A stretch of DNA of 64,000 bases, from contig JAIOXO010000001.1 in assembly GCA_022396035.1 (NCBI GenBank), positions 1 to 64,000 on the forward strand. The letters run 5' to 3'. This document shows, one piece after another, positions 1 to 64,000 of the stretch. This DNA comes from Actinomycetes bacterium. Its GTDB lineage: Bacteria > Actinomycetota > Humimicrobiia > Humimicrobiales > Humimicrobiaceae. The translations under genes were made by a program, and so were the position numbers. The stretch's first letter is position 1, and every line of letters begins with the position of its first letter. The notes under the pieces were generated by a model. The model worked only from the letters and a program-made list of their open reading frames with translations. It did no database searches and was not told the DNA's origin.

Positions 1-111
1 TGATGAATATAGGGAACCCTTGATATTGGTAGTACCTACATCTATACCAATCAGGTAATGGTTTTTCCCTTCAGATACAAACCCGTCAATATTTGACTCA
101 AATTTTACCAT
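1..111 (-). CDS. FGGY-family carbohydrate kinase, N-terminal fragment
   Basis: Only the first 37 codons lie in the window; the rest runs off the left edge. The ATG at 109-111 follows an AGGAGAA ribosome-binding site. Residues 20-33 contain the phosphate-binding signature GIDVGTTNIKGSLY, typical of FGGY kinases (xylulokinase, ribulokinase, fuculokinase). Such enzymes phosphorylate a ketose or polyol with ATP. It is the last visible gene of the sugar operon and follows the isomerase by about 60 bp, which fits an isomerase-kinase-aldolase route. The substrate cannot be read from this fragment. Confidence 0.85.
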   Translation of the reverse strand, partial: MVKFESNIDGFVSEGKNHYLIGIDVGTTNIKGSLYSS

Positions 112-172
112 AATTCTCCTTATATCTTGATCAGGATATCTGTCTATAATTTATCGGTTAAAGCACCCGGGA

Positions 173-1531
173 TTAAATCATTAAAACATTAAAACCCATC
201 ATTTCACCAAAGATTTTAACTTCTTCAATCCTATCTCCATAAACCAGAGCTGAATGATGGGTGCCGCCAAAATTACTAAAGTTTAATAAGAAATCTTCCA
301 GCGGAATATTGGGCTTAAACCAGCCAGTTACAGTTTTGCCCAGACCGGCACTATCTCTATTTAGCATCTCCACCGGGCTGACTATTAAATTGAAACCTTT
401 TCGGGAAGGGGAGAGGTTTATTAGAGTAGCTTTTCCTTCTTTAAATTGTCCCCATGCAACAGCAGGATCATCTATATCTATAAACGGTATTTTCTTGGTG
501 GTTAATATTGGTTTATTCTGGGTTAAGTTAACATTCATCTCTCCCATATGACTGAGAAAAACTGTTTCCCTTTTCCAATCCGGACAAAACATTTCCATAA
601 ATGTTGTTTCAGGGTGCAAACTTAACAGGGCTCCAACCAATGCTGCGGTTATTATATCACCCTCACCCGCATAGCCTGTTCCCCTGGCCATAGCTTTACT
701 TGCTTCAAGAAAGGGAATGGTTGGAAAACCGCTCCTGGAAGTAATCCTGGAAAAATTCATGGTAAAACCGGTTAAATTATTAATCTTTATCCATTTTCTT
801 ACAGCAAGACCAATTTTTATAGAATTCAGGTGAACGCTATCTGTAAGATCGTCTAATTCAAAAAAATCTAAATCTGTTTCCAGTTCTTTCTTAACCGCCA
901 TGTCATTATCCCGGGGAACCAACTCAACAATATCCCGGGGTTTAGTTCTAATAATTTTGGTTCCAATAAAATTTTCTATATCACTATCATCAACAATAAA
1001 ATCACCCATGCCTTCAAAGTAGCCCCCAATGCTCCCAACCCTTGATCTTCTCATCCTGCCAGCAACGTATGCAGAATTTATCTTTCCGATAACCCTATTA
1101 AAAACCTCCGGCTTATCCCAGAAACCGGTAACCAGAAAATACTGCTTGTTATTTCTTTTTAACAGGTTGCATAAATCCTGCACTCCATGTATACCATGGT
1201 TCATCATTAGAGCAATCTCGGTAGTATCAGTGCCAAAATCATACTTTGGGGTTGTGTCAAAAACTATAAGGGGTAAATCTGTTTTTGCTAATGATTCTAT
1301 CGACTCCAGAGAAGGCGAGTAAGCCAAATGCAGGGTTAACAGGGCATCAACACCTTCTTCTTCCAATTTCTTTACTGCTCTATCAAACTCAGTTTTTTCC
1401 TTGCATACAGGCGCAGCTACAATATCAACATTGTTTAGGGTAAATTTTTTAATTAAATCACCCAGGAATTTCTCAAGCCTGGGTCTTAAATCCGGCATAG
1501 TCTCGTCATATAATTTCAAGTATAGAGGCAA
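173..1531 (-). CDS. L-arabinose/L-fucose isomerase-like protein
   Basis: The protein is a sugar isomerase of the AraA/FucI-like superfamily, interconverting an aldose and a ketose with a divalent metal. Expected metal and catalytic residues are visible: E290 (in GYAGEGD), E313 (in FMEMFCPDW), H328 (in FLSHMGEMN) and the His pair 425-426 (in GGTHHSALVYG). At 452 aa it is slightly shorter than AraA. The only canonical start in frame is TTG at 1531, but the frame stays open upstream and encodes KKRVGLL before PLYLKLYD, as homologues usually do, so translation may begin further 5' at a non-standard codon near 1552. A GGGAGG ribosome-binding site is at 1567-1572. The exact sugar is unknown. Confidence 0.82.
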   Translation of the reverse strand: MPLYLKLYDETMPDLRPRLEKFLGDLIKKFTLNNVDIVAAPVCKEKTEFDRAVKKLEEEGVDALLTLHLAYSPSLESIESLAKTDLPLIVFDTTPKYDFGTDTTEIALMMNHGIHGVQDLCNLLKRNNKQYFLVTGFWDKPEVFNRVIGKINSAYVAGRMRRSRVGSIGGYFEGMGDFIVDDSDIENFIGTKIIRTKPRDIVELVPRDNDMAVKKELETDLDFFELDDLTDSVHLNSIKIGLAVRKWIKINNLTGFTMNFSRITSRSGFPTIPFLEASKAMARGTGYAGEGDIITAALVGALLSLHPETTFMEMFCPDWKRETVFLSHMGEMNVNLTQNKPILTTKKIPFIDIDDPAVAWGQFKEGKATLINLSPSRKGFNLIVSPVEMLNRDSAGLGKTVTGWFKPNIPLEDFLLNFSNFGGTHHSALVYGDRIEEVKIFGEMMGFNVLMI

Positions 1532-1610
1532 TAAACCTACTCTTTTTTTTATAGTATCTACGGTATCCTCCCTTCAGTAACAAAAATATTTAAAACTAAC
1601 TGCAATAAAA

Positions 1611-2423
1611 TCAATTAAGCTTATATTTTACGATAGCATCTTTGGGCGGTACATCGTTATTTATTACCTCATTTAAGGCTTTGATTAAGCTATTGGGATT
1701 ATCAGCCATAAAAATATTTCTGCCGAATATTATACCTCTAGCACCTTTTTTAACACTGCTATAAGCCTTTTCTAAGACCTCCAGATCGGTGTTAAGTTTC
1801 TCTGCGCCAATAGTAAAAATAGGGACAGGCGTATTTTCCACCACTTCATTAAACCTGTCTCCAGTAAAAAAGGTTTTCACCAGATCTGCGCCCAACTCTA
1901 CCATAACCCTGGATATTCTTTTTACTTTATTGTGAACTTCGCTGCTGCTCTTATCCATATGCTCCACCACATAACATTCCCCTATTAAAGGAATGCCCAG
2001 TTTTTCTTTTTGCCTGACAACTTCAGTGAATACAGCGATGTTATCTGTTTCTCTCTTCTGGTTGTCTTCTTCCAGAAAAAGAGAGCATATAACTGCTTGA
2101 GCACCGGCCTCTACAGCTTCTTCAACAGTGGTAGCAATAGTTGTATTGCCCTCCCTGTAATCTAAAGGATAATAGAATGAAGAGGTCCAATTTATCCTAA
2201 CCACCGGCAGCGGAGAGGTGACTTCTCCAAAAAGATCCCAATTTCTTTTCAGCATAAATCTTGAAAGAAGCAAAGCATCAACGCCTTTACAATTATTAAT
2301 TGCTTCTCTGGAGTTCTCTATACCAGCCTGCACCCCATATTCCATTACATGGTCTAAAGCAGATATTACAAGATTTTTCTTGCCCTTGAACAATTTCTTA
2401 ATTCTTAAATCTATGCCTGACAT
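1611..2423 (-). CDS. Class I aldolase of the FbaB/LsrF/DeoC-like family
   Basis: TIM-barrel aldolase forming a Schiff base. The ALDH motif is near residue 22, the predicted Schiff-base lysine is K183 (GADLVKTFFTGD), and the C-terminal phosphate-binding strand is GARGIIFGRNIF. The length (270 aa) matches FbaB/LsrF-type enzymes that cleave phosphorylated ketoses or deoxy sugars. It sits between the isomerase and a dehydrogenase, so it probably does the carbon-carbon cleavage step after phosphorylation by the kinase at the left edge. The substrate is an inference from context. The start ATG has a weak GGAAAGG ribosome-binding site. Confidence 0.85.
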   Translation of the reverse strand: MSGIDLRIKKLFKGKKNLVISALDHVMEYGVQAGIENSREAINNCKGVDALLLSRFMLKRNWDLFGEVTSPLPVVRINWTSSFYYPLDYREGNTTIATTVEEAVEAGAQAVICSLFLEEDNQKRETDNIAVFTEVVRQKEKLGIPLIGECYVVEHMDKSSSEVHNKVKRISRVMVELGADLVKTFFTGDRFNEVVENTPVPIFTIGAEKLNTDLEVLEKAYSSVKKGARGIIFGRNIFMADNPNSLIKALNEVINNDVPPKDAIVKYKLN

Positions 2424-2509
2424 TTTTACCTTTCCGACTAAAATTTAATTACTTATTGTATGCCATAAATATGCATAATCTGTTATTGCAAAATATAAAC
2501 CTGATTTAA

Positions 2510-3553
2510 CTAGAACTCATTAAATACTTTTACCGGTTTACCTGAGTTAATTGATTCCCAGGCTGCAGAGCAAACTGCTATTGATTTTGCCCCTTCCCTG
2601 ACATCCGGGACTGGTACATTATCTTTTTTAAGGCATTCTTCGAAATGTTTCAGGTACCTGATAACGGTAACGCCATGCCCGTAAGCACCCTCTGTTTCAG
2701 GAGAATAAACCATTTTATTCTCAGCTTTTATTTCAAATTTATCCAATACTGTTTTAACCTCACCCCCAAGCTTATCCGAAAAACTTCCTATCACACTGCC
2801 TTTTGAGCCCAAAATACTCAATCCCATCATAGGCATGGGAGGATGCACAATATCGTAAACACCCATAATCCTGGCTATTGGGCCGGTTTTAAATTTAAGG
2901 TTTAATAAAAAATTACCCTTAATGGAATATTCAGGAGTAATATTTCCCTTATTGCCATAGGCAAACACTTCTTCAACATCCCCCAGAAACCACCTTAATA
3001 CATCTACTGGATGGCAAACTCCACCATACATCAAATCCTGGGGAACCTTCAGCCGCCAGGGAGTCGCTTTAAAAACAGGCCTCATATCATGCACATAATG
3101 AGCTTCTGCAACAATGATATCTCCCAGATCATTATCATCATACATTTTTTTTATCGCTGTAAACTGGGGCTCATAACGCATTGTTTGACCCACTAAGAAT
3201 TTTACTTTTTTCTCCTCTACCAGTTTTACTAATTTTTTCGCGTCCTTCAGGCTGGTAACTAAAGGTTTGGTACAGATTACATGCTTTGACTTCTCCAGGG
3301 CTGCAGAGCAGTGTTCCGCATGTAAGTGGTCCGGAGAGAAAACTGCAACAATATCAATAGCTTTATCTTTAACTAACTCCCTGTAATCCTCGGTAATATA
3401 ATCAACTCCATATTCTTTTTGAAGTTCTGCGGCTTTGTTTAAATCCTTGTCGCAGATTCCCCTGACCTGCAGGGAGCTGGTTTGCAGCTTATTTATTTCT
3501 AATACTGTACTCCCCATCCCCAAACCGATTATACCTATATTAAATTTTTTCAT
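2510..3553 (-). CDS. Gfo/Idh/MocA family oxidoreductase
   Basis: NAD(P)-dependent sugar or inositol dehydrogenase. It has an N-terminal Rossmann fold (GIIGLGMGS, residues 7-15), the family TKP motif at 95-97 (usually EKP; K96 is the catalytic lysine), and GGVCHPVDVLRW at 177-188 with H181 and D184 at the active-site positions. Its 347 aa are normal for the family. AAAAGGAGTG precedes the ATG. It lies 20 bp downstream of the amidohydrolase and upstream of the aldolase. It probably oxidises a sugar, lactone precursor or polyol, but the family is too broad to name the substrate. Confidence 0.9.
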   Translation of the reverse strand: MKKFNIGIIGLGMGSTVLEINKLQTSSLQVRGICDKDLNKAAELQKEYGVDYITEDYRELVKDKAIDIVAVFSPDHLHAEHCSAALEKSKHVICTKPLVTSLKDAKKLVKLVEEKKVKFLVGQTMRYEPQFTAIKKMYDDNDLGDIIVAEAHYVHDMRPVFKATPWRLKVPQDLMYGGVCHPVDVLRWFLGDVEEVFAYGNKGNITPEYSIKGNFLLNLKFKTGPIARIMGVYDIVHPPMPMMGLSILGSKGSVIGSFSDKLGGEVKTVLDKFEIKAENKMVYSPETEGAYGHGVTVIRYLKHFEECLKKDNVPVPDVREGAKSIAVCSAAWESINSGKPVKVFNEF

Positions 3554-3573
3554 TTTCTAACACTCCTTTTAAA

Positions 3574-4632
3574 TTAAGCGCTCCCGGAAATGCTATTAAT
3601 TAAATTATGGGCATTTAAATAAAATATTTTATGGATTTGTTCCCTGCTTAATGACTTATTCATTGCAGCAATTCTAATAGATCTGATAATTTCATAAATA
3701 AAGAAGGTAAAGCTGTCTAAATTTAAAACCGGTGACGATAAGCTCCAATCCCTTGGCTTATCAGTTATAAAATAATGCTTATCATTTATATCTACATTTT
3801 TACCTTTTAAGGCAGCAACGGGTAAATCGCTTCCATACAAGATTTTTTCTGGACCTAGTCCCTCCAGTAGAACTTCTATAACTGAGAAATTATTTATCAT
3901 TGCTGTATCCACATATAAATTCTTAAGGCCTTTCAGATAATTGATACTATCCTTTATATCACTATAGCAATAAGACCTGCCGGCATGGGCAAGCACAATT
4001 TTTATATTAGAATATCTACTGCCCATTTCTTTTAATTCCTCAATATTTCTTCTATCCCTCAATCTTCCTGCCCGTGGTATATGTATCAGTAAAATCAATC
4101 CGTATTCCTGGCAGAATTCAAGAACTTGATCTGAAATAAAATCAAACATGGAAATATCTTCTTTTGATTTGCGGCAATTGTTAGAGCTCCTAGCATTGGC
4201 CAACTCTGGATAAGGCTTAAAGCCAACAAATCTATTTTTAAAAAAATCTTGTGGAATTTCTTTTAAATTTGATTCTGGGTTAAATAAACCATAGCATCTA
4301 TTTTTTTTACAGACCTCTACAATATATTCATTATTTTTATTCAGATCTGTCTCTATTACAGGCAGCCCAAAAAAAAGACCTTCATATTTTTTCTGAGGGA
4401 AGGTTTTTTCAACAAAGTTTTTAAAATCTTCAACAGTAAAGCCATTAACTAAGTCTGAATCCAGGACAGGATTGTGATTAAGCCTTTTTTGGGAAATCTC
4501 CCTTGAAAAAAATTCATATTTCCAGAGGTGAATGTGAAAATCAATGATTTTATCCGGTAAGAAATCTTCAAATTGTTCTCCAAATATTTTCAAATCGTTT
4601 TCAATTAAATAATCTAAAAAACCGTTATCCAC
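3574..4632 (-). CDS. Amidohydrolase-family (Amidohydro_2) TIM-barrel hydrolase
   Basis: Metal-dependent hydrolase of the PF04909 type. It has a DFHIHLW metal motif (H33, H35), internal histidines in LLIHIPRAG and VLAHAGR, and the C-terminal aspartate in YGSDLPVA. Family members act as lactonases, decarboxylases or amidohydrolases. Next to a Gfo/Idh/MocA dehydrogenase and an aldo/keto reductase, a sugar-lactone hydrolase role is plausible but unproven. It is AT-rich, as are the other sugar-operon genes, and is followed after 20 bp by the dehydrogenase. Confidence 0.85.
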   Translation of the reverse strand: MDNGFLDYLIENDLKIFGEQFEDFLPDKIIDFHIHLWKYEFFSREISQKRLNHNPVLDSDLVNGFTVEDFKNFVEKTFPQKKYEGLFFGLPVIETDLNKNNEYIVEVCKKNRCYGLFNPESNLKEIPQDFFKNRFVGFKPYPELANARSSNNCRKSKEDISMFDFISDQVLEFCQEYGLILLIHIPRAGRLRDRRNIEELKEMGSRYSNIKIVLAHAGRSYCYSDIKDSINYLKGLKNLYVDTAMINNFSVIEVLLEGLGPEKILYGSDLPVAALKGKNVDINDKHYFITDKPRDWSLSSPVLNLDSFTFFIYEIIRSIRIAAMNKSLSREQIHKIFYLNAHNLINSISGSA

Positions 4633-4711
4633 AAGACCTCTTCCAATATTGAAATATTCCCAAAAAGATATTAACTTCCCTTTACTTCTTTTTGCTTTCC
4701 GGTGTTAAGAA

Positions 4712-5686
4712 TTAAAAATTAATTGAAGCAATAGACTGCCTTATTTTATCTATATCCCCTTGCTCTAAAACAGAATCGCCTGCTTGGGCATTTTCAGTAA
4801 CCTGAGACTCATCCCTTGCCCCGCATAATGCCACTACACCGCCCTGAGAAATTAAGGCAGCAACTGAAAGCTGGGTAATGGATAAACCATATTTTTCTGC
4901 AACAGGCTTAAAGTCATTGTCTATAATATTTTGCATTATTTTTCTATTTTCTACACTAAACCTGGGACCATTCTTTCTCAAATCATCGCCCTTAAACTCT
5001 CTTTCAGGGCCCATTTTACCGGTTAAAAGACCCTGGCCCATGGGGCTATAAGCCAGCATAGTAACTTTATTATCCTTGCACCATGGCAGTATTTCCTTCT
5101 CCACCCCGGTATCTATAAGGCTATACTTCTCCTGATCAACATCCAGCTGACCAAATTCAGCATATTGTTTTAACTGCTCCAGGGCAGCATTACTGGCACC
5201 AATGGCCCTTATCTTGCCCTCTTTTTTTAGATCCATTAATGTTGCCATGGTTTCCTCAATAGGAGTGGTTGTATCCTGCCAATGAGTCTGGTAGAGATCG
5301 ATATAATCAATATCCAGCTTTTTTAAACTTTGTTCTACTTCATACCTGATAGATTCCGGCCTTAAACATTTATATACCTGTTGGCCAGAGGGGTAATCAA
5401 AGAAGTATTCCCCTTCTTGAATATGGCAGACCAGGCCACATTTTGTAGCAATAATAACCTTATCCCTTTTACCCTTGATAGCCTGGCCTACAATTTTTTC
5501 AGACAGGCCCTGTCCATATGCAGGCGCTGTATCAATAAGGTTTATTCCGGAGTCAATAGCTGTTTCAACTGCACGCACAGACTTTTTGTGGTCAGTGCCT
5601 CCCCACATCCAACCGCCTATAGCCCAGGCTCCGAAACCAACAACTGAAACCTTTATATCTGTTTTACCTAGAGTGATGAAACGCAT
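4712..5686 (-). CDS. Aldo/keto reductase
   Basis: NADPH-dependent (beta/alpha)8 reductase. The full catalytic tetrad is visible: D52, Y57 (LIDTAPAYG), K82 (IATKCG) and H135 (LYQTHW). At 324 aa it resembles the YajO/Gcy-like AKR groups that act on sugars and small aldehydes. It is the first gene of the sugar operon, about 75 bp downstream of a candidate promoter. It may reduce an aldose or act in reverse on a polyol. The substrate is not readable from sequence. Confidence 0.92.
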   Translation of the reverse strand: MRFITLGKTDIKVSVVGFGAWAIGGWMWGGTDHKKSVRAVETAIDSGINLIDTAPAYGQGLSEKIVGQAIKGKRDKVIIATKCGLVCHIQEGEYFFDYPSGQQVYKCLRPESIRYEVEQSLKKLDIDYIDLYQTHWQDTTTPIEETMATLMDLKKEGKIRAIGASNAALEQLKQYAEFGQLDVDQEKYSLIDTGVEKEILPWCKDNKVTMLAYSPMGQGLLTGKMGPEREFKGDDLRKNGPRFSVENRKIMQNIIDNDFKPVAEKYGLSITQLSVAALISQGGVVALCGARDESQVTENAQAGDSVLEQGDIDKIRQSIASINF

Positions 5687-5759
5687 ATTACCTCCACTGT
5701 ATTTACATTTATCTCGAATCTAGATTTTTGAGTACTTCTACCTAGTATATATATTAAAG

Positions 5760-5789
5760 ATAATATCACATTTATTCTTTGATGTTCAA
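5760..5789 (-). promoter_or_regulatory. Candidate sigma-A-type promoter of the sugar operon
   Basis: On the minus strand a TTGAAC -35 box (5784-5789) and a TATTAT -10 box (5760-5765) are separated by 18 bp, pointing at the aldo/keto reductase. A 10-bp palindrome, AATCTAGATT (5717-5726), lies between the predicted start site and the gene and could be an operator. Predicted by eye only. Confidence 0.5.
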
Positions 5790-5899
5790 TCAATCTATAC
5801 TGGAGTTAAACTACTTATATTTTGAGGTAGCTGAAACATGAGCTAAAAGAAAAGAGTTTCCTATCCGGCCCGGTGTATACCGCCAGGTTTGTAAAGTAA

Positions 5900-6670
5900 T
5901 TACTGCTGCCGGTTAAAAAGAATGGTTCCAGCCAGACTAGCCGCAACTGCCAGGCACAGAAGCACCAGCACATCTATCCATAAAGGGAAAACCTGCATAG
6001 TGGAATCCCGCAGCATTACATACCTGATAGCATCAATGCCGTAGGTCAGGGGGTTAATCTTGGATAAGAAAACCATCCACTGGGGGGCATCTATTAAGGG
6101 GAATATTGCTCCTGATAAAAAGAACATGGGCATAAGTAAAAAATTAGTAATAACCTGAAAACCCTGCATGGTTTTTATAACTGAAGCCAGGAGAATTCCA
6201 AATGAAGATATGGTGATTGCTACCAAAAGCATCAGCCCAAAGGATTGGAGTATAGCCATAGGAGTTAGCGTATGGCTCAGCAGAGGAGAAAACAATAAAA
6301 TTATAGCGCCCTGAATGATAGCTATAGTTGAACTGCCTAAAATCTTACCTACCACTATGGATGTCCTGGATACTGGAGAAACCAGCACTTCCTTTAAAAA
6401 CCCAAACTCACGATCCCAGACTATGGACATTGCCCCGAAAAATGAAGTAAAAAGTACAGTCATTCCCACAATACCGGGAAACATAAAATTCAAATAATCG
6501 TCTCCCCGGCTGCTTCCAAAGAAAGCAAATGAACTGGCCAGGCCACTGCCCAGTACCAGCAGGAACAGGATCGGCTGGGCAAAAGAACCGATTATCCGGG
6601 GCTTGTCTCTATAGTATCTTTTTATGTCCCTTAGCCATATGGTGTATATGCCTAAAATTTCTTTATTCAT
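5900..6670 (-). CDS. ABC-2 type transporter permease (DrrB-like)
   Basis: Integral membrane permease of about six predicted helices, 256 aa, typical for DrrB/ABC2 exporters. A conserved cytoplasmic segment (SIVWDREFGFLKEVLVSPVSR, roughly 84-104) is the ABC-2 family signature. Gene order is ATPase then permease, 8 bp apart, so the two form one exporter for drugs, lipids or polysaccharide. No accessory protein indicates the cargo. The operon has its own promoter at 7707-7734. Confidence 0.9.
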   Translation of the reverse strand: MNKEILGIYTIWLRDIKRYYRDKPRIIGSFAQPILFLLVLGSGLASSFAFFGSSRGDDYLNFMFPGIVGMTVLFTSFFGAMSIVWDREFGFLKEVLVSPVSRTSIVVGKILGSSTIAIIQGAIILLFSPLLSHTLTPMAILQSFGLMLLVAITISSFGILLASVIKTMQGFQVITNFLLMPMFFLSGAIFPLIDAPQWMVFLSKINPLTYGIDAIRYVMLRDSTMQVFPLWIDVLVLLCLAVAASLAGTILFNRQQ

Positions 6671-6678
6671 AATATTAA

Positions 6679-7662
6679 TTAATGCCTCATTCTGTTTCTT
6701 GCACTTAGCCTGAACTCATCTTTGCTGCTTACGGTTTCCTCCCTTATCTCCCTGCCGGTCAAATGCAAAAACACATCATTTAATGTAGGTTTCCGGGAGC
6801 TTATGGATAATATTTCTACCGGGCTTTTTTTGATAAATTCCGGAACAAAACTGGAGCTGTCTTCAACTTCAAACTTCATCTGGCCCTGGGAGCCGTATTC
6901 TATCTCTTTGTGTAGGGTATCAGTTATGAAAGCCTTCAATTTCCCGTCATCGGCCGAACTTACAGTAATAATATCTCCGCCAATGCTCTTCTTGAGGTTA
7001 TCCGGGGTATCCAGGGCTATTATTTTTCCATAATCTATAATAGCTATACGGTTGCAAATTTCTGTTTCATCCATATAGTGAGTGGTAAGGAAAATGGTTA
7101 TATCCGTACTCTTTTTTAACTCAATTATATAATCCCATATCCTGTTCCTGGTCTGAGGGTCCAAACCCAGTGTAGGTTCATCCAGAAACAACACTTGGGG
7201 ATAATGCAGCAGGCCCCTGGCAATTTCCAGCCTCCTTCTCATGCCCCCGGAAAAAGTCCTTACCAGATCATTTTTCCGGTTAGCCAGGTTAACCATTTTT
7301 AGGACCCCATCTATTCTTTCTTTTATCAATTTACGGGGCATATTGTAAAGAAGAGCATGGAAATAAAGGTTCTCATGCGCAGTAAGGCGGTCATCCAGGG
7401 TAGGATCCTGAAAAACAAGTCCAATGCAATTCCTGATTGCATTTCTCTGTTTTTCCACATCTTTGCCGCATAGAGTGACACTGCCCCGGCTTTTGTTTAA
7501 AAGGGTGCAAATAATATTAATGGTAGTGGTTTTCCCGGCACCATTGGGACCCAAAAAGCCAAAAATCTCGCCTCTTTTTACCTCAAATGAAATATTGTCT
7601 ACCGCTTTAATTTTGCCGAAACTTTTGGATAAATCCTTAACCTTTATTATGCTCTCAGCCAT
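6679..7662 (-). CDS. ABC transporter ATP-binding protein (DrrA-like)
   Basis: Cytoplasmic ATPase with Walker A GPNGAGKTT (about residues 38-46), signature FSGGMRRRLEIA, Walker B LFLDEPTLGLDP and the switch histidine in LTTHYMDE. At 327 aa it has the C-terminal extension of the daunorubicin-resistance (DrrA) subfamily. It is paired with the ABC-2 permease that follows. No strong ribosome-binding site precedes the ATG. The start is kept because the domain begins right after it (IIKVKDLSKSFG). Confidence 0.93.
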   Translation of the reverse strand: MAESIIKVKDLSKSFGKIKAVDNISFEVKRGEIFGFLGPNGAGKTTTINIICTLLNKSRGSVTLCGKDVEKQRNAIRNCIGLVFQDPTLDDRLTAHENLYFHALLYNMPRKLIKERIDGVLKMVNLANRKNDLVRTFSGGMRRRLEIARGLLHYPQVLFLDEPTLGLDPQTRNRIWDYIIELKKSTDITIFLTTHYMDETEICNRIAIIDYGKIIALDTPDNLKKSIGGDIITVSSADDGKLKAFITDTLHKEIEYGSQGQMKFEVEDSSSFVPEFIKKSPVEILSISSRKPTLNDVFLHLTGREIREETVSSKDEFRLSARNRMRH

Positions 7663-7703
7663 TTTTCTGTTTAATCATTCTATACCTAAATAATACTTAA
7701 GTA

Positions 7704-7734
7704 AGGATTATATCCTTTTTAAACTCTTTATCAA
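7704..7734 (-). promoter_or_regulatory. Promoter of the ABC exporter with overlapping palindrome
   Basis: Minus-strand TTGATA (7729-7734) and TATAAT (7707-7712) are spaced 16 bp apart. The -10 box sits inside a perfect inverted repeat, AAGGAT-N3-ATCCTT (7704-7718), a geometry expected for a repressor operator. This separates transcription of the exporter from the heliorhodopsin gene upstream. Confidence 0.55.
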
Positions 7735-7791
7735 TATTGAACTAAGATTACAGTTTTATTATTGCCTATTGACTACAACCAGTTAAGAAGA

Positions 7792-8586
7792 TTACTGGGG
7801 TTGCATGGTTCCCGCAAAAACCAGCCAGGCCAGCAGAGTTTTAGCCACCAGGCTCAGTATTATGTAACCTCTTTCGCCATAAAGATAGTCTCTCCATCTG
7901 CCAATCTTTTTGTACTGCAGAACCATGTTAATGGGAAAAAGATTAAAAAATACAAAATAGGAACCAAAGATAGCATATACAAACCACGGTATCTGGCTAA
8001 AATTGCCTCCCCCCAAAAAATACATCAGTATTATGGCCCAGGGAACAACTCCGGCGAAACTGCCAATTATAAAAGATATCCAGTTGGTTTTACCGGTAGT
8101 CTGGTTATGGATCTCCATGGACAGGCCGCAGAGGTTCATGGTGGCATTAAGGCCGATTATCAATATAATGCTTCCCAGATCATAAACCCCGAAAAGCATG
8201 GCAATAATTACAATCATCACCGATGAACTCAAGGCATATTCAAACCATCTGAAATAATTTATCCCTTTGTTCAGTCTTTGGTTATAAAAAGAATTAATTC
8301 CGGGCAGTACCACCAAAAAATGGGCGATAGCAGACAGAAACAGGAATATGGAAACCATAACCCCGATTGGTATATTGCCTATATTATTGGTGTCTGTTAC
8401 CAATCTCTGCGCGCTGGTATCATAAGTTAGAAATGATACTGTAAAGGGAAGCCTAAAGTCCTTTATATTGGTAATAGTTAAACCCATAACCAACATCAGG
8501 ACCGCCTGGACAAAATGAATTACCGCCATTGCCCCGTTAAAACGGCGCAGATAACCGAAACTAATTCTGGAAGCTGGAGATTGCAT
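7792..8586 (-). CDS. Heliorhodopsin
   Basis: Seven-helix retinal protein of the heliorhodopsin family, 264 aa. The C-terminal helix carries the family hallmark SLVAKTLLAW with the retinal Schiff-base lysine K249. The expected carboxylate counterion is E116 in FRWFEYALSSSVMI. Histidines H24 and H89 fit the conserved polar residues near the retinal pocket. Further heliorhodopsin-like stretches are LNATMNLCGLSMEIHNQ and LYGERGYIILS. Family members have inverted membrane topology (N terminus inside) and no demonstrated ion pumping in most cases; a sensory or regulatory role is suspected. The start has a GGGGGAA ribosome-binding site. The upstream neighbours are a coiled-coil protein and MscL. No retinal-synthesis gene is in the window. 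Confidence 0.93.
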   Translation of the reverse strand: MQSPASRISFGYLRRFNGAMAVIHFVQAVLMLVMGLTITNIKDFRLPFTVSFLTYDTSAQRLVTDTNNIGNIPIGVMVSIFLFLSAIAHFLVVLPGINSFYNQRLNKGINYFRWFEYALSSSVMIVIIAMLFGVYDLGSIILIIGLNATMNLCGLSMEIHNQTTGKTNWISFIIGSFAGVVPWAIILMYFLGGGNFSQIPWFVYAIFGSYFVFFNLFPINMVLQYKKIGRWRDYLYGERGYIILSLVAKTLLAWLVFAGTMQPQ

Positions 8587-8605
8587 AATTTCCCCCGTTA
8601 AAATA

Positions 8606-8634
8606 ATTATATTTATAATATATTAATATAAAAA
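8606..8634 (-). promoter_or_regulatory. Possible promoter of the heliorhodopsin gene
   Basis: The 81 bp upstream of the heliorhodopsin gene are almost pure A+T. A consensus TATAAT lies at 8606-8611 on the minus strand, with only a poor -35 (TTTTTA) 17 bp upstream. The gene may be transcribed from here, by read-through from mscL, or both. Confidence 0.35.
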
Positions 8635-8667
8635 CAAGTATATTGAAATAAGAAAAAAAATGAGGGT

Positions 8668-8877
8668 TCAATATCTATTATGGTTTTCTTTTTTCCGGTG
8701 GTCAGCTATCCTTTTCCTGGCTTTTTTTATCTTGGCTTCCAGATCTTTTATCCGCTTTTTAAATTTTTTCCCAGCCTCTTCTTCAGAATTATTAGCCTCT
8801 TCCCTTAGCGACTCGAGCTCTTCTTCCCAGTCATAGATATATTCCTCGAGCTGCTCCAAATTGTTTTCTTTTCCCAT
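8668..8877 (-). CDS. Small charged coiled-coil protein
   Basis: The 69-aa product is almost entirely Glu, Lys, Arg and Leu in heptad-like spacing (for example LEQLEEYIYDWEEELESL and KKRIKDLEAKIKKARKRI), predicting one or two long coiled-coil helices and no membrane segment. GAGGA precedes the ATG. It lies 73 bp downstream of mscL and 81 bp upstream of the heliorhodopsin gene on the same strand. I do not recognise the family. An adaptor role for either membrane neighbour is only a guess. Confidence 0.75.
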   Translation of the reverse strand: MGKENNLEQLEEYIYDWEEELESLREEANNSEEEAGKKFKKRIKDLEAKIKKARKRIADHRKKENHNRY

Positions 8878-8950
8878 CCCGTCCTCTTACCATAATCAAG
8901 GTTACAATCCTATACCATTATACCTTAAAACAGGCATATTTTTCTAAAAT

Positions 8951-9400
8951 TTATTTAAGCTCTGAAGTACAATGGGGACAGCGCGTGGCTTCTATGTTAA
9001 TAACACTCTGGCAGTAAGGGCACTTCTTGCTGCTAGGCTGGCTGGGCTTCTCCTCTTCTTTTCTCCTGAAACTGTTTATACCTTTAATTATGAAGAAAAG
9101 TACTACAGCTACAATAACAAACACTATAATACTGTTTATAAATACACCATAATTAATAGTTACAGCCCCTGCTTCCGTGGCTTCAATTAGGGTGCTGTAT
9201 GGACCAGGAGTTGCGCCCTGCCTTAAAACAAAAAATATGTTACTAAAATCAGTTCCTCCCAGGAGCCAGCCGATAAAAGGCATAAGTATGTCCTTTACCA
9301 TTGAATTGACAATAGCGGTAAAAGCAGAGCCTATTACAATACCTACCGCTAAATCTACAACACTTCCCCTTAAAATGAACTCTTTTAACTCCTTTTTCAT
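8951..9400 (-). CDS. mscL: Large-conductance mechanosensitive channel with C-terminal zinc ribbon
   Basis: MscL forms a pentameric pore that opens under membrane tension to release solutes during osmotic downshock. The N-terminal helix and first transmembrane segment (about residues 4-45, including FILRGSVVDLAVGIVIG) match the family closely; the second membrane segment is about 86-106. Unlike E. coli MscL, the cytoplasmic tail ends in a rubredoxin-like zinc ribbon with C127, C130, C141 and C144 (CPYC and CPHC). GGAGAG precedes the ATG. Such tails occur in some other bacterial MscL proteins; their role is unclear. Confidence 0.95.
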   Translation of the reverse strand: MKKELKEFILRGSVVDLAVGIVIGSAFTAIVNSMVKDILMPFIGWLLGGTDFSNIFFVLRQGATPGPYSTLIEATEAGAVTINYGVFINSIIVFVIVAVVLFFIIKGINSFRRKEEEKPSQPSSKKCPYCQSVINIEATRCPHCTSELK

Positions 9401-9491
9401 CCCCGTCTCTCCATATATATAAATAGTATTATTTCTGTTTATATCACTACCCGGTGATTATAACAACTTCTATTAAAAAAGACTGCCATAC

Positions 9492-9522
9492 AAAAAGGGA
9501 CCGCAGACTATGCCGCAGCCCC
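9492..9522 (-). terminator. Rho-independent terminator after the flavoprotein gene
   Basis: On the minus strand GGGGCTGC pairs with GCGGTCCC (8 bp including two G-U pairs) around a 10-nt loop, followed by TTTTTG. It sits just after the stop codon at 9540, so mscL is probably transcribed separately. Confidence 0.7.
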
Positions 9523-9539
9523 TTCTATATTATATACCT

Positions 9540-10883
9540 TTATCCCTTAAGCTTTTTTACAGCCATCTCTGCCGCATTGCTCATCTGATAAGCCACTGGA
9601 GACGCAGTTAGTGCAGGATGGGTGCCCATCTGGAAAGTTGAGATTTGATCAGCAGTCATTTTCTGGGATATACAACCACTGATTAAATTAATCAGCTCCC
9701 CGCCGGATTTTGCCCCCAACACCTGGCCCCCCAATATAATACTGGAACCTTTCTCAAATATAAGGCTGACCCTAAGGTTTCTGCCGCCGGGCATACACCC
9801 AGGATGGCGGTTGGGTCCTTCTGCCGTGCCTGTCACTATATCATAACCATTTTCTGTTGCTTCCTTTACCGACATGCCTGCCCGGGCTAGAGCAGCATCA
9901 CCGATAACCGTCGAAAATGCTCCAATAACTCCTTCATTTACCCTGTGCTTCTTATAAAGGTTAGCCCCTGCTATTCTTGCTTCATAAGTTGCTATGGAAG
10001 CCAGCATAAGATTGGACGGTTTCTGGGTAAAAAACGATACTTTTTCACAGCAGTCTCCAGCTGAAAATATATCATCAGCAGCAGTCTGCATATACCTGTC
10101 TACCCTGATAGTGCCATTCTGGTTGGTAGGGATGCCTGCTTGCTGGGCCAGCCTTGAATTAGGCTTTGCCCCTATACCGATAATAACTGTATCCGCTTCA
10201 ATAACTTTACCGCTGGCAAGTTTTACTCCCTCCACCTTGTCCGAACCTACTATAGCTTCAACTTTTTCATTGGTAAGCACCCTTACTCCGCTACCCTTAA
10301 TTATTTCTTCAGCCTGCTTACATAACTCCTGCTCAAATACCAGAGCAAGGCAATTGGACAGCATTTCTACTATGGTAATATTTACATCCCTGTTCTTTCT
10401 GCATTCATCAGCAAATTCCATACCTATAAATCCGCCGCCAATAATCACCATATTTTTAGATTGGTTTACTTGGTCCAGCACATTATTCAAATAATCTATA
10501 TCCTTCCATACAGCAAATACATTGTCCTTACCCGCACCTTCAATAGGGGGAACCACCGGTTCAGACCCTGTAGCTATAATTAACTTGTCAAATTTTATCT
10601 GCTGGCCGGAACCCAGGCCAAGAAGCTTTTTATCTCTGTTAACTTCATCTACCTGGTCCAGCAGCAGCTGAATATTGTTCTTTTCCAGAGAGGCATCTGG
10701 TATAAGGTTTTTCTCTGGCGAGCCAACCGTTCCATAGATATAGGGTATACCGCATGGAATAAGCACTTTTTCTTCTTTTCTCACTATCAAAATGCTCTTG
10801 TCGGGATAAAACCTCCTCACAGTTATGGCTGCAGTTAATCCGGCCGCACTTCCTCCTATCACTACCACATCATATTCTTTCAT
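9540..10883 (-). CDS. FAD/NAD(P)-dependent oxidoreductase, CoA-disulfide reductase-like
   Basis: Pyridine nucleotide-disulfide oxidoreductase of 447 aa. It has the FAD-binding GGSAAGLTAA at 10-19, the single redox cysteine C44 in LIPCGIPYIYG as in CoA-disulfide reductases and NADH oxidases, an NAD-binding IIGGGFIGMEFA near the middle, the second FAD motif IFSAGDCCE, and a C-terminal dimerisation domain. The likely role is NAD(P)H-dependent reduction of CoA disulfide, persulfide or oxygen, that is, thiol and oxidative stress defence. AAGGAG precedes the ATG. It is monocistronic, with a promoter at 10922-10950 and a terminator at 9492-9522. Confidence 0.9.
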   Translation of the reverse strand: MKEYDVVVIGGSAAGLTAAITVRRFYPDKSILIVRKEEKVLIPCGIPYIYGTVGSPEKNLIPDASLEKNNIQLLLDQVDEVNRDKKLLGLGSGQQIKFDKLIIATGSEPVVPPIEGAGKDNVFAVWKDIDYLNNVLDQVNQSKNMVIIGGGFIGMEFADECRKNRDVNITIVEMLSNCLALVFEQELCKQAEEIIKGSGVRVLTNEKVEAIVGSDKVEGVKLASGKVIEADTVIIGIGAKPNSRLAQQAGIPTNQNGTIRVDRYMQTAADDIFSAGDCCEKVSFFTQKPSNLMLASIATYEARIAGANLYKKHRVNEGVIGAFSTVIGDAALARAGMSVKEATENGYDIVTGTAEGPNRHPGCMPGGRNLRVSLIFEKGSSIILGGQVLGAKSGGELINLISGCISQKMTADQISTFQMGTHPALTASPVAYQMSNAAEMAVKKLKG

Positions 10884-10921
10884 TTCAGTTCTCCTTAGTT
10901 ATTAGCAATTGCCCAAAACTA

Positions 10922-10950
10922 ATAATAATATATGACATTAAAAAAGTAAA
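10922..10950 (-). promoter_or_regulatory. Promoter of the CoA-disulfide reductase-like gene
   Basis: Minus-strand TTTACT (10945-10950), a 17-bp spacer and TATTAT (10922-10927), about 40 bp upstream of the start codon. Confidence 0.5.
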
Positions 10951-11003
10951 TTAAAACCGGTTCGTATTTTCGCTTATACCCATGGTTTGTCTTTTTCGCT
11001 CCT

Positions 11004-11032
11004 TTGTTAAAGAAAGTTAACTACCCTATAAT
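11004..11032 (+). promoter_or_regulatory. Promoter of the PAS-domain gene
   Basis: TTGTTA (11004-11009), a 17-bp spacer and a consensus TATAAT (11027-11032) on the plus strand, about 40 bp before the start codon at 11072. Confidence 0.65.
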
Positions 11033-11071
11033 TTAGTAACAAATATTATTATTTTTTCAGAAAGGACAGTT

Positions 11072-11476
11072 ATGGAAAATGAAATGGATCTGGATACCGG
11101 TAGACTCAGCCAGAAAGAAATAAATTTGGTTTTAAATTCCCTTCCCCTGGACATAACCTTGGTTGATGCCAGCGACCAGGTGAAGTACTTTAACCGTTTC
11201 GAGGAAAGATTCTTTAAAAGACCCAAATCAGTAATAGGAAAAGAAGTCCAGAACTGCCATCCCAAAAAGAGCCTGGCAGCTGTTGAAGAAATACTTAACG
11301 ATTTTAAATCAAAAAAAAGAGACAGCGCCAGTTTCTGGCTTCACCTTAAGGATAGGTTTATTTACATACGCTATTGTCCTATCTATGATGACAGCGGGAA
11401 TTATCTTGGCTGCCTGGAAGCCTCGCAGGATATAACCGATATTAGCAAACTGGAAGGAGAAAAAAGGCTGCTGTAA
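11072..11476 (+). CDS. Stand-alone PAS domain protein (DUF438 C-terminal type)
   Basis: The 134-aa protein is one PAS domain (about residues 20-128). It closely resembles the C-terminal PAS half of DUF438 proteins: LPLDITLVDASDQVKYFN, the VQNCHP motif, FWLHLKDRFIYIRY and the ending SQDITDISKLEGEKRLL. No output domain is attached, so it would act by partner binding or as a small ligand sensor. The His in NCHP is a candidate ligand-binding residue by family similarity. The start follows GAAAGGAC. It is divergent from the flavoprotein gene. Confidence 0.85.
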   Translation: MENEMDLDTGRLSQKEINLVLNSLPLDITLVDASDQVKYFNRFEERFFKRPKSVIGKEVQNCHPKKSLAAVEEILNDFKSKKRDSASFWLHLKDRFIYIRYCPIYDDSGNYLGCLEASQDITDISKLEGEKRLL

Positions 11477-11627
11477 CCCTTACGGTTATCCATTGCATTA
11501 TAGATGCATCAAACAGCTTGCTACAAAAAAGTAATAGGGTAGGAGAGCATTGGACCTAAATCCAAGCCGGAAACTGCCCGCGGTGCTGCCTTCTGTTAAA
11601 AATAGTTTATGTTTAAATTTCTATTTT

Positions 11628-11975
11628 TTAAAAGGTAATTACTTTTCTGCCTTCTTTCAGATAAGAGGTAAGTGGCACTCCCATGTATTTAACCTCAACC
11701 CCCAGAGAGGCAACTTTGGCCGACACTCCATAGTCATCTGCACATTTTTTACAGGCTTCAACCTTTATGCCGGCATCCCTGATTCTGGAAATATCTTCCT
11801 GAAGCTCATCATCCTGGCTTAAAAGGTTGGTAGCAGGCCCCCATACAATAAGGGTGACGTCTTCCCACCAGCCGTTTACTTTTGAATTATAGCCATACAT
11901 GAATACTATCTCTTTGGCTACCTCTCTGTCAGCACTGGACCATATTATCACTAATTTTTCTGTTGGTTCAACCAT
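11628..11975 (-). CDS. DsrE-family protein
   Basis: Small cytoplasmic protein (115 aa) of the DsrE/DsrF-like fold. It opens with EKLVIIWSSADREVA, continues with VTLIVWGPATNLLS, and has a cysteine pair in EACKKCADDYGV where sulfur-relay members carry their reactive cysteine. I chose the ATG at 11975 over longer readings because AGGAAAGG lies 7 bp upstream of it. It may bind or transfer sulfur, but many DsrE-like proteins have no known role. It is divergent from a ferredoxin-fused aldo/keto reductase with about 86 bp between them. Confidence 0.8.
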   Translation of the reverse strand: MVEPTEKLVIIWSSADREVAKEIVFMYGYNSKVNGWWEDVTLIVWGPATNLLSQDDELQEDISRIRDAGIKVEACKKCADDYGVSAKVASLGVEVKYMGVPLTSYLKEGRKVITF

Positions 11976-12061
11976 AACTTGACCTTTCCTGCCTTGTCTA
12001 TTTTTCCTTTTATCATATATTATAGAATTAAATACTAATTTTATAAATAAAGAAGGCAACC

Positions 12062-13177
12062 ATGGAAAAAAGAGAGTTTGGTAAAACCGGCCTCAAGACA
12101 ACTTTGCTTGGTTTTGGAGGCTACCACCTACTGGAAATTAGTTCCAGGGAAGCTGACTGTCTGTTAAACAGATACCTGGATAACGGAGGCAACTATATTG
12201 AAACTGCACCCCTGTACGGTAATGGGGAATCAGAAAAGAAGATAGGAAAAGCAGTCTCCGGCAGGAGAGACGAATTTATCCTGGCTACCAAGACTGCAGC
12301 CAGGGACAGCCAGGGATGCAAAGAAGACCTGCATGACAGCCTGGCCAATCTTTGTACTGATTATATTGATCTGCTAATATTGCACCAGGTAGGAACCGAA
12401 CCTGATGACCTGGACCGCATTCTTGCACCCGGGGGAGCATTGGAAAGCTTCCTTAAGTTCAAACAGGAAGGTAAGATAGGTTTCATTGGTATTTCCATGC
12501 ATGGGCAGGCAGATATATTGATAAAAGCTTTGTCCAGTTATCCTTTTGATGCGGTAATGGCAGTTATGAATTATTATGACCGGTTTAATTTTCCCGAAAT
12601 TGAAGAAGATTTGATACCCCTGGCGGTAAAAAACCAGACCGCCCTTATACTTATGAAATCATTAGCGGACGGCTTTTTGCATGGATCCAAAGAGCTGGCT
12701 TTCCGGTATGCAGCCAGCTTACCGGTTTCAGTTATCGTAACCGGAATGAATACCAGGGACATGCTGGATTACAACCTTAAACTGTTTTCATCTATTAAGC
12801 CCTTAACCGAAAAAGAAAAGCAGGATCTATACTTAAATTCAATAGAGCTGGGAAAATATGTTTGCAGGCAATGCGGCAAGTGCCTTTCCTGCACCCAGGG
12901 GATAGATATACCTGAAGTCTTTAAATATGAAGGATGCTACGACCGGCAGATGGCAGATGGCGTAGTCAGGGACCCCGCACAATATAATATGAGAGAGAGG
13001 CTCAGATTCTGGTTTGGCAACCAACAGCTGGCCATACAAAAATACCAAAATTTAGCAGTAAAAGCAGACAGCTGCAATGAATGCGGGGAATGCCTGGATA
13101 AGTGCCCTTACCAGATTGACATCATTGAGAAATTAAAAATAGCCGATTATAAACTGGCAGGCCGTAAAATATTTTAG
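12062..13177 (+). CDS. Aldo/keto reductase with C-terminal 4Fe-4S domain
   Basis: An N-terminal AKR barrel (1-255) is followed by a ferredoxin-like region with cysteines in CRQCGKCLSC (about 262-271) and CNECGECLDKCP (about 339-350). Tetrad residues Y52, K77 and H108 are visible, but the usual aspartate is E47 (YIETAPLYG), a conservative change. Family members couple a flavin-independent reductase to iron-sulfur electron carriers in anaerobes. The substrate is unknown. The gene is monocistronic on the plus strand, with GAAGG before the ATG. Confidence 0.88.
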   Translation: MEKREFGKTGLKTTLLGFGGYHLLEISSREADCLLNRYLDNGGNYIETAPLYGNGESEKKIGKAVSGRRDEFILATKTAARDSQGCKEDLHDSLANLCTDYIDLLILHQVGTEPDDLDRILAPGGALESFLKFKQEGKIGFIGISMHGQADILIKALSSYPFDAVMAVMNYYDRFNFPEIEEDLIPLAVKNQTALILMKSLADGFLHGSKELAFRYAASLPVSVIVTGMNTRDMLDYNLKLFSSIKPLTEKEKQDLYLNSIELGKYVCRQCGKCLSCTQGIDIPEVFKYEGCYDRQMADGVVRDPAQYNMRERLRFWFGNQQLAIQKYQNLAVKADSCNECGECLDKCPYQIDIIEKLKIADYKLAGRKIF

Positions 13178-13299
13178 GGATTTAAAACTTTTTTCCATAG
13201 ATTGTGTCTATAAAAGTAAGCTATTATCGGTTTGCTTTACTTTACAGACTTAATTTGTAAAAATTAAGGTTAACTTTTATACGAAGGATTGTTGATATT

Positions 13300-14784
13300 A
13301 TGAAAAAGAAAATACTTATGGTTTACCCCAGATATGATGAGACTTTTTGGAGTTTTAAAAAGGTTTTGAAAATAATTAATAAAGAGTCGGCTTTCCCGCC
13401 ATTGGGCCTGCTTACGGTATCTGCCATGTTACCCGCTGACTGGGAAAAGAAAATACTGGACCTTAACTTTGAAAACCTGACCGAGCAGGACATATTATGG
13501 GCTGATTATGTATTTATCAGTGCCATGATTGTACAGAAGCTTTCTTCAGACCAAGTTATACAGAAAGTACAGCAACTGGGCAAACCGGTGGTGGCAGGAG
13601 GACCCCTGTTTACTACCGGCTGGGAGAACTACACCCATGTTGATCACCTGTTTATAGGAGAATCTGAACATACTATTAAAGATTTTATAGAAGATGTCAG
13701 ACAGGACAAAGTCAAGGATAGATATGAATGTGATTCATTCCCCGATATAGAGACTTCTCCCATACCTGATTGGGAACAGATTGACATTACAAAATATAAT
13801 TCACTATGCATCCAGTTTTCAAGGGGATGCCCATTTAACTGCGAGTTCTGTGATATCGTAAAACTTAATGGAAGAGTCCCCAGGACTAAATCCAGCCAGC
13901 AGATTATTGATGAACTGGATACTATTTATGCTAAAGGCTATAGAGGCGGAATATTCTTTGTAGACGATAATTTTATAGGCAATAAGGGAAAACTCAAAAG
14001 AGAGCATCTGCCGGCCATTATACAATGGCAGAAGCAAAGGAAGTATCCCTTTGCCTTTAATACCCAGGTATCCATTAACCTGGCCGATGACCAGGAGCTT
14101 ATGCAGCTTATGTCTGATGCCGGATTTACCGCGGTATTTGTAGGAATTGAAACCCCCGATCCTGCCGGCCTGGCAGAATGCAGTAAATACCAGAACCAGA
14201 ACCGGGACCTTATAGAATCAGTCCAAACCCTCCAGAAGGCAGGGTTTGAGGTTCAGGGTGGTTTTATAGTAGGATTTGACAGTGACACCCCCAGTATTTT
14301 CCAGTCACAGATTGATTTTATACAGAAAAGCGGAATTGTTACCGCCATGGTTGGAGTGCTCACTGCCCTTCCCAAAACCAGGCTGTACCAGAGGCTTAAA
14401 GAAACTAAAAGATTGATCGGAGATACTGCTGCCAACAATACCAATACTTTATCTCTTAATTTTGTTCCCAAAATGGGAAAACAGGCACTGATTGACGGAT
14501 ACCAGAAAATAGTTGAAAATATCTATTCACCCCAGCAGTATTATGAAAGAATTAAAATCTTTATTACCAATTACAAGACTCCCCATAGAGGCCTCCAGAA
14601 ATTAAGGATTTATCACATAAAAGCTTTTTTTGCTTCATTATGGTTGCTGGGCATAAAAGATAAGGGCAGAAGATATTTCTGGAAACTGATGGCATGGAGC
14701 CTGTTTAAGCATCCTACCAAATTACCCTATGCCATAGGCTTTTCCCTTACCGGCATACATTTTAGATCCGTATTTACCTACTAA
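13300..14784 (+). CDS. B12-binding-type radical SAM protein (DUF4070 group)
   Basis: The 494-aa enzyme has an N-terminal Rossmann-like domain of the cobalamin-binding type (about 1-130; no DxHxxG motif), a radical SAM core with RGCPFNCEFC (C177, C181, C184) binding the 4Fe-4S cluster, and a C-terminal helical region like DUF4070. This layout matches the group containing the hopanoid C-2 methylase HpnP and several uncharacterised methylases. Methylation or another radical reaction on a lipid-like substrate is plausible. Hopanoid genes are not in the window, so no gene name is given. Confidence 0.85.
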   Translation: MKKKILMVYPRYDETFWSFKKVLKIINKESAFPPLGLLTVSAMLPADWEKKILDLNFENLTEQDILWADYVFISAMIVQKLSSDQVIQKVQQLGKPVVAGGPLFTTGWENYTHVDHLFIGESEHTIKDFIEDVRQDKVKDRYECDSFPDIETSPIPDWEQIDITKYNSLCIQFSRGCPFNCEFCDIVKLNGRVPRTKSSQQIIDELDTIYAKGYRGGIFFVDDNFIGNKGKLKREHLPAIIQWQKQRKYPFAFNTQVSINLADDQELMQLMSDAGFTAVFVGIETPDPAGLAECSKYQNQNRDLIESVQTLQKAGFEVQGGFIVGFDSDTPSIFQSQIDFIQKSGIVTAMVGVLTALPKTRLYQRLKETKRLIGDTAANNTNTLSLNFVPKMGKQALIDGYQKIVENIYSPQQYYERIKIFITNYKTPHRGLQKLRIYHIKAFFASLWLLGIKDKGRRYFWKLMAWSLFKHPTKLPYAIGFSLTGIHFRSVFTY

Positions 14785-14797
14785 ATCCTAAAATATT

Positions 14798-14826
14798 TTG
14801 TAATATAACTATAATAGTTATATAAT
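14798..14826 (+). promoter_or_regulatory. Strong candidate promoter in a convergent intergenic region
   Basis: TTGTAA (14798-14803), exactly 17 bp, then consensus TATAAT (14821-14826) on the plus strand. It lies just after the radical SAM gene and points at the 3' end of the TPR gene on the opposite strand. It would drive only a short transcript containing the small ORF at 14897. Confidence 0.6.
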
Positions 14827-14849
14827 AGTGGTAATGTAGCAAATAAGCA

Positions 14850-14904
14850 GCCTTCATTTATAGCAATATATGTACCTGAATCATAATCTTAAAAGGATGA
14901 AGGC
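14850..14904 (+). repeat. Inverted repeat that covers the small ORF start codon
   Basis: GCCTTCAT (14850-14857) is perfectly complementary to ATGAAGGC (14897-14904), which includes the ATG of the small ORF. In RNA this would fold into an 8-bp stem with a 39-nt loop that hides the start codon. Confidence 0.6.
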
Positions 14905-14977
14905 ATTGAAAAAGTTGCTAAAAATGATATCAAGCCTGGTTTACAGGATTGGTCTTACCTCTACTGTTCGCTGGTAA
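14897..14977 (+). CDS. Possible 26-aa cationic peptide
   Basis: The short ORF begins MKALKKLLKMISSL and ends in TVRW. It is basic and amphipathic with about 6 Lys/Arg and no acidic residue. A well-formed promoter lies 70 bp upstream. The last 17 bp overlap the 3' end of the TPR gene on the other strand. Small size, sequestered start and basic amphipathic character recall type I toxins or small membrane peptides, but a chance ORF in a non-coding RNA is equally possible. The spacing to AAAAGG is too short for a good ribosome-binding site. No homologue is recognised. Confidence 0.3.
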   Translation: MKALKKLLKMISSLVYRIGLTSTVRW

Positions 14978-16781
14978 TTTGTCTTGATTTTTCTATTGCT
15001 TGCTGTGACTGCTGGGTCTTGTTCTGGCTGCTAAGGCATATACCCAGATTATACCATGCTTCGCTATAACTCTGATCAACTTCTAAAGCCTTCTTAAAAT
15101 ATTGCTCGGATTGCCCATAATCTTTTAACTTAAATGCGCATACCCCCAGATTATTGAAAGCTTCTTTAAGGCCCTTATCCAGATTTACAGCTTTGCTAAA
15201 TGCCTCCATAGCCTGGTTATATTTTTTAAGGTCCCCCAGGATAATACCCAGGAGATACCAGGCCCGGGTATTACCTTTATTTATCCCGGTAACTTTTTCG
15301 GCAGCCTGCTGGGCCTTATTCAGGTCCCCTTCACCATTGTATGCCAGGCTCGAATAAAACCAAGCCTGTTCATGGCCAGGGTCTTTTTCCAGTAAATTAT
15401 CCAGCGGCTTATGCGACTGGGCATATTTCTTTTGGTTTACCAGGGAAATTCCCAAACCCAGCAAATACTCCTGCCTGCTTTTACTGTCTTCAGTCAGAAG
15501 CTGCCTGAAAGCTCTCTCGGCTCTCTGCCACTCCTCCAGTTTCAAACTACTTTCAGCTTCTATTTTTAGCAAGCCACTTATTTCCTTATCATCTACAGTG
15601 TCTATATACTTCAGTACCTGGCTATACTTTTGCTGCTTATACAGGCTCTCCGCATACTTGCCCATTACGTCCTGTCCCCGGTCCCCTCCTGAAAGAAGCT
15701 TCTTAAATATGTTTTCTGCTTCCTCATGCTGGCTTAACTGCAAAAAACAACTCCCCAGTTTTATCCAGGCCTTTAAAAAATCCGGCTTTAAGTCAACCGC
15801 CTTTTCCAAACTGGCTGTCGCTGGCTCCAGTTTCTTCTGGCGGTAAAGAATATTAGCATACCTGAACCACAGATCAGCGTCATCAGGATTAATTTCCAGC
15901 ATATCCTGATATACCTTTTCTGCCCGGGACAGCTTCTTTTGTTTGGTCAAAGCAATAGCCATTCCGTCAAGAGCATCAACATCTTTCCCAAACAGGTCAG
16001 TTATCTCCTTAAAAATTTTTTCAGATTGCTCATATTTTCCCTGTTTACCCAAAGCTGCAGCCAATACCAGGCTGGCTTGTTTGTAATTATCCATCAAGCC
16101 TGTAATTTTTTTTAATGCTTTTTGGGCCTGGACATAATCATGATCATTCAGCCTGGTCACTGAGAAGGCATAAAGAATATTTATATATTTTGCTTCCGTG
16201 GATATGGTCTTTTTGAATATCTTTTCCGTTTCCTCAAATTTGGACTGCCGGTAAACGCTCAAGCCAAACTCATGCCATTGCTCCCTGATATCTATACTGC
16301 TGTTAGCTGCCTGTTTAAGCTGCTTCTCGTATTCTTCAAACTGGGGTGTAAGCCTTATTCCCATTATAAATTCTTTCCATTCCAGCAAATGGGTTTGCGT
16401 AATTTTTTCAGTATTCCCATAATCCTTAATATTCAGTTTTTGATCATTAAGCACACAAATTACGAAGTCGCTGCTTACTTTTATGGGTTCCTTGAATAAT
16501 TTTTCTGCCTGTTTAAAATTGCCGAGTTTCCCCTCAGCAACCCCCAGGTTATACCTGGCCTGTTTAAAATTTTTATCCAGGCTCAGCGCCTTTTCAAACA
16601 TTTTTTTAGATTGTTCATATTTCTCCTGCTTAAGCAGGCTTAAACCCAGGTTAAAATAACCCTGGCTGTAGTGAGGTGCTTTTTTAACACTGAGGGCAAA
16701 ATAGTTTTCCGCCCCAGTATATTCATGCTCACGGGCATAGGCATAACCCAGTAAATTTAAAATAGAGTGAAGACTTTCCAT
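14961..16781 (-). CDS. Tetratricopeptide repeat protein
   Basis: The roughly 606-aa protein is made of about 15 consecutive TPR units, recognised by repeating patterns such as AWYNLGICLSSQNK, ALEKAVDLKPDF and YFNLGLSLLKQEKYEQSKKMFEKAL. There is no signal peptide, membrane helix or catalytic domain, so it is probably a cytoplasmic scaffold. I prefer the ATG at 16781 to a TTG four codons upstream. A promoter lies at 16810-16839. Neighbours give no hint of the partner. Confidence 0.9.
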   Translation of the reverse strand: MESLHSILNLLGYAYAREHEYTGAENYFALSVKKAPHYSQGYFNLGLSLLKQEKYEQSKKMFEKALSLDKNFKQARYNLGVAEGKLGNFKQAEKLFKEPIKVSSDFVICVLNDQKLNIKDYGNTEKITQTHLLEWKEFIMGIRLTPQFEEYEKQLKQAANSSIDIREQWHEFGLSVYRQSKFEETEKIFKKTISTEAKYINILYAFSVTRLNDHDYVQAQKALKKITGLMDNYKQASLVLAAALGKQGKYEQSEKIFKEITDLFGKDVDALDGMAIALTKQKKLSRAEKVYQDMLEINPDDADLWFRYANILYRQKKLEPATASLEKAVDLKPDFLKAWIKLGSCFLQLSQHEEAENIFKKLLSGGDRGQDVMGKYAESLYKQQKYSQVLKYIDTVDDKEISGLLKIEAESSLKLEEWQRAERAFRQLLTEDSKSRQEYLLGLGISLVNQKKYAQSHKPLDNLLEKDPGHEQAWFYSSLAYNGEGDLNKAQQAAEKVTGINKGNTRAWYLLGIILGDLKKYNQAMEAFSKAVNLDKGLKEAFNNLGVCAFKLKDYGQSEQYFKKALEVDQSYSEAWYNLGICLSSQNKTQQSQQAIEKSRQITSEQ

Positions 16782-16809
16782 AAGTTTAATCAATAATTAT
16801 GTTAACAGC

Positions 16810-16839
16810 ATAATATAAAAAAAAGAATATTTTTGTAAA
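16810..16839 (-). promoter_or_regulatory. Promoter of the TPR gene
   Basis: Minus-strand TTTACA (16834-16839), an 18-bp spacer and TATTAT (16810-16815), about 30 bp upstream of the chosen start. Confidence 0.5.
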
Positions 16840-16915
16840 GATAATTATTTTATCCCGGGGCAATGCTTTCAGCTATGGACGCAGGAGCAGATATCTTTTA
16901 AAAACAGGGATGATA

Positions 16916-16954
16916 GCAAAGGGACCTGCAAAAGATTTTGGCATGCCCCTTTGC
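16916..16954. repeat. 39-bp imperfect inverted repeat
   Basis: GCAAAGGG (16916-16923) pairs with CCCTTTGC (16947-16954), and the interior (TGC/GCA, AAAA/TTTT) extends the stem. It stands after the stop codon of the 87-aa orphan. No U-tract follows on either strand, so it is more likely an mRNA 3'-end stabiliser or protein site than a classical terminator. Confidence 0.55.
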
Positions 16955-16974
16955 CTGATGTTATTTTCCTCTAA

Positions 16975-17238
16975 CTATATTTCGTATTCAGAAGTATGCT
17001 GTATTATTCCAGTCAGATCTTCAAGTATTCTAAAACAGTTTAGATTTTCCATCTCAGAACCCACCGCAGTTGCAGATACTTTAGCAAACTTCCCCTTCTT
17101 ATTTATGAGATCATTTGCTATTTCATCCAACTCTCCAGTTGAAAATCTGGTTTCTATAAGCCATTTATGGCTGTCTTTTAAATCCATATGATCATAATCC
17201 AGTATATCTATACCGAATACCATTTTTGTGGCGTCCAT
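16975..17238 (-). CDS. Uncharacterised 87-aa protein
   Basis: The gene has a strong ribosome-binding site (ACAGGAGGTAAGC before the ATG), so it is likely translated. The protein is mixed alpha/beta in look, soluble, with two cysteine-poor halves and a segment AKVSATAVGSEMENLNCFRILEDL. I do not recognise a family. It stands between the TPR gene and the CAP-domain gene on the same strand, 41 bp downstream of the latter, and may be co-transcribed with it. Confidence 0.65.
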   Translation of the reverse strand: MDATKMVFGIDILDYDHMDLKDSHKWLIETRFSTGELDEIANDLINKKGKFAKVSATAVGSEMENLNCFRILEDLTGIIQHTSEYEI

Positions 17239-17279
17239 GCTTACCTCCTGTCCTTCAACAGTAAGAAATATTTAAAAAC

Positions 17280-18023
17280 TTAATTCATAAAAACGGTAGT
17301 AACTACCCTTCGGTTTCCATTTTCTGCCAGGCCTATGCCTATCTGTCCGTATGCATCCCTCAAAATATTTGCCCTGTGGGTGGAACTGTTCATCCAGGCA
17401 TTGGCAAAAACTCCCGGGCTTCCGGCTGAAGCTGGTTGAGCATGAGCCAGGTTTTCTCCGGCATTCCTGTAAGTTATGCCATAGCCCTGAAGTATATTAA
17501 AAATATTTGTACCTTCCGGAGTATAATGAGAGAAATATCCCCTGGAGAGCATGTCAGCACTCCTGGACCTGGCAATATCGGTTAAAGCCTGGGAAGCTAC
17601 CAGCGGGCTTAAGCCATTGGCTACCCTGATATTATTAATCTCGGCCAGTATCTGCTGCTCGTAACCATTAAGGTTTACCCCCTGTGAAGGCGCCTGGGCT
17701 GGCTGCTGCTGCACAACATCACCAGAGCTGCCCATTACTTCTGCTTTCTGGCTGTTCTCCTGAATGTAGTAGTCCAGATTGTTGCCTATTTTAGTCAATA
17801 AGGCCTCAGCCTCAGGGCCAAAGCTGTTACTATATTTAACTTCAGCTACCGTTGACTCTAGATCCCTAGCTGCTCCGGTTACTGTGGTGCTGGTATTTTC
17901 TGTTAACCTGTTAACCTGTACCCTGTTGGTAAAACTGGTTATTGCTAAAAAAGATGCAAACAGCGCCATTACTGCCAACACTGTAACCGACATGGTTAAT
18001 AACTTTTTTGTTTTCTTTTTCAT
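17280..18023 (-). CDS. Membrane-anchored CAP (SCP/PR1) domain protein
   Basis: An N-terminal transmembrane segment (about 9-30) is followed by a low-complexity linker and a C-terminal CAP domain (about 123-247) with typical motifs: LAEINNIRVANGLSPL, YFSHYTPEGTNIF, YRNAGENLAH and AWMNSSTHRANIL. Bacterial CAP proteins are extracytoplasmic and often linked to spores, cell wall or lipid binding. Histidines in SHYTPEG and STHRANI fit the family cavity. The gene sits behind a structured leader ending in an intrinsic terminator, so it is probably controlled by transcription attenuation. Confidence 0.9.
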   Translation of the reverse strand: MKKKTKKLLTMSVTVLAVMALFASFLAITSFTNRVQVNRLTENTSTTVTGAARDLESTVAEVKYSNSFGPEAEALLTKIGNNLDYYIQENSQKAEVMGSSGDVVQQQPAQAPSQGVNLNGYEQQILAEINNIRVANGLSPLVASQALTDIARSRSADMLSRGYFSHYTPEGTNIFNILQGYGITYRNAGENLAHAQPASAGSPGVFANAWMNSSTHRANILRDAYGQIGIGLAENGNRRVVTTVFMN

Positions 18024-18040
18024 TTCATTTTCCCTGCAAT

Positions 18041-18072
18041 AAAAAAGCCATTCAGCTAGAGGCTAAATGGCT
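18041..18072 (-). terminator. Intrinsic terminator in the leader of the CAP-domain gene
   Basis: On the minus strand GCCATTTAGC (18062-18071) pairs with GCTGAATGGC (18047-18056), 10 bp with one G-U pair and a 5-nt loop, followed by TTTTTT. It ends 17 bp before the start codon at 18023, so it must act as a regulated attenuator of that gene. Confidence 0.8.
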
Positions 18073-18102
18073 ATTAATTTATTACTTATTTTGAATGAAA
18101 AA

Positions 18103-18182
18103 AGTAATAGCCGGTTGCACCACTGGCTCCCTGCAATTTAAGGTGCCCAAATTACGAATTGCAGATCTTAGCCTCTATTACT
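18103..18182 (-). ncRNA. Candidate riboswitch aptamer upstream of the CAP-domain gene
   Basis: A three-way-junction fold is visible on the minus strand. P1 joins 18177-18182 with 18103-18108. P2 (8 bp) joins 18157-18164 with 18131-18138. P3 joins 18125-18128 with 18109-18112. The P2 loop (18142-18146) and P3 loop (18117-18121) are complementary over five bases (GCACC/GGTGC), allowing a kissing interaction. The element at 18168-18177 is complementary over 10 nt to the terminator region 18057-18066, and the 3' strand of P1 can instead pair with 18081-18087. It matches no riboswitch class that I recognise, including purine, c-di-GMP, c-di-AMP, SAM and cobalamin types. Confidence 0.55.
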
Positions 18183-18316
18183 AAAATAGACTTATTTAAA
18201 TTTCAATTAAACTATCAATACTTATTACGATTCTAATAATAATATATTAAGGCATATATGTCAACATTAATTTTAAGATTGTTGTTATTATTTAAGTTAT
18301 AATACTTTTATAATTA

Positions 18317-19225
18317 TTAGGAGTATTTCTTTGCCCTGAGGGTAAGAAAAATGAGGTAAATTATTAGGAAGACACTGGTTACAGCTCCCGGTAAAGAGGC
18401 GCTGTTCCCGAATAAAGAAAGGGCTGTAGCAGCCGCAAATCCCCCATTCTTTACATTGGAAAGCAATACCAGGCTGCTGCGGTTTTTCTTTTTTAAATTC
18501 AACTTAAAGACTATAAACTCCATTAAAAAACCCAGGCCGAATATGGGTACCGCGGATATAAGGGCGGTATAAGCCAGCAGCCGGGGATTACTGAAAAGAG
18601 CTTCCCGGTTTAAGGCAATGATGGCAAAGAAAACCAGAAATAGGCCCCAGTTGACTATGGTCCCCCGCCATCTGGAGATCAATGGCGCAGCCCTGACCTT
18701 TATCAGGATCTGGGCAATTACAAAAGGGGCGATAATTAATTCAACCAGAATTAAAGCCAATCTTAGAGGATCCAAAAAATTACCGCCTATAAACAGAAAA
18801 CCGGCCAGCGGGATAATCAGCAGGGAAGCAAGATATGCCCCAATAACCCCCATCAGGGAAAATTTAACATTCCCTGAAAGAATACCGGTGAAGGGCGCAA
18901 TAGCAACCCCGGGAGGAGCTGCGGCAACTATAACAAAACCATACCATATATTCTCATCAGGAGCCAGATAATATGCCAGAAGCAGGGTAATAGCTCCAAA
19001 CACCAGGTAATTAAGGACCAGAGTCCACACCACCGGCTTTATAACCTGTTTTAATGGAACCATTGAACTTAAGGGAAGCTGAACCATGGACACAGTCATA
19101 ACCAAACCCAGGGCGGGCACAGTTAAATGCCTGGCCCAACTGGCCCAATCACCCAGAGCCAGCCCCAGCGCCAGGGCCAGTATGAATATGAAGTTTCTGT
19201 TTTTTAGCAACCTTACAACCAGCAT
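18317..19225 (-). CDS. Bile acid:sodium symporter family (BASS) transporter
   Basis: The 302-aa integral membrane protein has about ten hydrophobic helices. It contains conserved family stretches: a helix-breaking AAAPPGVAIAPFTGILSGN (about 112-130) and, near the C terminus, LLSNVKNGGFAAATALSLFG. Family members import organic anions, pantoate or other acids with sodium. The substrate cannot be assigned. AGGAGG precedes the ATG. It follows the membrane protein gene at 19236 by 10 bp, so the two are co-transcribed. Confidence 0.85.
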   Translation of the reverse strand: MLVVRLLKNRNFIFILALALGLALGDWASWARHLTVPALGLVMTVSMVQLPLSSMVPLKQVIKPVVWTLVLNYLVFGAITLLLAYYLAPDENIWYGFVIVAAAPPGVAIAPFTGILSGNVKFSLMGVIGAYLASLLIIPLAGFLFIGGNFLDPLRLALILVELIIAPFVIAQILIKVRAAPLISRWRGTIVNWGLFLVFFAIIALNREALFSNPRLLAYTALISAVPIFGLGFLMEFIVFKLNLKKKNRSSLVLLSNVKNGGFAAATALSLFGNSASLPGAVTSVFLIIYLIFLTLRAKKYS

Positions 19226-19235
19226 TTAAGGCCTC

Positions 19236-19976
19236 CTAATTTACAATGGGGCTTGCATCTTTGTTGAAGGGATTTATCCTGGCGGCAAGAGAAAAAAGGT
19301 AAGGATAGCTATCCTTTAAGTGTCTCATGTAATCAAGCCAACCCTTAACCAGGAGAGTATAAACCCTTAATATATCCCCGGATATATGCTCGTAATCTTT
19401 TTCCGGTAGTTGCTTTAAGTCTGTGCGGTAACGTAACTCCTCGCTAAGATGGAAAACTGCCCACAAAAGTTCGGTAAACCTCTCATGCTCTAAAAGGTTT
19501 GGGTTTTCTAATAGTCTCAATAAAAACCCGTGTTTTTTATTTAAAAATTCCCTTAGTTCTTCCAGGTTGGACATTTGGCTGTTTATTAAAAATTGATGGC
19601 TGTCCATATCTTTAACAGCAGCAATATAGTCTCTGTGGCTCCAATCCTTTATATCCGAAAGCTTATCCTTGATAAGATCAGAGTTCTGGTCAAACTTGGC
19701 ACATACATACACCAGGTTCAGTCCTACTTCGCTAAAAAAAGCACCAATTACCATATTCAGCTTACTGAGCATAGCCTTCTTTTCCCGGTCGCTTAATACC
19801 CGGTGTATAATCAGGGTAACTATCAGCACCTCAATAGGGGTAAAAGCTATATCTCCCAATAAATAAATAAAAATATGATGTGCATCACCAAATATAAGAA
19901 AATGAGTAAGATACAGTATAGCAGATAACAATATCAGTCCCAAAGCAAGAAAAAGCCTCCAGTTTTTTACCTTCAT
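19236..19976 (-). CDS. Conserved membrane protein with cytoplasmic helical domain
   Basis: Two hydrophobic helices (about 9-28 and 33-57) are followed by a soluble, mostly helical domain of about 185 aa. The region after the second helix (IEVLIVTLIIHRVLSDREKKAMLSK) resembles a recurrent conserved hypothetical family. There are no catalytic motifs. It is co-transcribed with the downstream BASS transporter. Function unknown. Confidence 0.75.
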   Translation of the reverse strand: MKVKNWRLFLALGLILLSAILYLTHFLIFGDAHHIFIYLLGDIAFTPIEVLIVTLIIHRVLSDREKKAMLSKLNMVIGAFFSEVGLNLVYVCAKFDQNSDLIKDKLSDIKDWSHRDYIAAVKDMDSHQFLINSQMSNLEELREFLNKKHGFLLRLLENPNLLEHERFTELLWAVFHLSEELRYRTDLKQLPEKDYEHISGDILRVYTLLVKGWLDYMRHLKDSYPYLFSLAARINPFNKDASPIVN

Positions 19977-20035
19977 ACCTGCCTCTCTGTCTTCAAATAT
20001 TAAATTATTTTACTGTTTTAAAAAATGTAAGTTTA

Positions 20036-21160
20036 TCAGTGAAGCTCTGTCTGGAATTTGATAAATTTCATTACATCACTTCTGGTAATAATTCCCTTAA
20101 TCCTGTCACCTTCCATTACCACCAGGTGGCCCAGATCATTTTTGGACATAGCCTTAATGGCATCACTTATTTCCATATCCGGGCTTACTGTCTCTTTCCG
20201 GGTTACTGTTTTTACTATCTCTCCTGCTGTAGTGTCCTTTCTTTCCTGGGGAGAAAAACTTTTTACATCGTGCAGGGATATCACACCAATAAATTTATGG
20301 TTTCTCCTGCCTTCCACTACCGGAAAACGTCCGAAACGATATTTCATAAAATAATCATTTATGATTTCCTCCAGCGTTATATTCTTGGGTACAGTTACCA
20401 GATCCTCATTCATCACATCCCTTACCTTTATGCCTTTGGCTGCTGCTTCAAACAGAGTTTGCCGGTAACTGTTGTAGGCAGAAGACTGCAAGAACCAGCC
20501 AATGAAAGCAAACCAGACTCCTCCTATAAAGTTTCCGGTAAATATAAACAGGATACCAGCACCTATCATTAAAAACCCTATAACTCTACCTGAAATCATG
20601 GCAATATAAGTGGCCCGGTTTAAACTCCCGGTAGTCTTCCAGATGATAGATCTAAGCACCCTTCCTCCGTCCAGAGGAAATCCGGGAAGAAGATTAAATA
20701 CACCCAGCGCTACATTTATAATTGTAAGATACCTTAAAGGTTCTACCAGCACTGCCGTACCCCTTGAGGCCAACCAGCCCAAGCCAAATACTATGGCCAG
20801 GAAAAAAGAGGCCAGCGGCCCGGCTACCGCCATTACAAACTCGCTCCCCGGATTATCCGCTTCTTTTTCTATCTGGGCCATACCTCCAAATATAAACAGG
20901 GAAATCCTATTTACCGGTATTCCTTTTTTCCTAGCCACCAGGGAGTGGCTCATTTCATGAAACAGCACCGAAAAGAAAAATAAAAGAACGGTTATCAGGG
21001 TAACTGCAGCCATGGTGCCCGGATTCAGGTTAGGAAGAACGGCAGGGAAATACTGAAACCCGAAATAATATGAAAACAGGGCAAATATAATAAACCAGCT
21101 GTAATCCAGCCTGATCTCAATACCGAATATGGTAAAAAGTTTTATCGAAGACTTAAACAT
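20036..21160 (-). CDS. Site-2 protease family (M50) metalloprotease with CBS domains
   Basis: Intramembrane zinc protease. HEMSH at 68-72 gives the zinc ligands H68 and H72 and catalytic E69; D164 in LLPGFPLDGGR is the third ligand. About six membrane helices cover residues 1-215. Two CBS domains follow (about 245-370), which in homologues bind adenine nucleotides and regulate activity, as in SpoIVFB-like enzymes. The likely role is regulated intramembrane cleavage of an anti-sigma factor or signal peptide remnant. The substrate is not evident. AGGAGGAGAG precedes the ATG. Confidence 0.93.
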   Translation of the reverse strand: MFKSSIKLFTIFGIEIRLDYSWFIIFALFSYYFGFQYFPAVLPNLNPGTMAAVTLITVLLFFFSVLFHEMSHSLVARKKGIPVNRISLFIFGGMAQIEKEADNPGSEFVMAVAGPLASFFLAIVFGLGWLASRGTAVLVEPLRYLTIINVALGVFNLLPGFPLDGGRVLRSIIWKTTGSLNRATYIAMISGRVIGFLMIGAGILFIFTGNFIGGVWFAFIGWFLQSSAYNSYRQTLFEAAAKGIKVRDVMNEDLVTVPKNITLEEIINDYFMKYRFGRFPVVEGRRNHKFIGVISLHDVKSFSPQERKDTTAGEIVKTVTRKETVSPDMEISDAIKAMSKNDLGHLVVMEGDRIKGIITRSDVMKFIKFQTELH

Positions 21161-21224
21161 CTCTCCTCCTAAATTTTCAATTTGCTAAATTATATCACAA
21201 TAACTATTTATACCTTTGCATTTA

Positions 21225-22235
21225 TTACTGAATTCTGGGAGTATCTGCCAGGTATCTGGCACAATCTTCCGGGAGAATGGTATTTATATGCATACCCGAC
21301 CCAATTTCAAACCCGGCCCGGGTGGTCAGCCGGGGAAGAATTTCCAGATGCCAGTGATAATGTTTCTCTCCTGCCTTGTCAGCCGGCGAACTGTCCAGTA
21401 TGTAGTTATAATCGGGATCATTTAATGACCCGTAAAGCTTGCCCAGTACTTGCCCCAGGATGTGTGCCAGCATGTACAGCTGGCTGCTGTCTGCCTGTAT
21501 AAAACAGGACTGATGCTTCAGGGGAAGTATGATTATATGATAGGGAACCATAGAAGCATAAGGGGTAAAGGCAATAAACTCTTCATTTTTAGCAACTATC
21601 CTCTTTCCGTCCTCAATCTCATGCTCTATCATATCACAGTAAACACAGTGCCCGAAATCATCGAAATACCTCTGTGCCTCATACAGTTTATTCCTTACAT
21701 AACTGGGAACAAATGGGGTGGCTATCAGCTGAGAATGGGGATGCTCCAGGGAGGTCCCCGCTCTCTGGCCATGGTTTTTAAATATTATTATAAGCTGGTA
21801 ATTTTCATTTTTGCTAAGCTGCAAAAAGCGGCTTTTATAAGCGGCAAGTACCTTTTCAATATGACTATATTCGCTTTGGGCCAAATTGTAATTATGGAAT
21901 GGAGATTCAATAATTACTTCATGGCTGCCTACCCCGTCTATGCTCAGATAAGGCCCGTCTATCCGCCTGTCTACGGAATAGACCTGATTTCTGCTGGTCA
22001 TAAGTGCAGGAAATTTATTGGGAACCACCCTTACATCCCAACTGTTCTGCCCTCCTATCCGGTAAATTTCTCCAGGGGTCATATGCTCGTTGTTCCTACA
22101 AAACGGGCAGCTGGACAAATATTTGACATTATTTCTATTGACGTTCTTCTGGACAAAATCCTTGGGCCGTTTTGACCTTTCAACCGAAAATATGGTCCAT
22201 TCCTTAGTGGATAAATCCTGCCTTATTACCGGCAT
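21225..22235 (-). CDS. galT: Galactose-1-phosphate uridylyltransferase family protein
   Basis: HIT-superfamily nucleotidyltransferase of 336 aa. The N-terminal zinc ligands C43 and C46 (CPFC) and the active-site H165-P-H167 (LEHPHSQ), whose second histidine carries the uridylyl intermediate, are present. A second CVYCDMIEHE and HYHWHLEILPR complete the family pattern. Galactose-1-phosphate:UDP-glucose exchange is the classical reaction; related UDP/ADP-sugar phosphorylases share these motifs, so substrate assignment is tentative. GGAGG precedes the ATG, with a promoter at 22268-22296. Confidence 0.8.
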   Translation of the reverse strand: MPVIRQDLSTKEWTIFSVERSKRPKDFVQKNVNRNNVKYLSSCPFCRNNEHMTPGEIYRIGGQNSWDVRVVPNKFPALMTSRNQVYSVDRRIDGPYLSIDGVGSHEVIIESPFHNYNLAQSEYSHIEKVLAAYKSRFLQLSKNENYQLIIIFKNHGQRAGTSLEHPHSQLIATPFVPSYVRNKLYEAQRYFDDFGHCVYCDMIEHEIEDGKRIVAKNEEFIAFTPYASMVPYHIIILPLKHQSCFIQADSSQLYMLAHILGQVLGKLYGSLNDPDYNYILDSSPADKAGEKHYHWHLEILPRLTTRAGFEIGSGMHINTILPEDCARYLADTPRIQ

Positions 22236-22267
22236 TATTTGACCTCCATTTCATTTCTTATAGACCT

Positions 22268-22296
22268 ATAATAATTGTCTGCCATATTTTTATCAA
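22268..22296 (-). promoter_or_regulatory. Promoter of the galT-like gene
   Basis: Minus-strand TTGATA (22291-22296), a 17-bp spacer and TATTAT (22268-22273), about 33 bp upstream of the start codon. Confidence 0.6.
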
Positions 22297-22351
22297 ACAG
22301 ATTTAAATTCAATGTATTTAAATTTAAGCTCTAAAAGCTTACAATAAGGCC

Positions 22352-22690
22352 ATGGATCTGAAAGATTTTGAAGCAGAAGTTCTGGAAGTAGTGGAAAACC
22401 TTCCCCTTAACTTTCAGGAAAAAATAAAGAATATTGGCCTGGTAATAGATGATTCAGATATAGATGCAGAAGGCAGGCTTATTCTGGGACTATACCAGGG
22501 GGTCCCCGCTACCAGGCGTGCAGGTAAGAAGTACGTATTTCCGGATAAAATAACTATTTATAAGAAAGCCATAGAAAAAGTAAGCAGAACCCACCAGGAT
22601 ATTAAAAAAAACATTAGAAGGGTCATACTTCATGAAATTGGCCATTATTTTGGATTAGACGACAACCGGCTTAAGGAACTGGGATATTAA
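22352..22690 (+). CDS. Zincin-like metallopeptidase family protein
   Basis: The 112-aa protein has the minimal zincin fold. H94, E95 and H98 (VILHEIGHYFGLDD) form the HExxH zinc site and D104 is a likely third ligand. It matches the possibly proteolytic Zincin_1 (PF06262) family, common in Actinomycetota and Chloroflexota and of unknown substrate. It is on the plus strand, and its stop codon overlaps that of the convergent DUF89 gene by 4 bp. Confidence 0.88.
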   Translation: MDLKDFEAEVLEVVENLPLNFQEKIKNIGLVIDDSDIDAEGRLILGLYQGVPATRRAGKKYVFPDKITIYKKAIEKVSRTHQDIKKNIRRVILHEIGHYFGLDDNRLKELGY

Positions 22691-23574
22691 ACCTTTTTCT
22701 TTCCCCACTGGTCTCTCTTTTTTACCAGCACCACATCCAGGTAGTTTACTTTAAGGCGCTTGGCTACCAAATCACATTTGGCTTTTAATATAAAATATAT
22801 ATTCTTATCAATCTCGTCCAGGCACTCAAAGTTTGCCTGACCCTTGCTTATTACAATATCTGAGTCCCTGAATGCCTGCAAAAATTCATCAGATATATAA
22901 TTGAAATTGACTCCCGACCGGTCTGATCCGGTCTCTATTACTTTTACCAGATGATGTATGCCAGCCTGTCTGGCATCTTCCATGGTGGAATCATTTATAA
23001 TCGGCCCAGACTTAACCGAGAATACAACATTCTTTTTCAGTTTAACCAGCTCTTCTATAAATACCCGGTCAAAAACTATCTCTCCCGCATTGTCACCTAT
23101 ATACAATATTTTTTTGGCTTTTTTTAACTCTCTGCTAAATTCAGAAAAATCATCAGCTGCAAGGGGTGCGCTTTCTATTTCTTCCAGAATCTTATCAAAA
23201 TCTATTTTTTTACCCTTATTGACACTGATGCCTAAATCAATGATATTGCCCTCTACGGCTACTTTTGCCGCCATATACATGGGGTAGGGATGGTGTTCCA
23301 CCAGTTTTTTTAACCGGGGATAGATATTTAGAGCCATCTGGTTATATTCTTTTTTTAGTTTCTTATAAGGATCATTTATTTTAGTAATCTCCCTGCAAAC
23401 CTGGTAGGCCAGATCTGAATTATAGGCAGGAGGGAGGTTGTAATCCACATGCTGGAGCCTGTTCAGTAATTCAGAAACAGTCTGTCTCTTTATCTTTTTA
23501 CTGACCCCGGATATGTTCAGCGTATTTATGCACTGCTCAATATTACAGGGTATGCAATCAATATATGTTTTCAT
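22687..23574 (-). CDS. DUF89/ARMT1-like metal-dependent phosphatase
   Basis: The 295-aa protein opens with YIDCIPCNIEQC, a cysteine cluster typical of the archaeal/bacterial DUF89 group. It carries the active-site motif IGDNAGEIVFD (about 157-167), KSGPIINDSTMEDA, and ISKGQANFE. DUF89 enzymes are Mn/Co-dependent damage-control phosphatases acting on sugar phosphates or phosphopantetheine-type compounds. The stand-alone form has unknown substrate. GGAGAG precedes the ATG. Confidence 0.88.
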   Translation of the reverse strand: MKTYIDCIPCNIEQCINTLNISGVSKKIKRQTVSELLNRLQHVDYNLPPAYNSDLAYQVCREITKINDPYKKLKKEYNQMALNIYPRLKKLVEHHPYPMYMAAKVAVEGNIIDLGISVNKGKKIDFDKILEEIESAPLAADDFSEFSRELKKAKKILYIGDNAGEIVFDRVFIEELVKLKKNVVFSVKSGPIINDSTMEDARQAGIHHLVKVIETGSDRSGVNFNYISDEFLQAFRDSDIVISKGQANFECLDEIDKNIYFILKAKCDLVAKRLKVNYLDVVLVKKRDQWGKKKV

Positions 23575-23608
23575 ATTCTCTCCTCTATTTCTTAAATCCG
23601 GATGCTTT

Positions 23609-23636
23609 ATTATACAACATGTTTGACATTAGTTAA
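23609..23636 (-). promoter_or_regulatory. Promoter of the DUF89 gene
   Basis: Minus-strand consensus TATAAT (23609-23614) with TTAACT 16 bp upstream (23631-23636), about 35 bp before the start codon. Confidence 0.5.
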
Positions 23637-23659
23637 CATAACTAATATAATTTCCTAAG

Positions 23660-23676
23660 TTTCACTTTAAGTGAAA
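23660..23676. promoter_or_regulatory. 17-bp perfect palindrome between lon and the DUF89 gene
   Basis: TTTCACTT-T-AAGTGAAA is a perfect inverted repeat centred in the divergent intergenic region, 29 bp upstream of the lon -35 box. It does not match CIRCE (TTAGCACTC-N9-GAGTGCTAA) or the HspR box. It is a candidate operator for a heat-shock or stress regulator acting on lon, the DUF89 gene or both. Confidence 0.5.
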
Positions 23677-23704
23677 AATATTTTTCCTCATAATAGTAAT
23701 TAAT

Positions 23705-23734
23705 TTGGTGTTTAACATTAATATCTGTTATAAT
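23705..23734 (+). promoter_or_regulatory. Extended -10 promoter of lon
   Basis: TGTTATAAT (extended -10, hexamer at 23729-23734) with a poor -35 TTGGTG (23705-23710) 18 bp upstream. The 5' leader before the ATG at 23839 is about 100 nt. Confidence 0.6.
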
Positions 23735-23838
23735 AGCAAGGTAAAATATTTTTATGTTTGCACTGGCCGGATAATTCCTTTAGGTTAGTGGCAAATTGCA
23801 ATATGGTGTAAAATTAGAATTAGGAGTTGATATAAATT

Positions 23839-26202
23839 ATGGCTGAAGAGAGCAAAGAAAAATTAAAGATACCTCAGGAGCTTCCACTATTAAGCTTGAA
23901 AAACAGCGTGGTGTTTCCATATCTTTCTACCCCGTTGATAGTAGGAAGGCCTAAATCCATAGAAGCGGTAAAGAACGCCTCCGAAGAACACAAGATGATA
24001 GTGGTAGTAGCTCAAAAAGAAGAAAATAAGGAAATGGTTAACAAAGAAGACCTCTATGAGGTAGGTACTGCCTGCGTGCTGAAGCAGGTAGTAGAAAGCT
24101 CTGAAGATGAAATCAAATGCGTGGTAGAGGGAATTACCAGGGTCAAGGTTAAATATTATACCCAGACTGAAAAATACTTCAGGGCTTCAATAGAAGTTCT
24201 GGAAGATGAGCCCTTTGACCAGGACGAGGAATTGGATAATCTCAATACTACAGTAAGGATGCAGGTGGAAAAGTTTATTCAACTGGGTATACCCCTTCCA
24301 ACTGCTTTTGTAGTAGCAGCAACCAATATATCCAAACCTGAAGTTCAGGCAGATCTTTTTGCGTCTTACCTTCTTCCTGATACCAGGCAGAAGCAGTCTA
24401 TTTTGGAAGAAATGAATCTTAAAGCAAGATTAAAGAAATTAACCGATTATCTGACTGAAGAGCTAAAAAAATTCGAAGTCCAGTCACAGATTAGAGATAA
24501 AGTACAAAAAGAAGTAGGAAAAACCCAGAGGGAATATTATCTGAGGCAGCAGCTGAAAGCTATAAAGAATGAGCTGGGAGAATCCGATGAGAGTGTTGCC
24601 CTTATAAAGGAATACAGGGATAAGCTTAAGAAGAAAAAGATGCCCAAGGAAGCCAGGGAAAAGGTCGAAAAAGAGGTCAAAAGGCTGGAAACTATTCCCA
24701 GCATGTCTCCGGAATATTCATATGTAAGGACTTATGTGGATACCATGCTGGATATACCCTGGTCAGAAAAAACCAAGGACATCTTAGATCTTAAAAAAGC
24801 CAGGAAGGTCCTGGATGGCGACCACTATGACCTGGAAAAGGTAAAAGAACATATACTTGATTACCTGGCAGTTAGAAAACTAAAAGGTAAGACCACCAAA
24901 GGTCCCATACTATGCTTTGTAGGGCCTCCGGGTGTAGGTAAAACCTCCCTGGGGCAGTCAATTGCCAAAGCCATGGGCAGAAAATTTATAAGGATGTCCA
25001 TTGGCGGAGTAAGAGATGAAGCCGAAATCAGGGGCCACAGAAGAACCTATGTGGGGTCACTGCCGGGAAGGATAATCCAGGGCTTGATACAGGCAGGTAC
25101 CAGTAATCCACTGTTCATGCTGGATGAAATTGACAAAGTGGGCGCTGATTTCAGGGGCGACCCTTCCTCGGCCCTGCTGGAAGTACTGGATCCTGAACAA
25201 AATAACTCTTTTAGGGATCATTACCTGGAAGTAACCTTTGACCTGTCCAATGTTATGTTTATTACTACTGCCAATATATTGGATACCATTCATCCTGCCT
25301 TAAGGGACAGAATGGAGGTAATAGAAATACCAGGCTACAGCTCTGAAGAGAAGGTATTTATAGCTGAAAAATTCCTGATTCCCAAGCAGCTCCGGGAACA
25401 GGGACTGGAGCAGTATGACGTAAAATTCAGGAAAGAAGGCATATTGCTGATAATAGAAGAATATACCAGAGAAGCAGGAGTAAGGAACCTGGAACGGGAG
25501 ATTTCCAATATATGCAAGAAGGTAGCCAGGGAAATAGTTGAGGGCAAAGAGTACCCTAAAAATATAACCGCCAAAAAGGTTAGAAATTACCTGGGGGTTT
25601 CCAAGGTGCAGCCCAGCGAAATAGAAGAAGAAAACAAGATAGGGGTTGCCACCGGACTGGCCTATACCCCGGTAGGCGGAGACATAATCCTTATAGAGTC
25701 CACCTACTACAGCGGTAAGGGAGAACTTATACTTACCGGTAAACTGGGGGACGTGATGCAGGAATCAGCTAAAGCAGCCAGGAGCTACCTTAGATCAAGA
25801 GCCGGGGATTTTGGTATAGACGATGAACTTTTCGGCAAGTCGGATATACATATTCATGTACCTGCGGGAGCCATACCCAAAGACGGCCCATCGGCAGGAG
25901 TATCCATAACCTCTTCCCTGGTATCAGCTTTCACCGGGATCCCGGTGAAAAGAGATGTAGGCATGACCGGAGAGATAACGCTAAGGGGAAGAGTTCTGCC
26001 CATAGGAGGTTTAAAAGAAAAACTTCTGGCAGCCAAAAGAGCAGGGCTTTCCAAAGTAATACTGCCTGCCAAGAATAAAAAGGATCTGGAAGAAGTTCCG
26101 GCCAATATTATAAAAGATCTGGAACTTATATTTGTAGATAATATAGATGATGTAGTTAAAAATACCCTGCAGTCCGATCCCTTTGTAGTAAATGTGTTTT
26201 AA
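23839..26202 (+). CDS. lon: ATP-dependent protease La
   Basis: Lon is a homohexameric AAA+ serine protease that degrades misfolded and regulatory proteins in the cytoplasm. The 787-aa product has an N-terminal LON substrate-binding domain (about 12-205), a coiled-coil linker, the AAA+ module with Walker A GPPGVGKT at 362-369, and the C-terminal S16 protease with the catalytic dyad S685 (DGPSAG) and K728 (GGLKEK). The spacing of 43 residues equals that in E. coli Lon. It is monocistronic between an extended -10 promoter and a hairpin terminator. AGGAG is 11 bp before the ATG. Confidence 0.98.
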   Translation: MAEESKEKLKIPQELPLLSLKNSVVFPYLSTPLIVGRPKSIEAVKNASEEHKMIVVVAQKEENKEMVNKEDLYEVGTACVLKQVVESSEDEIKCVVEGITRVKVKYYTQTEKYFRASIEVLEDEPFDQDEELDNLNTTVRMQVEKFIQLGIPLPTAFVVAATNISKPEVQADLFASYLLPDTRQKQSILEEMNLKARLKKLTDYLTEELKKFEVQSQIRDKVQKEVGKTQREYYLRQQLKAIKNELGESDESVALIKEYRDKLKKKKMPKEAREKVEKEVKRLETIPSMSPEYSYVRTYVDTMLDIPWSEKTKDILDLKKARKVLDGDHYDLEKVKEHILDYLAVRKLKGKTTKGPILCFVGPPGVGKTSLGQSIAKAMGRKFIRMSIGGVRDEAEIRGHRRTYVGSLPGRIIQGLIQAGTSNPLFMLDEIDKVGADFRGDPSSALLEVLDPEQNNSFRDHYLEVTFDLSNVMFITTANILDTIHPALRDRMEVIEIPGYSSEEKVFIAEKFLIPKQLREQGLEQYDVKFRKEGILLIIEEYTREAGVRNLEREISNICKKVAREIVEGKEYPKNITAKKVRNYLGVSKVQPSEIEEENKIGVATGLAYTPVGGDIILIESTYYSGKGELILTGKLGDVMQESAKAARSYLRSRAGDFGIDDELFGKSDIHIHVPAGAIPKDGPSAGVSITSSLVSAFTGIPVKRDVGMTGEITLRGRVLPIGGLKEKLLAAKRAGLSKVILPAKNKKDLEEVPANIIKDLELIFVDNIDDVVKNTLQSDPFVVNVF

Positions 26203-26208
26203 TCAAAT

Positions 26209-26233
26209 AGAGCCCCTATTTTTTAGGGGCTCT
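26209..26233. terminator. Bidirectional terminator between lon and purH
   Basis: AGAGCCCCTA and TAGGGGCTCT form a 10-bp perfect stem with a T-rich loop between the two convergent stop codons. U-tracts on both sides are weak, but the position fits a shared terminator. Confidence 0.75.
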
Positions 26234-26240
26234 ACTATAT

Positions 26241-27845
26241 TTAATGCCTGAAATGCCTTCTTCCGGTAAACACCATGGCCACATTGTGCTCATTACAGGC
26301 CTCAATTACTTCCTGGTCCCTTACTGAACCGCCAGGCTGGATTATAGCTTTAATCCCTGCTTCTGCAGCCATAGTAACCGCATCGCTGAAAGGGAAAAAT
26401 GCATCAGAAGCCAGGCAGGTTCCAGAAGCTTTCCCCAATGACTTGTCAATGGCTATTCTTACTGAATCAACTCTGCTCATCTGCCCCGCCCCTATGCCTA
26501 CGGTTTTCCTTTCTGAAGCCAGAACAATTGCATTTGATTTTACGCTCTTAACAATTTGCCAGCCGAACAATAAATCCTGCCACTGGCTGTCTGTAGGTTC
26601 GACCCTGCTAACCACTTTCATTTCTTCTCTGCCCTCAATACCAGCATCCCAATCCTGGAGCAGCATTCCTCCATCAACACTCTTAATATCTACCGGACTT
26701 ACCATGCCTTTATTCAGGTCTCCAAGATACCGGTCAAGGTTAAAATCAACCTTCAGTATCCTAAGATTTTCTTTCTCCTTAAGCAACTCTAAAGCCTGTG
26801 GCTCAAAGCCCGGTGCTATCAAAACCTCTACATATTTATCCGCTATAAACTCACCTGCCTGCAGGGTCCAGATGTGGTTGGAAGCAACCACGCTCCCAAA
26901 AGCTGAAACCGGATCCGTGCTGTAAGCTCTCTGGTAAGCCTGGCTTACAGAATCCCCTATAGCAGCTCCGCAGGGATTATTATGCTTTATTACTGATACA
27001 CAAATTTCTGGAAATTCTCTAACTATTGCAAAAGCGGCATTTCCGTCCAGTATATTATTATAAGAGAGCTCTTTTCCCTGCAGCTTCTCTGCATTTACCA
27101 GACTGTCTTTCCTGCTGTCCTGGTAACGGTAATAAGCTGACCTCTGGTGGGGGTTTTCCCCGTATCTTAAATCCTGTATCTTTTCCAGACTAATATCTAC
27201 CCGGTCGCCGTAGTTTCCTTCACTGTCTCTGAATTCGGCGGTATATTTAGTGCCCAAACGGCTGAAGTAGTTAGAAATTACCCCATCATACCGGTAGGTA
27301 TGACTGAAAGCCTTGGTACATAACTTAAACAATGTATCCTCACCAATAGAGCCTCCCCGGCTATCCATTTCACTGATTATGGAATTGTAATCAACAGGAT
27401 TTACCACCACTGCCACACTTTTATAATTCTTAGCAGCACTCCTTATCATGGTGGGGCCTCCAATATCTATATTTTCTACCGCTTCAGCCAGGCTTACCCC
27501 GGGCCTGGATACAGTTTCCTTGAACGGATACAGATTTACCACCACCATATCTATAAGCTTCAGTTTCAAATCTTCTGCCTGCTTCATGTGGTCTGAGTTG
27601 TTCCTGTCTGCAAGCAATGCCCCGTGGATATATGGGTGCAGGGTTTTAACCCTGCCATCCAGCATCTCGGCAAATCCGGTGATCTCCTCCACCTTCTTTA
27701 CGCTAATCCCATGCTTTACCAGATACTTAAAGGTGCCTCCGGTAGAGTATATTTCAACCCCGTGCCTTTGTAAACTTGTGGCAAAATCTGCCAGCCCCTG
27801 TTTGTTGGATACACTTATCAGTGCCCTTCTTATTTTTGCTGACAT
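26241..27845 (-). CDS. purH: Bifunctional AICAR transformylase/IMP cyclohydrolase
   Basis: Catalyses the last two steps of IMP synthesis: formylation of AICAR with 10-formyl-THF, then ring closure. The N-terminal MGS-like cyclohydrolase domain (RALISVSNKQGLADFA, YSTGGTFKYL, about 1-190) and the C-terminal transformylase domain with KHNNPCGAA (His and Lys of the active site) are visible. Its 534 aa are normal. It is the last gene of the pur operon, 3 bp after purN. Confidence 0.97.
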   Translation of the reverse strand: MSAKIRRALISVSNKQGLADFATSLQRHGVEIYSTGGTFKYLVKHGISVKKVEEITGFAEMLDGRVKTLHPYIHGALLADRNNSDHMKQAEDLKLKLIDMVVVNLYPFKETVSRPGVSLAEAVENIDIGGPTMIRSAAKNYKSVAVVVNPVDYNSIISEMDSRGGSIGEDTLFKLCTKAFSHTYRYDGVISNYFSRLGTKYTAEFRDSEGNYGDRVDISLEKIQDLRYGENPHQRSAYYRYQDSRKDSLVNAEKLQGKELSYNNILDGNAAFAIVREFPEICVSVIKHNNPCGAAIGDSVSQAYQRAYSTDPVSAFGSVVASNHIWTLQAGEFIADKYVEVLIAPGFEPQALELLKEKENLRILKVDFNLDRYLGDLNKGMVSPVDIKSVDGGMLLQDWDAGIEGREEMKVVSRVEPTDSQWQDLLFGWQIVKSVKSNAIVLASERKTVGIGAGQMSRVDSVRIAIDKSLGKASGTCLASDAFFPFSDAVTMAAEAGIKAIIQPGGSVRDQEVIEACNEHNVAMVFTGRRHFRH

Positions 27846-27848
27846 GAC

Positions 27849-28487
27849 TTACTCCTTTTCTATGCCGGTTATAATTACTTTTCTTTCCTTTATCTGCAGC
27901 CTGTCCTCACAGAAAAACCTTATAGCCTCCGGGTACAGCTTATGTTCGACTTTGTGAACCTTTTCTTCCAGGCTGCTGAGTGTATCGGCCTGATCCACCG
28001 GGACCTCTTTCTGTAAAATAATGGGGCCGTGATCCAGCTTGCCATCCACAAAATGTACAGTTACCCCGGTAATCTTTACCCCATAATTAAAGGCATCGCT
28101 TATTCCATGCATACCCTTAAAACAAGGAAGGAGGGAAGGATGTATATTCATAATACGGTTCTTAAAACGGTCTACAAACCAGCTGCTTAACAGCAGCATA
28201 AAACCTGCCAGAACTATAAGGTCTACCTGTTCTGTTTCCATTACCCCGGCAATGTTCTGGTCATAATCCTGGCGGCTCTTAAAATCCTCCGGCTCCATTA
28301 CGCAGGTTTTTATATTATGCTTTCTGGCCCTTTCTAGAGCATACGCTTCCGGATTGTCGCTGAATACTAAAGCTAAACTTGCATTTATAGAATGGTTATC
28401 CAGATATTGGATAATAGCAGCCAGGTTAGAGCCATAGCCTGAAGCAAACACTGCCAGTTTTTTGGCCTGTTTACTGCTGGAACTCAA
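27849..28487 (-). CDS. purN: Phosphoribosylglycinamide formyltransferase
   Basis: The 10-formyl-THF-dependent GAR transformylase, third step of purine synthesis. The N-terminal GYGSNLAAIIQYL, the family motif MNIHPSLLPCFKG with the catalytic Asn/His region, and VHFVDGKLDHGPII with the catalytic Asp are present. The length (212 aa) is typical. It overlaps the end of purM by 17 bp, implying translational coupling. Confidence 0.96.
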   Translation of the reverse strand: MSSSSKQAKKLAVFASGYGSNLAAIIQYLDNHSINASLALVFSDNPEAYALERARKHNIKTCVMEPEDFKSRQDYDQNIAGVMETEQVDLIVLAGFMLLLSSWFVDRFKNRIMNIHPSLLPCFKGMHGISDAFNYGVKITGVTVHFVDGKLDHGPIILQKEVPVDQADTLSSLEEKVHKVEHKLYPEAIRFFCEDRLQIKERKVIITGIEKE

Positions 28488-29523
28488 TCTTTACCTTTCC
28501 TTTTCCCTTTCCGATACAGCCTATATTATAAACGGTGTCTCCGGTGCTTTCAGCAATACTTTTTATCCTTCCAAGATATGAGCTGCCAACAATAAGAACC
28601 AGCCCTATCCCCATATTAAACACCCGGTACATTTCCTGTTTGTCCAAATCTGCGCTATCCATCAAAAATTGAAAAACCGGTTTTACCGGCCAGCTGCCTT
28701 CCTTAATATTAGCATCCATGCCGGAAGGTATCACCCGGTTTATATTTTCATAGAAACCTCCGCCGGTTATATGGGATATTCCATGCACCGGTATCTGCTG
28801 GTTATGGATAACCTGTTTTAGCAGAGGCCAGTACAGCCTGGTGGGCTCCAGCACTTCCCGGGCCAGAGTCCTGTTTTCAAAGTAAATATGGTCCAGCTCC
28901 AGGCTGGACTCCTTTATTATTTGCCTTACCAGTGAATAACCGTTGCTGTGCAGGCCAGAAGAGCCTATCCCTACTATAATATCCCCGCAATCAACCATAT
29001 CCGGTTTTATTATCTTTTCCTGTGAAGCAATCCCCACTGCAAATCCTGCCAGGTCTATCTCATCCGGCTGGTACATTCCCGGCATTTCTGCAGTTTCTCC
29101 CCCAATTAATGCAGAGTCACATTTTTTGCAGCTGTCGGAAATGGATTTGATTACTGCAGTTATTACCTGTTTATCTATTTTGCCACAGGCAATATAATCC
29201 AAAAAGAACAAAGGTTTTGCTCCGCAGCAGAGGATATCATTTATGCACATCCCTACCAGGTCCTGGCCGATTCGGGTATAGTCATTAAGTTTCTTGGCCA
29301 AAAGAAGCTTGGTTCCTACTCCATCAGTTGAGGAAACCAGTACCGGGTTGTCTACCTGCTCAAGATCAGGTTTATATAAGCCTGCAAAGGCAGAAAGGTC
29401 ATTTAGCACCTGCCCTGAAAAGGTAGAGGTAATGGACTGTTTGGCAGCATTTAAGGTTTCTGCAGCCTTATCTATATCCACTCCTGATTTTCTATAAGAA
29501 TTTTTTTCTTTATAGTCTGGCAT
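28471..29523 (-). CDS. purM: Phosphoribosylformylglycinamidine cyclo-ligase
   Basis: Converts FGAM to AIR with ATP, fifth purine step. Conserved stretches are VSSTDGVGTKLLLA, IGQDLVGMCINDILCCGA and SSGLHSNGYSLVR. I start at the ATG at 29523, giving 350 aa, because MPDYKEKNSYRKSGVDI matches the normal N terminus; a longer reading frame upstream lies inside purF. The start overlaps the purF stop by 14 bp. Confidence 0.97.
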   Translation of the reverse strand: MPDYKEKNSYRKSGVDIDKAAETLNAAKQSITSTFSGQVLNDLSAFAGLYKPDLEQVDNPVLVSSTDGVGTKLLLAKKLNDYTRIGQDLVGMCINDILCCGAKPLFFLDYIACGKIDKQVITAVIKSISDSCKKCDSALIGGETAEMPGMYQPDEIDLAGFAVGIASQEKIIKPDMVDCGDIIVGIGSSGLHSNGYSLVRQIIKESSLELDHIYFENRTLAREVLEPTRLYWPLLKQVIHNQQIPVHGISHITGGGFYENINRVIPSGMDANIKEGSWPVKPVFQFLMDSADLDKQEMYRVFNMGIGLVLIVGSSYLGRIKSIAESTGDTVYNIGCIGKGKGKVKIEFQQ

Positions 29524-30946
29524 TGTGTACAAATTTCTTTGTATCCAGTGAATTTTTATCAAATTTAAAATTTTTAGGCAGCTGTACCGGATATCGGCCA
29601 TCAAAGCATGCCAGGCAAAAACCCTGCTCCGACTCTCCTATAGCCCTCATAAGCCCGTCCAGGGACAGGTATTTCAGGCTATCTACTTTCAAATATTTCC
29701 TTATATCTTCAACTGTTTTATGATCAGCAATGAATTCTTTCTTAGTAGCCATATCAATGCCGTAATAGCAGGGATAGAGCAAGGGGGGAGAGCTTATCCT
29801 CATATTTATTTCCTTGGCACCTGCATTATAAAGCATCTTCACTATCTGCTTGGAAGTATTGCCCCTGACTATGGAATCATCAACTACTACCAGCCTTTTA
29901 CCCCTGATGATATCTTTTAAGGGATTGAGTTTAAGCCTTACCCCTATTTCCCTAATCTCTTCACTGGGCTGGATAAAAGTTCTTCCGATATACCGGTTTT
30001 TGATAAACCCTTCAGCAAAAGGAATTTTAGAATAAGCAGAATAACCTATAGCCGCAGGGGTACCGGAATCAGGAACAGAGATTACTATATCGGCATCGGC
30101 CGGGGATTCTTTGGCCAGCTCCTGTCCCATCCTATGCCTTACCTCGAACATATTCTTATCATTTATATAGCTGTCAGGCCGGGCAAAATAGATAAGCTCA
30201 AAAACACACATAGATTTACGGTCTACCGGTAAAAGCATCTGGGACCTTAGCCCGTTGGAATCAATTATGAGAAATTCCCCGGGATCTATTTCCCTTATAA
30301 GTTCTGCTCCCACTATATCCAGAGCGCAGGTTTCTGAAGCCAGCACATAGTTACCCTCCATGCTCCCTAAAACCATAGGCCTGAACCCGAATGGATCCCT
30401 GATACCCATAACCTTATCTCTGGTTAATATCACCAGACAATAGGAGCCCCTTATTTTCTCAGTAGTCTCCCTGATAGCATCTTCAATATTATCTTTACTG
30501 GAATTTTCTATAAGGGAAGCAATAACCTCGGTATCAGTGCTGGTCTCAAAGACAGCACCCCTGGCGGTTAACTGCTTCCTTAGCTGCTCTGAATTTATTA
30601 AATTACCGTTATGGGCCAGGGCAAAACTTTCTCCCTTAAACATCCTGTAAAGCGGCTGAGAATTCTTCCATATATTTTTACCCTTGGTACTGTACCGGGT
30701 ATGGCCTATACCTAAATGGCCCTGAAGAGGGGCTAAATTTTTTTCATTAAATACCTGCGAAACCAGCCCCAGATCCTTGAAAATAAGGATATTTTCCCGG
30801 TCCGATACAGCTATACCTGCGCTTTCCTGGCCCCTGTGCTGTAAAGCCTGGAGGCCGTAAAAAATAATCTCTGCCACATTTTTATCAGGGGCATAAATTC
30901 CAAAAACCCCGCATTCCTCTTTAATTTTTTGGTCTAGCATTATCAT
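29510..30946 (-). CDS. purF: Amidophosphoribosyltransferase
   Basis: Commits PRPP and glutamine to purine synthesis. The N-terminal nucleophile is C12 in KEECGVFGIY, preceded by a short propeptide as in the Bacillus-type enzyme that is cleaved and binds a 4Fe-4S cluster; later cysteines (for example in QGFCLACFDGRYP) are the expected cluster ligands. The PRPP loop VVVDDSIVRGNT is present. Length 478 aa. It starts 2 bp after purL. Confidence 0.97.
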   Translation of the reverse strand: MIMLDQKIKEECGVFGIYAPDKNVAEIIFYGLQALQHRGQESAGIAVSDRENILIFKDLGLVSQVFNEKNLAPLQGHLGIGHTRYSTKGKNIWKNSQPLYRMFKGESFALAHNGNLINSEQLRKQLTARGAVFETSTDTEVIASLIENSSKDNIEDAIRETTEKIRGSYCLVILTRDKVMGIRDPFGFRPMVLGSMEGNYVLASETCALDIVGAELIREIDPGEFLIIDSNGLRSQMLLPVDRKSMCVFELIYFARPDSYINDKNMFEVRHRMGQELAKESPADADIVISVPDSGTPAAIGYSAYSKIPFAEGFIKNRYIGRTFIQPSEEIREIGVRLKLNPLKDIIRGKRLVVVDDSIVRGNTSKQIVKMLYNAGAKEINMRISSPPLLYPCYYGIDMATKKEFIADHKTVEDIRKYLKVDSLKYLSLDGLMRAIGESEQGFCLACFDGRYPVQLPKNFKFDKNSLDTKKFVHNARL

Positions 30947-30948
30947 AT

Positions 30949-33168
30949 TTATTTAGACATAATCAAAGCTATGCTTTCTTCGAATAAAGCCTTGATATCA
31001 TTTAATCTTAGGTTGATATCTTCATTTATCTTAAAACTTTTTCCGCCCACCGTACCCAGTACCCGGCAGGGTATGCCATATTCTGCACACACTTTTTTTA
31101 CCTGGTCAAGAAGCGAATCCTTAATACTGATAACTATTCTGGACTGGCTTTCATTAAACAGGGTTTTTAAAATATTTTTATCCACTTCATCAATATTAAT
31201 CCTGGCCCCTATATTTCCTCCAATGGAGCATTTGGCTAAAGCAACTGCCAGCCCTCCTACCGAACAGTCATGGGCTGACTGTAAAAGCCCCCCTGATACC
31301 AGGTTCAAACAAAGTTGCTGGAGCCTGCTTTCAAATTGTATATCCAGGGTAGGACATTTGCCGGCAACTTTGCCCCAGAACACCTCTTCAAATTCACTGC
31401 CGCCCATCTGGTTACGGTTTTCTCCCAACAGCATAATAATATCACCCTGCTGTTTAAAATCCATGGTTACAATTTTATCCAGCCCGGTTATAAGACCGGC
31501 CATAGCCACTACCGGAGTGGGATGTATGGCCTTGGAATAATTTTCATTGTAGAAGCTCACATTACCGCTTATAATCGGTATATCCAGTACCCGGCATGCC
31601 TCTGACATGCCCTCTATACAGCTTTTAAACTGCCAGAATATACCCGGTTTTTCAGGAGTCCCAAAATTTAAGCAGTCACTTATACCCATGGGTACAGCCC
31701 CGCAGCATACAAGGTTCCTGGCCGCTTCAGCCACTGCAATCATGCTGCCGGTGTAAGAATCAAGATAACAGTACCTTCCATTTCCGTCAGTAGTAAAGGC
31801 CAGTGCCTTGTCTTTACCTTTTATCCTGACCACCGCACCATCTTTGCCCGGCAGCACTACAGTATTGGCCTGTACCATATTATCATACTGTTCCCACACC
31901 CATTTTTTGGAACAAATATTGGGAGCTTTAATCATATTAATAAATATTTCATTTACGCCCTGCTGCTTTAGCAAATCCTCATACTGCTGGTTATCCGGCT
32001 GGTTACCAGATACCTGTTTCAAGTACCCGGGTTCCCGGTGGGAATGGTGGTAGCAGGGAGCTTTTTCGGTTAATGTTTCTACCGGAATCTGGCCCTCCAG
32101 TTTGGAACCATTAAATATCCTGTATAATCCATTCTCGGTTACAGTGCCAATCCGGGCACAGTTTATATTCCAGCGGTCACAGATCTCCTTTATCCGGGAA
32201 AACTTTGATGGGTGCACCAGGGCAGCCATCCTTTCCTGGGATTCTGAAATCATAATCTCATAAGGAACCATGCTTGGCTCCCTTAGAGGTACCTTGCTGA
32301 CATCAATATCAATACCTACGCCGCCCTTGCTGGCCATCTCTACCGTAGAACTGGTGATGCCTGCAGCCCCCATATCCTGTAACCCTAAAATTAATTCTTT
32401 TTCCAGCAGTTGCAGGCATACCTCCAGAACCACCTTTTCAGTAAATGGATCCCCTACCTGAACCGAAGGACGCCTTGACTCAGATTCATCATCAAGTTCA
32501 TCCGAGGCAAAGGTTGCCCCGTGAATACCGTCCCTGCCGGTGGCCGAACCTATAAGTACAATGTAATTGCCTGCGCCAAAAGCTTTGGATTTTATAAGCT
32601 TATCTTGCTGTACCAAACCCACGCTCATCGCATTTACCAGCGGGTTTCCCTCATAGGTGGAATCAAAGTAAACTTCACCGCCGACTGTGGGTATGCCCAT
32701 GCAGTTTCCGTAATCGCCAATGCCCTTTACCACATTCTCAAAAAGGTATTTAACCCGCTCACCTGAATTTAGCTTGCCGAAACGCAAAGAATTTAAACTG
32801 CATATAGGCCGGGCACCCATGGCAAAAATATCCCTAATAATTCCCCCGATACCGGTAGCCGCCCCCTGGTATGGCTCCACCGCCGAAGGATGGTTATGGG
32901 ACTCTATTTTCATTACTATGGCCTGTCCGTCCCCAATATCCAGAACCCCGGCATTTTCGCCGGGTCCCTGCAGCACATACTTGCCCTCAGTTTTTAATTT
33001 TTTAAGCCAGGCCCTGGAACTTTTATAGCTGCAGTGCTCTGACCACATAACCGAGTAAATGCTCAATTCCAGGTAATTAGGTTTTCGGCCCAAAAAATCA
33101 ACAATTTTATTATACTCGTCTTCACTTAACCCAAGGTTTTTGTATTTTTTATCCGTATCTATGCCCAA
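30949..33168 (-). CDS. purL: Phosphoribosylformylglycinamidine synthase subunit II
   Basis: ATP-dependent FGAM synthase catalytic subunit of the small-PurL type (739 aa), working with PurS and PurQ. Motifs include YSVMWSEHCSYKSS, KIESHNHPSAVEPYQGAATG and GDPFTEKVVLEVC. The domain order is two AIRS-like halves. The operon supplies all three subunits in the order purS-purQ-purL, 2 bp from purQ. Confidence 0.98.
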   Translation of the reverse strand: MGIDTDKKYKNLGLSEDEYNKIVDFLGRKPNYLELSIYSVMWSEHCSYKSSRAWLKKLKTEGKYVLQGPGENAGVLDIGDGQAIVMKIESHNHPSAVEPYQGAATGIGGIIRDIFAMGARPICSLNSLRFGKLNSGERVKYLFENVVKGIGDYGNCMGIPTVGGEVYFDSTYEGNPLVNAMSVGLVQQDKLIKSKAFGAGNYIVLIGSATGRDGIHGATFASDELDDESESRRPSVQVGDPFTEKVVLEVCLQLLEKELILGLQDMGAAGITSSTVEMASKGGVGIDIDVSKVPLREPSMVPYEIMISESQERMAALVHPSKFSRIKEICDRWNINCARIGTVTENGLYRIFNGSKLEGQIPVETLTEKAPCYHHSHREPGYLKQVSGNQPDNQQYEDLLKQQGVNEIFINMIKAPNICSKKWVWEQYDNMVQANTVVLPGKDGAVVRIKGKDKALAFTTDGNGRYCYLDSYTGSMIAVAEAARNLVCCGAVPMGISDCLNFGTPEKPGIFWQFKSCIEGMSEACRVLDIPIISGNVSFYNENYSKAIHPTPVVAMAGLITGLDKIVTMDFKQQGDIIMLLGENRNQMGGSEFEEVFWGKVAGKCPTLDIQFESRLQQLCLNLVSGGLLQSAHDCSVGGLAVALAKCSIGGNIGARINIDEVDKNILKTLFNESQSRIVISIKDSLLDQVKKVCAEYGIPCRVLGTVGGKSFKINEDINLRLNDIKALFEESIALIMSK

Positions 33169-33170
33169 AA

Positions 33171-33893
33171 TTATACCTTTGCTCCTGAACTGATAATGTA
33201 ATCTATCATGGAGCTGAATATGCCCCTGCCGTCATCTGAACCCAGTATCTTTTCACAGGCGGCTTCCGGGTGGGGCATCAGCCCAAAAACATTAAAATCC
33301 CGGTTACATATGCCGGCTATATTTCCCACTGAGCCATTAGGATTGAATTTAGCGGAAGTGATGCCGTTTTTATCTGAATAACGCATGATTACCTGGTTAT
33401 GTTCCAGCAGGTCCCGGTATCCACTGCTGTTTATGTAGTAATTGCCCTCATTATGCCTTATGGGCATACGTATTACTTCTCCTAAACCATAACCACAGCT
33501 AAACGGTGTCTGATTGTTCTCAATCTTGAGCCATACCTGGCGGCAGATAAACTTGAGGCTATTATTCTCAAGCATAGCCCCGGGCAGCATTCCCTCTTCC
33601 AGCAATATCTGGAAGCCATTACAGATACCTATAACCATTCCCCCTTTTTGGGCAAAATCTCTGACTGCAGACATTATGGGGGAAAACCTGGCTACTGCTC
33701 CACTCCTTAAATAATCTCCATAAGAAAACCCTCCGGGCAGTATTACTGCGTCACAATCTCCCAGCCGGGTATCCTGATGCCATACATAACTGCACTCTGC
33801 ATCCAGCACATGGGTTAAGGCGTAATAGCAATCGTGCTCACAATTGGTCCCCGGGAAAACAACGATGGAAAATTTGGTTTTCTGATTATTCAT
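33171..33893 (-). CDS. purQ: Phosphoribosylformylglycinamidine synthase subunit I
   Basis: Class I glutamine amidotransferase that feeds ammonia to PurL. The nucleophile cysteine is in GICNGFQIL and the catalytic His/Glu pair in LMPHPEAACE. The length is 240 aa. It overlaps purS by 8 bp. Confidence 0.97.
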   Translation of the reverse strand: MNNQKTKFSIVVFPGTNCEHDCYYALTHVLDAECSYVWHQDTRLGDCDAVILPGGFSYGDYLRSGAVARFSPIMSAVRDFAQKGGMVIGICNGFQILLEEGMLPGAMLENNSLKFICRQVWLKIENNQTPFSCGYGLGEVIRMPIRHNEGNYYINSSGYRDLLEHNQVIMRYSDKNGITSAKFNPNGSVGNIAGICNRDFNVFGLMPHPEAACEKILGSDDGRGIFSSMIDYIISSGAKV

Positions 33894-34143
33894 CTCTGCT
33901 TATCTCATACCTGAAATCTTCAATAATAGGGTTTGAAAGCAGCTTATCGCATAAATATTCTATCTCCCCGGTAATTTCTTCCTCTGATTTGCCGCTGTCA
34001 TCTATTTCTAGCTGTATATATTTTCCGAATCTGACTTGCTCTACATTATGATACCCAATCTGGGGTATAGCCTTTTTTATGACCAGCCCCTGGGTGTCCA
34101 GGATTTCTTTTTTCAAGGTAACATAAACATCAACTTTTAACAT
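33886..34143 (-). CDS. purS: Phosphoribosylformylglycinamidine synthase subunit PurS
   Basis: The 85-aa structural subunit bridges PurL and PurQ. The pattern VDVYVTLKKEILDTQGLVIKKA and VRFGKYIQLEID is diagnostic of PurS. It lies 11 bp downstream of purB. Confidence 0.96.
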   Translation of the reverse strand: MLKVDVYVTLKKEILDTQGLVIKKAIPQIGYHNVEQVRFGKYIQLEIDDSGKSEEEITGEIEYLCDKLLSNPIIEDFRYEISRDE

Positions 34144-34154
34144 ACTTATTTCCT

Positions 34155-35456
34155 CTATATTTTTATACTGTCCAGCCTGTTTAAAACTTTATCAATATAA
34201 CGCAGATGATAGTTTACATCAAATATTTTTTCAATTTCATCCTGGTTCATATATTTAGATATAGCTTTATTATCCAAAATATTATCCTTAAAGCTTGATT
34301 CATTTTCCCAGGCATCCAGTGCCTCTTTCTGTATAAGGGCATAAGCATCTTCCCTGCTCAAGCCCTTTTCTATCAGCTTTAAAAGCACCCTCTGCGAAAA
34401 TATTATTCCCCCGTACTTCATCAAATTCCGGCACATATTGGATTCATAAATTTTTAATTGGTCTACAACAAAATAGGATTTTTCCAGCAGGTAGTCCAGC
34501 AATATAAAGCTATCGGGTATTATTATCCGCTCCGCCGATGAATGGGATATATCCCTTTCATGCCATAAAGCTATATCCTCGGTGGCAACAACCATATTGG
34601 ACCGCAGGATCCTGGCCAACCCGCATATCCTTTCACAGAGTATGGGGTTTTTCTTATGGGGCATAGCTGAAGACCCCTTCTGCCCCTTGGTAAACGGCTC
34701 TTCGGCTTCCCTTACATCAGTCCTCTGCAGATTTCTTACCTCCAGAGCAATTTTTTCTAGGGTTGCCCCGGTTATGGCCAGAGCCGATATCAACTGGGCA
34801 TGCCTGTCCCTCTGCAGTACCTGGGTGGAAATAGGGGCATTTTCCAGCCCTAAAAGACTGCAGACCCTTTCTTCCAGCTCAGGAGAAGTATTGGCATAAG
34901 TTCCCACCGCTCCCGATATCTTGCCTACACCGATAACCTGTCTGGCCTGCATAAGCCGGTCAAAATTTCTCTCCATCTCAAAAGCATATAAACCAAATTT
35001 CAGCCCCAAGGTTATGGGTTCAGCATGAATTCCATGGGTCCTTCCCACCATTACCGTATGTGAATACTGGCGCGCCTTTTCCTTTAGCATAACCGTAAAT
35101 TTGCGTATCTTTTTATCTATAATATTTATGGCATCCAGTATCTGTAAGGAAAGCGCGGTATCACCCACATCAGATGAAGTCAGCCCATAGTGCAGATACT
35201 TGGATGAATCGCCGATATTTGAAGATACATTGGTTAGAAAAGCTATCACATCATGGTGAGTTTTGGACTCGATGCGGTTAATATCCTCTAAATTAAATTT
35301 GGATTTATTGGCAATATCCTTTGCGGCCTGTTCCGGTATTATTCCCATCTCTGCCTGAGCTCTGGCTACCGCAATTTCTACCTGAAGCCATTTGGTAAAC
35401 TTATTTTCCTCTTCCCAAACAGCTCCCATTTCTTTCAAGGTATATCTTGGAATCAT
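34155..35456 (-). CDS. purB: Adenylosuccinate lyase
   Basis: Cleaves SAICAR and adenylosuccinate. The fumarase-superfamily signature is GSSAMPHKKNPI with the flexible catalytic serine loop; the catalytic-His regions are VGRTHGIHAEP and KTHHDVIAFL. The length (433 aa) is normal. It is the first pur gene behind an extended -10 promoter. purC, purD and purE are not in the window. Confidence 0.98.
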   Translation of the reverse strand: MIPRYTLKEMGAVWEEENKFTKWLQVEIAVARAQAEMGIIPEQAAKDIANKSKFNLEDINRIESKTHHDVIAFLTNVSSNIGDSSKYLHYGLTSSDVGDTALSLQILDAINIIDKKIRKFTVMLKEKARQYSHTVMVGRTHGIHAEPITLGLKFGLYAFEMERNFDRLMQARQVIGVGKISGAVGTYANTSPELEERVCSLLGLENAPISTQVLQRDRHAQLISALAITGATLEKIALEVRNLQRTDVREAEEPFTKGQKGSSAMPHKKNPILCERICGLARILRSNMVVATEDIALWHERDISHSSAERIIIPDSFILLDYLLEKSYFVVDQLKIYESNMCRNLMKYGGIIFSQRVLLKLIEKGLSREDAYALIQKEALDAWENESSFKDNILDNKAISKYMNQDEIEKIFDVNYHLRYIDKVLNRLDSIKI

Positions 35457-35488
35457 GTTTACCCCTGCCTACTTTAAATGAAATTAGA

Positions 35489-35499
35489 ATTATAACAGA
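35489..35499 (-). promoter_or_regulatory. Extended -10 promoter of the purine operon
   Basis: Minus-strand TGTTATAAT with the hexamer at 35489-35494; the -35 region is poor (ATGTAA). It is 33 bp upstream of the purB ATG. No purine riboswitch or PurR-like box is visible in the short leader. Confidence 0.55.
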
Positions 35500-35511
35500 C
35501 CAATGATTTTA

Positions 35512-35841
35512 TTACATCATATCTTCTATGATTTTTTCCCTGAACTGCTGGTAATTACCAGCATCATTCAAATCATAGAGGTCTTCATTGAAATCAAAAA
35601 ATACTTGGTCATACTCATCCCTGCAGATATCGCTTACTTTAAGAAGCCATTTCTTGTTTATTTCCCAGCTTTTCAGGTCTGGCATCCACGCTTTGTCTTT
35701 GGAGGGAATATCATTTTTTAAAAAGGATTCCAGGTTCTTGGATTTTTTGGACACCTGTATTAAAAATTTGTCATTTTCACTCAGCATAGACAGATTGGCT
35801 ATACTTATGGGTGCATTTGCTGCCACTTTCACCACCTTCAC
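35512..35841 (-). CDS. Uncharacterised 109-aa protein upstream of purB
   Basis: A soluble protein with an aromatic C-terminal half (AWMPDLKSWEINKKWLL, DEYDQVFFDFNEDLYDL). The start is one of several GTG codons; the first at 35841 is given, but a later GTG is possible. It lies 55 bp upstream of purB and 61 bp downstream of the LCP gene, same strand. I do not recognise the family. Confidence 0.6.
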   Translation of the reverse strand: MKVVKVAANAPISIANLSMLSENDKFLIQVSKKSKNLESFLKNDIPSKDKAWMPDLKSWEINKKWLLKVSDICRDEYDQVFFDFNEDLYDLNDAGNYQQFREKIIEDMM

Positions 35842-35902
35842 TCTTATAATTTTTAATTTACCCTTTATATTATCATAAAGAAAAGCAAAACTTTAATGAC
35901 TA

Positions 35903-36763
35903 TTAATAATCAAGCTCCATGTACTGGCTCAGGTATTCCCTCACCTGTACAGGGTCAGCAATCAGGTAGCTGATGCCGTCAATATTAGCACCGGATGTAG
36001 GTATGGTAAGCCTGTTTATATCCTCAGAAGATAAAAACATGACCATCCCCATTGCTATATAATCACCAATACTAAAGCCGGTAACCGCCTCCTGGCTCAG
36101 TACCCTTATAATCTGGGGTGCCTTTATGATGGTGGCCAGGCCCACCTTTTGCTTAATCAGTTCACCCAGCAGCTGCTGCTGCCTGCCTACCCGGTCCAGG
36201 TCTGCCCTGGCGGTAGCCCTGCAGCGGGCATAAGATAGGGCCTGCTCCCCATCCATATTATAGGTACCCGGCTCAAAATCAGCACCTGACAGGGGATCAT
36301 GCAATGGCTCGGTAACTTCAATGGTTACTCCCCCCAGTATATCAATAATGCTTTTAAAAGCATCGAAATTGACCATCATTACTTTATTTATATCTATCCC
36401 TGTAAGTTCTCTTATTTCCTGTATCACCATATCCTGTCCTCCGTAGACATAGGCAGCATTTATCTTGGCATAACCGTGGCCTTCCAGCTCCACCCGGGTG
36501 TCCCTGGGTATGGATATCAGGCTGTCTTTCTGTCCCCAGTTACCGATATGGAATATGAGTATGGTATCTGTCCTGCCTACAAATTCACTGCTGCCTTCCC
36601 GCTCATCCACCCCTAAAAAAAGCAAATCCCTGGAAGGTGATAGGATATTGGAGCTGCCGTTTGCCTGATCCTGGTTGTCTGCCAGCCAGACTACAAGCAT
36701 AACCACTGCAGCCAGAAAGATAATTATTAGCAAGGTTATGAAGCAGCCTCTAATTTTACTCAT
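35903..36763 (-). CDS. LytR-CpsA-Psr (LCP) family protein
   Basis: Membrane-anchored phosphotransferase that attaches lipid-linked glycopolymers such as teichoic acid to peptidoglycan. One N-terminal transmembrane helix (about 7-27) is followed by an extracellular LCP domain. Polyprenyl-phosphate-binding arginines and aspartates appear in GRTDTILIF, ISIPRDTRVEL, INAAYVYGG and RADLDRVGRQQQLL. Its presence supports a monoderm envelope. It follows rex by 18 bp. Confidence 0.92.
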   Translation of the reverse strand: MSKIRGCFITLLIIIFLAAVVMLVVWLADNQDQANGSSNILSPSRDLLFLGVDEREGSSEFVGRTDTILIFHIGNWGQKDSLISIPRDTRVELEGHGYAKINAAYVYGGQDMVIQEIRELTGIDINKVMMVNFDAFKSIIDILGGVTIEVTEPLHDPLSGADFEPGTYNMDGEQALSYARCRATARADLDRVGRQQQLLGELIKQKVGLATIIKAPQIIRVLSQEAVTGFSIGDYIAMGMVMFLSSEDINRLTIPTSGANIDGISYLIADPVQVREYLSQYMELDY

Positions 36764-36781
36764 AGAATTACTTTTGGTTTA

Positions 36782-37432
36782 TTATTTGGCGTAACCGATA
36801 TGGGATAAATAATACAGAGTATGCAACAATTTTTCAATAGGATCTGTAGTCTGTATATTGATATGGGGAGGTACCTTTACCGGTACAGAAGTATAATTAA
36901 TAATTACCTTAATCCCTGAATCCACCAGCATATCGGTAACCCTCTGGGCTGAATGCGGCGGCACGGCAAGTATGGCTATCTCAATATCTTTTTCGGTTAT
37001 AATCTCTTTAATCTTATATATATCCAGGATCTTGTGCTCAGAGATAGTGGTTCCTATAACCCGGGAATCATTGTCAAAAACATTTTCAATTTTAAACCCG
37101 AAACGGTTTAACATTTTATAGTTAAGTATGGCTTTCCCCAGGTTTCCGGCACCTATGAGCACCAGCCTGACTACCTTATCATAGCCCAGTATGCGGTTAA
37201 AGGCTAATATAAGCTCATCAATATTGAAACCTACCCCTCTCTTGCCTTTAATCCCGAAATAAATAAGGTCCCTGCGAACCTCGGCACTGTTAATCTTGGT
37301 GTTACGGTTTATATCTTTGGAGGTAACCGTCCTTTTGCCCAATTCTTTCAGCTGTACAATATATTTCAGGTACTGTGAAAGACGGGAAATAACCCCCTCG
37401 GAATAAATTTTTTGCTCAATAATCTCGCTCAT
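36782..37432 (-). CDS. rex: Redox-sensing transcriptional repressor Rex
   Basis: Rex senses the NADH/NAD+ ratio and represses fermentation and respiratory genes when NADH is low. The 216-aa protein has an N-terminal winged helix (RLSQYLKYIVQLKELGKRTVTS, YFGIKGKRGVGFNIDEL) and a Rossmann domain with LIGAGNLGKAILNY. GGAGAG is about 9 bp before the ATG. A Rex-like operator overlaps its own promoter, suggesting autoregulation. It is the first gene of a unit containing the LCP gene. Confidence 0.96.
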   Translation of the reverse strand: MSEIIEQKIYSEGVISRLSQYLKYIVQLKELGKRTVTSKDINRNTKINSAEVRRDLIYFGIKGKRGVGFNIDELILAFNRILGYDKVVRLVLIGAGNLGKAILNYKMLNRFGFKIENVFDNDSRVIGTTISEHKILDIYKIKEIITEKDIEIAILAVPPHSAQRVTDMLVDSGIKVIINYTSVPVKVPPHINIQTTDPIEKLLHTLYYLSHIGYAK

Positions 37433-37463
37433 ATTAACAACTCTCCATTAAGTTTGTAGCATA

Positions 37464-37492
37464 ATTGTAACAAAGTGTTACCACTTTTACAA
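37464..37492 (-). promoter_or_regulatory. rex promoter with overlapping Rex-like operator
   Basis: Minus strand: TTGTAA (37487-37492), a 17-bp spacer and TACAAT (37464-37469). The 18-mer at 37475-37492, TTGTAAAAGTGGTAACAC, matches the Rex consensus TTGTTAA-N4-TTAACAA at 11 of 14 defined positions and covers the -35 box. A second palindrome, GTAACA-N3-TGTTAC (37467-37481), overlaps the spacer and -10. Confidence 0.6.
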
Positions 37493-37495
37493 TAT

Positions 37496-38419
37496 CTATT
37501 CCACATTTTTAAAATTATAGATGCCATCCTCTATTTTATAAATTCTCTGGCAGTTTTGGCAGATAGCCTGGCCCTGGCCAATGAATATTTTTTCTTGTCC
37601 GCATGCAGGACAGCACAGCATATCCTCCAGCCGCCTGGGGCCTGCTTTCTTGCCTGGTTTGCCGGTTTTCGCCTTTAGAAAAATACTAGGTCCCAGGCTG
37701 ATAAAAGACAGGGTGTTCTGGTAGAAATTTTCCATAAACATCAATGCCTTCAGGGGAAATATCTTTTTTAACACCTGTAGCCTGAAATTGGATACACTCA
37801 GCAGCTTTACCGGTTTAAGGCCATTTTCTTTCAGTAAATTGAGCATGTAGCGGGGGTGGTAATTCTGGATGGTCTCCCCTATCCGCGAGGGAGTAAGGCT
37901 GAAAGGCGAAGTATCCATTTTACCCACCATTGCCCTGAGTATATTCTTGGTGTTCCTTTTATTGGCAAATTCTAATATATAGGTCCCCCCTGGCCTGAGT
38001 ACCCTGGCAACCTGCTCAAAGTATAGCTCCGGCCGGGACAGGTGGTGGACCAGCCTTACCGAAAGCAGCATATCTACTGTATCCGGTTTTAGCGGCAGCC
38101 TGGTAGCATCGGCAGCAATAAAATGAACCGATTCCAGTTTTTCCTGTTTTGGACCAAGATATTTGCTTATTCTCTGTTTTGCGTTCCTAAGATTATTCAT
38201 GGAGTAATCTATAAGCAATATGGAAGAAAACCCTGCATATTGGCTGAAAAGCCTTCCGTAACCACAACCCACATCAGCAAATACAGCATCGTCCCCGGCT
38301 GTTCCGGTAATAAGTTTTTTTAAGGCCAGTCTTTCCGAACAATCTTCATACAGCCTCTTTTCACCACTCCAGAACTCGCGGTAATCATAATTTTCATAAT
38401 CTGAACGCCTTATGGACAA
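37496..38419 (-). CDS. SAM-dependent methyltransferase with C-terminal zinc ribbon
   Basis: Class I methyltransferase of 307 aa. SAM-binding motif I is FADVGCGYGRLF (about 47-58), with post-motif DATRLPLKPDTVDMLLSVRLVHHL and the Methyltransf_11 pattern. The C-terminal 45 residues carry CCPACG and CQNCQRIY, a Trm112-like or zinc-ribbon module. The substrate (small molecule or quinone-like) is unknown. Translation begins at TTG (38419), 9 bp after GGGAGA. It lies upstream of rex on the same strand. Confidence 0.88.
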   Translation of the reverse strand: MSIRRSDYENYDYREFWSGEKRLYEDCSERLALKKLITGTAGDDAVFADVGCGYGRLFSQYAGFSSILLIDYSMNNLRNAKQRISKYLGPKQEKLESVHFIAADATRLPLKPDTVDMLLSVRLVHHLSRPELYFEQVARVLRPGGTYILEFANKRNTKNILRAMVGKMDTSPFSLTPSRIGETIQNYHPRYMLNLLKENGLKPVKLLSVSNFRLQVLKKIFPLKALMFMENFYQNTLSFISLGPSIFLKAKTGKPGKKAGPRRLEDMLCCPACGQEKIFIGQGQAICQNCQRIYKIEDGIYNFKNVE

Positions 38420-38436
38420 TTTATTTTTCTCCCTGC

Positions 38437-39507
38437 TTAAACCGAGAACCTTATCTGGATTACATCCCGGTCGCTAACTATATAATCTCTGCCCTCTATA
38501 CGCAGCCTGCCGGTTTCCCGGGCTGCGGAAAAAGAACCCGTCTCCAACAGCTGTTTTGCCCCTATAACTTCAGCCTTGATGAACCCCTTCTCCATGTCGC
38601 TGTGCACCCTGGCCGCTGCTTCAGTAACTTTTTTTCCCCTGTTTAGCGACCAGGCCCTGGCTTCATTCTTATTTAAGGTATAAAAAGTTATAAGGTCCAA
38701 TAGATTATAACAGCTGGCCACCAGTGGGCGGGGGCCGCCTTCAATTCCCAGCTCTTGTATATACTGCTTCCTTTCTGAAACTTCCATATCAATCAGCTCC
38801 TGCTCCAGCTGGGCATAAAACTGTACTGTATTTTGTTCTCCTACCTGCTCTGCCAGCTCCCGGTATAATTCCTTGCTTTCCTGGCTGTCATCCATATTGG
38901 CTACAAACAGTACCGGCTTTAAGCTTAACAGGTCCAGCTGATTTAAAAAAGATGACTGGCTTTGGCCCAAATTTGATAAATCCGGCCTTTCTTCCCGGTT
39001 TAATTTTGCAATCAGGCCCTGCGCAAACTCCAGGAGCCTGCCAGACTCTTTATCCCCGGTCCTGGCCAGTGATTTCAGTTTTTCCTTCTGCCGGTTAAGT
39101 ACCTCCAGGTCAGCAAGCAGCAACTCGGTATTTACGGTAGCAATATCCCCCACCGGATCAGGGGGGCTTTCGCTGGCAATATTGGTATCGGTAAAACATC
39201 TTACCACATGGGCAATTATGTCTGCAGCCCTGATATGGGATAAAAATTTATTGCCCAGGCCTTCACCCTTGCTGGCCCCCTTTACCAGGCCGGCTACATC
39301 CATAAACTGGATGGAGGCATAGGTCATCTTTTTTGAACCGCAAATTTCAGACAATTGCTCCAAATAATTATCTACCACACTTATTACACCGGTATTTGGT
39401 TCTATGGTGCAAAAAGGATAGTTGGCAACCTCTGCATTTGCTTTGGTGATAACATTAAAAATAGTAGACTTACCCACATTGGGTAAGCCAATAATTCCAA
39501 CCTGCAT
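38437..39507 (-). CDS. ychF: Redox-regulated OBG-family ATPase YchF
   Basis: A ribosome-associated P-loop ATPase (356 aa). G1 motif GLPNVGKS at 6-13, switch region VANYPFCTIEPN, the DVAGLVKGASKGEGLGNKFL signature, and a C-terminal TGS domain. YchF binds ATP rather than GTP and is linked to translation and stress responses. It has a near-consensus promoter at 39541-39569. The methyltransferase gene follows 17 bp after its stop. Confidence 0.97.
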   Translation of the reverse strand: MQVGIIGLPNVGKSTIFNVITKANAEVANYPFCTIEPNTGVISVVDNYLEQLSEICGSKKMTYASIQFMDVAGLVKGASKGEGLGNKFLSHIRAADIIAHVVRCFTDTNIASESPPDPVGDIATVNTELLLADLEVLNRQKEKLKSLARTGDKESGRLLEFAQGLIAKLNREERPDLSNLGQSQSSFLNQLDLLSLKPVLFVANMDDSQESKELYRELAEQVGEQNTVQFYAQLEQELIDMEVSERKQYIQELGIEGGPRPLVASCYNLLDLITFYTLNKNEARAWSLNRGKKVTEAAARVHSDMEKGFIKAEVIGAKQLLETGSFSAARETGRLRIEGRDYIVSDRDVIQIRFSV

Positions 39508-39540
39508 GTTATTAAAAATAATTTATTGTAAAACAGTCCA

Positions 39541-39569
39541 ATAATAGTAAGTTTAAAATGGTATGTCAA
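39541..39569 (-). promoter_or_regulatory. Near-consensus promoter of ychF
   Basis: Minus-strand TTGACA (39564-39569), exactly 17 bp, TATTAT (39541-39546), 34 bp upstream of the ychF start. It is the best sigma-A-like promoter in the window. Confidence 0.75.
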
Positions 39570-39608
39570 TTATACCTGCAGTACCTTGTTTGCAGCAGGG
39601 AATACATG

Positions 39609-40751
39609 TTAAAACCTAAACTTTTCTTCTTCTATCACCCTGATGCAGGCATCCACTACCCGTCCATCATATAATATAGACCGGTTAGCTCTTATCTCTT
39701 CCAAAGCCTGATCCTGGCTCAGGGCAGCCCTGTAGGGCCGGTGAGAGATCATGGCTTCCACTACATCAGCCACTGCCATAATTCTTGCCTCCATCATTAT
39801 CTGTTCTCCTTTCAGCTTATTGGGGTAGCCTGAGCCGTCCATCCGCTCATGGTGTTGCAGTATTATCTTCCGGTAGTAATCCATACTCTTGTTCTTTTTG
39901 AGTATGTGGTTCGCTTCTTCCGGATGTGACCTTATAAGGGACATTTCAATATCACTCAGCCTTCCGGGTTTATTTAAAATAGATGATGGTATGGATATTT
40001 TCCCCAAATCATGCAGCATGGACGCCTGGGCTATGGCTTCAGCCTGATTTTTTTTCAATCCCATCTCAATGGCTATGGCTTCCGCCAGCTGGGATACCCT
40101 CCTCTGGTGGCCCGCAGTGTAAGCATCCCTGGTTTCCACAATATCACTTATGGTCTCAATGGTCTGCTGCAGATCCAGCTTCAGCTGTTTTTCTTTTTCA
40201 GCCTCTGCCAGCTTCAGCCCGGTTATATCGGCCCCGTATATATTGGCATAATCGCTATCAGTTATGGGGACCATGTTCAACAGGTAGGTTTTACCCTTAA
40301 TTGAAATTTCCCTGCTTTTATATTTTTGCTGGGCAAAAGATTGATTAATCCAGCCTCTCCAGTCTTGCGGAACAAATCCTCCTATATTGGTCTCCCACTT
40401 CTTTAAAACCTGCATCCCCCAGGGATTGCAAAACAATATCCTTCCTTCATTGTTTACCCTAAGTACAGGGCTGGGGTTTTCTAAGGGAAACTTGGCCAGG
40501 TTTTTGGCCCTGTCCTGCATTTTTTGAGAGTGAACCACATAATTGGACACTATAATCCCGTAAACAATAAAAGAGGCCACAATTATAACCCTCATAAGCA
40601 GCTCGTGGCGGGGAATATTGAAAATTATAAGGTCCAAAAAAGACATGGTCTGGTGATAATAGACAAAGTAATCAATCACTTCATCTGTTAACCACACCAG
40701 CACTCCTGCAAGAACCGAATAAAGGATTATCTTTAGTCTAGTTTTTGCCAT
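39609..40751 (-). CDS. HD-GYP domain cyclic-di-GMP phosphodiesterase
   Basis: Signalling enzyme with two N-terminal transmembrane helices (about 9-26 and 51-71), a PAS domain (about 88-185) and a C-terminal HD-GYP domain. The catalytic residues are complete: H247-D248 in MLHDLGKISIP, H300/H301 and the GYP triad at 308-310. It hydrolyses c-di-GMP (or cGAMP) near the membrane in response to a PAS-sensed cue. It follows the Tad-ssb operon on the same strand, which suggests possible control of pilus use. No diguanylate cyclase is in the window. Confidence 0.93.
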   Translation of the reverse strand: MAKTRLKIILYSVLAGVLVWLTDEVIDYFVYYHQTMSFLDLIIFNIPRHELLMRVIIVASFIVYGIIVSNYVVHSQKMQDRAKNLAKFPLENPSPVLRVNNEGRILFCNPWGMQVLKKWETNIGGFVPQDWRGWINQSFAQQKYKSREISIKGKTYLLNMVPITDSDYANIYGADITGLKLAEAEKEKQLKLDLQQTIETISDIVETRDAYTAGHQRRVSQLAEAIAIEMGLKKNQAEAIAQASMLHDLGKISIPSSILNKPGRLSDIEMSLIRSHPEEANHILKKNKSMDYYRKIILQHHERMDGSGYPNKLKGEQIMMEARIMAVADVVEAMISHRPYRAALSQDQALEEIRANRSILYDGRVVDACIRVIEEEKFRF

Positions 40752-40895
40752 TTCAGCCTTTCAACTATGGCTCCTGAAAAAGAGGTAGATGGTAACCAAA
40801 CAACTGTTCTAAATTATAAAGGATTGATACTTATATTGCTACAATTTTAACAAAATAATTTCCAGATAGCCCCGCGCCCTGTCACTATCCATACT

Positions 40896-41246
40896 CTAAC
40901 CGTTAGCTAAAACCAGCTGGTTAAACTCCAGGCTGGCAGCCACAGCATCGGCTATCAGGGAAACCCCGGAAAAATGTTCCTCTTCCTTTTTCTCCCTGTA
41001 CCTTATATGTCCTACTGCCATTATCCTGTCCCCCTTGTGTATGCTGTTTGCGCAATTTTCAGCCAGTGCGGACCAGCAGGTAACCTTTATAAATTCCACG
41101 CTGTCCCTGCTCTCTCCACCCGGGTTTTTCCACCGCTTGTTGGCAGCTATAATTAATTCAGTATAAGCTGTACCCTCTTCGGTATACCGGAGTTCCAGAT
41201 CCCTGGTAAGGTTGCCCAGTATAAATGTCCGGTTTAAATCATCCAT
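40896..41246 (-). CDS. ssb: Single-stranded DNA-binding protein, short form without acidic tail
   Basis: OB-fold SSB of 116 aa. The N-terminal NRTFILGNLTRDLELRYTEEGTAYTELIIAANK is typical. It lacks the acidic C-terminal tail that normally recruits replication partners, as in the competence paralogue SsbB of Bacillus (about 113 aa). Its ATG overlaps the stop of the TadG-like gene by 1 bp (TAATG), with GGAGG upstream, so it is translationally coupled to the Tad operon. Confidence 0.88.
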   Translation of the reverse strand: MDDLNRTFILGNLTRDLELRYTEEGTAYTELIIAANKRWKNPGGESRDSVEFIKVTCWSALAENCANSIHKGDRIMAVGHIRYREKKEEEHFSGVSLIADAVAASLEFNQLVLANG

Positions 41247-41665
41247 TAATCCTCCCTATAATCAAATTTATAATAATCACAATAGTTAAACCCATAGTCC
41301 CAGGGATATATTACCCGGGATTTGGATACAGAACGAATGCGTTCTGCACCTGAAATAAATTTATCAACCAGCATCAGACCAATTTGTTTTTCTACTGCTG
41401 CCTGCACCCAGTCGTATTCAATTTCCAGATAGGCCAGGCGGCAGTCGTGCTGACGGGCCACATTTTCAGCAACCTCCATACAGTGATTTCTGTCAAAGTA
41501 TAAAAGGTTCTGGGACACTGACAGCACCACAGAATCTGAGGCATTCTTGGTTCTTTCTCTGGCCTTAAATATCTGGCACAGGTCAAACAGCAGCACCAGC
41601 AATAATATTAAGATACCTGCTGCCGCCAGAATAATTAATGATATATTTCCTCTCTGTTTATGCAT
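41246..41665 (-). CDS. TadG/TadF-like pseudopilin-type membrane protein
   Basis: One hydrophobic N-terminal helix (about residues 6-30 counted from the ATG at 41665) preceded by a short basic leader, then an extracytoplasmic domain of about 105 aa. This is the architecture of TadE/TadF/TadG minor pilins. The start at 41665 has GAGGATGGA upstream and overlaps the preceding gene by 31 bp. It is the last pilus gene before ssb. Confidence 0.78.
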   Translation of the reverse strand: MHKQRGNISLIILAAAGILILLLVLLFDLCQIFKARERTKNASDSVVLSVSQNLLYFDRNHCMEVAENVARQHDCRLAYLEIEYDWVQAAVEKQIGLMLVDKFISGAERIRSVSKSRVIYPWDYGFNYCDYYKFDYRED

Positions 41666-42051
41666 TCCATCCTCATCATACTGCTTGATTCTATATATAC
41701 CGGTTTTTTCCATATTTTTTCAACAATATTGGCTATTCCCCCATAACTGTATGCCACTTTTACGGTTACGAAATCACCTATGTCCACACCCTTGCGGCCA
41801 GGGCAGATAATTTCAACAGCCAGCCTCCCCTTACCCAGATCCGAGCATACTGCTTCTGCCCTTCTTCTGGCTTCATCCCTGGCATTGCTGGTGGCCATAA
41901 CCCTGGCCGCTTCCCGGCTGGCCTGTTCAACCGTATTCTGCACATAAACCATGTGCCCCAGCTGAGAGACAGCTAAAATCACCAGGAAAAGCATGGGCAT
42001 AACCAGAACCATTTCCAGAGATGCCTGGCCCCAATGTTCCTTTGTATGCAT
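41635..42051 (-). CDS. tadE: TadE-family minor pilin
   Basis: The short leader KEHWGQASLEMVLVMPMLFLVILAV contains the GQASLE processing motif and TadE helix. Residues after it (NTVEQASREAARVMA) fit the TadE_N family. The start at 42051 follows GGAGGGACAGCTAAA. The protein likely assembles in the Tad pilus. Confidence 0.85.
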   Translation of the reverse strand: MHTKEHWGQASLEMVLVMPMLFLVILAVSQLGHMVYVQNTVEQASREAARVMATSNARDEARRRAEAVCSDLGKGRLAVEIICPGRKGVDIGDFVTVKVAYSYGGIANIVEKIWKKPVYIESSSMMRMECINREEIYH

Positions 42052-42071
42052 TTTAGCTGTCCCTCCTTTTC

Positions 42072-42239
42072 TCATACCATTTCTGCTATTTTTCCAAATA
42101 CCTTGGATATGATGTCAATAACCATCGGTTTGCCTACCGATACAAGAACAGCACTGATGATACCTGCTATTACCACCACCAGCGCATATTCCAGTGTTGA
42201 CTGTCCTTTCTGGCAAAATAGTTTTGCCTTATTTATCAT
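42072..42239 (-). CDS. flp: Flp family type IVb major pilin
   Basis: A prepilin of 55 aa: MINKAKLFCQKG leader, cleavage expected after Gly, then QSTLEYALVVVIAGIIS, the Flp hydrophobic helix with the conserved Glu at +5. A strong GGAGG lies 6 bp before the ATG at 42239, and a second copy of the ribosome-binding site occurs about 30 bp upstream. This would be the most abundant product of the operon. Confidence 0.88.
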   Translation of the reverse strand: MINKAKLFCQKGQSTLEYALVVVIAGIISAVLVSVGKPMVIDIISKVFGKIAEMV

Positions 42240-42240
42240 T

Positions 42241-42285
42241 TTCACCTCCTTTCCTGATTTTTTTACCAACTATCATCACCTCCTT
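42241..42285 (-). promoter_or_regulatory. Duplicated ribosome-binding site before flp
   Basis: The sequence GAAAGGAGGTGA occurs twice in the 52 bp between tadC and flp (around 42272-42283 and 42242-42253). The first copy precedes an 8-codon mini-ORF (ATG to TAA); the second precedes flp. Confidence 0.45.
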
Positions 42286-42291
42286 TCATGA

Positions 42292-43143
42292 TTAAAAATT
42301 TACAAAATCGCTTCCAAAAGAAAATAACAGGGGACCCCCCACCATAATCACAAATGACGGCAGGATCATTAAGGCCAGTGGAAAAAGCATAAGCAGGGAA
42401 GCCTTTCTTGATTTCCTTTCCGCCTCCTGGGATATTTCAAATTTAAGCTGTTCAGATTTCTGCCTTAGAATTTCTGATATATTGGAACCACAGGACTCGG
42501 CAGTATTCAAAAGCATTAAAGTATCTTTAAACTGAGAGGGATTGGGGGAGTCTATTAACTGCCGGTAAGCTTCATTTTTACCCCGCCCTAAATTTATATT
42601 CTGTATAAATTTTTTAAATTCTCCGCATATCTTACCCTCATAATTTTTTACCATAATTTGCATGGATCTATAGATGTTCTGGCCGGACAGGGTAGATATG
42701 TACAATAGGTCCAGAATATAGGGTAAATCCAGGACTATATCCCGGTTTCTAGCTTTAATTTCATAGCCCAGTATTGCATCGGGTAATAAGTATCCTGCAA
42801 ACAGCCCGGCAACACCCAGGCCAATTTTAGCCATAAGTCCAGGCACCAATAACAGCAGAGCCAGCATAAGTAAAATAGAAATAAGCATCTTATAGCCTAA
42901 AAAAGATTGAACCTCAATTTTGTTTATTTTATTTAATTTGCCATTAAGTCTTTTTCTCCTTTCTACAGAGAGCCTGCCAAACCACAATCTGCCCAGTCCT
43001 GCCGCCAATTTATTTATTTTTTTTAGCATCATGGTCCGCCCGGTCCCGGGACTGCTGCCTGGTTTTAACCTGCTGCCCATATTTACAGCTGCCCATAAAC
43101 AACCGTACATAACTAAATACAGGATAATTAAAACTGCTATCAA
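42292..43143 (-). CDS. tadC: Tad pilus inner-membrane platform protein TadC
   Basis: Type II secretion system F-domain membrane protein (283 aa). The cytoplasmic domain contains LDLLYISTLSGQNIYRSMQ and the second half has LLMLFPLALMILPSFVIMVGG. Its position after tadB with a 4-bp overlap is typical. It forms the pilus assembly platform with TadB. Confidence 0.9.
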   Translation of the reverse strand: MIAVLIILYLVMYGCLWAAVNMGSRLKPGSSPGTGRTMMLKKINKLAAGLGRLWFGRLSVERRKRLNGKLNKINKIEVQSFLGYKMLISILLMLALLLLVPGLMAKIGLGVAGLFAGYLLPDAILGYEIKARNRDIVLDLPYILDLLYISTLSGQNIYRSMQIMVKNYEGKICGEFKKFIQNINLGRGKNEAYRQLIDSPNPSQFKDTLMLLNTAESCGSNISEILRQKSEQLKFEISQEAERKSRKASLLMLFPLALMILPSFVIMVGGPLLFSFGSDFVNF

Positions 43144-44012
43144 CCGGACCTCCCCACTACCTTTTTAATGGCAATAATTCCTGCTACCTCCAGCAGCCCT
43201 CCTATAGTTAGGACAATATTGGAAAACCCGCTATCCAGGAAATCCTTAACCATATCTTCCATTAAAAAATAAAGGCCGGTCAGGGCTGCTATTGGGAAAA
43301 GGGAGATTATGGTAGCCGAGAATCTACTCTGGATAGTCAGGGTACTAACTTTGGATTTAGCCTGTAAACTATGCTTGAGCGATCTACTTATATTCTCCAG
43401 GATAAACACCAGATTACCCCCAATTTTGTCATTTATCTTCAGGGCGCTGGCCAGCAACTTTATTTCTCTGCTCTCACACCTTACATACAGGTTATCCAGG
43501 GCCCGGTTCAGGGGCACACTTAATTGGAGCTGGTTTACCATAATCTCCAGATGGACCTTCAGGGGTTTTTTAGCCTGCCCAAGGTAACTTTTAAATATTT
43601 GCCTTACCGTTTTCTTGGCTTTAAGCATAAGTATCATATAGCTGATAAAGCTGATTGTCTGTAAATGCAGCGCATCATTTTCTTTTCTTTTTATTCCCAT
43701 TAAAAATTCATCGATTGCCAGCATGATGCAAACCGCCAGCAAAGAAGAAAAAACCAGATGTCTGAATAAGACCATAAAAACACCTGCCAGTACCAGCAGC
43801 CCCAAGCCTGAAAAAACCTTTTTTCTCCTTATATATATTCCGGCTGCCGCAGCCGGATTAAATCTGTAGCCAGAAGAAGGGCCTGTTCCGGTACCCGCCT
43901 TTAATTTTTTGCTCAAAATAAGGTTTTTTAATGCAGCATAGAGCAGGATAACCAGGCATGCTGCCATAGCCGGAAGAAGTAGATTCTCTATATTTTTAAT
44001 AAAACAATCCAT
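43140..44012 (-). CDS. tadB: Tad pilus inner-membrane platform protein TadB
   Basis: Second F-domain membrane protein (290 aa) with membrane helices at both ends and a cytoplasmic four-helix domain (LKVHLEIMVNQLQLSVPLNRALDNL, IGGNLVFILENISRSLK). It lies 2 bp downstream of tadA. Confidence 0.9.
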   Translation of the reverse strand: MDCFIKNIENLLLPAMAACLVILLYAALKNLILSKKLKAGTGTGPSSGYRFNPAAAAGIYIRRKKVFSGLGLLVLAGVFMVLFRHLVFSSLLAVCIMLAIDEFLMGIKRKENDALHLQTISFISYMILMLKAKKTVRQIFKSYLGQAKKPLKVHLEIMVNQLQLSVPLNRALDNLYVRCESREIKLLASALKINDKIGGNLVFILENISRSLKHSLQAKSKVSTLTIQSRFSATIISLFPIAALTGLYFLMEDMVKDFLDSGFSNIVLTIGGLLEVAGIIAIKKVVGRSG

Positions 44013-44014
44013 AG

Positions 44015-45148
44015 TTATTCACACTCGGTTAACTTGTTTATCCCTTCACAACTGTATACATCCTCTATATTCAAATTGCCCCGTTCCGGGGAAAAGAAAA
44101 TTCTGCTTATGGTAACTACTTTCTTCTTTTTCTCCCTTTTCTCCAGGTGAACCACCAGATCAAGAGATGAAGCTATTATTCTTTTTACCGAAGATGGGGT
44201 CAGGTTTAAATTATTAATCAACAGCAGGGTTTCCAGCCTGGATAACATATCCACAGATGAATTAGCATGCAGGGTAGACAGGGACCCGTTATGGCCGGTA
44301 TTCATTGCCTGCAGAACATCTATTGCTTCCGGCCCCCTTATCTCCCCCACTATTATCCGGTCCGGCCTCATACGTAATGAATTTTTTACCAGCTGCCTTA
44401 TGGTAACCGCACCCCTGCCCTCAATATTGGGGGGCTTGGATTCCAGCCTTATTACATGGGGAATATTAAGCTTAAGTTCCAGGGTGTCTTCAATAGTAAT
44501 CACCCGTTCGGCCGGAGAAATAAAATTGGAGAGCACATTTAACAGAGTAGTTTTGCCGGTTGAGGTTCCTCCTGAAATTATTATATTTGCCTTACGCCTT
44601 ACATGGCGTTTTAGAAAATCAGCAATATCGGCGTCTAACATTCCCAGGTCAACCAAATCCTTTATACCCATGATATTCTGCCTGAATTTTCTTATGGTAA
44701 CCACTACCGGTTCAATAGATACCGGAGAGATAACCACGTTAATCCGGGAACCGTTTTTCAACCTGGCATCAACCATGGGTGAACTTTCATCAACCCTTAA
44801 CCCCAGCGGGCTTAGAATTTTATCAATAATATTTCTAAGGTGGGCATTGTCCCTGAAACAAATGCCGGTTTTTACCAGGCAGCTATTTTTCTCTACATAC
44901 ACTTCATGGTGATGGTTTATCATTATTTCCGTAACTTCATCATCTTCTATTAAAGGGCTTATGGGGCCGAACTCAAAGCTATCCAGATAAATTTCTTCGG
45001 CTACCGATGATATTTTCTTTTCAGTTATTATTAACTTCTCCTTCCGGGCTATCTCTTTTACCTCAGTCTCTATCTTCTCCAGCCTCTGCTCCGGGTTCAG
45101 CTTTTTCAGGTGTTTAAAATCTATTTTCTCTATCAGTGTTTTATACAT
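44015..45148 (-). CDS. tadA: Tad pilus assembly ATPase TadA/CpaF
   Basis: Hexameric secretion ATPase (377 aa) that powers pilus extension and possibly retraction. Walker A GGTSTGKT at 193-200, the Asp box and Walker B in VITIEDTLELKL and RPDRIIVGEIRGPEAIDVLQAMNTGHNGSLSTLHANS. The N-terminal domain is the short CpaF type. It overlaps tadZ by 8 bp. Confidence 0.96.
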   Translation of the reverse strand: MYKTLIEKIDFKHLKKLNPEQRLEKIETEVKEIARKEKLIITEKKISSVAEEIYLDSFEFGPISPLIEDDEVTEIMINHHHEVYVEKNSCLVKTGICFRDNAHLRNIIDKILSPLGLRVDESSPMVDARLKNGSRINVVISPVSIEPVVVTIRKFRQNIMGIKDLVDLGMLDADIADFLKRHVRRKANIIISGGTSTGKTTLLNVLSNFISPAERVITIEDTLELKLNIPHVIRLESKPPNIEGRGAVTIRQLVKNSLRMRPDRIIVGEIRGPEAIDVLQAMNTGHNGSLSTLHANSSVDMLSRLETLLLINNLNLTPSSVKRIIASSLDLVVHLEKREKKKKVVTISRIFFSPERGNLNIEDVYSCEGINKLTECE

Positions 45149-45881
45149 GGTCTAATTCCTCATAAATTGAATCAGCAAAACTGGCAATGCTCTTGGTTAT
45201 TCTTAAATTGTATTTGAATATATGGGTTGGACCCTGATTCAGAAATAAATACTCTATATCCCGGTCATAAGGAATGAATGCTTTAATGGGATAATTAATA
45301 TAACTGTTGATTAAGGCCGGAGATAAACATGGTTTCAGGTTGTATTTATTTATAACCAGATCTATGGGCAGGTCAGCCTTCAGGCCGCTAAGCCCTGATA
45401 AAATGCCATTAAGGTTCTTAACCGACATCAGTGAAGGACTGGAAACCAGGGAAATCTTATCCTGTTGCCCTAACAGTTCCCATCCCGTAAAGTCCAGGCA
45501 AAAAATTGGCATATCAATTATTATCAGCTGGAAATATTTTTCCAGTTCTTTTAAGAAGCTGCCCATATCCGGCAGATCAGCATAGCAGCTATGATTTACC
45601 GGGGGCAATATAATATTCAGGCTGAATTCAGTATTTATAACTAGGTTTTTTAACAGGGTTATATCAATATCTTTAATACCCCTGGGTACATCCCCCAGGT
45701 CTTTTACCTGTTTTTCTTCCAAGCCAAAGATAATCCTGCTGGCAAATGAGCCCAGACTCAGATCCATCAGAAGTATATTTTTTTCTTTCTTCAGTGCGTA
45801 ATATGCGGCTACACTGTAACTGAGGAAACTGCATCCGCAGCCGCCTTTGGATCCGGTAAATAGTATACTCTTGCCCTCCAT
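45141..45881 (-). CDS. TadZ/CpaE-like MinD-family localisation ATPase
   Basis: ParA/MinD superfamily protein (246 aa) with the deviant P-loop GSKGGCGCSFLSYSVA near the N terminus and ILLMDLSLGSFASRIIFG. TadZ/CpaE proteins position the Tad machinery, commonly at a cell pole. It is located between cpaB and tadA. Confidence 0.85.
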   Translation of the reverse strand: MEGKSILFTGSKGGCGCSFLSYSVAAYYALKKEKNILLMDLSLGSFASRIIFGLEEKQVKDLGDVPRGIKDIDITLLKNLVINTEFSLNIILPPVNHSCYADLPDMGSFLKELEKYFQLIIIDMPIFCLDFTGWELLGQQDKISLVSSPSLMSVKNLNGILSGLSGLKADLPIDLVINKYNLKPCLSPALINSYINYPIKAFIPYDRDIEYLFLNQGPTHIFKYNLRITKSIASFADSIYEELDHV

Positions 45882-45893
45882 GTTAAAACCTTT

Positions 45894-46619
45894 CTAATAA
45901 TTAAATATTTCTTCGGGACAAAGGGATAAATTGATAGTCCCTCTTTCCAATGCCAAAAACACTGTTTCTGCTTCCTGCCCGGTAACATATATGGATACTA
46001 CACACCCGGTTGGGCCCGGGGATTCAGGCACCTGGCTGTCTTCAATAAACCATTCCTGGTTCTGGCCTGGATTATCCTGCCCCCTGCTAACCATTACTAT
46101 TTCTTTCCGGGAAATTACTGTCTCCGGTACCATATCGCCGGAAGCCTGCTGATAATAAACAGAAACCATATCTATGTTCTGGCCTGGCTGAAGCAAATCG
46201 GGGGGCCCGTAAAAAGTTACGGGGACAGTTACCAGCCTTTTTCCCTGAGGGATATAAGAGCTGTACCCGCTGCTGCTTTTCGGCGATTGCCCTGAGATAA
46301 ATTCGCTATATATTATTTCCCCCCGGCTTATGTTTTTCAAACATTCCTCTCCAACCGCCTTTTCCGGGTCCCTGATGGCCCTCTCGCTGGATATGGCTGA
46401 AGGGATGCCCTGAACCTGCAGCATAGAATCCTGGATAATCTGCCCGGCAGCAATATCCCTGCCGGCAATTACCACTTTTTGTAGATTTTCATTCTGGGGT
46501 ATCTTGGATCTCAGATTATTAATATACCAGAACATAAATATCCCTATTACTGCCGCTACTGATAAGAACAGTATTGCTAATATTTTTTGTTTTATTATAA
46601 GAGTCGCTCTGCTTTTCAT
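45894..46619 (-). CDS. cpaB: Tad pilus protein CpaB/RcpC (SAF domain)
   Basis: Membrane-anchored periplasm/wall-side protein with one N-terminal helix (about 11-33) followed by a SAF domain (VVIAGRDIAAGQIIQDSMLQ) and a RcpC-like C-terminal domain. The start at 46619 has AAAAGGA 9 bp upstream, trimming a longer reading frame. It is the first gene of the operon. No secretin (cpaC/rcpA) or prepilin peptidase (cpaA/tadV) accompanies it here. Confidence 0.9.
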   Translation of the reverse strand: MKSRATLIIKQKILAILFLSVAAVIGIFMFWYINNLRSKIPQNENLQKVVIAGRDIAAGQIIQDSMLQVQGIPSAISSERAIRDPEKAVGEECLKNISRGEIIYSEFISGQSPKSSSGYSSYIPQGKRLVTVPVTFYGPPDLLQPGQNIDMVSVYYQQASGDMVPETVISRKEIVMVSRGQDNPGQNQEWFIEDSQVPESPGPTGCVVSIYVTGQEAETVFLALERGTINLSLCPEEIFNY

Positions 46620-46644
46620 ATAATTTATCCTTTTATGTATTACT

Positions 46645-46673
46645 ATATTAATATAATTAGACATTTATGTAAA
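46645..46673 (-). promoter_or_regulatory. Candidate promoter of the Tad operon
   Basis: Minus-strand TTTACA (46668-46673), a 17-bp spacer and TAATAT (46645-46650), close to the cpaB start, giving a leader of about 20 nt. Confidence 0.45.
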
Positions 46674-46748
46674 TAGATAAATCAAAATTTATGGCAGGCA
46701 AAAATATTTAATGTTTTTTAAGATTTGTTTATGGGTATTACAGGCTGT

Positions 46749-47699
46749 CTAAACCAGGTTGACCGGATGGCCCTGCCTGAATGCCTGGATGTTTTTGGAA
46801 GTAATATCTACCAGCCTCTGCCTTGTTTCCCTGGCTGACCAGGCACAATGGGGGGTTACCATTATATTACTGCTTTCTCTCAGCAAAGATATCCGGTCCT
46901 TCGGAGGCTCCTGGCCTAATACATCTATCCCTGCACCGGATATCTGGCCCTGTTTAAGAGCACTGGCTAAATCCTGTTCATTTATAATGCCGCCCCTGGC
47001 GGTATTAATAATAATTGCTGTGTTCTTCATCATCCCAAATTCCCTTGCAGAAATGAGATCACGGGTTTTATCGGTTAAAGGACAGTGCAAGGATATTATA
47101 TCGGACTCCTTTATAAGCTGTTCGAATTCAGTATTGCTGTACCCGGTATCTGAAATATCCCCAACATCATGGGCCAATACCTTCATGCCAAAACCTTCCG
47201 CTATCCCGGCTACTGCCCTCCCGATAGTTCCAAAGCCTATGATTCCAATGGTTTTGCCATACAACTCAAATCCTGGATAAGAGAGCATATTAAAAGTTCG
47301 GGATTTTTGCCACAGGCCTCCATTTACATCCCCGGCGTACCGGCAGCAACTGGTAGCCAGGTTAAGTATTAGCGCAAATGTATGCTGGCTTACTGAATGC
47401 TGGGCATAACCCGGTACATTAGCAACCAGTTTGTTGTATTTTTTGGCTGCTGAAGTATCTACATTATTGTAGCCGGTAGCAATAACACAGATTAATTTCA
47501 AAGCTTCAAGCCGGCGGATAGTATCTGCATTTATCACTATTTTGTTGGTAATTATTACTTCCGCATCCCGGACATAATCTGCCGGATTATCCTGGTTAGA
47601 AATTGAAAAAAGCTTCAGATTACCCTGTTCCCGCAGGGGCTTGAAGTCTATATCTTGATTTAAGGAAATAGTATCAGAGTCTAAAAAGATTATATCCAT
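46749..47699 (-). CDS. D-2-hydroxyacid dehydrogenase (NAD-dependent)
   Basis: The 316-aa enzyme of the glycerate/hydroxypyruvate-type family. NAD-binding GIIGFGTIGRAVAGIA is in the middle. Catalytic Arg in NTARGGIINE, Glu in the DVLGQEPP region and His in VTPHCAWSAR complete the Arg-Glu-His triad. I start at the ATG at 47699, preceded by AAGGC. It reduces 2-keto acids or oxidises D-2-hydroxy acids. It lies downstream of glutamate dehydrogenase, but a strong terminator separates them. Confidence 0.92.
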   Translation of the reverse strand: MDIIFLDSDTISLNQDIDFKPLREQGNLKLFSISNQDNPADYVRDAEVIITNKIVINADTIRRLEALKLICVIATGYNNVDTSAAKKYNKLVANVPGYAQHSVSQHTFALILNLATSCCRYAGDVNGGLWQKSRTFNMLSYPGFELYGKTIGIIGFGTIGRAVAGIAEGFGMKVLAHDVGDISDTGYSNTEFEQLIKESDIISLHCPLTDKTRDLISAREFGMMKNTAIIINTARGGIINEQDLASALKQGQISGAGIDVLGQEPPKDRISLLRESSNIMVTPHCAWSARETRQRLVDITSKNIQAFRQGHPVNLV

Positions 47700-47740
47700 A
47701 ACTGCCTTCATCTATATTTACAATCAGTAAATATTATAAA

Positions 47741-47773
47741 ACAAAAGCCCCGGCATAAAAAGTTGCCGGGGCT
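47741..47773 (-). terminator. Rho-independent terminator after glutamate dehydrogenase
   Basis: On the minus strand AGCCCCGGCA and TGCCGGGGCT form a perfect 10-bp stem followed by TTTTGTTTT. It lies 28 bp after the GDH stop codon. Confidence 0.92.
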
Positions 47774-47801
47774 ATAATTATCTAATTATAGACAGCACTG
47801 A

Positions 47802-49067
47802 TTATAAATAGCAATGTGACCGGGTAGTCTTCAGGCTCACCGCATCGGCAACCCTTTTTACCGCCAGCATGCCGGCTGCAGTCCTCATATCAACTTTCCG
47901 CTGCCTGGACATCAGGTAAACCTCATTGAAGGACCGCTCCATAATCTTTTTCAACTTTGAATTAACTTCCCGGTAAGTCCAGTAGTATGACTGGCAATTC
48001 TGGACCCATTCAAAATAAGATACGGTAACCCCTCCCGCATTGCAGAGCATATCCGGTATAACCATTATATTCTTCTGATGAAGAATCTGGTCAGCTTCCG
48101 GAGTTACTGGAGCATTAGCAGCTTCCGCTATAATTTTTGCCTTTATATTGGGAGCATTGTTTTTATCAATCTGGTTCTCCAGCGCCGCAGGTATAAGTAT
48201 ATCGCAATCCAGTTCCAGTAACTTGTCCGCATCTATAGCCTCGCATTCGGAATAATTGCAAACCGAACGGGTCTCTTCCTTATGGGCCAGAACCTGCTGG
48301 GGTCTAAGACCGTTGGGATTATAAATAGCCCCTCCTGAATCGCTTACTGCAATTATCTTAAAGCCCAAATCGCCCAATATCCTGGCACAATGATAGCCGG
48401 CATTTCCGTAACCCTGAATGGCCACCGTCAGCTCATCATTTTCCATTCCCAATTTCTTTAAAGCCGAAAGAATGGTAAACACTACCCCTGCAGATGTAGC
48501 TTCATCCCTTCCCTGGGATCCTCCAAGCTCTATGGGTTTACCGGTAACTATTCCCGGAACAAAATGCCCCTTCTGGTTGCTGTAAGCATCGGTCATCCAA
48601 GCCATAATCTGGGGAGTGGTCCCCACATCCGGAGCTGGAATATCGGTATCTATGCCTATATTGGGTGAAAGCTCAAGTATAAACTGCCTGGATAATGCCT
48701 CCAGCTCTCTGACTGAAAGCTGCTTGGGATTAACTGTAACCCCGCCCTTGGCACCGCCAAAAGGCACGCCCACCACTGCAGTTTTTAAGGTCATCAGCAT
48801 AGCCAAAGCCTTAACATCATCCAGGGTAACTGTAGGGCTGAACCTCAATCCTCCCTTGGTAGGGCCCCGGTCCGAATTATGCTGTACCCGGTAACCCTTA
48901 AAAACATCAATCTCTCCATCATCCATCTGAACCCTGGCCGATACCTCTACTACCCTTCTGGGCTCCCTTAAATATTTTCTTATTCCCGGTTTTAAGCCTA
49001 GGAGTTCCATGATCTGGTCAATTCTCTCCTGGGTCATGGCCCAAACATTCTTTTCTGCTTTCTGCAT
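47802..49067 (-). CDS. Glu/Leu/Phe/Val dehydrogenase (glutamate dehydrogenase)
   Basis: Oxidative deaminase linking glutamate and 2-oxoglutarate (421 aa). The catalytic lysine region is PFGGAKGGVTVNPK, substrate-binding GLRFSP and KTAVVGVPFGG, and the Rossmann domain VAIQGYGNAGYHCARIL. AAAGGAGAAAAG precedes the ATG at 49067, making that the true start. Transcription starts from 49205-49233 and passes an attenuator-like leader, so expression is probably set by premature termination. It is monocistronic, ended by the terminator at 47741-47773. Confidence 0.95.
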   Translation of the reverse strand: MQKAEKNVWAMTQERIDQIMELLGLKPGIRKYLREPRRVVEVSARVQMDDGEIDVFKGYRVQHNSDRGPTKGGLRFSPTVTLDDVKALAMLMTLKTAVVGVPFGGAKGGVTVNPKQLSVRELEALSRQFILELSPNIGIDTDIPAPDVGTTPQIMAWMTDAYSNQKGHFVPGIVTGKPIELGGSQGRDEATSAGVVFTILSALKKLGMENDELTVAIQGYGNAGYHCARILGDLGFKIIAVSDSGGAIYNPNGLRPQQVLAHKEETRSVCNYSECEAIDADKLLELDCDILIPAALENQIDKNNAPNIKAKIIAEAANAPVTPEADQILHQKNIMVIPDMLCNAGGVTVSYFEWVQNCQSYYWTYREVNSKLKKIMERSFNEVYLMSRQRKVDMRTAAGMLAVKRVADAVSLKTTRSHCYL

Positions 49068-49094
49068 CTTTTCTCCTTTGAAAAAAATAACTGA

Positions 49095-49148
49095 CAAAAA
49101 ACAAAAAAGCACCCCCAATTAAACCATCATGGTTTAAAAAAAAGATGC
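49095..49148 (-). terminator. Terminator-like hairpin in the glutamate dehydrogenase leader (attenuator)
   Basis: On the minus strand an inner perfect stem TTAAACCA/TGGTTTAA (49119-49137) is extended by GCATC/GGTGC and G-U pairs, then TTTTTTGTTTTTT (49095-49108). It ends 28 bp before the GDH start codon, too close for another promoter between them, so it must regulate GDH. Confidence 0.6.
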
Positions 49149-49183
49149 TTCATTGCACTATATAAAAAGGCTTCATTGCCTTT
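49145..49183 (-). ncRNA. Tandem hairpins with identical loops in the glutamate dehydrogenase leader
   Basis: The decamer GCAATGAAGC occurs twice on the minus strand (49170-49179 and 49147-49156), 23 bp apart. Each forms a small hairpin with the same AATGAA loop; the first stem is AAAGGC/GCCTTT (49166-49183). The second hairpin uses bases that also form the 5' arm of the terminator at 49095-49148, so the two cannot form together. Class not recognised. Confidence 0.5.
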
Positions 49184-49204
49184 AATTTTTTGTAAACGGA
49201 ATAG

Positions 49205-49233
49205 ATTATATAAACTATGGTTTATTTAATCAA
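49205..49233 (-). promoter_or_regulatory. Promoter of glutamate dehydrogenase
   Basis: Minus-strand TTGATT (49228-49233), exactly 17 bp, consensus TATAAT (49205-49210). It lies just after the rng stop codon and gives a 5' leader of about 130 nt. Confidence 0.7.
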
Positions 49234-49248
49234 GGATTATTTGGTACC

Positions 49249-50946
49249 TTATTTAATAACCGTAGCCGCTGCACTAGTCTTGGATATGGTCTTAATCTCC
49301 ACCCTGACCTTCTGGCCCATGTATTTTTGCCCATCAATAATCTGCACTACATACCCCTCCACTCTGGACAGGGCATCACTTTTATTATGCATATACGGCT
49401 CTTCTACCGTGAGGTCAAGGATGTCCCCTATACCAAAAGGTTTGGCCGCTTTTTTAATGTGCTCCACCGAACCTTCCTCTTCCACAATAAATGCATCAGT
49501 GGGCAGATTATCGTCTCCGGTTACGGCAATATACTTTTTGGTAATATTTTCCAGATGCTTCAGGTTCTTGCCTCCCTGTCCGATAATAAGCGCGGCAATA
49601 GTCGAATTTAATCTTACCAGAAAAGCTTTTTCCTTGCTCTCCTTGGCCAGCTTCCTTATTTTTCTCTCTACTTCCAGCCTCAGGGTTTCCTCGCTTTTCA
49701 CATAACCCATACCCTTGCACTGGGGGCAAACCTTGCAGAGGGTTCCTACAATTCCATCGGAAACATTCTTCCTGGTCATCTCCACCAGTCCAAACTTTGA
49801 AAAATTCAATACCTCATTTTTTGTCCTGTCATTCTCCAGGCACTGATTAAACTTGTTCAATACTTTTCTTTTATCCTTTTCACTGGACATATCAATAAAA
49901 TCAATAACTATAATTCCGCCGATGTCCCTTAGCCTCAGCTGGCTGGAAATGGCTTCAGCAGCCTCCAAGTTGGTCCTCAGGATAGTCTGGTTGGAATTCT
50001 TGCCAGAAGTATACTTTCCGGTATTAACATCTATGGATGTAAGACCTTCGCCATAATCAATTACTATAAATCCACCTGACTTAAGCCACACCTTTCTTTC
50101 CAGTGCGCTTTCAATAACTTCATTAACATTAAAAACTTCAAACAACTCATCGGGACCATTATGCACCACAATATCATTAAACTTGGACCCAATGCTCTTA
50201 ATATAACGCTGGATTTCCCGCTTACTGTTCTTCTTATCCACGTATATAGTAGTAAATTCCTCACTGAATATGTCTCGTAAAAGCTTTATAACTATTGACT
50301 GCTCCTCTGACAACAGTGACGGTTTATTGGTTTTGGCTGCTCTCCTCTCGATACTTTTCCACATCCTAACCAGGTGCTTCAGGTCTTTCTTTAACTGATA
50401 ATTAGTCCCATTTTTGGCCGCAGTCCTTACAATTAAACCAAAATCCTTGGGCTTTATTTCCGTGGCCAGAGACCTTAAGCGGTCCCTCTGTTCGCCCGGA
50501 AGCTTTCTGGATACCCCAATCCCGTCATTAAATGGAGCCAGCACCAGATACCTTCCCGGCAGGGAAACATAGGTGGTCAGCCTGGCCCCCTTGCTTTTCA
50601 TGGGATCCTTGGTTACCTGTACCATTATATTCTGGTTGGGTTTCAATACGTGCTGAATTTTTTTTGGTTTTACCTCTCTGTCATCTACATCCAGGTCAAA
50701 ATCTACTTCATTTACATACAGGAAAGCATTTCTGTCCACCCCTATATCTACAAATGCCGCATCCAGGCTGGGAAGAACATTTTTAACTTTTCCCATATAT
50801 ATGTTTCCTACCAGGGATTTCTTTATTTTACGGTCAAAATAAAGCTGAACCACCCGGCTTGATTCCAGGATAGCCACCCTGGTTTCGTTCTTATCAGAAC
50901 TAACAAGCATTTCTTTCTTCAATTTCTTAATAAACTCCTTACTCAA
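49249..50946 (-). CDS. rng: Ribonuclease G/E family endoribonuclease
   Basis: RNase G/E (565 aa), which cuts single-stranded AU-rich RNA and matures 16S rRNA. It has an S1-like domain near residues 38-125 (GNIYMGKVKNVLPSLDAAFVDIGVDRNAFLYVNEVD), the catalytic RNase H-like core with FIVIDYGEGLTSIDVNTG and GGIIVIDFIDM (metal-binding Asp), and the zinc-link cysteines in CKVCPQCKG. A TRAM-like C-terminal segment follows. It overlaps the DUF2344 gene by 4 bp and ends the long mre operon. Confidence 0.95.
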   Translation of the reverse strand: MSKEFIKKLKKEMLVSSDKNETRVAILESSRVVQLYFDRKIKKSLVGNIYMGKVKNVLPSLDAAFVDIGVDRNAFLYVNEVDFDLDVDDREVKPKKIQHVLKPNQNIMVQVTKDPMKSKGARLTTYVSLPGRYLVLAPFNDGIGVSRKLPGEQRDRLRSLATEIKPKDFGLIVRTAAKNGTNYQLKKDLKHLVRMWKSIERRAAKTNKPSLLSEEQSIVIKLLRDIFSEEFTTIYVDKKNSKREIQRYIKSIGSKFNDIVVHNGPDELFEVFNVNEVIESALERKVWLKSGGFIVIDYGEGLTSIDVNTGKYTSGKNSNQTILRTNLEAAEAISSQLRLRDIGGIIVIDFIDMSSEKDKRKVLNKFNQCLENDRTKNEVLNFSKFGLVEMTRKNVSDGIVGTLCKVCPQCKGMGYVKSEETLRLEVERKIRKLAKESKEKAFLVRLNSTIAALIIGQGGKNLKHLENITKKYIAVTGDDNLPTDAFIVEEEGSVEHIKKAAKPFGIGDILDLTVEEPYMHNKSDALSRVEGYVVQIIDGQKYMGQKVRVEIKTISKTSAAATVIK

Positions 50947-51614
50947 ATTACTTCCATGGGCAGCAGAAGTTTGCCTTCATCTGCTATAAACATCTCCTGT
51001 TTGACCACGGAATAAATATTTACATTATATTTTTCAGCAATACCTGTAAAATAATCATAGAAATAATTATATTTAAATATTGCATTATTTTTCTTTTTAA
51101 AGATTTTAACATAACCATACAAATTTAGTAGGTACAAATTATCATGAACCGGCTCTATGGCCAACTCATACAGGGTTTTGCCTATATCATCCACATCCTG
51201 AATATCATTGTTTAAGATTTCCTCCAGGCTGCAGCCACTCTCAGGCAGCTTTAGCTGGAAACGATACAGGACTATGCCAATATCTGCCATAAGGCTGCCA
51301 ATCTTCCGGGTTATAGCCTTTGACTGCTGTACTTCAAGCTGCGGCTTTAACTGAGAATTCAGCTTGATTTTAAAATCCTCTGGGTCCATGCGCTCACTTA
51401 AGGCTGCATCACCATATTCGGCAACGCTCTCCACTCCCAGGGGGGTAGGATGGCTGAAACTCAGCCTGGGTTTGGGGTTAAAGCCCTGGCTGTACTCCAG
51501 ATTTATTTGAGCCCTCTCCATGGCCCTGATTATAAAGCGGGTAATATCCAGGTGAGACAGATACTTAAATTCACCTGTTTTGGTAAACTTGAACCTGATC
51601 TGATTATTTTTCAT
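50943..51614 (-). CDS. TIGR03936 (DUF2344) radical SAM-associated protein
   Basis: The 223-aa protein begins IRFKFTKTGEFKYLSHLDITRFIIRAMERA and includes YSQGFNPKPRLSFSHPTPLGVES, both diagnostic of the family. It always follows or is fused to the TIGR03960 radical SAM protein. Function unknown; an RNA or ribosome-linked modification is often suspected from the rng neighbourhood. Overlaps of 11 bp and 4 bp with its neighbours imply coupled translation. Confidence 0.93.
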   Translation of the reverse strand: MKNNQIRFKFTKTGEFKYLSHLDITRFIIRAMERAQINLEYSQGFNPKPRLSFSHPTPLGVESVAEYGDAALSERMDPEDFKIKLNSQLKPQLEVQQSKAITRKIGSLMADIGIVLYRFQLKLPESGCSLEEILNNDIQDVDDIGKTLYELAIEPVHDNLYLLNLYGYVKIFKKKNNAIFKYNYFYDYFTGIAEKYNVNIYSVVKQEMFIADEGKLLLPMEVI

Positions 51615-53385
51615 AGCCCCCGGCTTTCCTGTATTGGCTTAATAAAAATTTTTTAGAAATCCCTATGTCCACCACATCCCAGGGAAGAATTTCCTGCAAC
51701 CCGTAATGCCTGGAGGAGTAGAAATCCATACCCAGGTGACTGTTTTCAAACGCCTGCTGCCATAAACTGAAATCAAACACATCAGTCCAATTGTCAAATC
51801 TTGCACCCAGCCTCCATGCTTCTTCCACTGCATCAGCTACCCGGATATCACCCCTGGACATAACTGCTTCCAGCTTGCTTTTATTAAAATCATTCCAGTG
51901 AAGTTTTACTATTTTCCTGGGAAGCCTGCTGGCAATCATGGATATTTTTTCAGCCAATGCCTCCGGATGGTCCAGGGGTACCCACTGGAAGGGAGTAAAG
52001 GGTTTAGGTACCAGGGCATTTATGGAAACCGATACATTAAGCCTTCTATACTTCCTGGATCCCAGGGTTTTTCTACCGGTAGCAATTATGGTATTTATAA
52101 GCTGGCTGATAGCCGCTACATCATCCAGGCTTTCGAAAGGAAACCCTATCATAAAGTACAGCTTTATCTTCTCCCAGCCTTTAGAAAAGGCCAGCTCCGC
52201 ACAGTCCAGCAGCTCCTGTTCGGACATCTTCTTCCCAATAATGTTCCTCATTCTCTGGCTGCCGGCTTCCGGGGCAAAAGTCAGACCGGTTTTCCTGCCG
52301 CTGCCTATCAGTTCCGCCAGCCCCAGGCCAAAACTGTCCATCCTGAGTGAGGGCAGAGAGATTGAAATCCTTCTGTCCCGGGCATAGCTGTTTAAGGGCC
52401 CCAGCAGCTTCTCCATATCCCGGTAGTCAGAACTGGATAAGGACAGCATGGAAACTTCATCATAACCTGTACCTTTTAAGCCCTCAATGGTATCCCTGGC
52501 CAGCATATCAGCATCCCTGGATCTTACCGGACGGTAAATATTACCGGCCTGGCAAAACCTGCAGCACCGGCTGCAGCCCCTCATAATTTCAACAGCAAAA
52601 CGGTCATGCACCACCCTTATATTAGGTATGACCGGATTTTTTACTATAGGCCACCGGTCCAGGTCTTTAACTGTCCTCTTTTTTACCTTAATTTCGGGTT
52701 CAATACTTTTTATCTGGCCCCAGGGAAAATAATGTATGCTGTAAATTGAAGGCACATAAACTCCTTCAACCCGGGATAAATCTTTAAGCAGCAATTGTTT
52801 GCTCTGGCTGCCGGCCTTGTATTTCCTAATTCTTTCCAGTATCTCGGTTACAGCTTCTTCGGCCTCCCCTATAAACATAAAATCCAAAAATGGCGAAACC
52901 GGCTGGGGGTTAACTGTTGACGGACCACCGGCCGCAATCAGGGGCAGCCGCCTGTCCCTCTGGCCCGCCCTCAGTTCCAGCCCCGAAAGCTTGATCATAT
53001 TGAGCATATTGGTATACAGCAACTCATGGGCCAGGCTAAACCCTATAAAATCAAATTTATCCAGAAAAATCCGGTTTTCCAGAGAAAACAGCCTGAAACC
53101 GTTTCCGGTTAAACTCTGTTCAAAATCCGCCCAGGGAGCAAAAACTCTTTCTGCATTAAAATAAGGGTAGCGGTTTATGATTTCATAAAGGATCTGTATG
53201 CCCAGATTAGGCATACCTACCTCGTATAGGTCCGGAAAGGCCAGAGCAGCCAGGACCATATCTTCCCTTTCCTTTATCTGCTGCAGGGTTTTGCTCTTTA
53301 TTCCAACTTCATTGCCTATATACCTGCCCGGTTTCTGTATGCCTTCCAGGAGCAGCTGGAGCTGCTCAGGGGTTAAATGTTCCAT
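51604..53385 (-). CDS. TIGR03960 family B12-binding radical SAM protein
   Basis: The 593-aa protein has a B12-binding-like domain (about 45-190) and a radical SAM core with the cluster motif C271, C275, C278 (GCSRCCRFCQAG). The FAPEAGSQRMRNIIGK stretch is typical. Reaction unknown. It works as a pair with the DUF2344 protein downstream. It overlaps the rodA stop region by a few bases. Confidence 0.93.
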   Translation of the reverse strand: MEHLTPEQLQLLLEGIQKPGRYIGNEVGIKSKTLQQIKEREDMVLAALAFPDLYEVGMPNLGIQILYEIINRYPYFNAERVFAPWADFEQSLTGNGFRLFSLENRIFLDKFDFIGFSLAHELLYTNMLNMIKLSGLELRAGQRDRRLPLIAAGGPSTVNPQPVSPFLDFMFIGEAEEAVTEILERIRKYKAGSQSKQLLLKDLSRVEGVYVPSIYSIHYFPWGQIKSIEPEIKVKKRTVKDLDRWPIVKNPVIPNIRVVHDRFAVEIMRGCSRCCRFCQAGNIYRPVRSRDADMLARDTIEGLKGTGYDEVSMLSLSSSDYRDMEKLLGPLNSYARDRRISISLPSLRMDSFGLGLAELIGSGRKTGLTFAPEAGSQRMRNIIGKKMSEQELLDCAELAFSKGWEKIKLYFMIGFPFESLDDVAAISQLINTIIATGRKTLGSRKYRRLNVSVSINALVPKPFTPFQWVPLDHPEALAEKISMIASRLPRKIVKLHWNDFNKSKLEAVMSRGDIRVADAVEEAWRLGARFDNWTDVFDFSLWQQAFENSHLGMDFYSSRHYGLQEILPWDVVDIGISKKFLLSQYRKAGGYEK

Positions 53386-53387
53386 AA

Positions 53388-54578
53388 TTAATCAAATTCC
53401 TCATATGCTATTTGGTGATACTTTCTTAATTCCCTGCGCATATACACATTTTCTACCATAGCTATTCCTATAAACAGGCTGACCAGGTTGCTTCCGCCGT
53501 AGCTTAAGAAAGGCAGGGGAATACCTATAATGGGCATTATGCCCATAGTCATTCCGATGTTGATTATTATCTGGGACAGCAGTATAAAGGCAACCCCCGA
53601 GGCAATCAGCCGCCCAAAATGGTCAGTAGCATGATTGGCAACAATCAGGCACCGCCAAACCACTACCGCCAGGGCTATTATTACCAGAAATCCTCCCACA
53701 AATCCCATCTCTTCTCCAATAACCGAGAATATAAAATCAGTCTGGTGTTCGGGAACATAGCTCAGGTTAGTCTGCTTGCCCAGAAAAAGTCCCTTGCCCC
53801 ATATCTCCCCGGACCCTATAGCCAGTTTTGACTGGTAAAGATTGTAGCCTACTCCGCCAGTCTGTATGTCCGGCTTTATAAATACCAGGATCCTGTCCAG
53901 CTGATACTCCTTTATAATCCCCGTGCTTACCCCTATAGCAACTCCTCCGGCACTTGCCCCCAGCAATCCTATAAGGTATAAGAGATTGGCTCCCGATATA
54001 AACAGCATTCCCACATAAGTTAAGAAAAAAATCAGGGCAGTTCCCAGATCATTTTGAAGTATTACCATGCCTATACAGGATAGCGCCACTACCATAGACA
54101 GCATGACTTTCTTAAAGCCCACCCTGTTTTCTTTTTCGCTTTTGCGCCTGGAAAAAACCGCAGCTACAGCCAGCACCATAAGCACCTTGGATATCTCTGA
54201 AGTCTGGAAAGAGGAAAAACCCAGATCTATCCAGCTCTTGGAACCGTTGACTTCATATCCGAAGGCCAGCACTACCCCCAGTAAAGCAAGATTAAGTATG
54301 AATATGGCTGCCCACCAATTCCTGTATTTTCTGTAATCTATCAGCTGCATCACCCAGAATATAATAAAACCGGCAGCTACGAAGTAGGCCTGCTTTTTTA
54401 AGAAGTATGCCGGATCAGTTATCCCTCCCGGAAGGCTGTACCGGGTAGCAGAATAAATTATTAACAGCCCGAAACAGGAAAGGGCAAGCACGGTCAAAAA
54501 GAGGATAATATCAAACTTCAATATCTTCCTGTTTTCCATTTTATTTAATTGTTTTTCTTCAAACTCAAGCATCGCCAT
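53388..54578 (-). CDS. rodA: Rod shape-determining glycosyltransferase RodA
   Basis: SEDS-family peptidoglycan polymerase (396 aa) with about ten membrane helices. Family motifs include NDLGTALIF with the catalytic-loop Asp, GSGEIWGKGLFLGKQTNLSYVPEHQTDFIFSVIGEE and PIIGIPLPFLSYGGSNL. It pairs with the PBP2 gene upstream (14-bp overlap). The first ATG is given; a later ATG at 54539 is possible. It elongates the cell wall with MreB. Confidence 0.95.
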   Translation of the reverse strand: MAMLEFEEKQLNKMENRKILKFDIILFLTVLALSCFGLLIIYSATRYSLPGGITDPAYFLKKQAYFVAAGFIIFWVMQLIDYRKYRNWWAAIFILNLALLGVVLAFGYEVNGSKSWIDLGFSSFQTSEISKVLMVLAVAAVFSRRKSEKENRVGFKKVMLSMVVALSCIGMVILQNDLGTALIFFLTYVGMLFISGANLLYLIGLLGASAGGVAIGVSTGIIKEYQLDRILVFIKPDIQTGGVGYNLYQSKLAIGSGEIWGKGLFLGKQTNLSYVPEHQTDFIFSVIGEEMGFVGGFLVIIALAVVVWRCLIVANHATDHFGRLIASGVAFILLSQIIINIGMTMGIMPIIGIPLPFLSYGGSNLVSLFIGIAMVENVYMRRELRKYHQIAYEEFD

Positions 54579-56433
54579 TATCCAGGTTAAATAAATAACT
54601 ATAAATATCTTTGACCAGAGGTGCCGCAGCGCTGGATCCTCCGCCTGCTTCCTCCAGCATGGCTACCACCACATATTTGGGGTTATCCAGGGGGGCATAG
54701 CTGGCAAACCATGCAAAATCCTGCCTGCCGGCAAATTCAGCAGTTCCGGTTTTTCCGGCAATAGGGATCCGGTCCAAAGGAAAGCCTAAAAACCGGTAAG
54801 CTGCCGTACCCTCACTTACTACCAGATCCAAACCTGTTTCTATCATATCCACATAATTTTCATTTAATTCTATGGTACGGTCAAGGTTGGTATCCACATT
54901 AAGGAAAGCATCTCCGGTATAATCCTTGATGTCCTTCAACAGGTGTACCTCCTGATAACTTCCCCGGTTGGCCAGTATCATATAAGACTGGGCCAACTGC
55001 AGCGGAGATACCAGCAAATCCCCCTGGCCGATAGACATGTTAACCGTATCCCCGGGGTACCATACCGTTTTTTCCACCTGACCCTTAAAATATTCTTTCT
55101 TCCACTCCCGGTCCGGAACTACTCCCGCATCTTCATAGGGCAGGTCTACGCCGGTCTTGGAACCAAACCCAAAAAGCCTGGAATATTTTTGAAGCAGCTC
55201 TTCTTCATTATTGTGTTTGGAAAATAATCGCAGGCCGATTTCATAAAAAAAACTGTCACATGAATTTTTAATCCCTCCGTAAATATTTAGGCTTCCATGC
55301 CCGCTCCTATTCCAGCAAAGTTTGGGAAAGCTCCTTCCCAGACCATACCAGGTTCCGGTACAGGTAACCCTGCTGTTTTCATCTATTACCTCCTCTGCCA
55401 GTCCGGCATAGGAGGTAACTATCTTAAATACTGAACCCGGAGGATAACCCATAACCGAGCGGTTATTTAAGGGGTAGACATTTTCAGGGTCATTAAGATA
55501 AGCCCAATCGCGGCTGGATATTCCCCCTATAAATACTTCCGGATCATAAGTGGGGTAACTGGCCATAGACAGCACTTCCCCGGTGTCCGCCTCCAGAATC
55601 ACTACCGACCCGCCGGTTACCTTGAAAGTTTCTTCAGAACCTTTCTCTACTTCCTTAAGCCTTATGTCCTCAATAGCCTGGTGCAGGTATTCCTCTACCT
55701 TGCGCTGTAATTCTATATCCAGGGTAAGGTAAATATCATTTCCGGGTATATAATCAATTTTTTCCACAGTGCTGACCGGCCTGCCCAGAGGATCAACCTC
55801 ATAGGTAACCTTGCCCTTTACCCCTTTAAGAACCGGTTCATAGTACTGCTCAATGCCGCTGATGCCTATCTGGTCTCCGCCTTCATATTTATCCTTATAC
55901 TGCTCGGAGGATAATTTTTCTTCATCAATTTCACCGGTATAGCCCAGTATATGGGATGCCAGAAAATCAAAATTATATTCCCTTTTAAATACATCAATAA
56001 TTTCTACCCCGGGGAGATTCTCCAGATTTTCCTTAAATACAATCAGGGTTTCATTATCAATATCCTGGGCCAGGATGATTCTTTCCAGATAGGATATATT
56101 GGTTTCCTGCAGCTTCTTAACCAGCTGGTCGTAGCCGATTTCCAGGTTGGAACTCAGAAACTTCAGGGTATCCTCGCTGGCCAGGACTGACCTGGGCTCT
56201 ACCGCTACTGCCTGCACCGGTACACTTTTAACCAGCAGTTCACCGTTACGGTCATATATATTACCCCTGGGGGCAGCAACAGTCTGGGACCTTATAATGT
56301 TTTCCTGGGCCTCCTGGGCCAGAACCTCTCCGCTCATAACCTGCAGGTAATAAAGCCTCAACACCAGCACCACCATTGCTGCTGCCAAAAAATATATTAC
56401 TGCTTTAAGCCTCTTCCCTGCTCTTGAATCCAA
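54565..56433 (-). CDS. mrdA: Penicillin-binding protein 2
   Basis: Class B PBP and transpeptidase partner of RodA (622 aa). A signal-anchor helix (about 9-30), a dimerisation domain, and the penicilloyl-serine domain with S334-x-x-K337 (PPGSVFK), S391-C-D393 and K560-T-G562. The N-terminal region contains RGNIYDRNGELL. Translation begins at TTG (56433) after a good AGAGGTGGA site, inside the end of mreD (29-bp overlap). Confidence 0.95.
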   Translation of the reverse strand: MDSRAGKRLKAVIYFLAAAMVVLVLRLYYLQVMSGEVLAQEAQENIIRSQTVAAPRGNIYDRNGELLVKSVPVQAVAVEPRSVLASEDTLKFLSSNLEIGYDQLVKKLQETNISYLERIILAQDIDNETLIVFKENLENLPGVEIIDVFKREYNFDFLASHILGYTGEIDEEKLSSEQYKDKYEGGDQIGISGIEQYYEPVLKGVKGKVTYEVDPLGRPVSTVEKIDYIPGNDIYLTLDIELQRKVEEYLHQAIEDIRLKEVEKGSEETFKVTGGSVVILEADTGEVLSMASYPTYDPEVFIGGISSRDWAYLNDPENVYPLNNRSVMGYPPGSVFKIVTSYAGLAEEVIDENSRVTCTGTWYGLGRSFPKLCWNRSGHGSLNIYGGIKNSCDSFFYEIGLRLFSKHNNEEELLQKYSRLFGFGSKTGVDLPYEDAGVVPDREWKKEYFKGQVEKTVWYPGDTVNMSIGQGDLLVSPLQLAQSYMILANRGSYQEVHLLKDIKDYTGDAFLNVDTNLDRTIELNENYVDMIETGLDLVVSEGTAAYRFLGFPLDRIPIAGKTGTAEFAGRQDFAWFASYAPLDNPKYVVVAMLEEAGGGSSAAAPLVKDIYSYLFNLDNGDA

Positions 56434-56923
56434 AAATCCACCTCTTTTGTTGCCCCAGATTAAACAGGGGGAAAATTAACAATAGCAAAAGTATGCTATA
56501 AATTGGTTTTATTATCATTTCCTTACCCAGCTGCACAATATCCAGTCCGTAATTAAACAAATAGTGCAGCATGGCTTCCATAACCAGATTCACCTCGGTT
56601 ATACAGAACACAATAAGCAACAGCACCGGGAGCCTCCTCTTTATGCCCATCTCCACCAGCCGGGCGGCTATAAAAGCATTAAGCGCATAAATTAAAGCAT
56701 TAATGCCCACAATATTGCCAGCCATAAAATCCAGCAGGAGCCCAAATACAAAGCCATAAATTATCCCGTAATAGTAACCATCCACAACAGCCACACTAAT
56801 TATGCAGATCATCAAAAGATCCAGATTTATGGAATAAAATTTCAGCTGCTCGGCAAAAGTAACCTGCACCAGAAGGGCCAGGATTACCATTATAAAATGA
56901 ATGATTTTGGTAAAAATCTTCAT
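56405..56923 (-). CDS. mreD: Rod shape-determining protein MreD
   Basis: Integral membrane protein of 172 aa with about five hydrophobic helices. Position between mreC and mrdA and the pattern DGYYYGIIYGFVFGLLLDFMAG identify it. It links MreC and the RodA-PBP2 complex. AGGAAAT precedes the ATG. Confidence 0.9.
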   Translation of the reverse strand: MKIFTKIIHFIMVILALLVQVTFAEQLKFYSINLDLLMICIISVAVVDGYYYGIIYGFVFGLLLDFMAGNIVGINALIYALNAFIAARLVEMGIKRRLPVLLLIVFCITEVNLVMEAMLHYLFNYGLDIVQLGKEMIIKPIYSILLLLLIFPLFNLGQQKRWIFGFKSREEA

Positions 56924-56925
56924 AT

Positions 56926-57744
56926 CTATTTCCTGCCTTTTATTACCATTACATAATCCAGGCTCTTTAAATCAGCAAAAGGTTCTATTTCAATCTGCTT
57001 ATAGGCATCGCCGATATTATCTGAAATCTGGCTCACCCTGCCTATCAATAACTCTTGGGGAAAATCCTGACTGAATTCGGAACTTATAACGATATCCCCA
57101 TTATATACATATTCATCCCTGGGGATATAATTTAACTGCACCCTTTTATCCGGGCTGCCTTCAGCCACCCCCAGACTCCTGGAAGTAAGGATCCTGGCTC
57201 CAATACTGCTGCCGGGGTCATTGATAAGCCTGACCCTGCAGCTTCTGTCTCCGGCAAGAATCACCTTGCCCGCCAGGCCGCTTTCAGTGATAACTGCCAT
57301 GCCCTCTTCCACTCCCTGAAGCTTTCCGGCATTAAGAGTAACCTCAGACTGCCACTTGCTCTGATAAAAACCAACAACTCTGGCTGCCTGCAGGTCCAGC
57401 TGTTCCCTCAGCTCCATTTCCAGCATCGACCTGAGAGCATTATTTTCTATCCGTAAATTTATTTCCCCGGTGTAGCCCTGCCTCAGCTCCTGATTCTCCT
57501 GCTGCAGGTCCAGATACTTGTCCCTGAGGTTAATATAATCCCTTATGCTGTTAAAAAACCCGGCTACCGGTGAAAAAAAAGTAAACAGCTTTTCCTGTAT
57601 GGGGATGAAAAAATCAGTGACCGCCACCTTTCCCGACTTAATAAAACCTGAATCCCTAAATGATGCGGTAGCCACTATTATGCAGAGTATAATAATTATG
57701 CCAAGGACAATAATGTTTCTAAATCTTTTATTAAAAAAACCCAT
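56926..57744 (-). CDS. mreC: Rod shape-determining protein MreC
   Basis: Membrane-anchored extracytoplasmic scaffold (272 aa from the ATG at 57744; a TTG five codons upstream is an alternative). One N-terminal helix (about 10-28), a coiled coil (about 60-90), then the beta-barrel MreC domain (VVGFYQSKWQSEVTLNAGKLQGVEEGMAVI). It activates PBP2-RodA in rod elongation. Confidence 0.95.
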   Translation of the reverse strand: MGFFNKRFRNIIVLGIIIILCIIVATASFRDSGFIKSGKVAVTDFFIPIQEKLFTFFSPVAGFFNSIRDYINLRDKYLDLQQENQELRQGYTGEINLRIENNALRSMLEMELREQLDLQAARVVGFYQSKWQSEVTLNAGKLQGVEEGMAVITESGLAGKVILAGDRSCRVRLINDPGSSIGARILTSRSLGVAEGSPDKRVQLNYIPRDEYVYNGDIVISSEFSQDFPQELLIGRVSQISDNIGDAYKQIEIEPFADLKSLDYVMVIKGRK

Positions 57745-57761
57745 TAAACATGGCACCAAGA

Positions 57762-58793
57762 TTATGGTTTTGAATACTTAAGGTACTGTTTGAGCCTGGA
57801 AAAATCTTCAACGCATTTACCAGCACCTATAGCTACCGATGCCAGGGGATTCTCAGCCTGGTATACGGGGCAATGGGTCTCCCTGCTTATCCTCTCGGTA
57901 AGGCCTTTAAGCATTGAACCACCTCCGGTAAGCACAATACCCCTTTTCATAATATCAGAGGATAGCTCGGGAGGAGTACTGTCTAAAACCTCGATAACCG
58001 CATTTACTATATCATTTACCGCTTTCTCCAGAGCCTTCCTTATCTGCTGGCTGGTAACTATGATAGTCTTGGGCAGCCCGGTTACCAGATCCCTGCCGTT
58101 TACCTCCATCTTCTCTTCGTTTTCCAGAGGAAAGGCGGAGCCTATTTCCATCTTGAGCTTCTCTGCCGTTCTTTCCCCTAACAGGAGATTGTGCTCTTTC
58201 TTAAGGTAATAGGTTATATCTTCATCCATTTCATTTCCACCAATCCTAAGAGACTGGCTCACCACTATGCCCCCCAGGGAAATAACTGCCACCTCCGAAG
58301 TTCCTCCACCAATATCTACTATCATGCTCCCGGTGGGCTCATCTATGGGCAATCCTGCCCCTATGGCTGCCGCCAGGGGCTCTTCTATGATATAAGCAGC
58401 TCTGGCACCAGCCTGTTCGGTAGCTTCCACTACCGCCTTCTTTTCTACCGGAGTAATACCGGAAGGCACGCAAATTACTATCCTGGGCCTGGCTATTCCA
58501 ATATTTTTATGCACTCTCTGTATAAAATACCTTAACATTTTTTCCGTGGTCTCAAAGTCAGCAATTACCCCGTCCCTTAAGGGCCGGATAGCCACTATAT
58601 GGCTGGGGGTCCTTCCCACCATTCTCTTTGCTTCCTTGCCTACTGCCAGTATGCGGGAATTGTTTTTATCTATGGCCACTATGGATGGCTCATCCAGCAC
58701 TACTCCCTTGCCCTTAACATAGACCAGGGTGTTGGCTGTACCCAGGTCAATTCCCATATCTTTTCCTATTACATTAAGAAAGAATTCAAACAT
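57762..58793 (-). CDS. mreB: Rod shape-determining actin-like protein MreB
   Basis: Actin-fold cytoskeletal ATPase (343 aa). Phosphate 1 motif [20 protein letters not shown], phosphate 2 [17 protein letters not shown] and adenosine motif [13 protein letters not shown] are complete. The membrane-binding N terminus [15 protein letters not shown] is present with the ATG at 58793 preceded by AAGGAG. First of mreB-mreC-mreD-mrdA-rodA. Confidence 0.97.
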
Positions 58794-58803
58794 TAAAAAC
58801 TCC

Positions 58804-59406
58804 TTATCTTTCACCTAAGATATTATAATTCATATCCTTTAACATATCTATAAACCTGGCCACCGGAAGGCCCATAACATTATAAAAGCAGCCTTCTATT
58901 CTTTTAACCAGCAAGGCTCCCCGGCCTCCTATATTATAAGCTCCTGCCTTATCCAGCACCTGTTCGGATTTTAGATAGCTGTTTATTTCCACCGGCCCCA
59001 GCTTGCGGAATTCCACTGTAGTTATTTCCGAACCAGTCCTCTTCTGACCGCTTTCCATATCTATCATGCATACCCCGGTTAATACCTTATGGGTACGCCC
59101 GCTTAATTTTTCCAGAAACTGGGCCGCCTGCTCCTGGTGGGCAGGTTTACCCAAAAAGCTTCCGGCAAAATATACCAGAGTATCAAATCCACAGACTATA
59201 CCCTTCCTGCCCTTTATCTTCTCTGCCGCAAAACGGGCTTTGCTCTCGCTGTTGTCCTCTACCGCCCGGTAAGGATTGCCGGAATTTTTTTCCTCTACCC
59301 CTTCAGGTTTTATTATATCAAACTTTAAACCCATTATCTTCAGAATGGACTGCCGCCGGGGCGAGGTGGAAGCCAGTATTATTTTTTTATTTTCTTCTTC
59401 CCACAT
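58804..59406 (-). CDS. maf: Maf family nucleotide pyrophosphatase
   Basis: House-cleaning dTTP/UTP pyrophosphatase-type protein. Motif [13 protein letters not shown] near the N terminus, [15 protein letters not shown], and [15 protein letters not shown] are the family pattern. I start at MWEEENKK (59406), giving 200 aa, since upstream codons lie inside the DUF4321 gene. It sits upstream of mreB as in many Gram-positive genomes. Confidence 0.93.
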
Positions 59407-59638
59407 CTGCCAATAAAAAGGCCAGCAATATTCCAATAATAGCACCCAGAGTTACATTAACATGAATGCTAAAGCTAACATCAAACAGGTAGAGATTCAG
59501 GCTCAGGGAATCGGTACCCACCTTAAGGCCCTTATCCAGTATAGGTATGGTTTCCCTCAAAACGTGTCCCAATATGGCCCCTATTACTCCACCAGCCAGC
59601 ACTATTAAAAATACTATTTTTCCTCTTCTCTTTCCCAT
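59387..59638 (-). CDS. DUF4321 membrane protein
   Basis: Small membrane protein of 83 aa with two hydrophobic helices (about 8-27 and 55-77) and the family pattern VSFSIHVNVTLGAIIGILLA. It is found next to maf and mreB in several Gram-positive lineages; function unknown. It overlaps the maf start by about 20 bp. Confidence 0.85.
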   Translation of the reverse strand: MGKRRGKIVFLIVLAGGVIGAILGHVLRETIPILDKGLKVGTDSLSLNLYLFDVSFSIHVNVTLGAIIGILLAFLLADVGRRK

Positions 59639-59671
59639 AAAATCCTGCCCTGCTATTCCTTAATTTTTCTA

Positions 59672-60121
59672 TTAACCAAAAAACAATTTAATTTCTCTCT
59701 CCGCGCTCTTCACCGAATCCGAGCCATGAATCACATTTATGGTAACATCTTCTCCATAGTCACCCCTTATGGTTCCCTTTTCTGCCTTGGTTGAATCAGT
59801 ACAACCCATCAGTTTCCTGGCCCTGACGATGGCATCCACCCTGCTTACCACCATAACCACACATTTATACGAAGTTACATAATTAATCAGCCTGTCGAAA
59901 TAAGGTCTCCCCTCATGTTCTGCATAATGAGAACAAGCCAGCTTTTTTTCCACTTCCATCATCTTGAGTTTCTCTATCAAAAACCCCGCCTTTTCAAACC
60001 GGGAAATTATCTCTCCTATCAGTTTTTTCCTTACCGCATCAGGTTTGATAATAATCAGGGTTTTTTCCTTTTTCATTTGGTTGGCCCCGCAACCAAATTT
60101 ACAATCGCTGCAATCCGACAT
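59672..60121 (-). CDS. ndk: Nucleoside diphosphate kinase with Cys-rich N-terminal extension
   Basis: NDK balances NTP pools by ping-pong phosphate transfer. The catalytic histidine is H132 in NVIHGSDS, and the ATP-binding region is TLIIIKPDAVRKKLIGEI. The strong ribosome-binding site GGAGGAAT is before the ATG at 60121, so translation should include a 15-residue extension, MSDCSDCKFGCGANQ, with C4, C7 and C11. The usual NDK start (MKKEKTLIII) lacks a ribosome-binding site. From that Met, H132 would be residue 117, the normal place. The extension could bind metal or an iron-sulfur cluster. Confidence 0.92.
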   Translation of the reverse strand: MSDCSDCKFGCGANQMKKEKTLIIIKPDAVRKKLIGEIISRFEKAGFLIEKLKMMEVEKKLACSHYAEHEGRPYFDRLINYVTSYKCVVMVVSRVDAIVRARKLMGCTDSTKAEKGTIRGDYGEDVTINVIHGSDSVKSAEREIKLFFG

Positions 60122-60134
60122 CTATTCCTCCAAA

Positions 60135-60584
60135 TTATTGTGATATTTTACAATACGGACATACCTTCCAATCAAGCTCTAGAGGTTTGCCGCAATTTAT
60201 GCATGAATTTTTAAGCTTCTTCCGGCAGTAGGGACATATAAGGAAATCATCCTTTACCTGTTTGCTGCAGGCCGGGCACCTGCTGACTTCCGAACTTAAC
60301 TGTCTGTCCATTTTCCTTATTTCCAGCTCTCTCTCCAGCACATCGTCAATATACTCGGGCGGCCTGAGGATCAAATAAATGATTAGGCCCAGATAATTGA
60401 GAACCAGCACCACCACTGCCCAGAAAATGGCACTGGTATTTCGAAGCCTGGCATCCCGGTAAGTCCAGTAAACAAAAGCCAGCCATATAATAATTAATAT
60501 AAATATGATCCCCCTTATAAGGTAACCCCATATAGGAAGCTTAAAAAAAGCAATTATATTATTGAGATACTCAAATAAGTCCAT
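60135..60584 (-). CDS. Membrane protein with C-terminal double zinc ribbon
   Basis: Two or three helices at the N terminus (about 20-75, with a phospholipase D N-terminal-like segment FWAVVVLVLNYLGLIIYLILRP) and two zinc ribbons at the C terminus: CPACSKQVKDDFLICPYC and CINCGKPLELDWKVCPYC. Such proteins are common in Gram-positive and archaeal genomes and of unknown role. Location between folC and ndk indicates operon membership (13-bp gap to ndk). Confidence 0.85.
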   Translation of the reverse strand: MDLFEYLNNIIAFFKLPIWGYLIRGIIFILIIIWLAFVYWTYRDARLRNTSAIFWAVVVLVLNYLGLIIYLILRPPEYIDDVLERELEIRKMDRQLSSEVSRCPACSKQVKDDFLICPYCRKKLKNSCINCGKPLELDWKVCPYCKISQ

Positions 60585-60612
60585 AAATCCTCCAAGAACA
60601 AGAGTTTTAAAA

Positions 60613-61911
60613 TTATAAAATAGGCTCCAAATTAGTTATTGAACCAGTAATGCATATAATATCATCTAAATCAGAAATTTTTAAAGCAAAATTTAAGGAA
60701 TTTACTATATTATCTATCTTATACACCGGTAAACCATCCAGGCCTCTTTCCCTCAAACCGGAAATTACTGCCTCCTCCAGTAGATCGATATCCAGGCTTC
60801 TGCTGGAGCCACTGGAGGTTATTATCAAAATATCTGCAACCTGGATAATCTCCTCCACCATTTCCCGGTAATCCTTATCCTCCAAAACCGCAAAGATAAT
60901 AACCTTCTTTTTCCGGGGAAAATACTCCCTTAAATTGGTACATAACCATTTTATACCTTCCGGATTGTGTGATGCATCTGCTATCACTTCCGGATCTTTT
61001 CTAATAATTTCAAATCTTCCCTTAACTTTAAGGCTGCTGAGGGATTTTTTCAACCTTTCTTCATCCAGTTTTTCCTCTCCCAGATACAGCTCCGATAAAA
61101 CTACTGCCAGGGCCATGTTTTTTACCTGGTACTGGCCTTTAAGAACAAGTTTTAGCCGGTCATAATTTGCCTTTAGGCCTTTCATGTCCACTGACCAGCT
61201 GTCTGTATCCTGGTCCCAGAAATGATTAAAATCAAAATCCTTCCTGTAGGCCAAAACCCGGCCTCCTGCTTCCGATGCCTTGTTTTTTAGAACATCAATT
61301 ACCTGTTTATCTTCTGATGTGGTAGCGGCCACTGCTCCCTGCTTTAACACTTCTGCCTTCTCCACAGCAATCTCTTCAACACTGTTTCCTAAAATACTGG
61401 TATGTTCCAGGCTTACCCCGGTCAGTCCCACTACCCTGGAATAAACTGCATTGGTTGCATCCCAGCGGCCCCCCATTCCTGCTTCCAGCACCATAACCTG
61501 CAGACCAAAATTTTTGGCCATTAAAAAGCCCATGCCTGCAATTATTTCAAACTGGGTCATATTACCGTTCAGGTCTAAACCATTTACCCGCTGAACGAAA
61601 GTATAAATCTCTTCAAACAGACCGGCAAATTCTTCCCGAGTGATGTCCCCGCCGTTGTACCAGAACCTCTCGGTATAATCCTTAATATGGGGAGAGATAT
61701 GGTAACCACAGTCTATCCCCTGCCCGTACAGTATGGCTGCTGTCATCCTGGTGGTTGAGGTTTTGCCATTGCTTCCTACTATATGGATAAAATCAATGCC
61801 CTCCTGGGGGTTATCCATAACCTGCAGCAACTTTTTGATCCTTACCAGGCTGGGCTTGATGCCAAATACAAGACACCGGTCAAGGTATTGGACTGCATCG
61901 CTATAATCCAC
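60613..61911 (-). CDS. folC: Bifunctional folylpolyglutamate synthase/dihydrofolate synthase
   Basis: Mur-ligase family enzyme (432 aa) adding glutamate to folates. P-loop GSNGKTSTTRM (about 45-55), central ATPase motif and the GRFEIIRKDPEVIADASHNPEG region are typical. It is 6 bp downstream of valS, as in many Gram-positive genomes. Confidence 0.95.
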   Translation of the reverse strand: MDYSDAVQYLDRCLVFGIKPSLVRIKKLLQVMDNPQEGIDFIHIVGSNGKTSTTRMTAAILYGQGIDCGYHISPHIKDYTERFWYNGGDITREEFAGLFEEIYTFVQRVNGLDLNGNMTQFEIIAGMGFLMAKNFGLQVMVLEAGMGGRWDATNAVYSRVVGLTGVSLEHTSILGNSVEEIAVEKAEVLKQGAVAATTSEDKQVIDVLKNKASEAGGRVLAYRKDFDFNHFWDQDTDSWSVDMKGLKANYDRLKLVLKGQYQVKNMALAVVLSELYLGEEKLDEERLKKSLSSLKVKGRFEIIRKDPEVIADASHNPEGIKWLCTNLREYFPRKKKVIIFAVLEDKDYREMVEEIIQVADILIITSSGSSRSLDIDLLEEAVISGLRERGLDGLPVYKIDNIVNSLNFALKISDLDDIICITGSITNLEPIL

Positions 61912-61917
61912 TTTGCC

Positions 61918-64000
61918 CTACCTTTTAATATTTTTCATTCTTTCCAACTGCCGGGAAAGTATGTTCAGCTTCCGGTTAAACTGGTCTACCTTATCCTTTT
62001 CCTTCTGTACTATGTTTTCCGGCGCTTTGTTTAAAAACTGGGGATTGGTCATTTTTTTACTGCTTTTTTCAAGCAACTGGTTTGCCTTTCTGTATTCTTC
62101 CTGCAATCTTCTAATCTCCAGATCAATATCCACTACATCCAGTATATAGATAAATATATCTATATCCCGGTAAGCAGTTTTAATATACCCCTTCTGGTCT
62201 TCCATAGCACCAAAGTCCAGGCTATCCAGCTTGGCCAGATTTTTTAAATAATCCTGATTGGACTCAAAAAGCTGGCGGTGGCCGCCGCTCAAGTTTACCT
62301 TTATTTTAGCGGCAGGGTTTATCTTTAGCTCCGAACGAACTTTTCTTATCTGGCTAATAACTCCAAAAATTTCTTCTGTTTCCTCCTCTGCTTCCGGATA
62401 AATATTCTTATCCGGATAGGGATAGTCCTTAACCATCAGGCTCTCTCCCTCATGGGGGATATTCTGCCAAATATTTTCACTTACATGGGGCATAAAAGGA
62501 TGAAGCAGCCTCAAATACTGTTCCAGCACGTACCACAACAGGTAAAGGGCAGTTTTTTTATCCGAGCTGTCTTCCGAATAATAAATGCGCACCTTGCTGG
62601 CTTCAATATACCAGTCGCAGTAATCGCTCCAGAAAAAATTATAAAGAATCCTGCTGGCATAAGAAAAATTATAGCGGCTGAGATAACGGCTGATGCCTTT
62701 TGTGGTCTTGTTTAACCTGGTAAGTATCCATTTATCCCAGAGGTTTAAATTAAGCTGGTCAAAATCAATATCTATGACGCTTTCATCTATATTGGATATA
62801 ACAAATTTGGAGGCATTCCACAGCTTATTGGCAAAATTTCTTGTTCCTTCAATCTTGTCCTCGCCCAGCATCAAATTTTTACCGGGGGTGGTAAGAGAAC
62901 ACAGGGTAAATCTCAGTACATCCGCGCCATGCTCTTCTATAATATCCATGGGGTCCACCACGTTGCCCTTGGATTTGCTCATCTTCTGGCCCGATTCATC
63001 ATTTACCAGGGGATTTATAAATACCTGTTTAAAGGGCACTTCTTTCATAAAATAAAGGCTCATCATAATCATTCTGGCTACCCAGAAAAATATGATGTCA
63101 TGGGCGGTTACCAGCACTTTGGTGGGGAAAAAATACTTCAGTTCCGGGGTATCCTCCGGCCAGCCGGCAGAAGCAAAAGGCCATAGACAGGAACTAAACC
63201 AGGTATCCAGTACATCATCATCCTGGTAGATATCGCTGCTGCTGCACTGGGTACAGTGTTCGGGTGCATTTTCTGCCACCATCATCTGTCCACATTGCCT
63301 GCAGTACCATACCGGAATGCGGTGGCCCCACCATAACTGCCTGGATATACACCAGTCCCTGATGTTTTCCATCCAGTTAAAATAAATCTTTTCCCATTTT
63401 TTGGGTATTATTTTAATTCTGCCCTGGCGTACCGCTTCCATGGCCGGCTCAGCCAGTCTTTTCATGGAAACAAACCACTGCATGGATATCCTGGGCTCCA
63501 CTACGGTGTCGCAACGGGAACACTTCCCTGTGCTGGAAACATGTTCCCTTTTATTTTCCAGAAAGCCCATCTTTTCCAAATCATTAACTATAGCTTCCCT
63601 GGCCTTGAACCGGTCCATCCCCTGATATTTACCGCCGTTCTGGTTTATGGTAGCATCCGGGTTAAAAATATTGATTTTTTTGAGCTGGTGGCGGTTGCCC
63701 ATTTCAAAGTCATTGGGGTCATGGGCAGGAGTAACCTTCACCGCTCCTGTTCCAAAATCAGGGTCCACAAAATCATCTTCTATTACCGGGATTACCCTGC
63801 CTGCCAGGGGAAGATAAACTTTCTTTCCCGCATAGCCTTTATATCTTTTATCCCCGGGGTTTACAGCCACTGCAGTATCCCCCAGCATGGTTTCCGGCCT
63901 GGTGGTAGATACTACTATAAATTCATCCTGGACAGGATTGCCCTGCTCATCTGCAAGGGGATATTTTATATCCCAGAGATACCCCTTTTTCTCTATATGC
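61918..64000 (-). CDS. valS: Valyl-tRNA synthetase, 5' end beyond the window
   Basis: Class I tRNA synthetase charging tRNA-Val, with editing domain and C-terminal coiled-coil arm. The reading frame is open to the right edge; the extra 37 codons upstream of the first internal Met encode the editing-domain motif VSTTRPETM. Visible parts: zinc-ligand pairs, for example CSRCDTVVEPR and CRQCGQMM, the KMSKS motif (GQKMSKSKGN), the anticodon-binding domain and the C-terminal coiled coil LEIRRLQEEYRKANQLLEKS. About 693 residues are present, roughly 80 percent of the usual length. It begins the visible part of the mre superoperon. Confidence 0.97.
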   Translation of the reverse strand, partial: HIEKKGYLWDIKYPLADEQGNPVQDEFIVVSTTRPETMLGDTAVAVNPGDKRYKGYAGKKVYLPLAGRVIPVIEDDFVDPDFGTGAVKVTPAHDPNDFEMGNRHQLKKINIFNPDATINQNGGKYQGMDRFKAREAIVNDLEKMGFLENKREHVSSTGKCSRCDTVVEPRISMQWFVSMKRLAEPAMEAVRQGRIKIIPKKWEKIYFNWMENIRDWCISRQLWWGHRIPVWYCRQCGQMMVAENAPEHCTQCSSSDIYQDDDVLDTWFSSCLWPFASAGWPEDTPELKYFFPTKVLVTAHDIIFFWVARMIMMSLYFMKEVPFKQVFINPLVNDESGQKMSKSKGNVVDPMDIIEEHGADVLRFTLCSLTTPGKNLMLGEDKIEGTRNFANKLWNASKFVISNIDESVIDIDFDQLNLNLWDKWILTRLNKTTKGISRYLSRYNFSYASRILYNFFWSDYCDWYIEASKVRIYYSEDSSDKKTALYLLWYVLEQYLRLLHPFMPHVSENIWQNIPHEGESLMVKDYPYPDKNIYPEAEEETEEIFGVISQIRKVRSELKINPAAKIKVNLSGGHRQLFESNQDYLKNLAKLDSLDFGAMEDQKGYIKTAYRDIDIFIYILDVVDIDLEIRRLQEEYRKANQLLEKSSKKMTNPQFLNKAPENIVQKEKDKVDQFNRKLNILSRQLERMKNIKR

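Follow-up and report, generated by a model that had tools for sequence, protein, structure and literature searches.

Heliorhodopsins (HeRs) carry, on a lysine of helix 7, a retinal whose isomerisation from all-trans to 13-cis starts a slow photocycle, in most cases without ion transport (PMC9385722, PMC6951262). An earlier annotation of the locus analyzed here, made from the sequence alone (the first-pass annotation), regarded the family as having no settled function, which holds for the family as a whole; however, for three HeRs protein partners have been published, i.e., glutamine synthetase (PMC9529153), a class II photolyase, which is bound and stimulated by HeR (PMC9769723), and an ABC exporter (PMC11109279). 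In Trichococcus flocculiformis, HeR shares an operon with the photolyase gene (PMC9769723), while in Ornithinimicrobium cerasi the HeR operon contains, upstream of HeR, the genes of OmrDE, an exporter built of heterodimeric half-transporters (PMC11109279). The closest system with a solved structure is TaHeR of a Thermoplasmatales archaeon (PDB 6is6, 7u55), and the nearest relatives outside the host order are the HeRs of Lokiarchaeota (L041-L044, L068, L090), with 60-66% identity.

The DNA analyzed in this work (the window) is a stretch of 64,000 nucleotides from a genome of the order Ca. Humimicrobiales (class Ca. Humimicrobiia, Actinomycetota), which comprises 1.6 Mb in 40 contigs and is 98% complete. 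One of its genes encodes a genuine heliorhodopsin, a type-3 rhodopsin and a further member of an already known family. The protein matched PF18761 over its full length and far above the cut-off (328 bits, E 3.3e-98; cut-off 26.7) in the Pfam search that the first-pass annotation had named as a check, and it matched the NCBIfam model NF038020 (heliorhodopsin HeR) with 315 bits (curated cut-off 100). A genome-wide profile search indicated this ORF as the single PF18761 match. The coordinates, domain and residues given by the first-pass annotation were correct, but the strand was missing: the coding strand is the minus one (8586..7792), and the frame on the plus strand is interrupted by stops. 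The features of the locus are presented in Table 1.

Table 1. Features of the heliorhodopsin locus and other annotated genes of the window.
Feature	Position	Strand	Evidence or remark
ABC-2 permease of the DrrB type; likely a separate unit	5900..6670	minus	TIGR01247 239 bits, cut-off 223
ABC ATPase of the DrrA type; likely a separate unit	6679..7662	minus	TIGR01188 335 bits, cut-off 312
Promoter-like site TTGATA-16-TATAAT between HeR and drrA	7707..7734	minus	11/12 consensus matches; TATAAT conserved in G006
Heliorhodopsin (HeR) gene, 264 aa	7792..8586	minus	PF18761, NF038020, TaHeR identity, dN/dS ~0.05
K249 codon, predicted retinal Schiff-base lysine (S245-LVA-K249)	7840..7842	minus	aligns with TaHeR K238
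E116 codon, predicted counterion	8239..8241	minus	aligns with TaHeR E108
H89 codon	8320..8322	minus	aligns with TaHeR H82
H24 codon	8515..8517	minus	aligns with TaHeR H23
AT-rich spacer preceding HeR, containing GGGGGAA (ribosome-binding-like); possible promoter of HeR	8587..8667	minus	conserved in G006
69-aa charged, coiled-coil-like ORF	8668..8877	minus	conserved at 59-62% in G006
MscL with C-terminal CxxC...CxxC tail	8951..9400	minus	PF01741 137 bits
B12-radical-SAM protein	13300-14784	plus	confirmed in the window
Rex	36782-37432	minus	confirmed in the window
B12-radical-SAM protein	51604-53385	minus	confirmed in the window

In the alignment with TaHeR (6is6, with the construct offset of 6 residues taken into account), 124 of the 247 aligned residues (50%) were identical. 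The SLVAKTLLAW motif and the four residues highlighted by the first-pass annotation (K249, E116, H24 and H89) were all exact and aligned with their TaHeR counterparts; the SxxxK motif of helix 7 (S245/K249) corresponds to S234/K238 of TaHeR, and the helix 3 glutamate counterion to its E108. All four residues are invariant across 11 orthologues of Ca. Humimicrobiales. A structure predicted with AlphaFold2 from 11 sequences, moderately confident with a pLDDT averaging 67, contained seven helices and a beta-hairpin in the first extracellular loop (strands 45-56 and 61-73), as solved HeRs do, and its closest PDB folds were all solved HeRs (TM 0.73-0.80), with TaHeR as the best match (0.79-0.80) and other rhodopsins far lower. 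By the alignment, which has a six-residue gap in TaHeR, the first extracellular loop is longer in the window protein; the gene neighborhoods of the two are unrelated. Segments assigned by hand after solved HeRs carry 12 K/R residues on the cytoplasmic side versus 3 on the outside. Since the spectral residues M157, M221 and A248 match the group absorbing below 540 nm (PMC7807009), the protein is predicted to absorb green light.

HeR is present in 15 of the 35 genomes of Ca. Humimicrobiales. Among named HeRs, the closest (69-84% identity) come from Actinomycetota MAGs of this order, such as Ca. Humimicrobium oleiphilum and Ca. Calidifonticultor daggyaiensis. Placement in a heliorhodopsin tree, which the first-pass annotation had suggested, gathered the 11 orthologues of the order into one clade (SH-aLRT 98) tracking the genus groups and located it beside the Lokiarchaeotal clade (SH-aLRT 91), within HeRs of anaerobes and sediments. 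Together with the patchy presence of HeR, this topology is consistent with a gene that arose once in the order, was inherited vertically and was lost repeatedly. The HeRs of the window and of G006 showed 87% protein identity, the highest among nine genes compared, with dN of 0.08 and dS of about 1.6, the latter being near saturation; in two less diverged pairs dN/dS was 0.04-0.05, and judging by these ratios the gene is under strong purifying selection. Single in-frame stops were observed in the HeR of G030 (L024; TAA) and in a glycosyltransferase gene of G033 (C10; TAG), which are likely a sign of decay or assembly errors.

Actinomycetota are monoderm, and the occurrence of HeR in Ca. Humimicrobiales is therefore no challenge to the view that HeRs are limited to monoderms. 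This view, cited in the first-pass annotation, is that of a published survey (PMC8612252), and the host, being a member of Actinomycetota, agrees with it. HeR was also observed in three Spirochaetales genomes (L053, L055 and L056), whose proteins form one clade (98), and in a Halobacteroidaceae genome (L052); one of the Spirochaetales copies sits deep within a 230-kb Sphaerochaeta contig. Spirochaetales and Halobacteroidaceae are both diderm, and these HeRs may speak against a strict monoderm rule, if they are not contamination. The Rex and B12-radical-SAM genes noticed earlier in the window were confirmed, and the host actinobacterium is probably anaerobic.

No gene of retinal synthesis had been noticed in the window, and this observation could be extended to the whole genome and to the order. 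Phytoene/squalene synthase (PF00494), RPE65-type oxygenase (PF03055) and Blh (PF15461) were each detected in 0 of the 35 genomes, while seven control genomes were positive for the first and two for the second. As PF15461 was initially silent in the controls too, a phylum-wide search served as the control, and its 11 positives among 199 Actinomycetota genomes make the absence of Blh credible. A crtI-family desaturase exceeded the cut-off in G004 only, frames with stops were present in G031, and the crtI-family matches of the window genome were ruled out as desaturases, being short Rossmann N-termini. Among the 36 HeR-bearing public genomes from outside the order, Blh was found in none and PF00494 in eight. 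With none of the three enzymes found in the order, the retinal must be either scavenged or made by a route not yet known; scavenging is the simplest and most likely reading, and the lack of a retinal pathway in every genome of the order makes it a direct question. A rhodopsin host without a known retinal route is a situation already on record, both for Ca. Actinomarinales (PMC7771536) and for HeR-bearing Bathyarchaeota lacking essential retinal genes (PMC7110647). The absence of any known retinal or carotenoid gene from the window genome and the order could also mean that the opsin operates without retinal and senses something besides light. We regard this as very improbable: HeR co-occurs with a photolyase, hosts that have a rhodopsin but no retinal genes are documented (PMC7771536), and if no chromophore were bound it would be difficult to account for the invariance of K249, E116 and the SxxxK motif in 11 orthologues down to 67% identity.

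This photolyase is encoded in the window genome as well. It is a class II CPD enzyme (TIGR00591, 584 bits; cut-off 550), the best PDB matches of which are class II photolyases. The genome therefore resembles T. flocculiformis in combining HeR with a TIGR00591 photolyase, but, in contrast to the operon of that bacterium, HeR is localized on contig C1 and the photolyase on contig C13, with neither an operon nor linkage. The first-pass annotation implied the puzzle of a light receptor in a seemingly lightless, subsurface host; its premise that the window contains no retinal-synthesis gene stands, but the paradox becomes weaker, since this genome also encodes a repair enzyme that is driven by light.

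The distribution of the photolyase within the order is associated with that of HeR. It was found in eight genomes, every one of them HeR-positive (8/15 HeR-positive versus 0/20 HeR-negative genomes, p=2.7e-4); the genomes are related, and the test by genus gave only p=0.05. For the photolyase as for the gene pair described below, grouping by genus was the sole correction for phylogeny, and several of the MAGs are incomplete. Restricting the comparison to the 15 better genomes gave 5/7 versus 0/8 (p=0.007). Seven HeR-positive genomes, some of them incomplete, had no detected photolyase, and a fragment at a contig end in G029 (25 bits, below the cut-off) was left out of the counts. Distances of HeR and photolyase are correlated (r=0.75, permutation p=0.0025). 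Outside the order, a photolyase gene lies near HeR in Lokiarchaeota loci L068, L049, L054 and L094. As within the order the photolyase was found solely in HeR-positive genomes, these lineages probably do meet light, and HeR probably marks the members of the order that do so.

Taken at a probability of roughly 0.55, our preferred reading is that HeR serves in this order as a green-light sensor which uses scavenged retinal and acts in photoprotection, not as a pump. The protein would be an inverted seven-helix receptor binding all-trans-retinal on K249, with E116 as the counterion, and the chromophore would be acquired from phototroph detritus or neighboring microbes. Its isomerisation by green light would start a slow photocycle altering the positively charged cytoplasmic face, which, in turn, would regulate another protein. 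The foremost candidate for this role, proposed tentatively from the co-occurrence and the Trichococcus case, would be the class II CPD photolyase of the same genome.

A second group of genes with a similar distribution encodes a family 2 glycosyltransferase (GT) and a CrtO-like protein (PF18927). One or both of them were present in 12 of the 15 HeR-positive genomes versus 1 of the 20 HeR-negative ones (p=6e-6; p=0.009 when counted by genus), and in 5/7 versus 0/8 of the better genomes (n=15, p=0.007). Within genus g10, G025 alone has both HeR and GT-CrtO; in genus g4, the HeR-negative G008 (98% complete) lacks HeR, photolyase and GT-CrtO. Altogether, the photolyase or the GT/CrtO pair is present in 14 of the 15 HeR-positive genomes versus 1 of the 20 HeR-negative ones. 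In G025, G029 and G030, GT is localized 12-117 bp downstream of HeR on the same strand, and in G019 GT-CrtO follows an end fragment of HeR, which gives adjacency in four genomes of three genera. HeR and GT distances are also correlated (r=0.86, p=0.016); such correlations, for the photolyase as for GT, are as expected under shared vertical descent.

The staphyloxanthin genes of Staphylococcus include crtQ and crtO. The same succession, a family 2 GT gene and then CrtO, directly follows HeR in the sister genera, but, unlike Staphylococcus, the order has no dehydrosqualene or phytoene synthase, and the pair is absent from the window genome. In G004, a crtI-family desaturase gene (L109, G004:C343; 287 bits, cut-off 238) precedes GT and CrtO; despite it, no phytoene synthase was detected in this genome, which is 79% complete. 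GT passed no curated carotenoid-GT cut-off in the profile search. The adjacency, the co-distribution, the correlated distances and the desaturase gene ahead of GT would all be accommodated if HeR acted chiefly with the GT-CrtO pair, modifying a membrane lipid, carotenoid or retinoid by glycosylation and acylation, and if the photolyase merely shared the habitat. This is unlikely, however: neither a GT orthologue nor CrtO was found in the 98%-complete window genome, so the pair is not needed for HeR there, in most genomes it does not adjoin HeR, and the lack of a phytoene synthase leaves it without an evident substrate.

Under the light-sensor reading, the co-encoded pair of the sister genera may belong to the same HeR system. 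It can further be proposed, albeit with considerable doubt, that across Ca. Humimicrobiales HeR is the sensor of a light-exposure set (photolyase plus GT/CrtO) which is kept or lost together and needs imported retinal. Neither the HeR-photolyase co-distribution in the order nor the HeR-GT-CrtO arrangement was found in the open-licence papers examined, and in public HeR loci GT-CrtO was seen beside HeR in the order's own members only. With HeR function disputed, the order, with its small related genomes and patchy HeR, constitutes a natural experiment, in which the co-distributed photolyase and the lipid- or pigment-modifying pair are specific partners that can be named for testing.

In the window itself, HeR is flanked by the 69-aa ORF, for which the profile search indicated no family over the cut-off, and mscL on the upstream side, and by drrAB downstream; this gene order is kept in G006, while G004, G005 and other genera have different HeR neighbors. 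The Lokiarchaeotal relatives also differ in this respect, having photolyase, Staygreen-family and ATP10-like genes near HeR, not MscL/DrrAB. Since drrAB lies behind HeR on the same strand in both the window and G006, and since the Ornithinimicrobium HeR upregulates an ABC exporter (PMC11109279), light modulation of the adjacent DrrAB ABC-2 exporter could be considered, by analogy with the action of OcHeR on OmrDE, whose gene pair likewise adjoins HeR. Several observations make it improbable. OmrDE is a different type of exporter, encoded upstream of HeR and not matched in the window, whereas DrrAB consists of a separate ATPase and permease, is encoded downstream and has its own promoter-like site. 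The conservation of HeR-drrAB in G006 is unspecific, because the entire surrounding block is syntenic there, and drrAB is not beside HeR in G004, G005 or the other genera. Finally, HeR and drrA are separated by a 129-bp spacer, and the promoter-like site in it suggests a transcript of drrAB alone; in G006, conservation extends to the spacer upstream of HeR but, apart from the TATAAT box, not to the downstream one. HeR is thus probably transcribed apart from drrAB. DrrAB/MscL was ruled out as a conserved HeR operon, the block being common to G006 only and the spacer containing a conserved -10 box.

The C-terminal tail of the window's MscL is zinc-ribbon-like (CPYCQ...CPHC), which is unusual for this protein. 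Elsewhere in the window, the minus strand carries a c-di-GMP-II riboswitch (RF01786, 79.6 bits) at positions 18100-18185, a short distance upstream of the gene at 17280-18023.

Some further HeR neighbors were observed in other lineages. In nine Asgard loci (L041, L042, L044, L054, L068, L079, L086, L090 and L091), a gene of the Staygreen family, i.e., the chlorophyll Mg-dechelatase family (PF12638), is localized 0-4.1 kb from HeR, and in L042 and L044 it overlaps HeR or sits 145 bp downstream. The family was assigned by PF12638 in L068 (166 bits), and the other eight genes were found from the L068 protein by phmmer; no paper linking Staygreen to heliorhodopsin came up in a search of open-licence papers. 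A Band_7/SPFH gene follows HeR after 227 bp on the same strand in L027/L039 (Ca. Calidifonticultor) and lies 120 bp from it on the opposite strand in L055 (Sphaerochaeta), for which the flotillin-associated rhodopsins (PMC10308929) offer a comparison. An ATP10-like (PF05176) protein is encoded near HeR in eleven loci (L041, L043, L049, L054, L070, L076, L079, L085, L086, L090 and L094), which belong to Asgard genomes and one Anaerolineales genome; in L070 its gene is localized 44 bp upstream of HeR.
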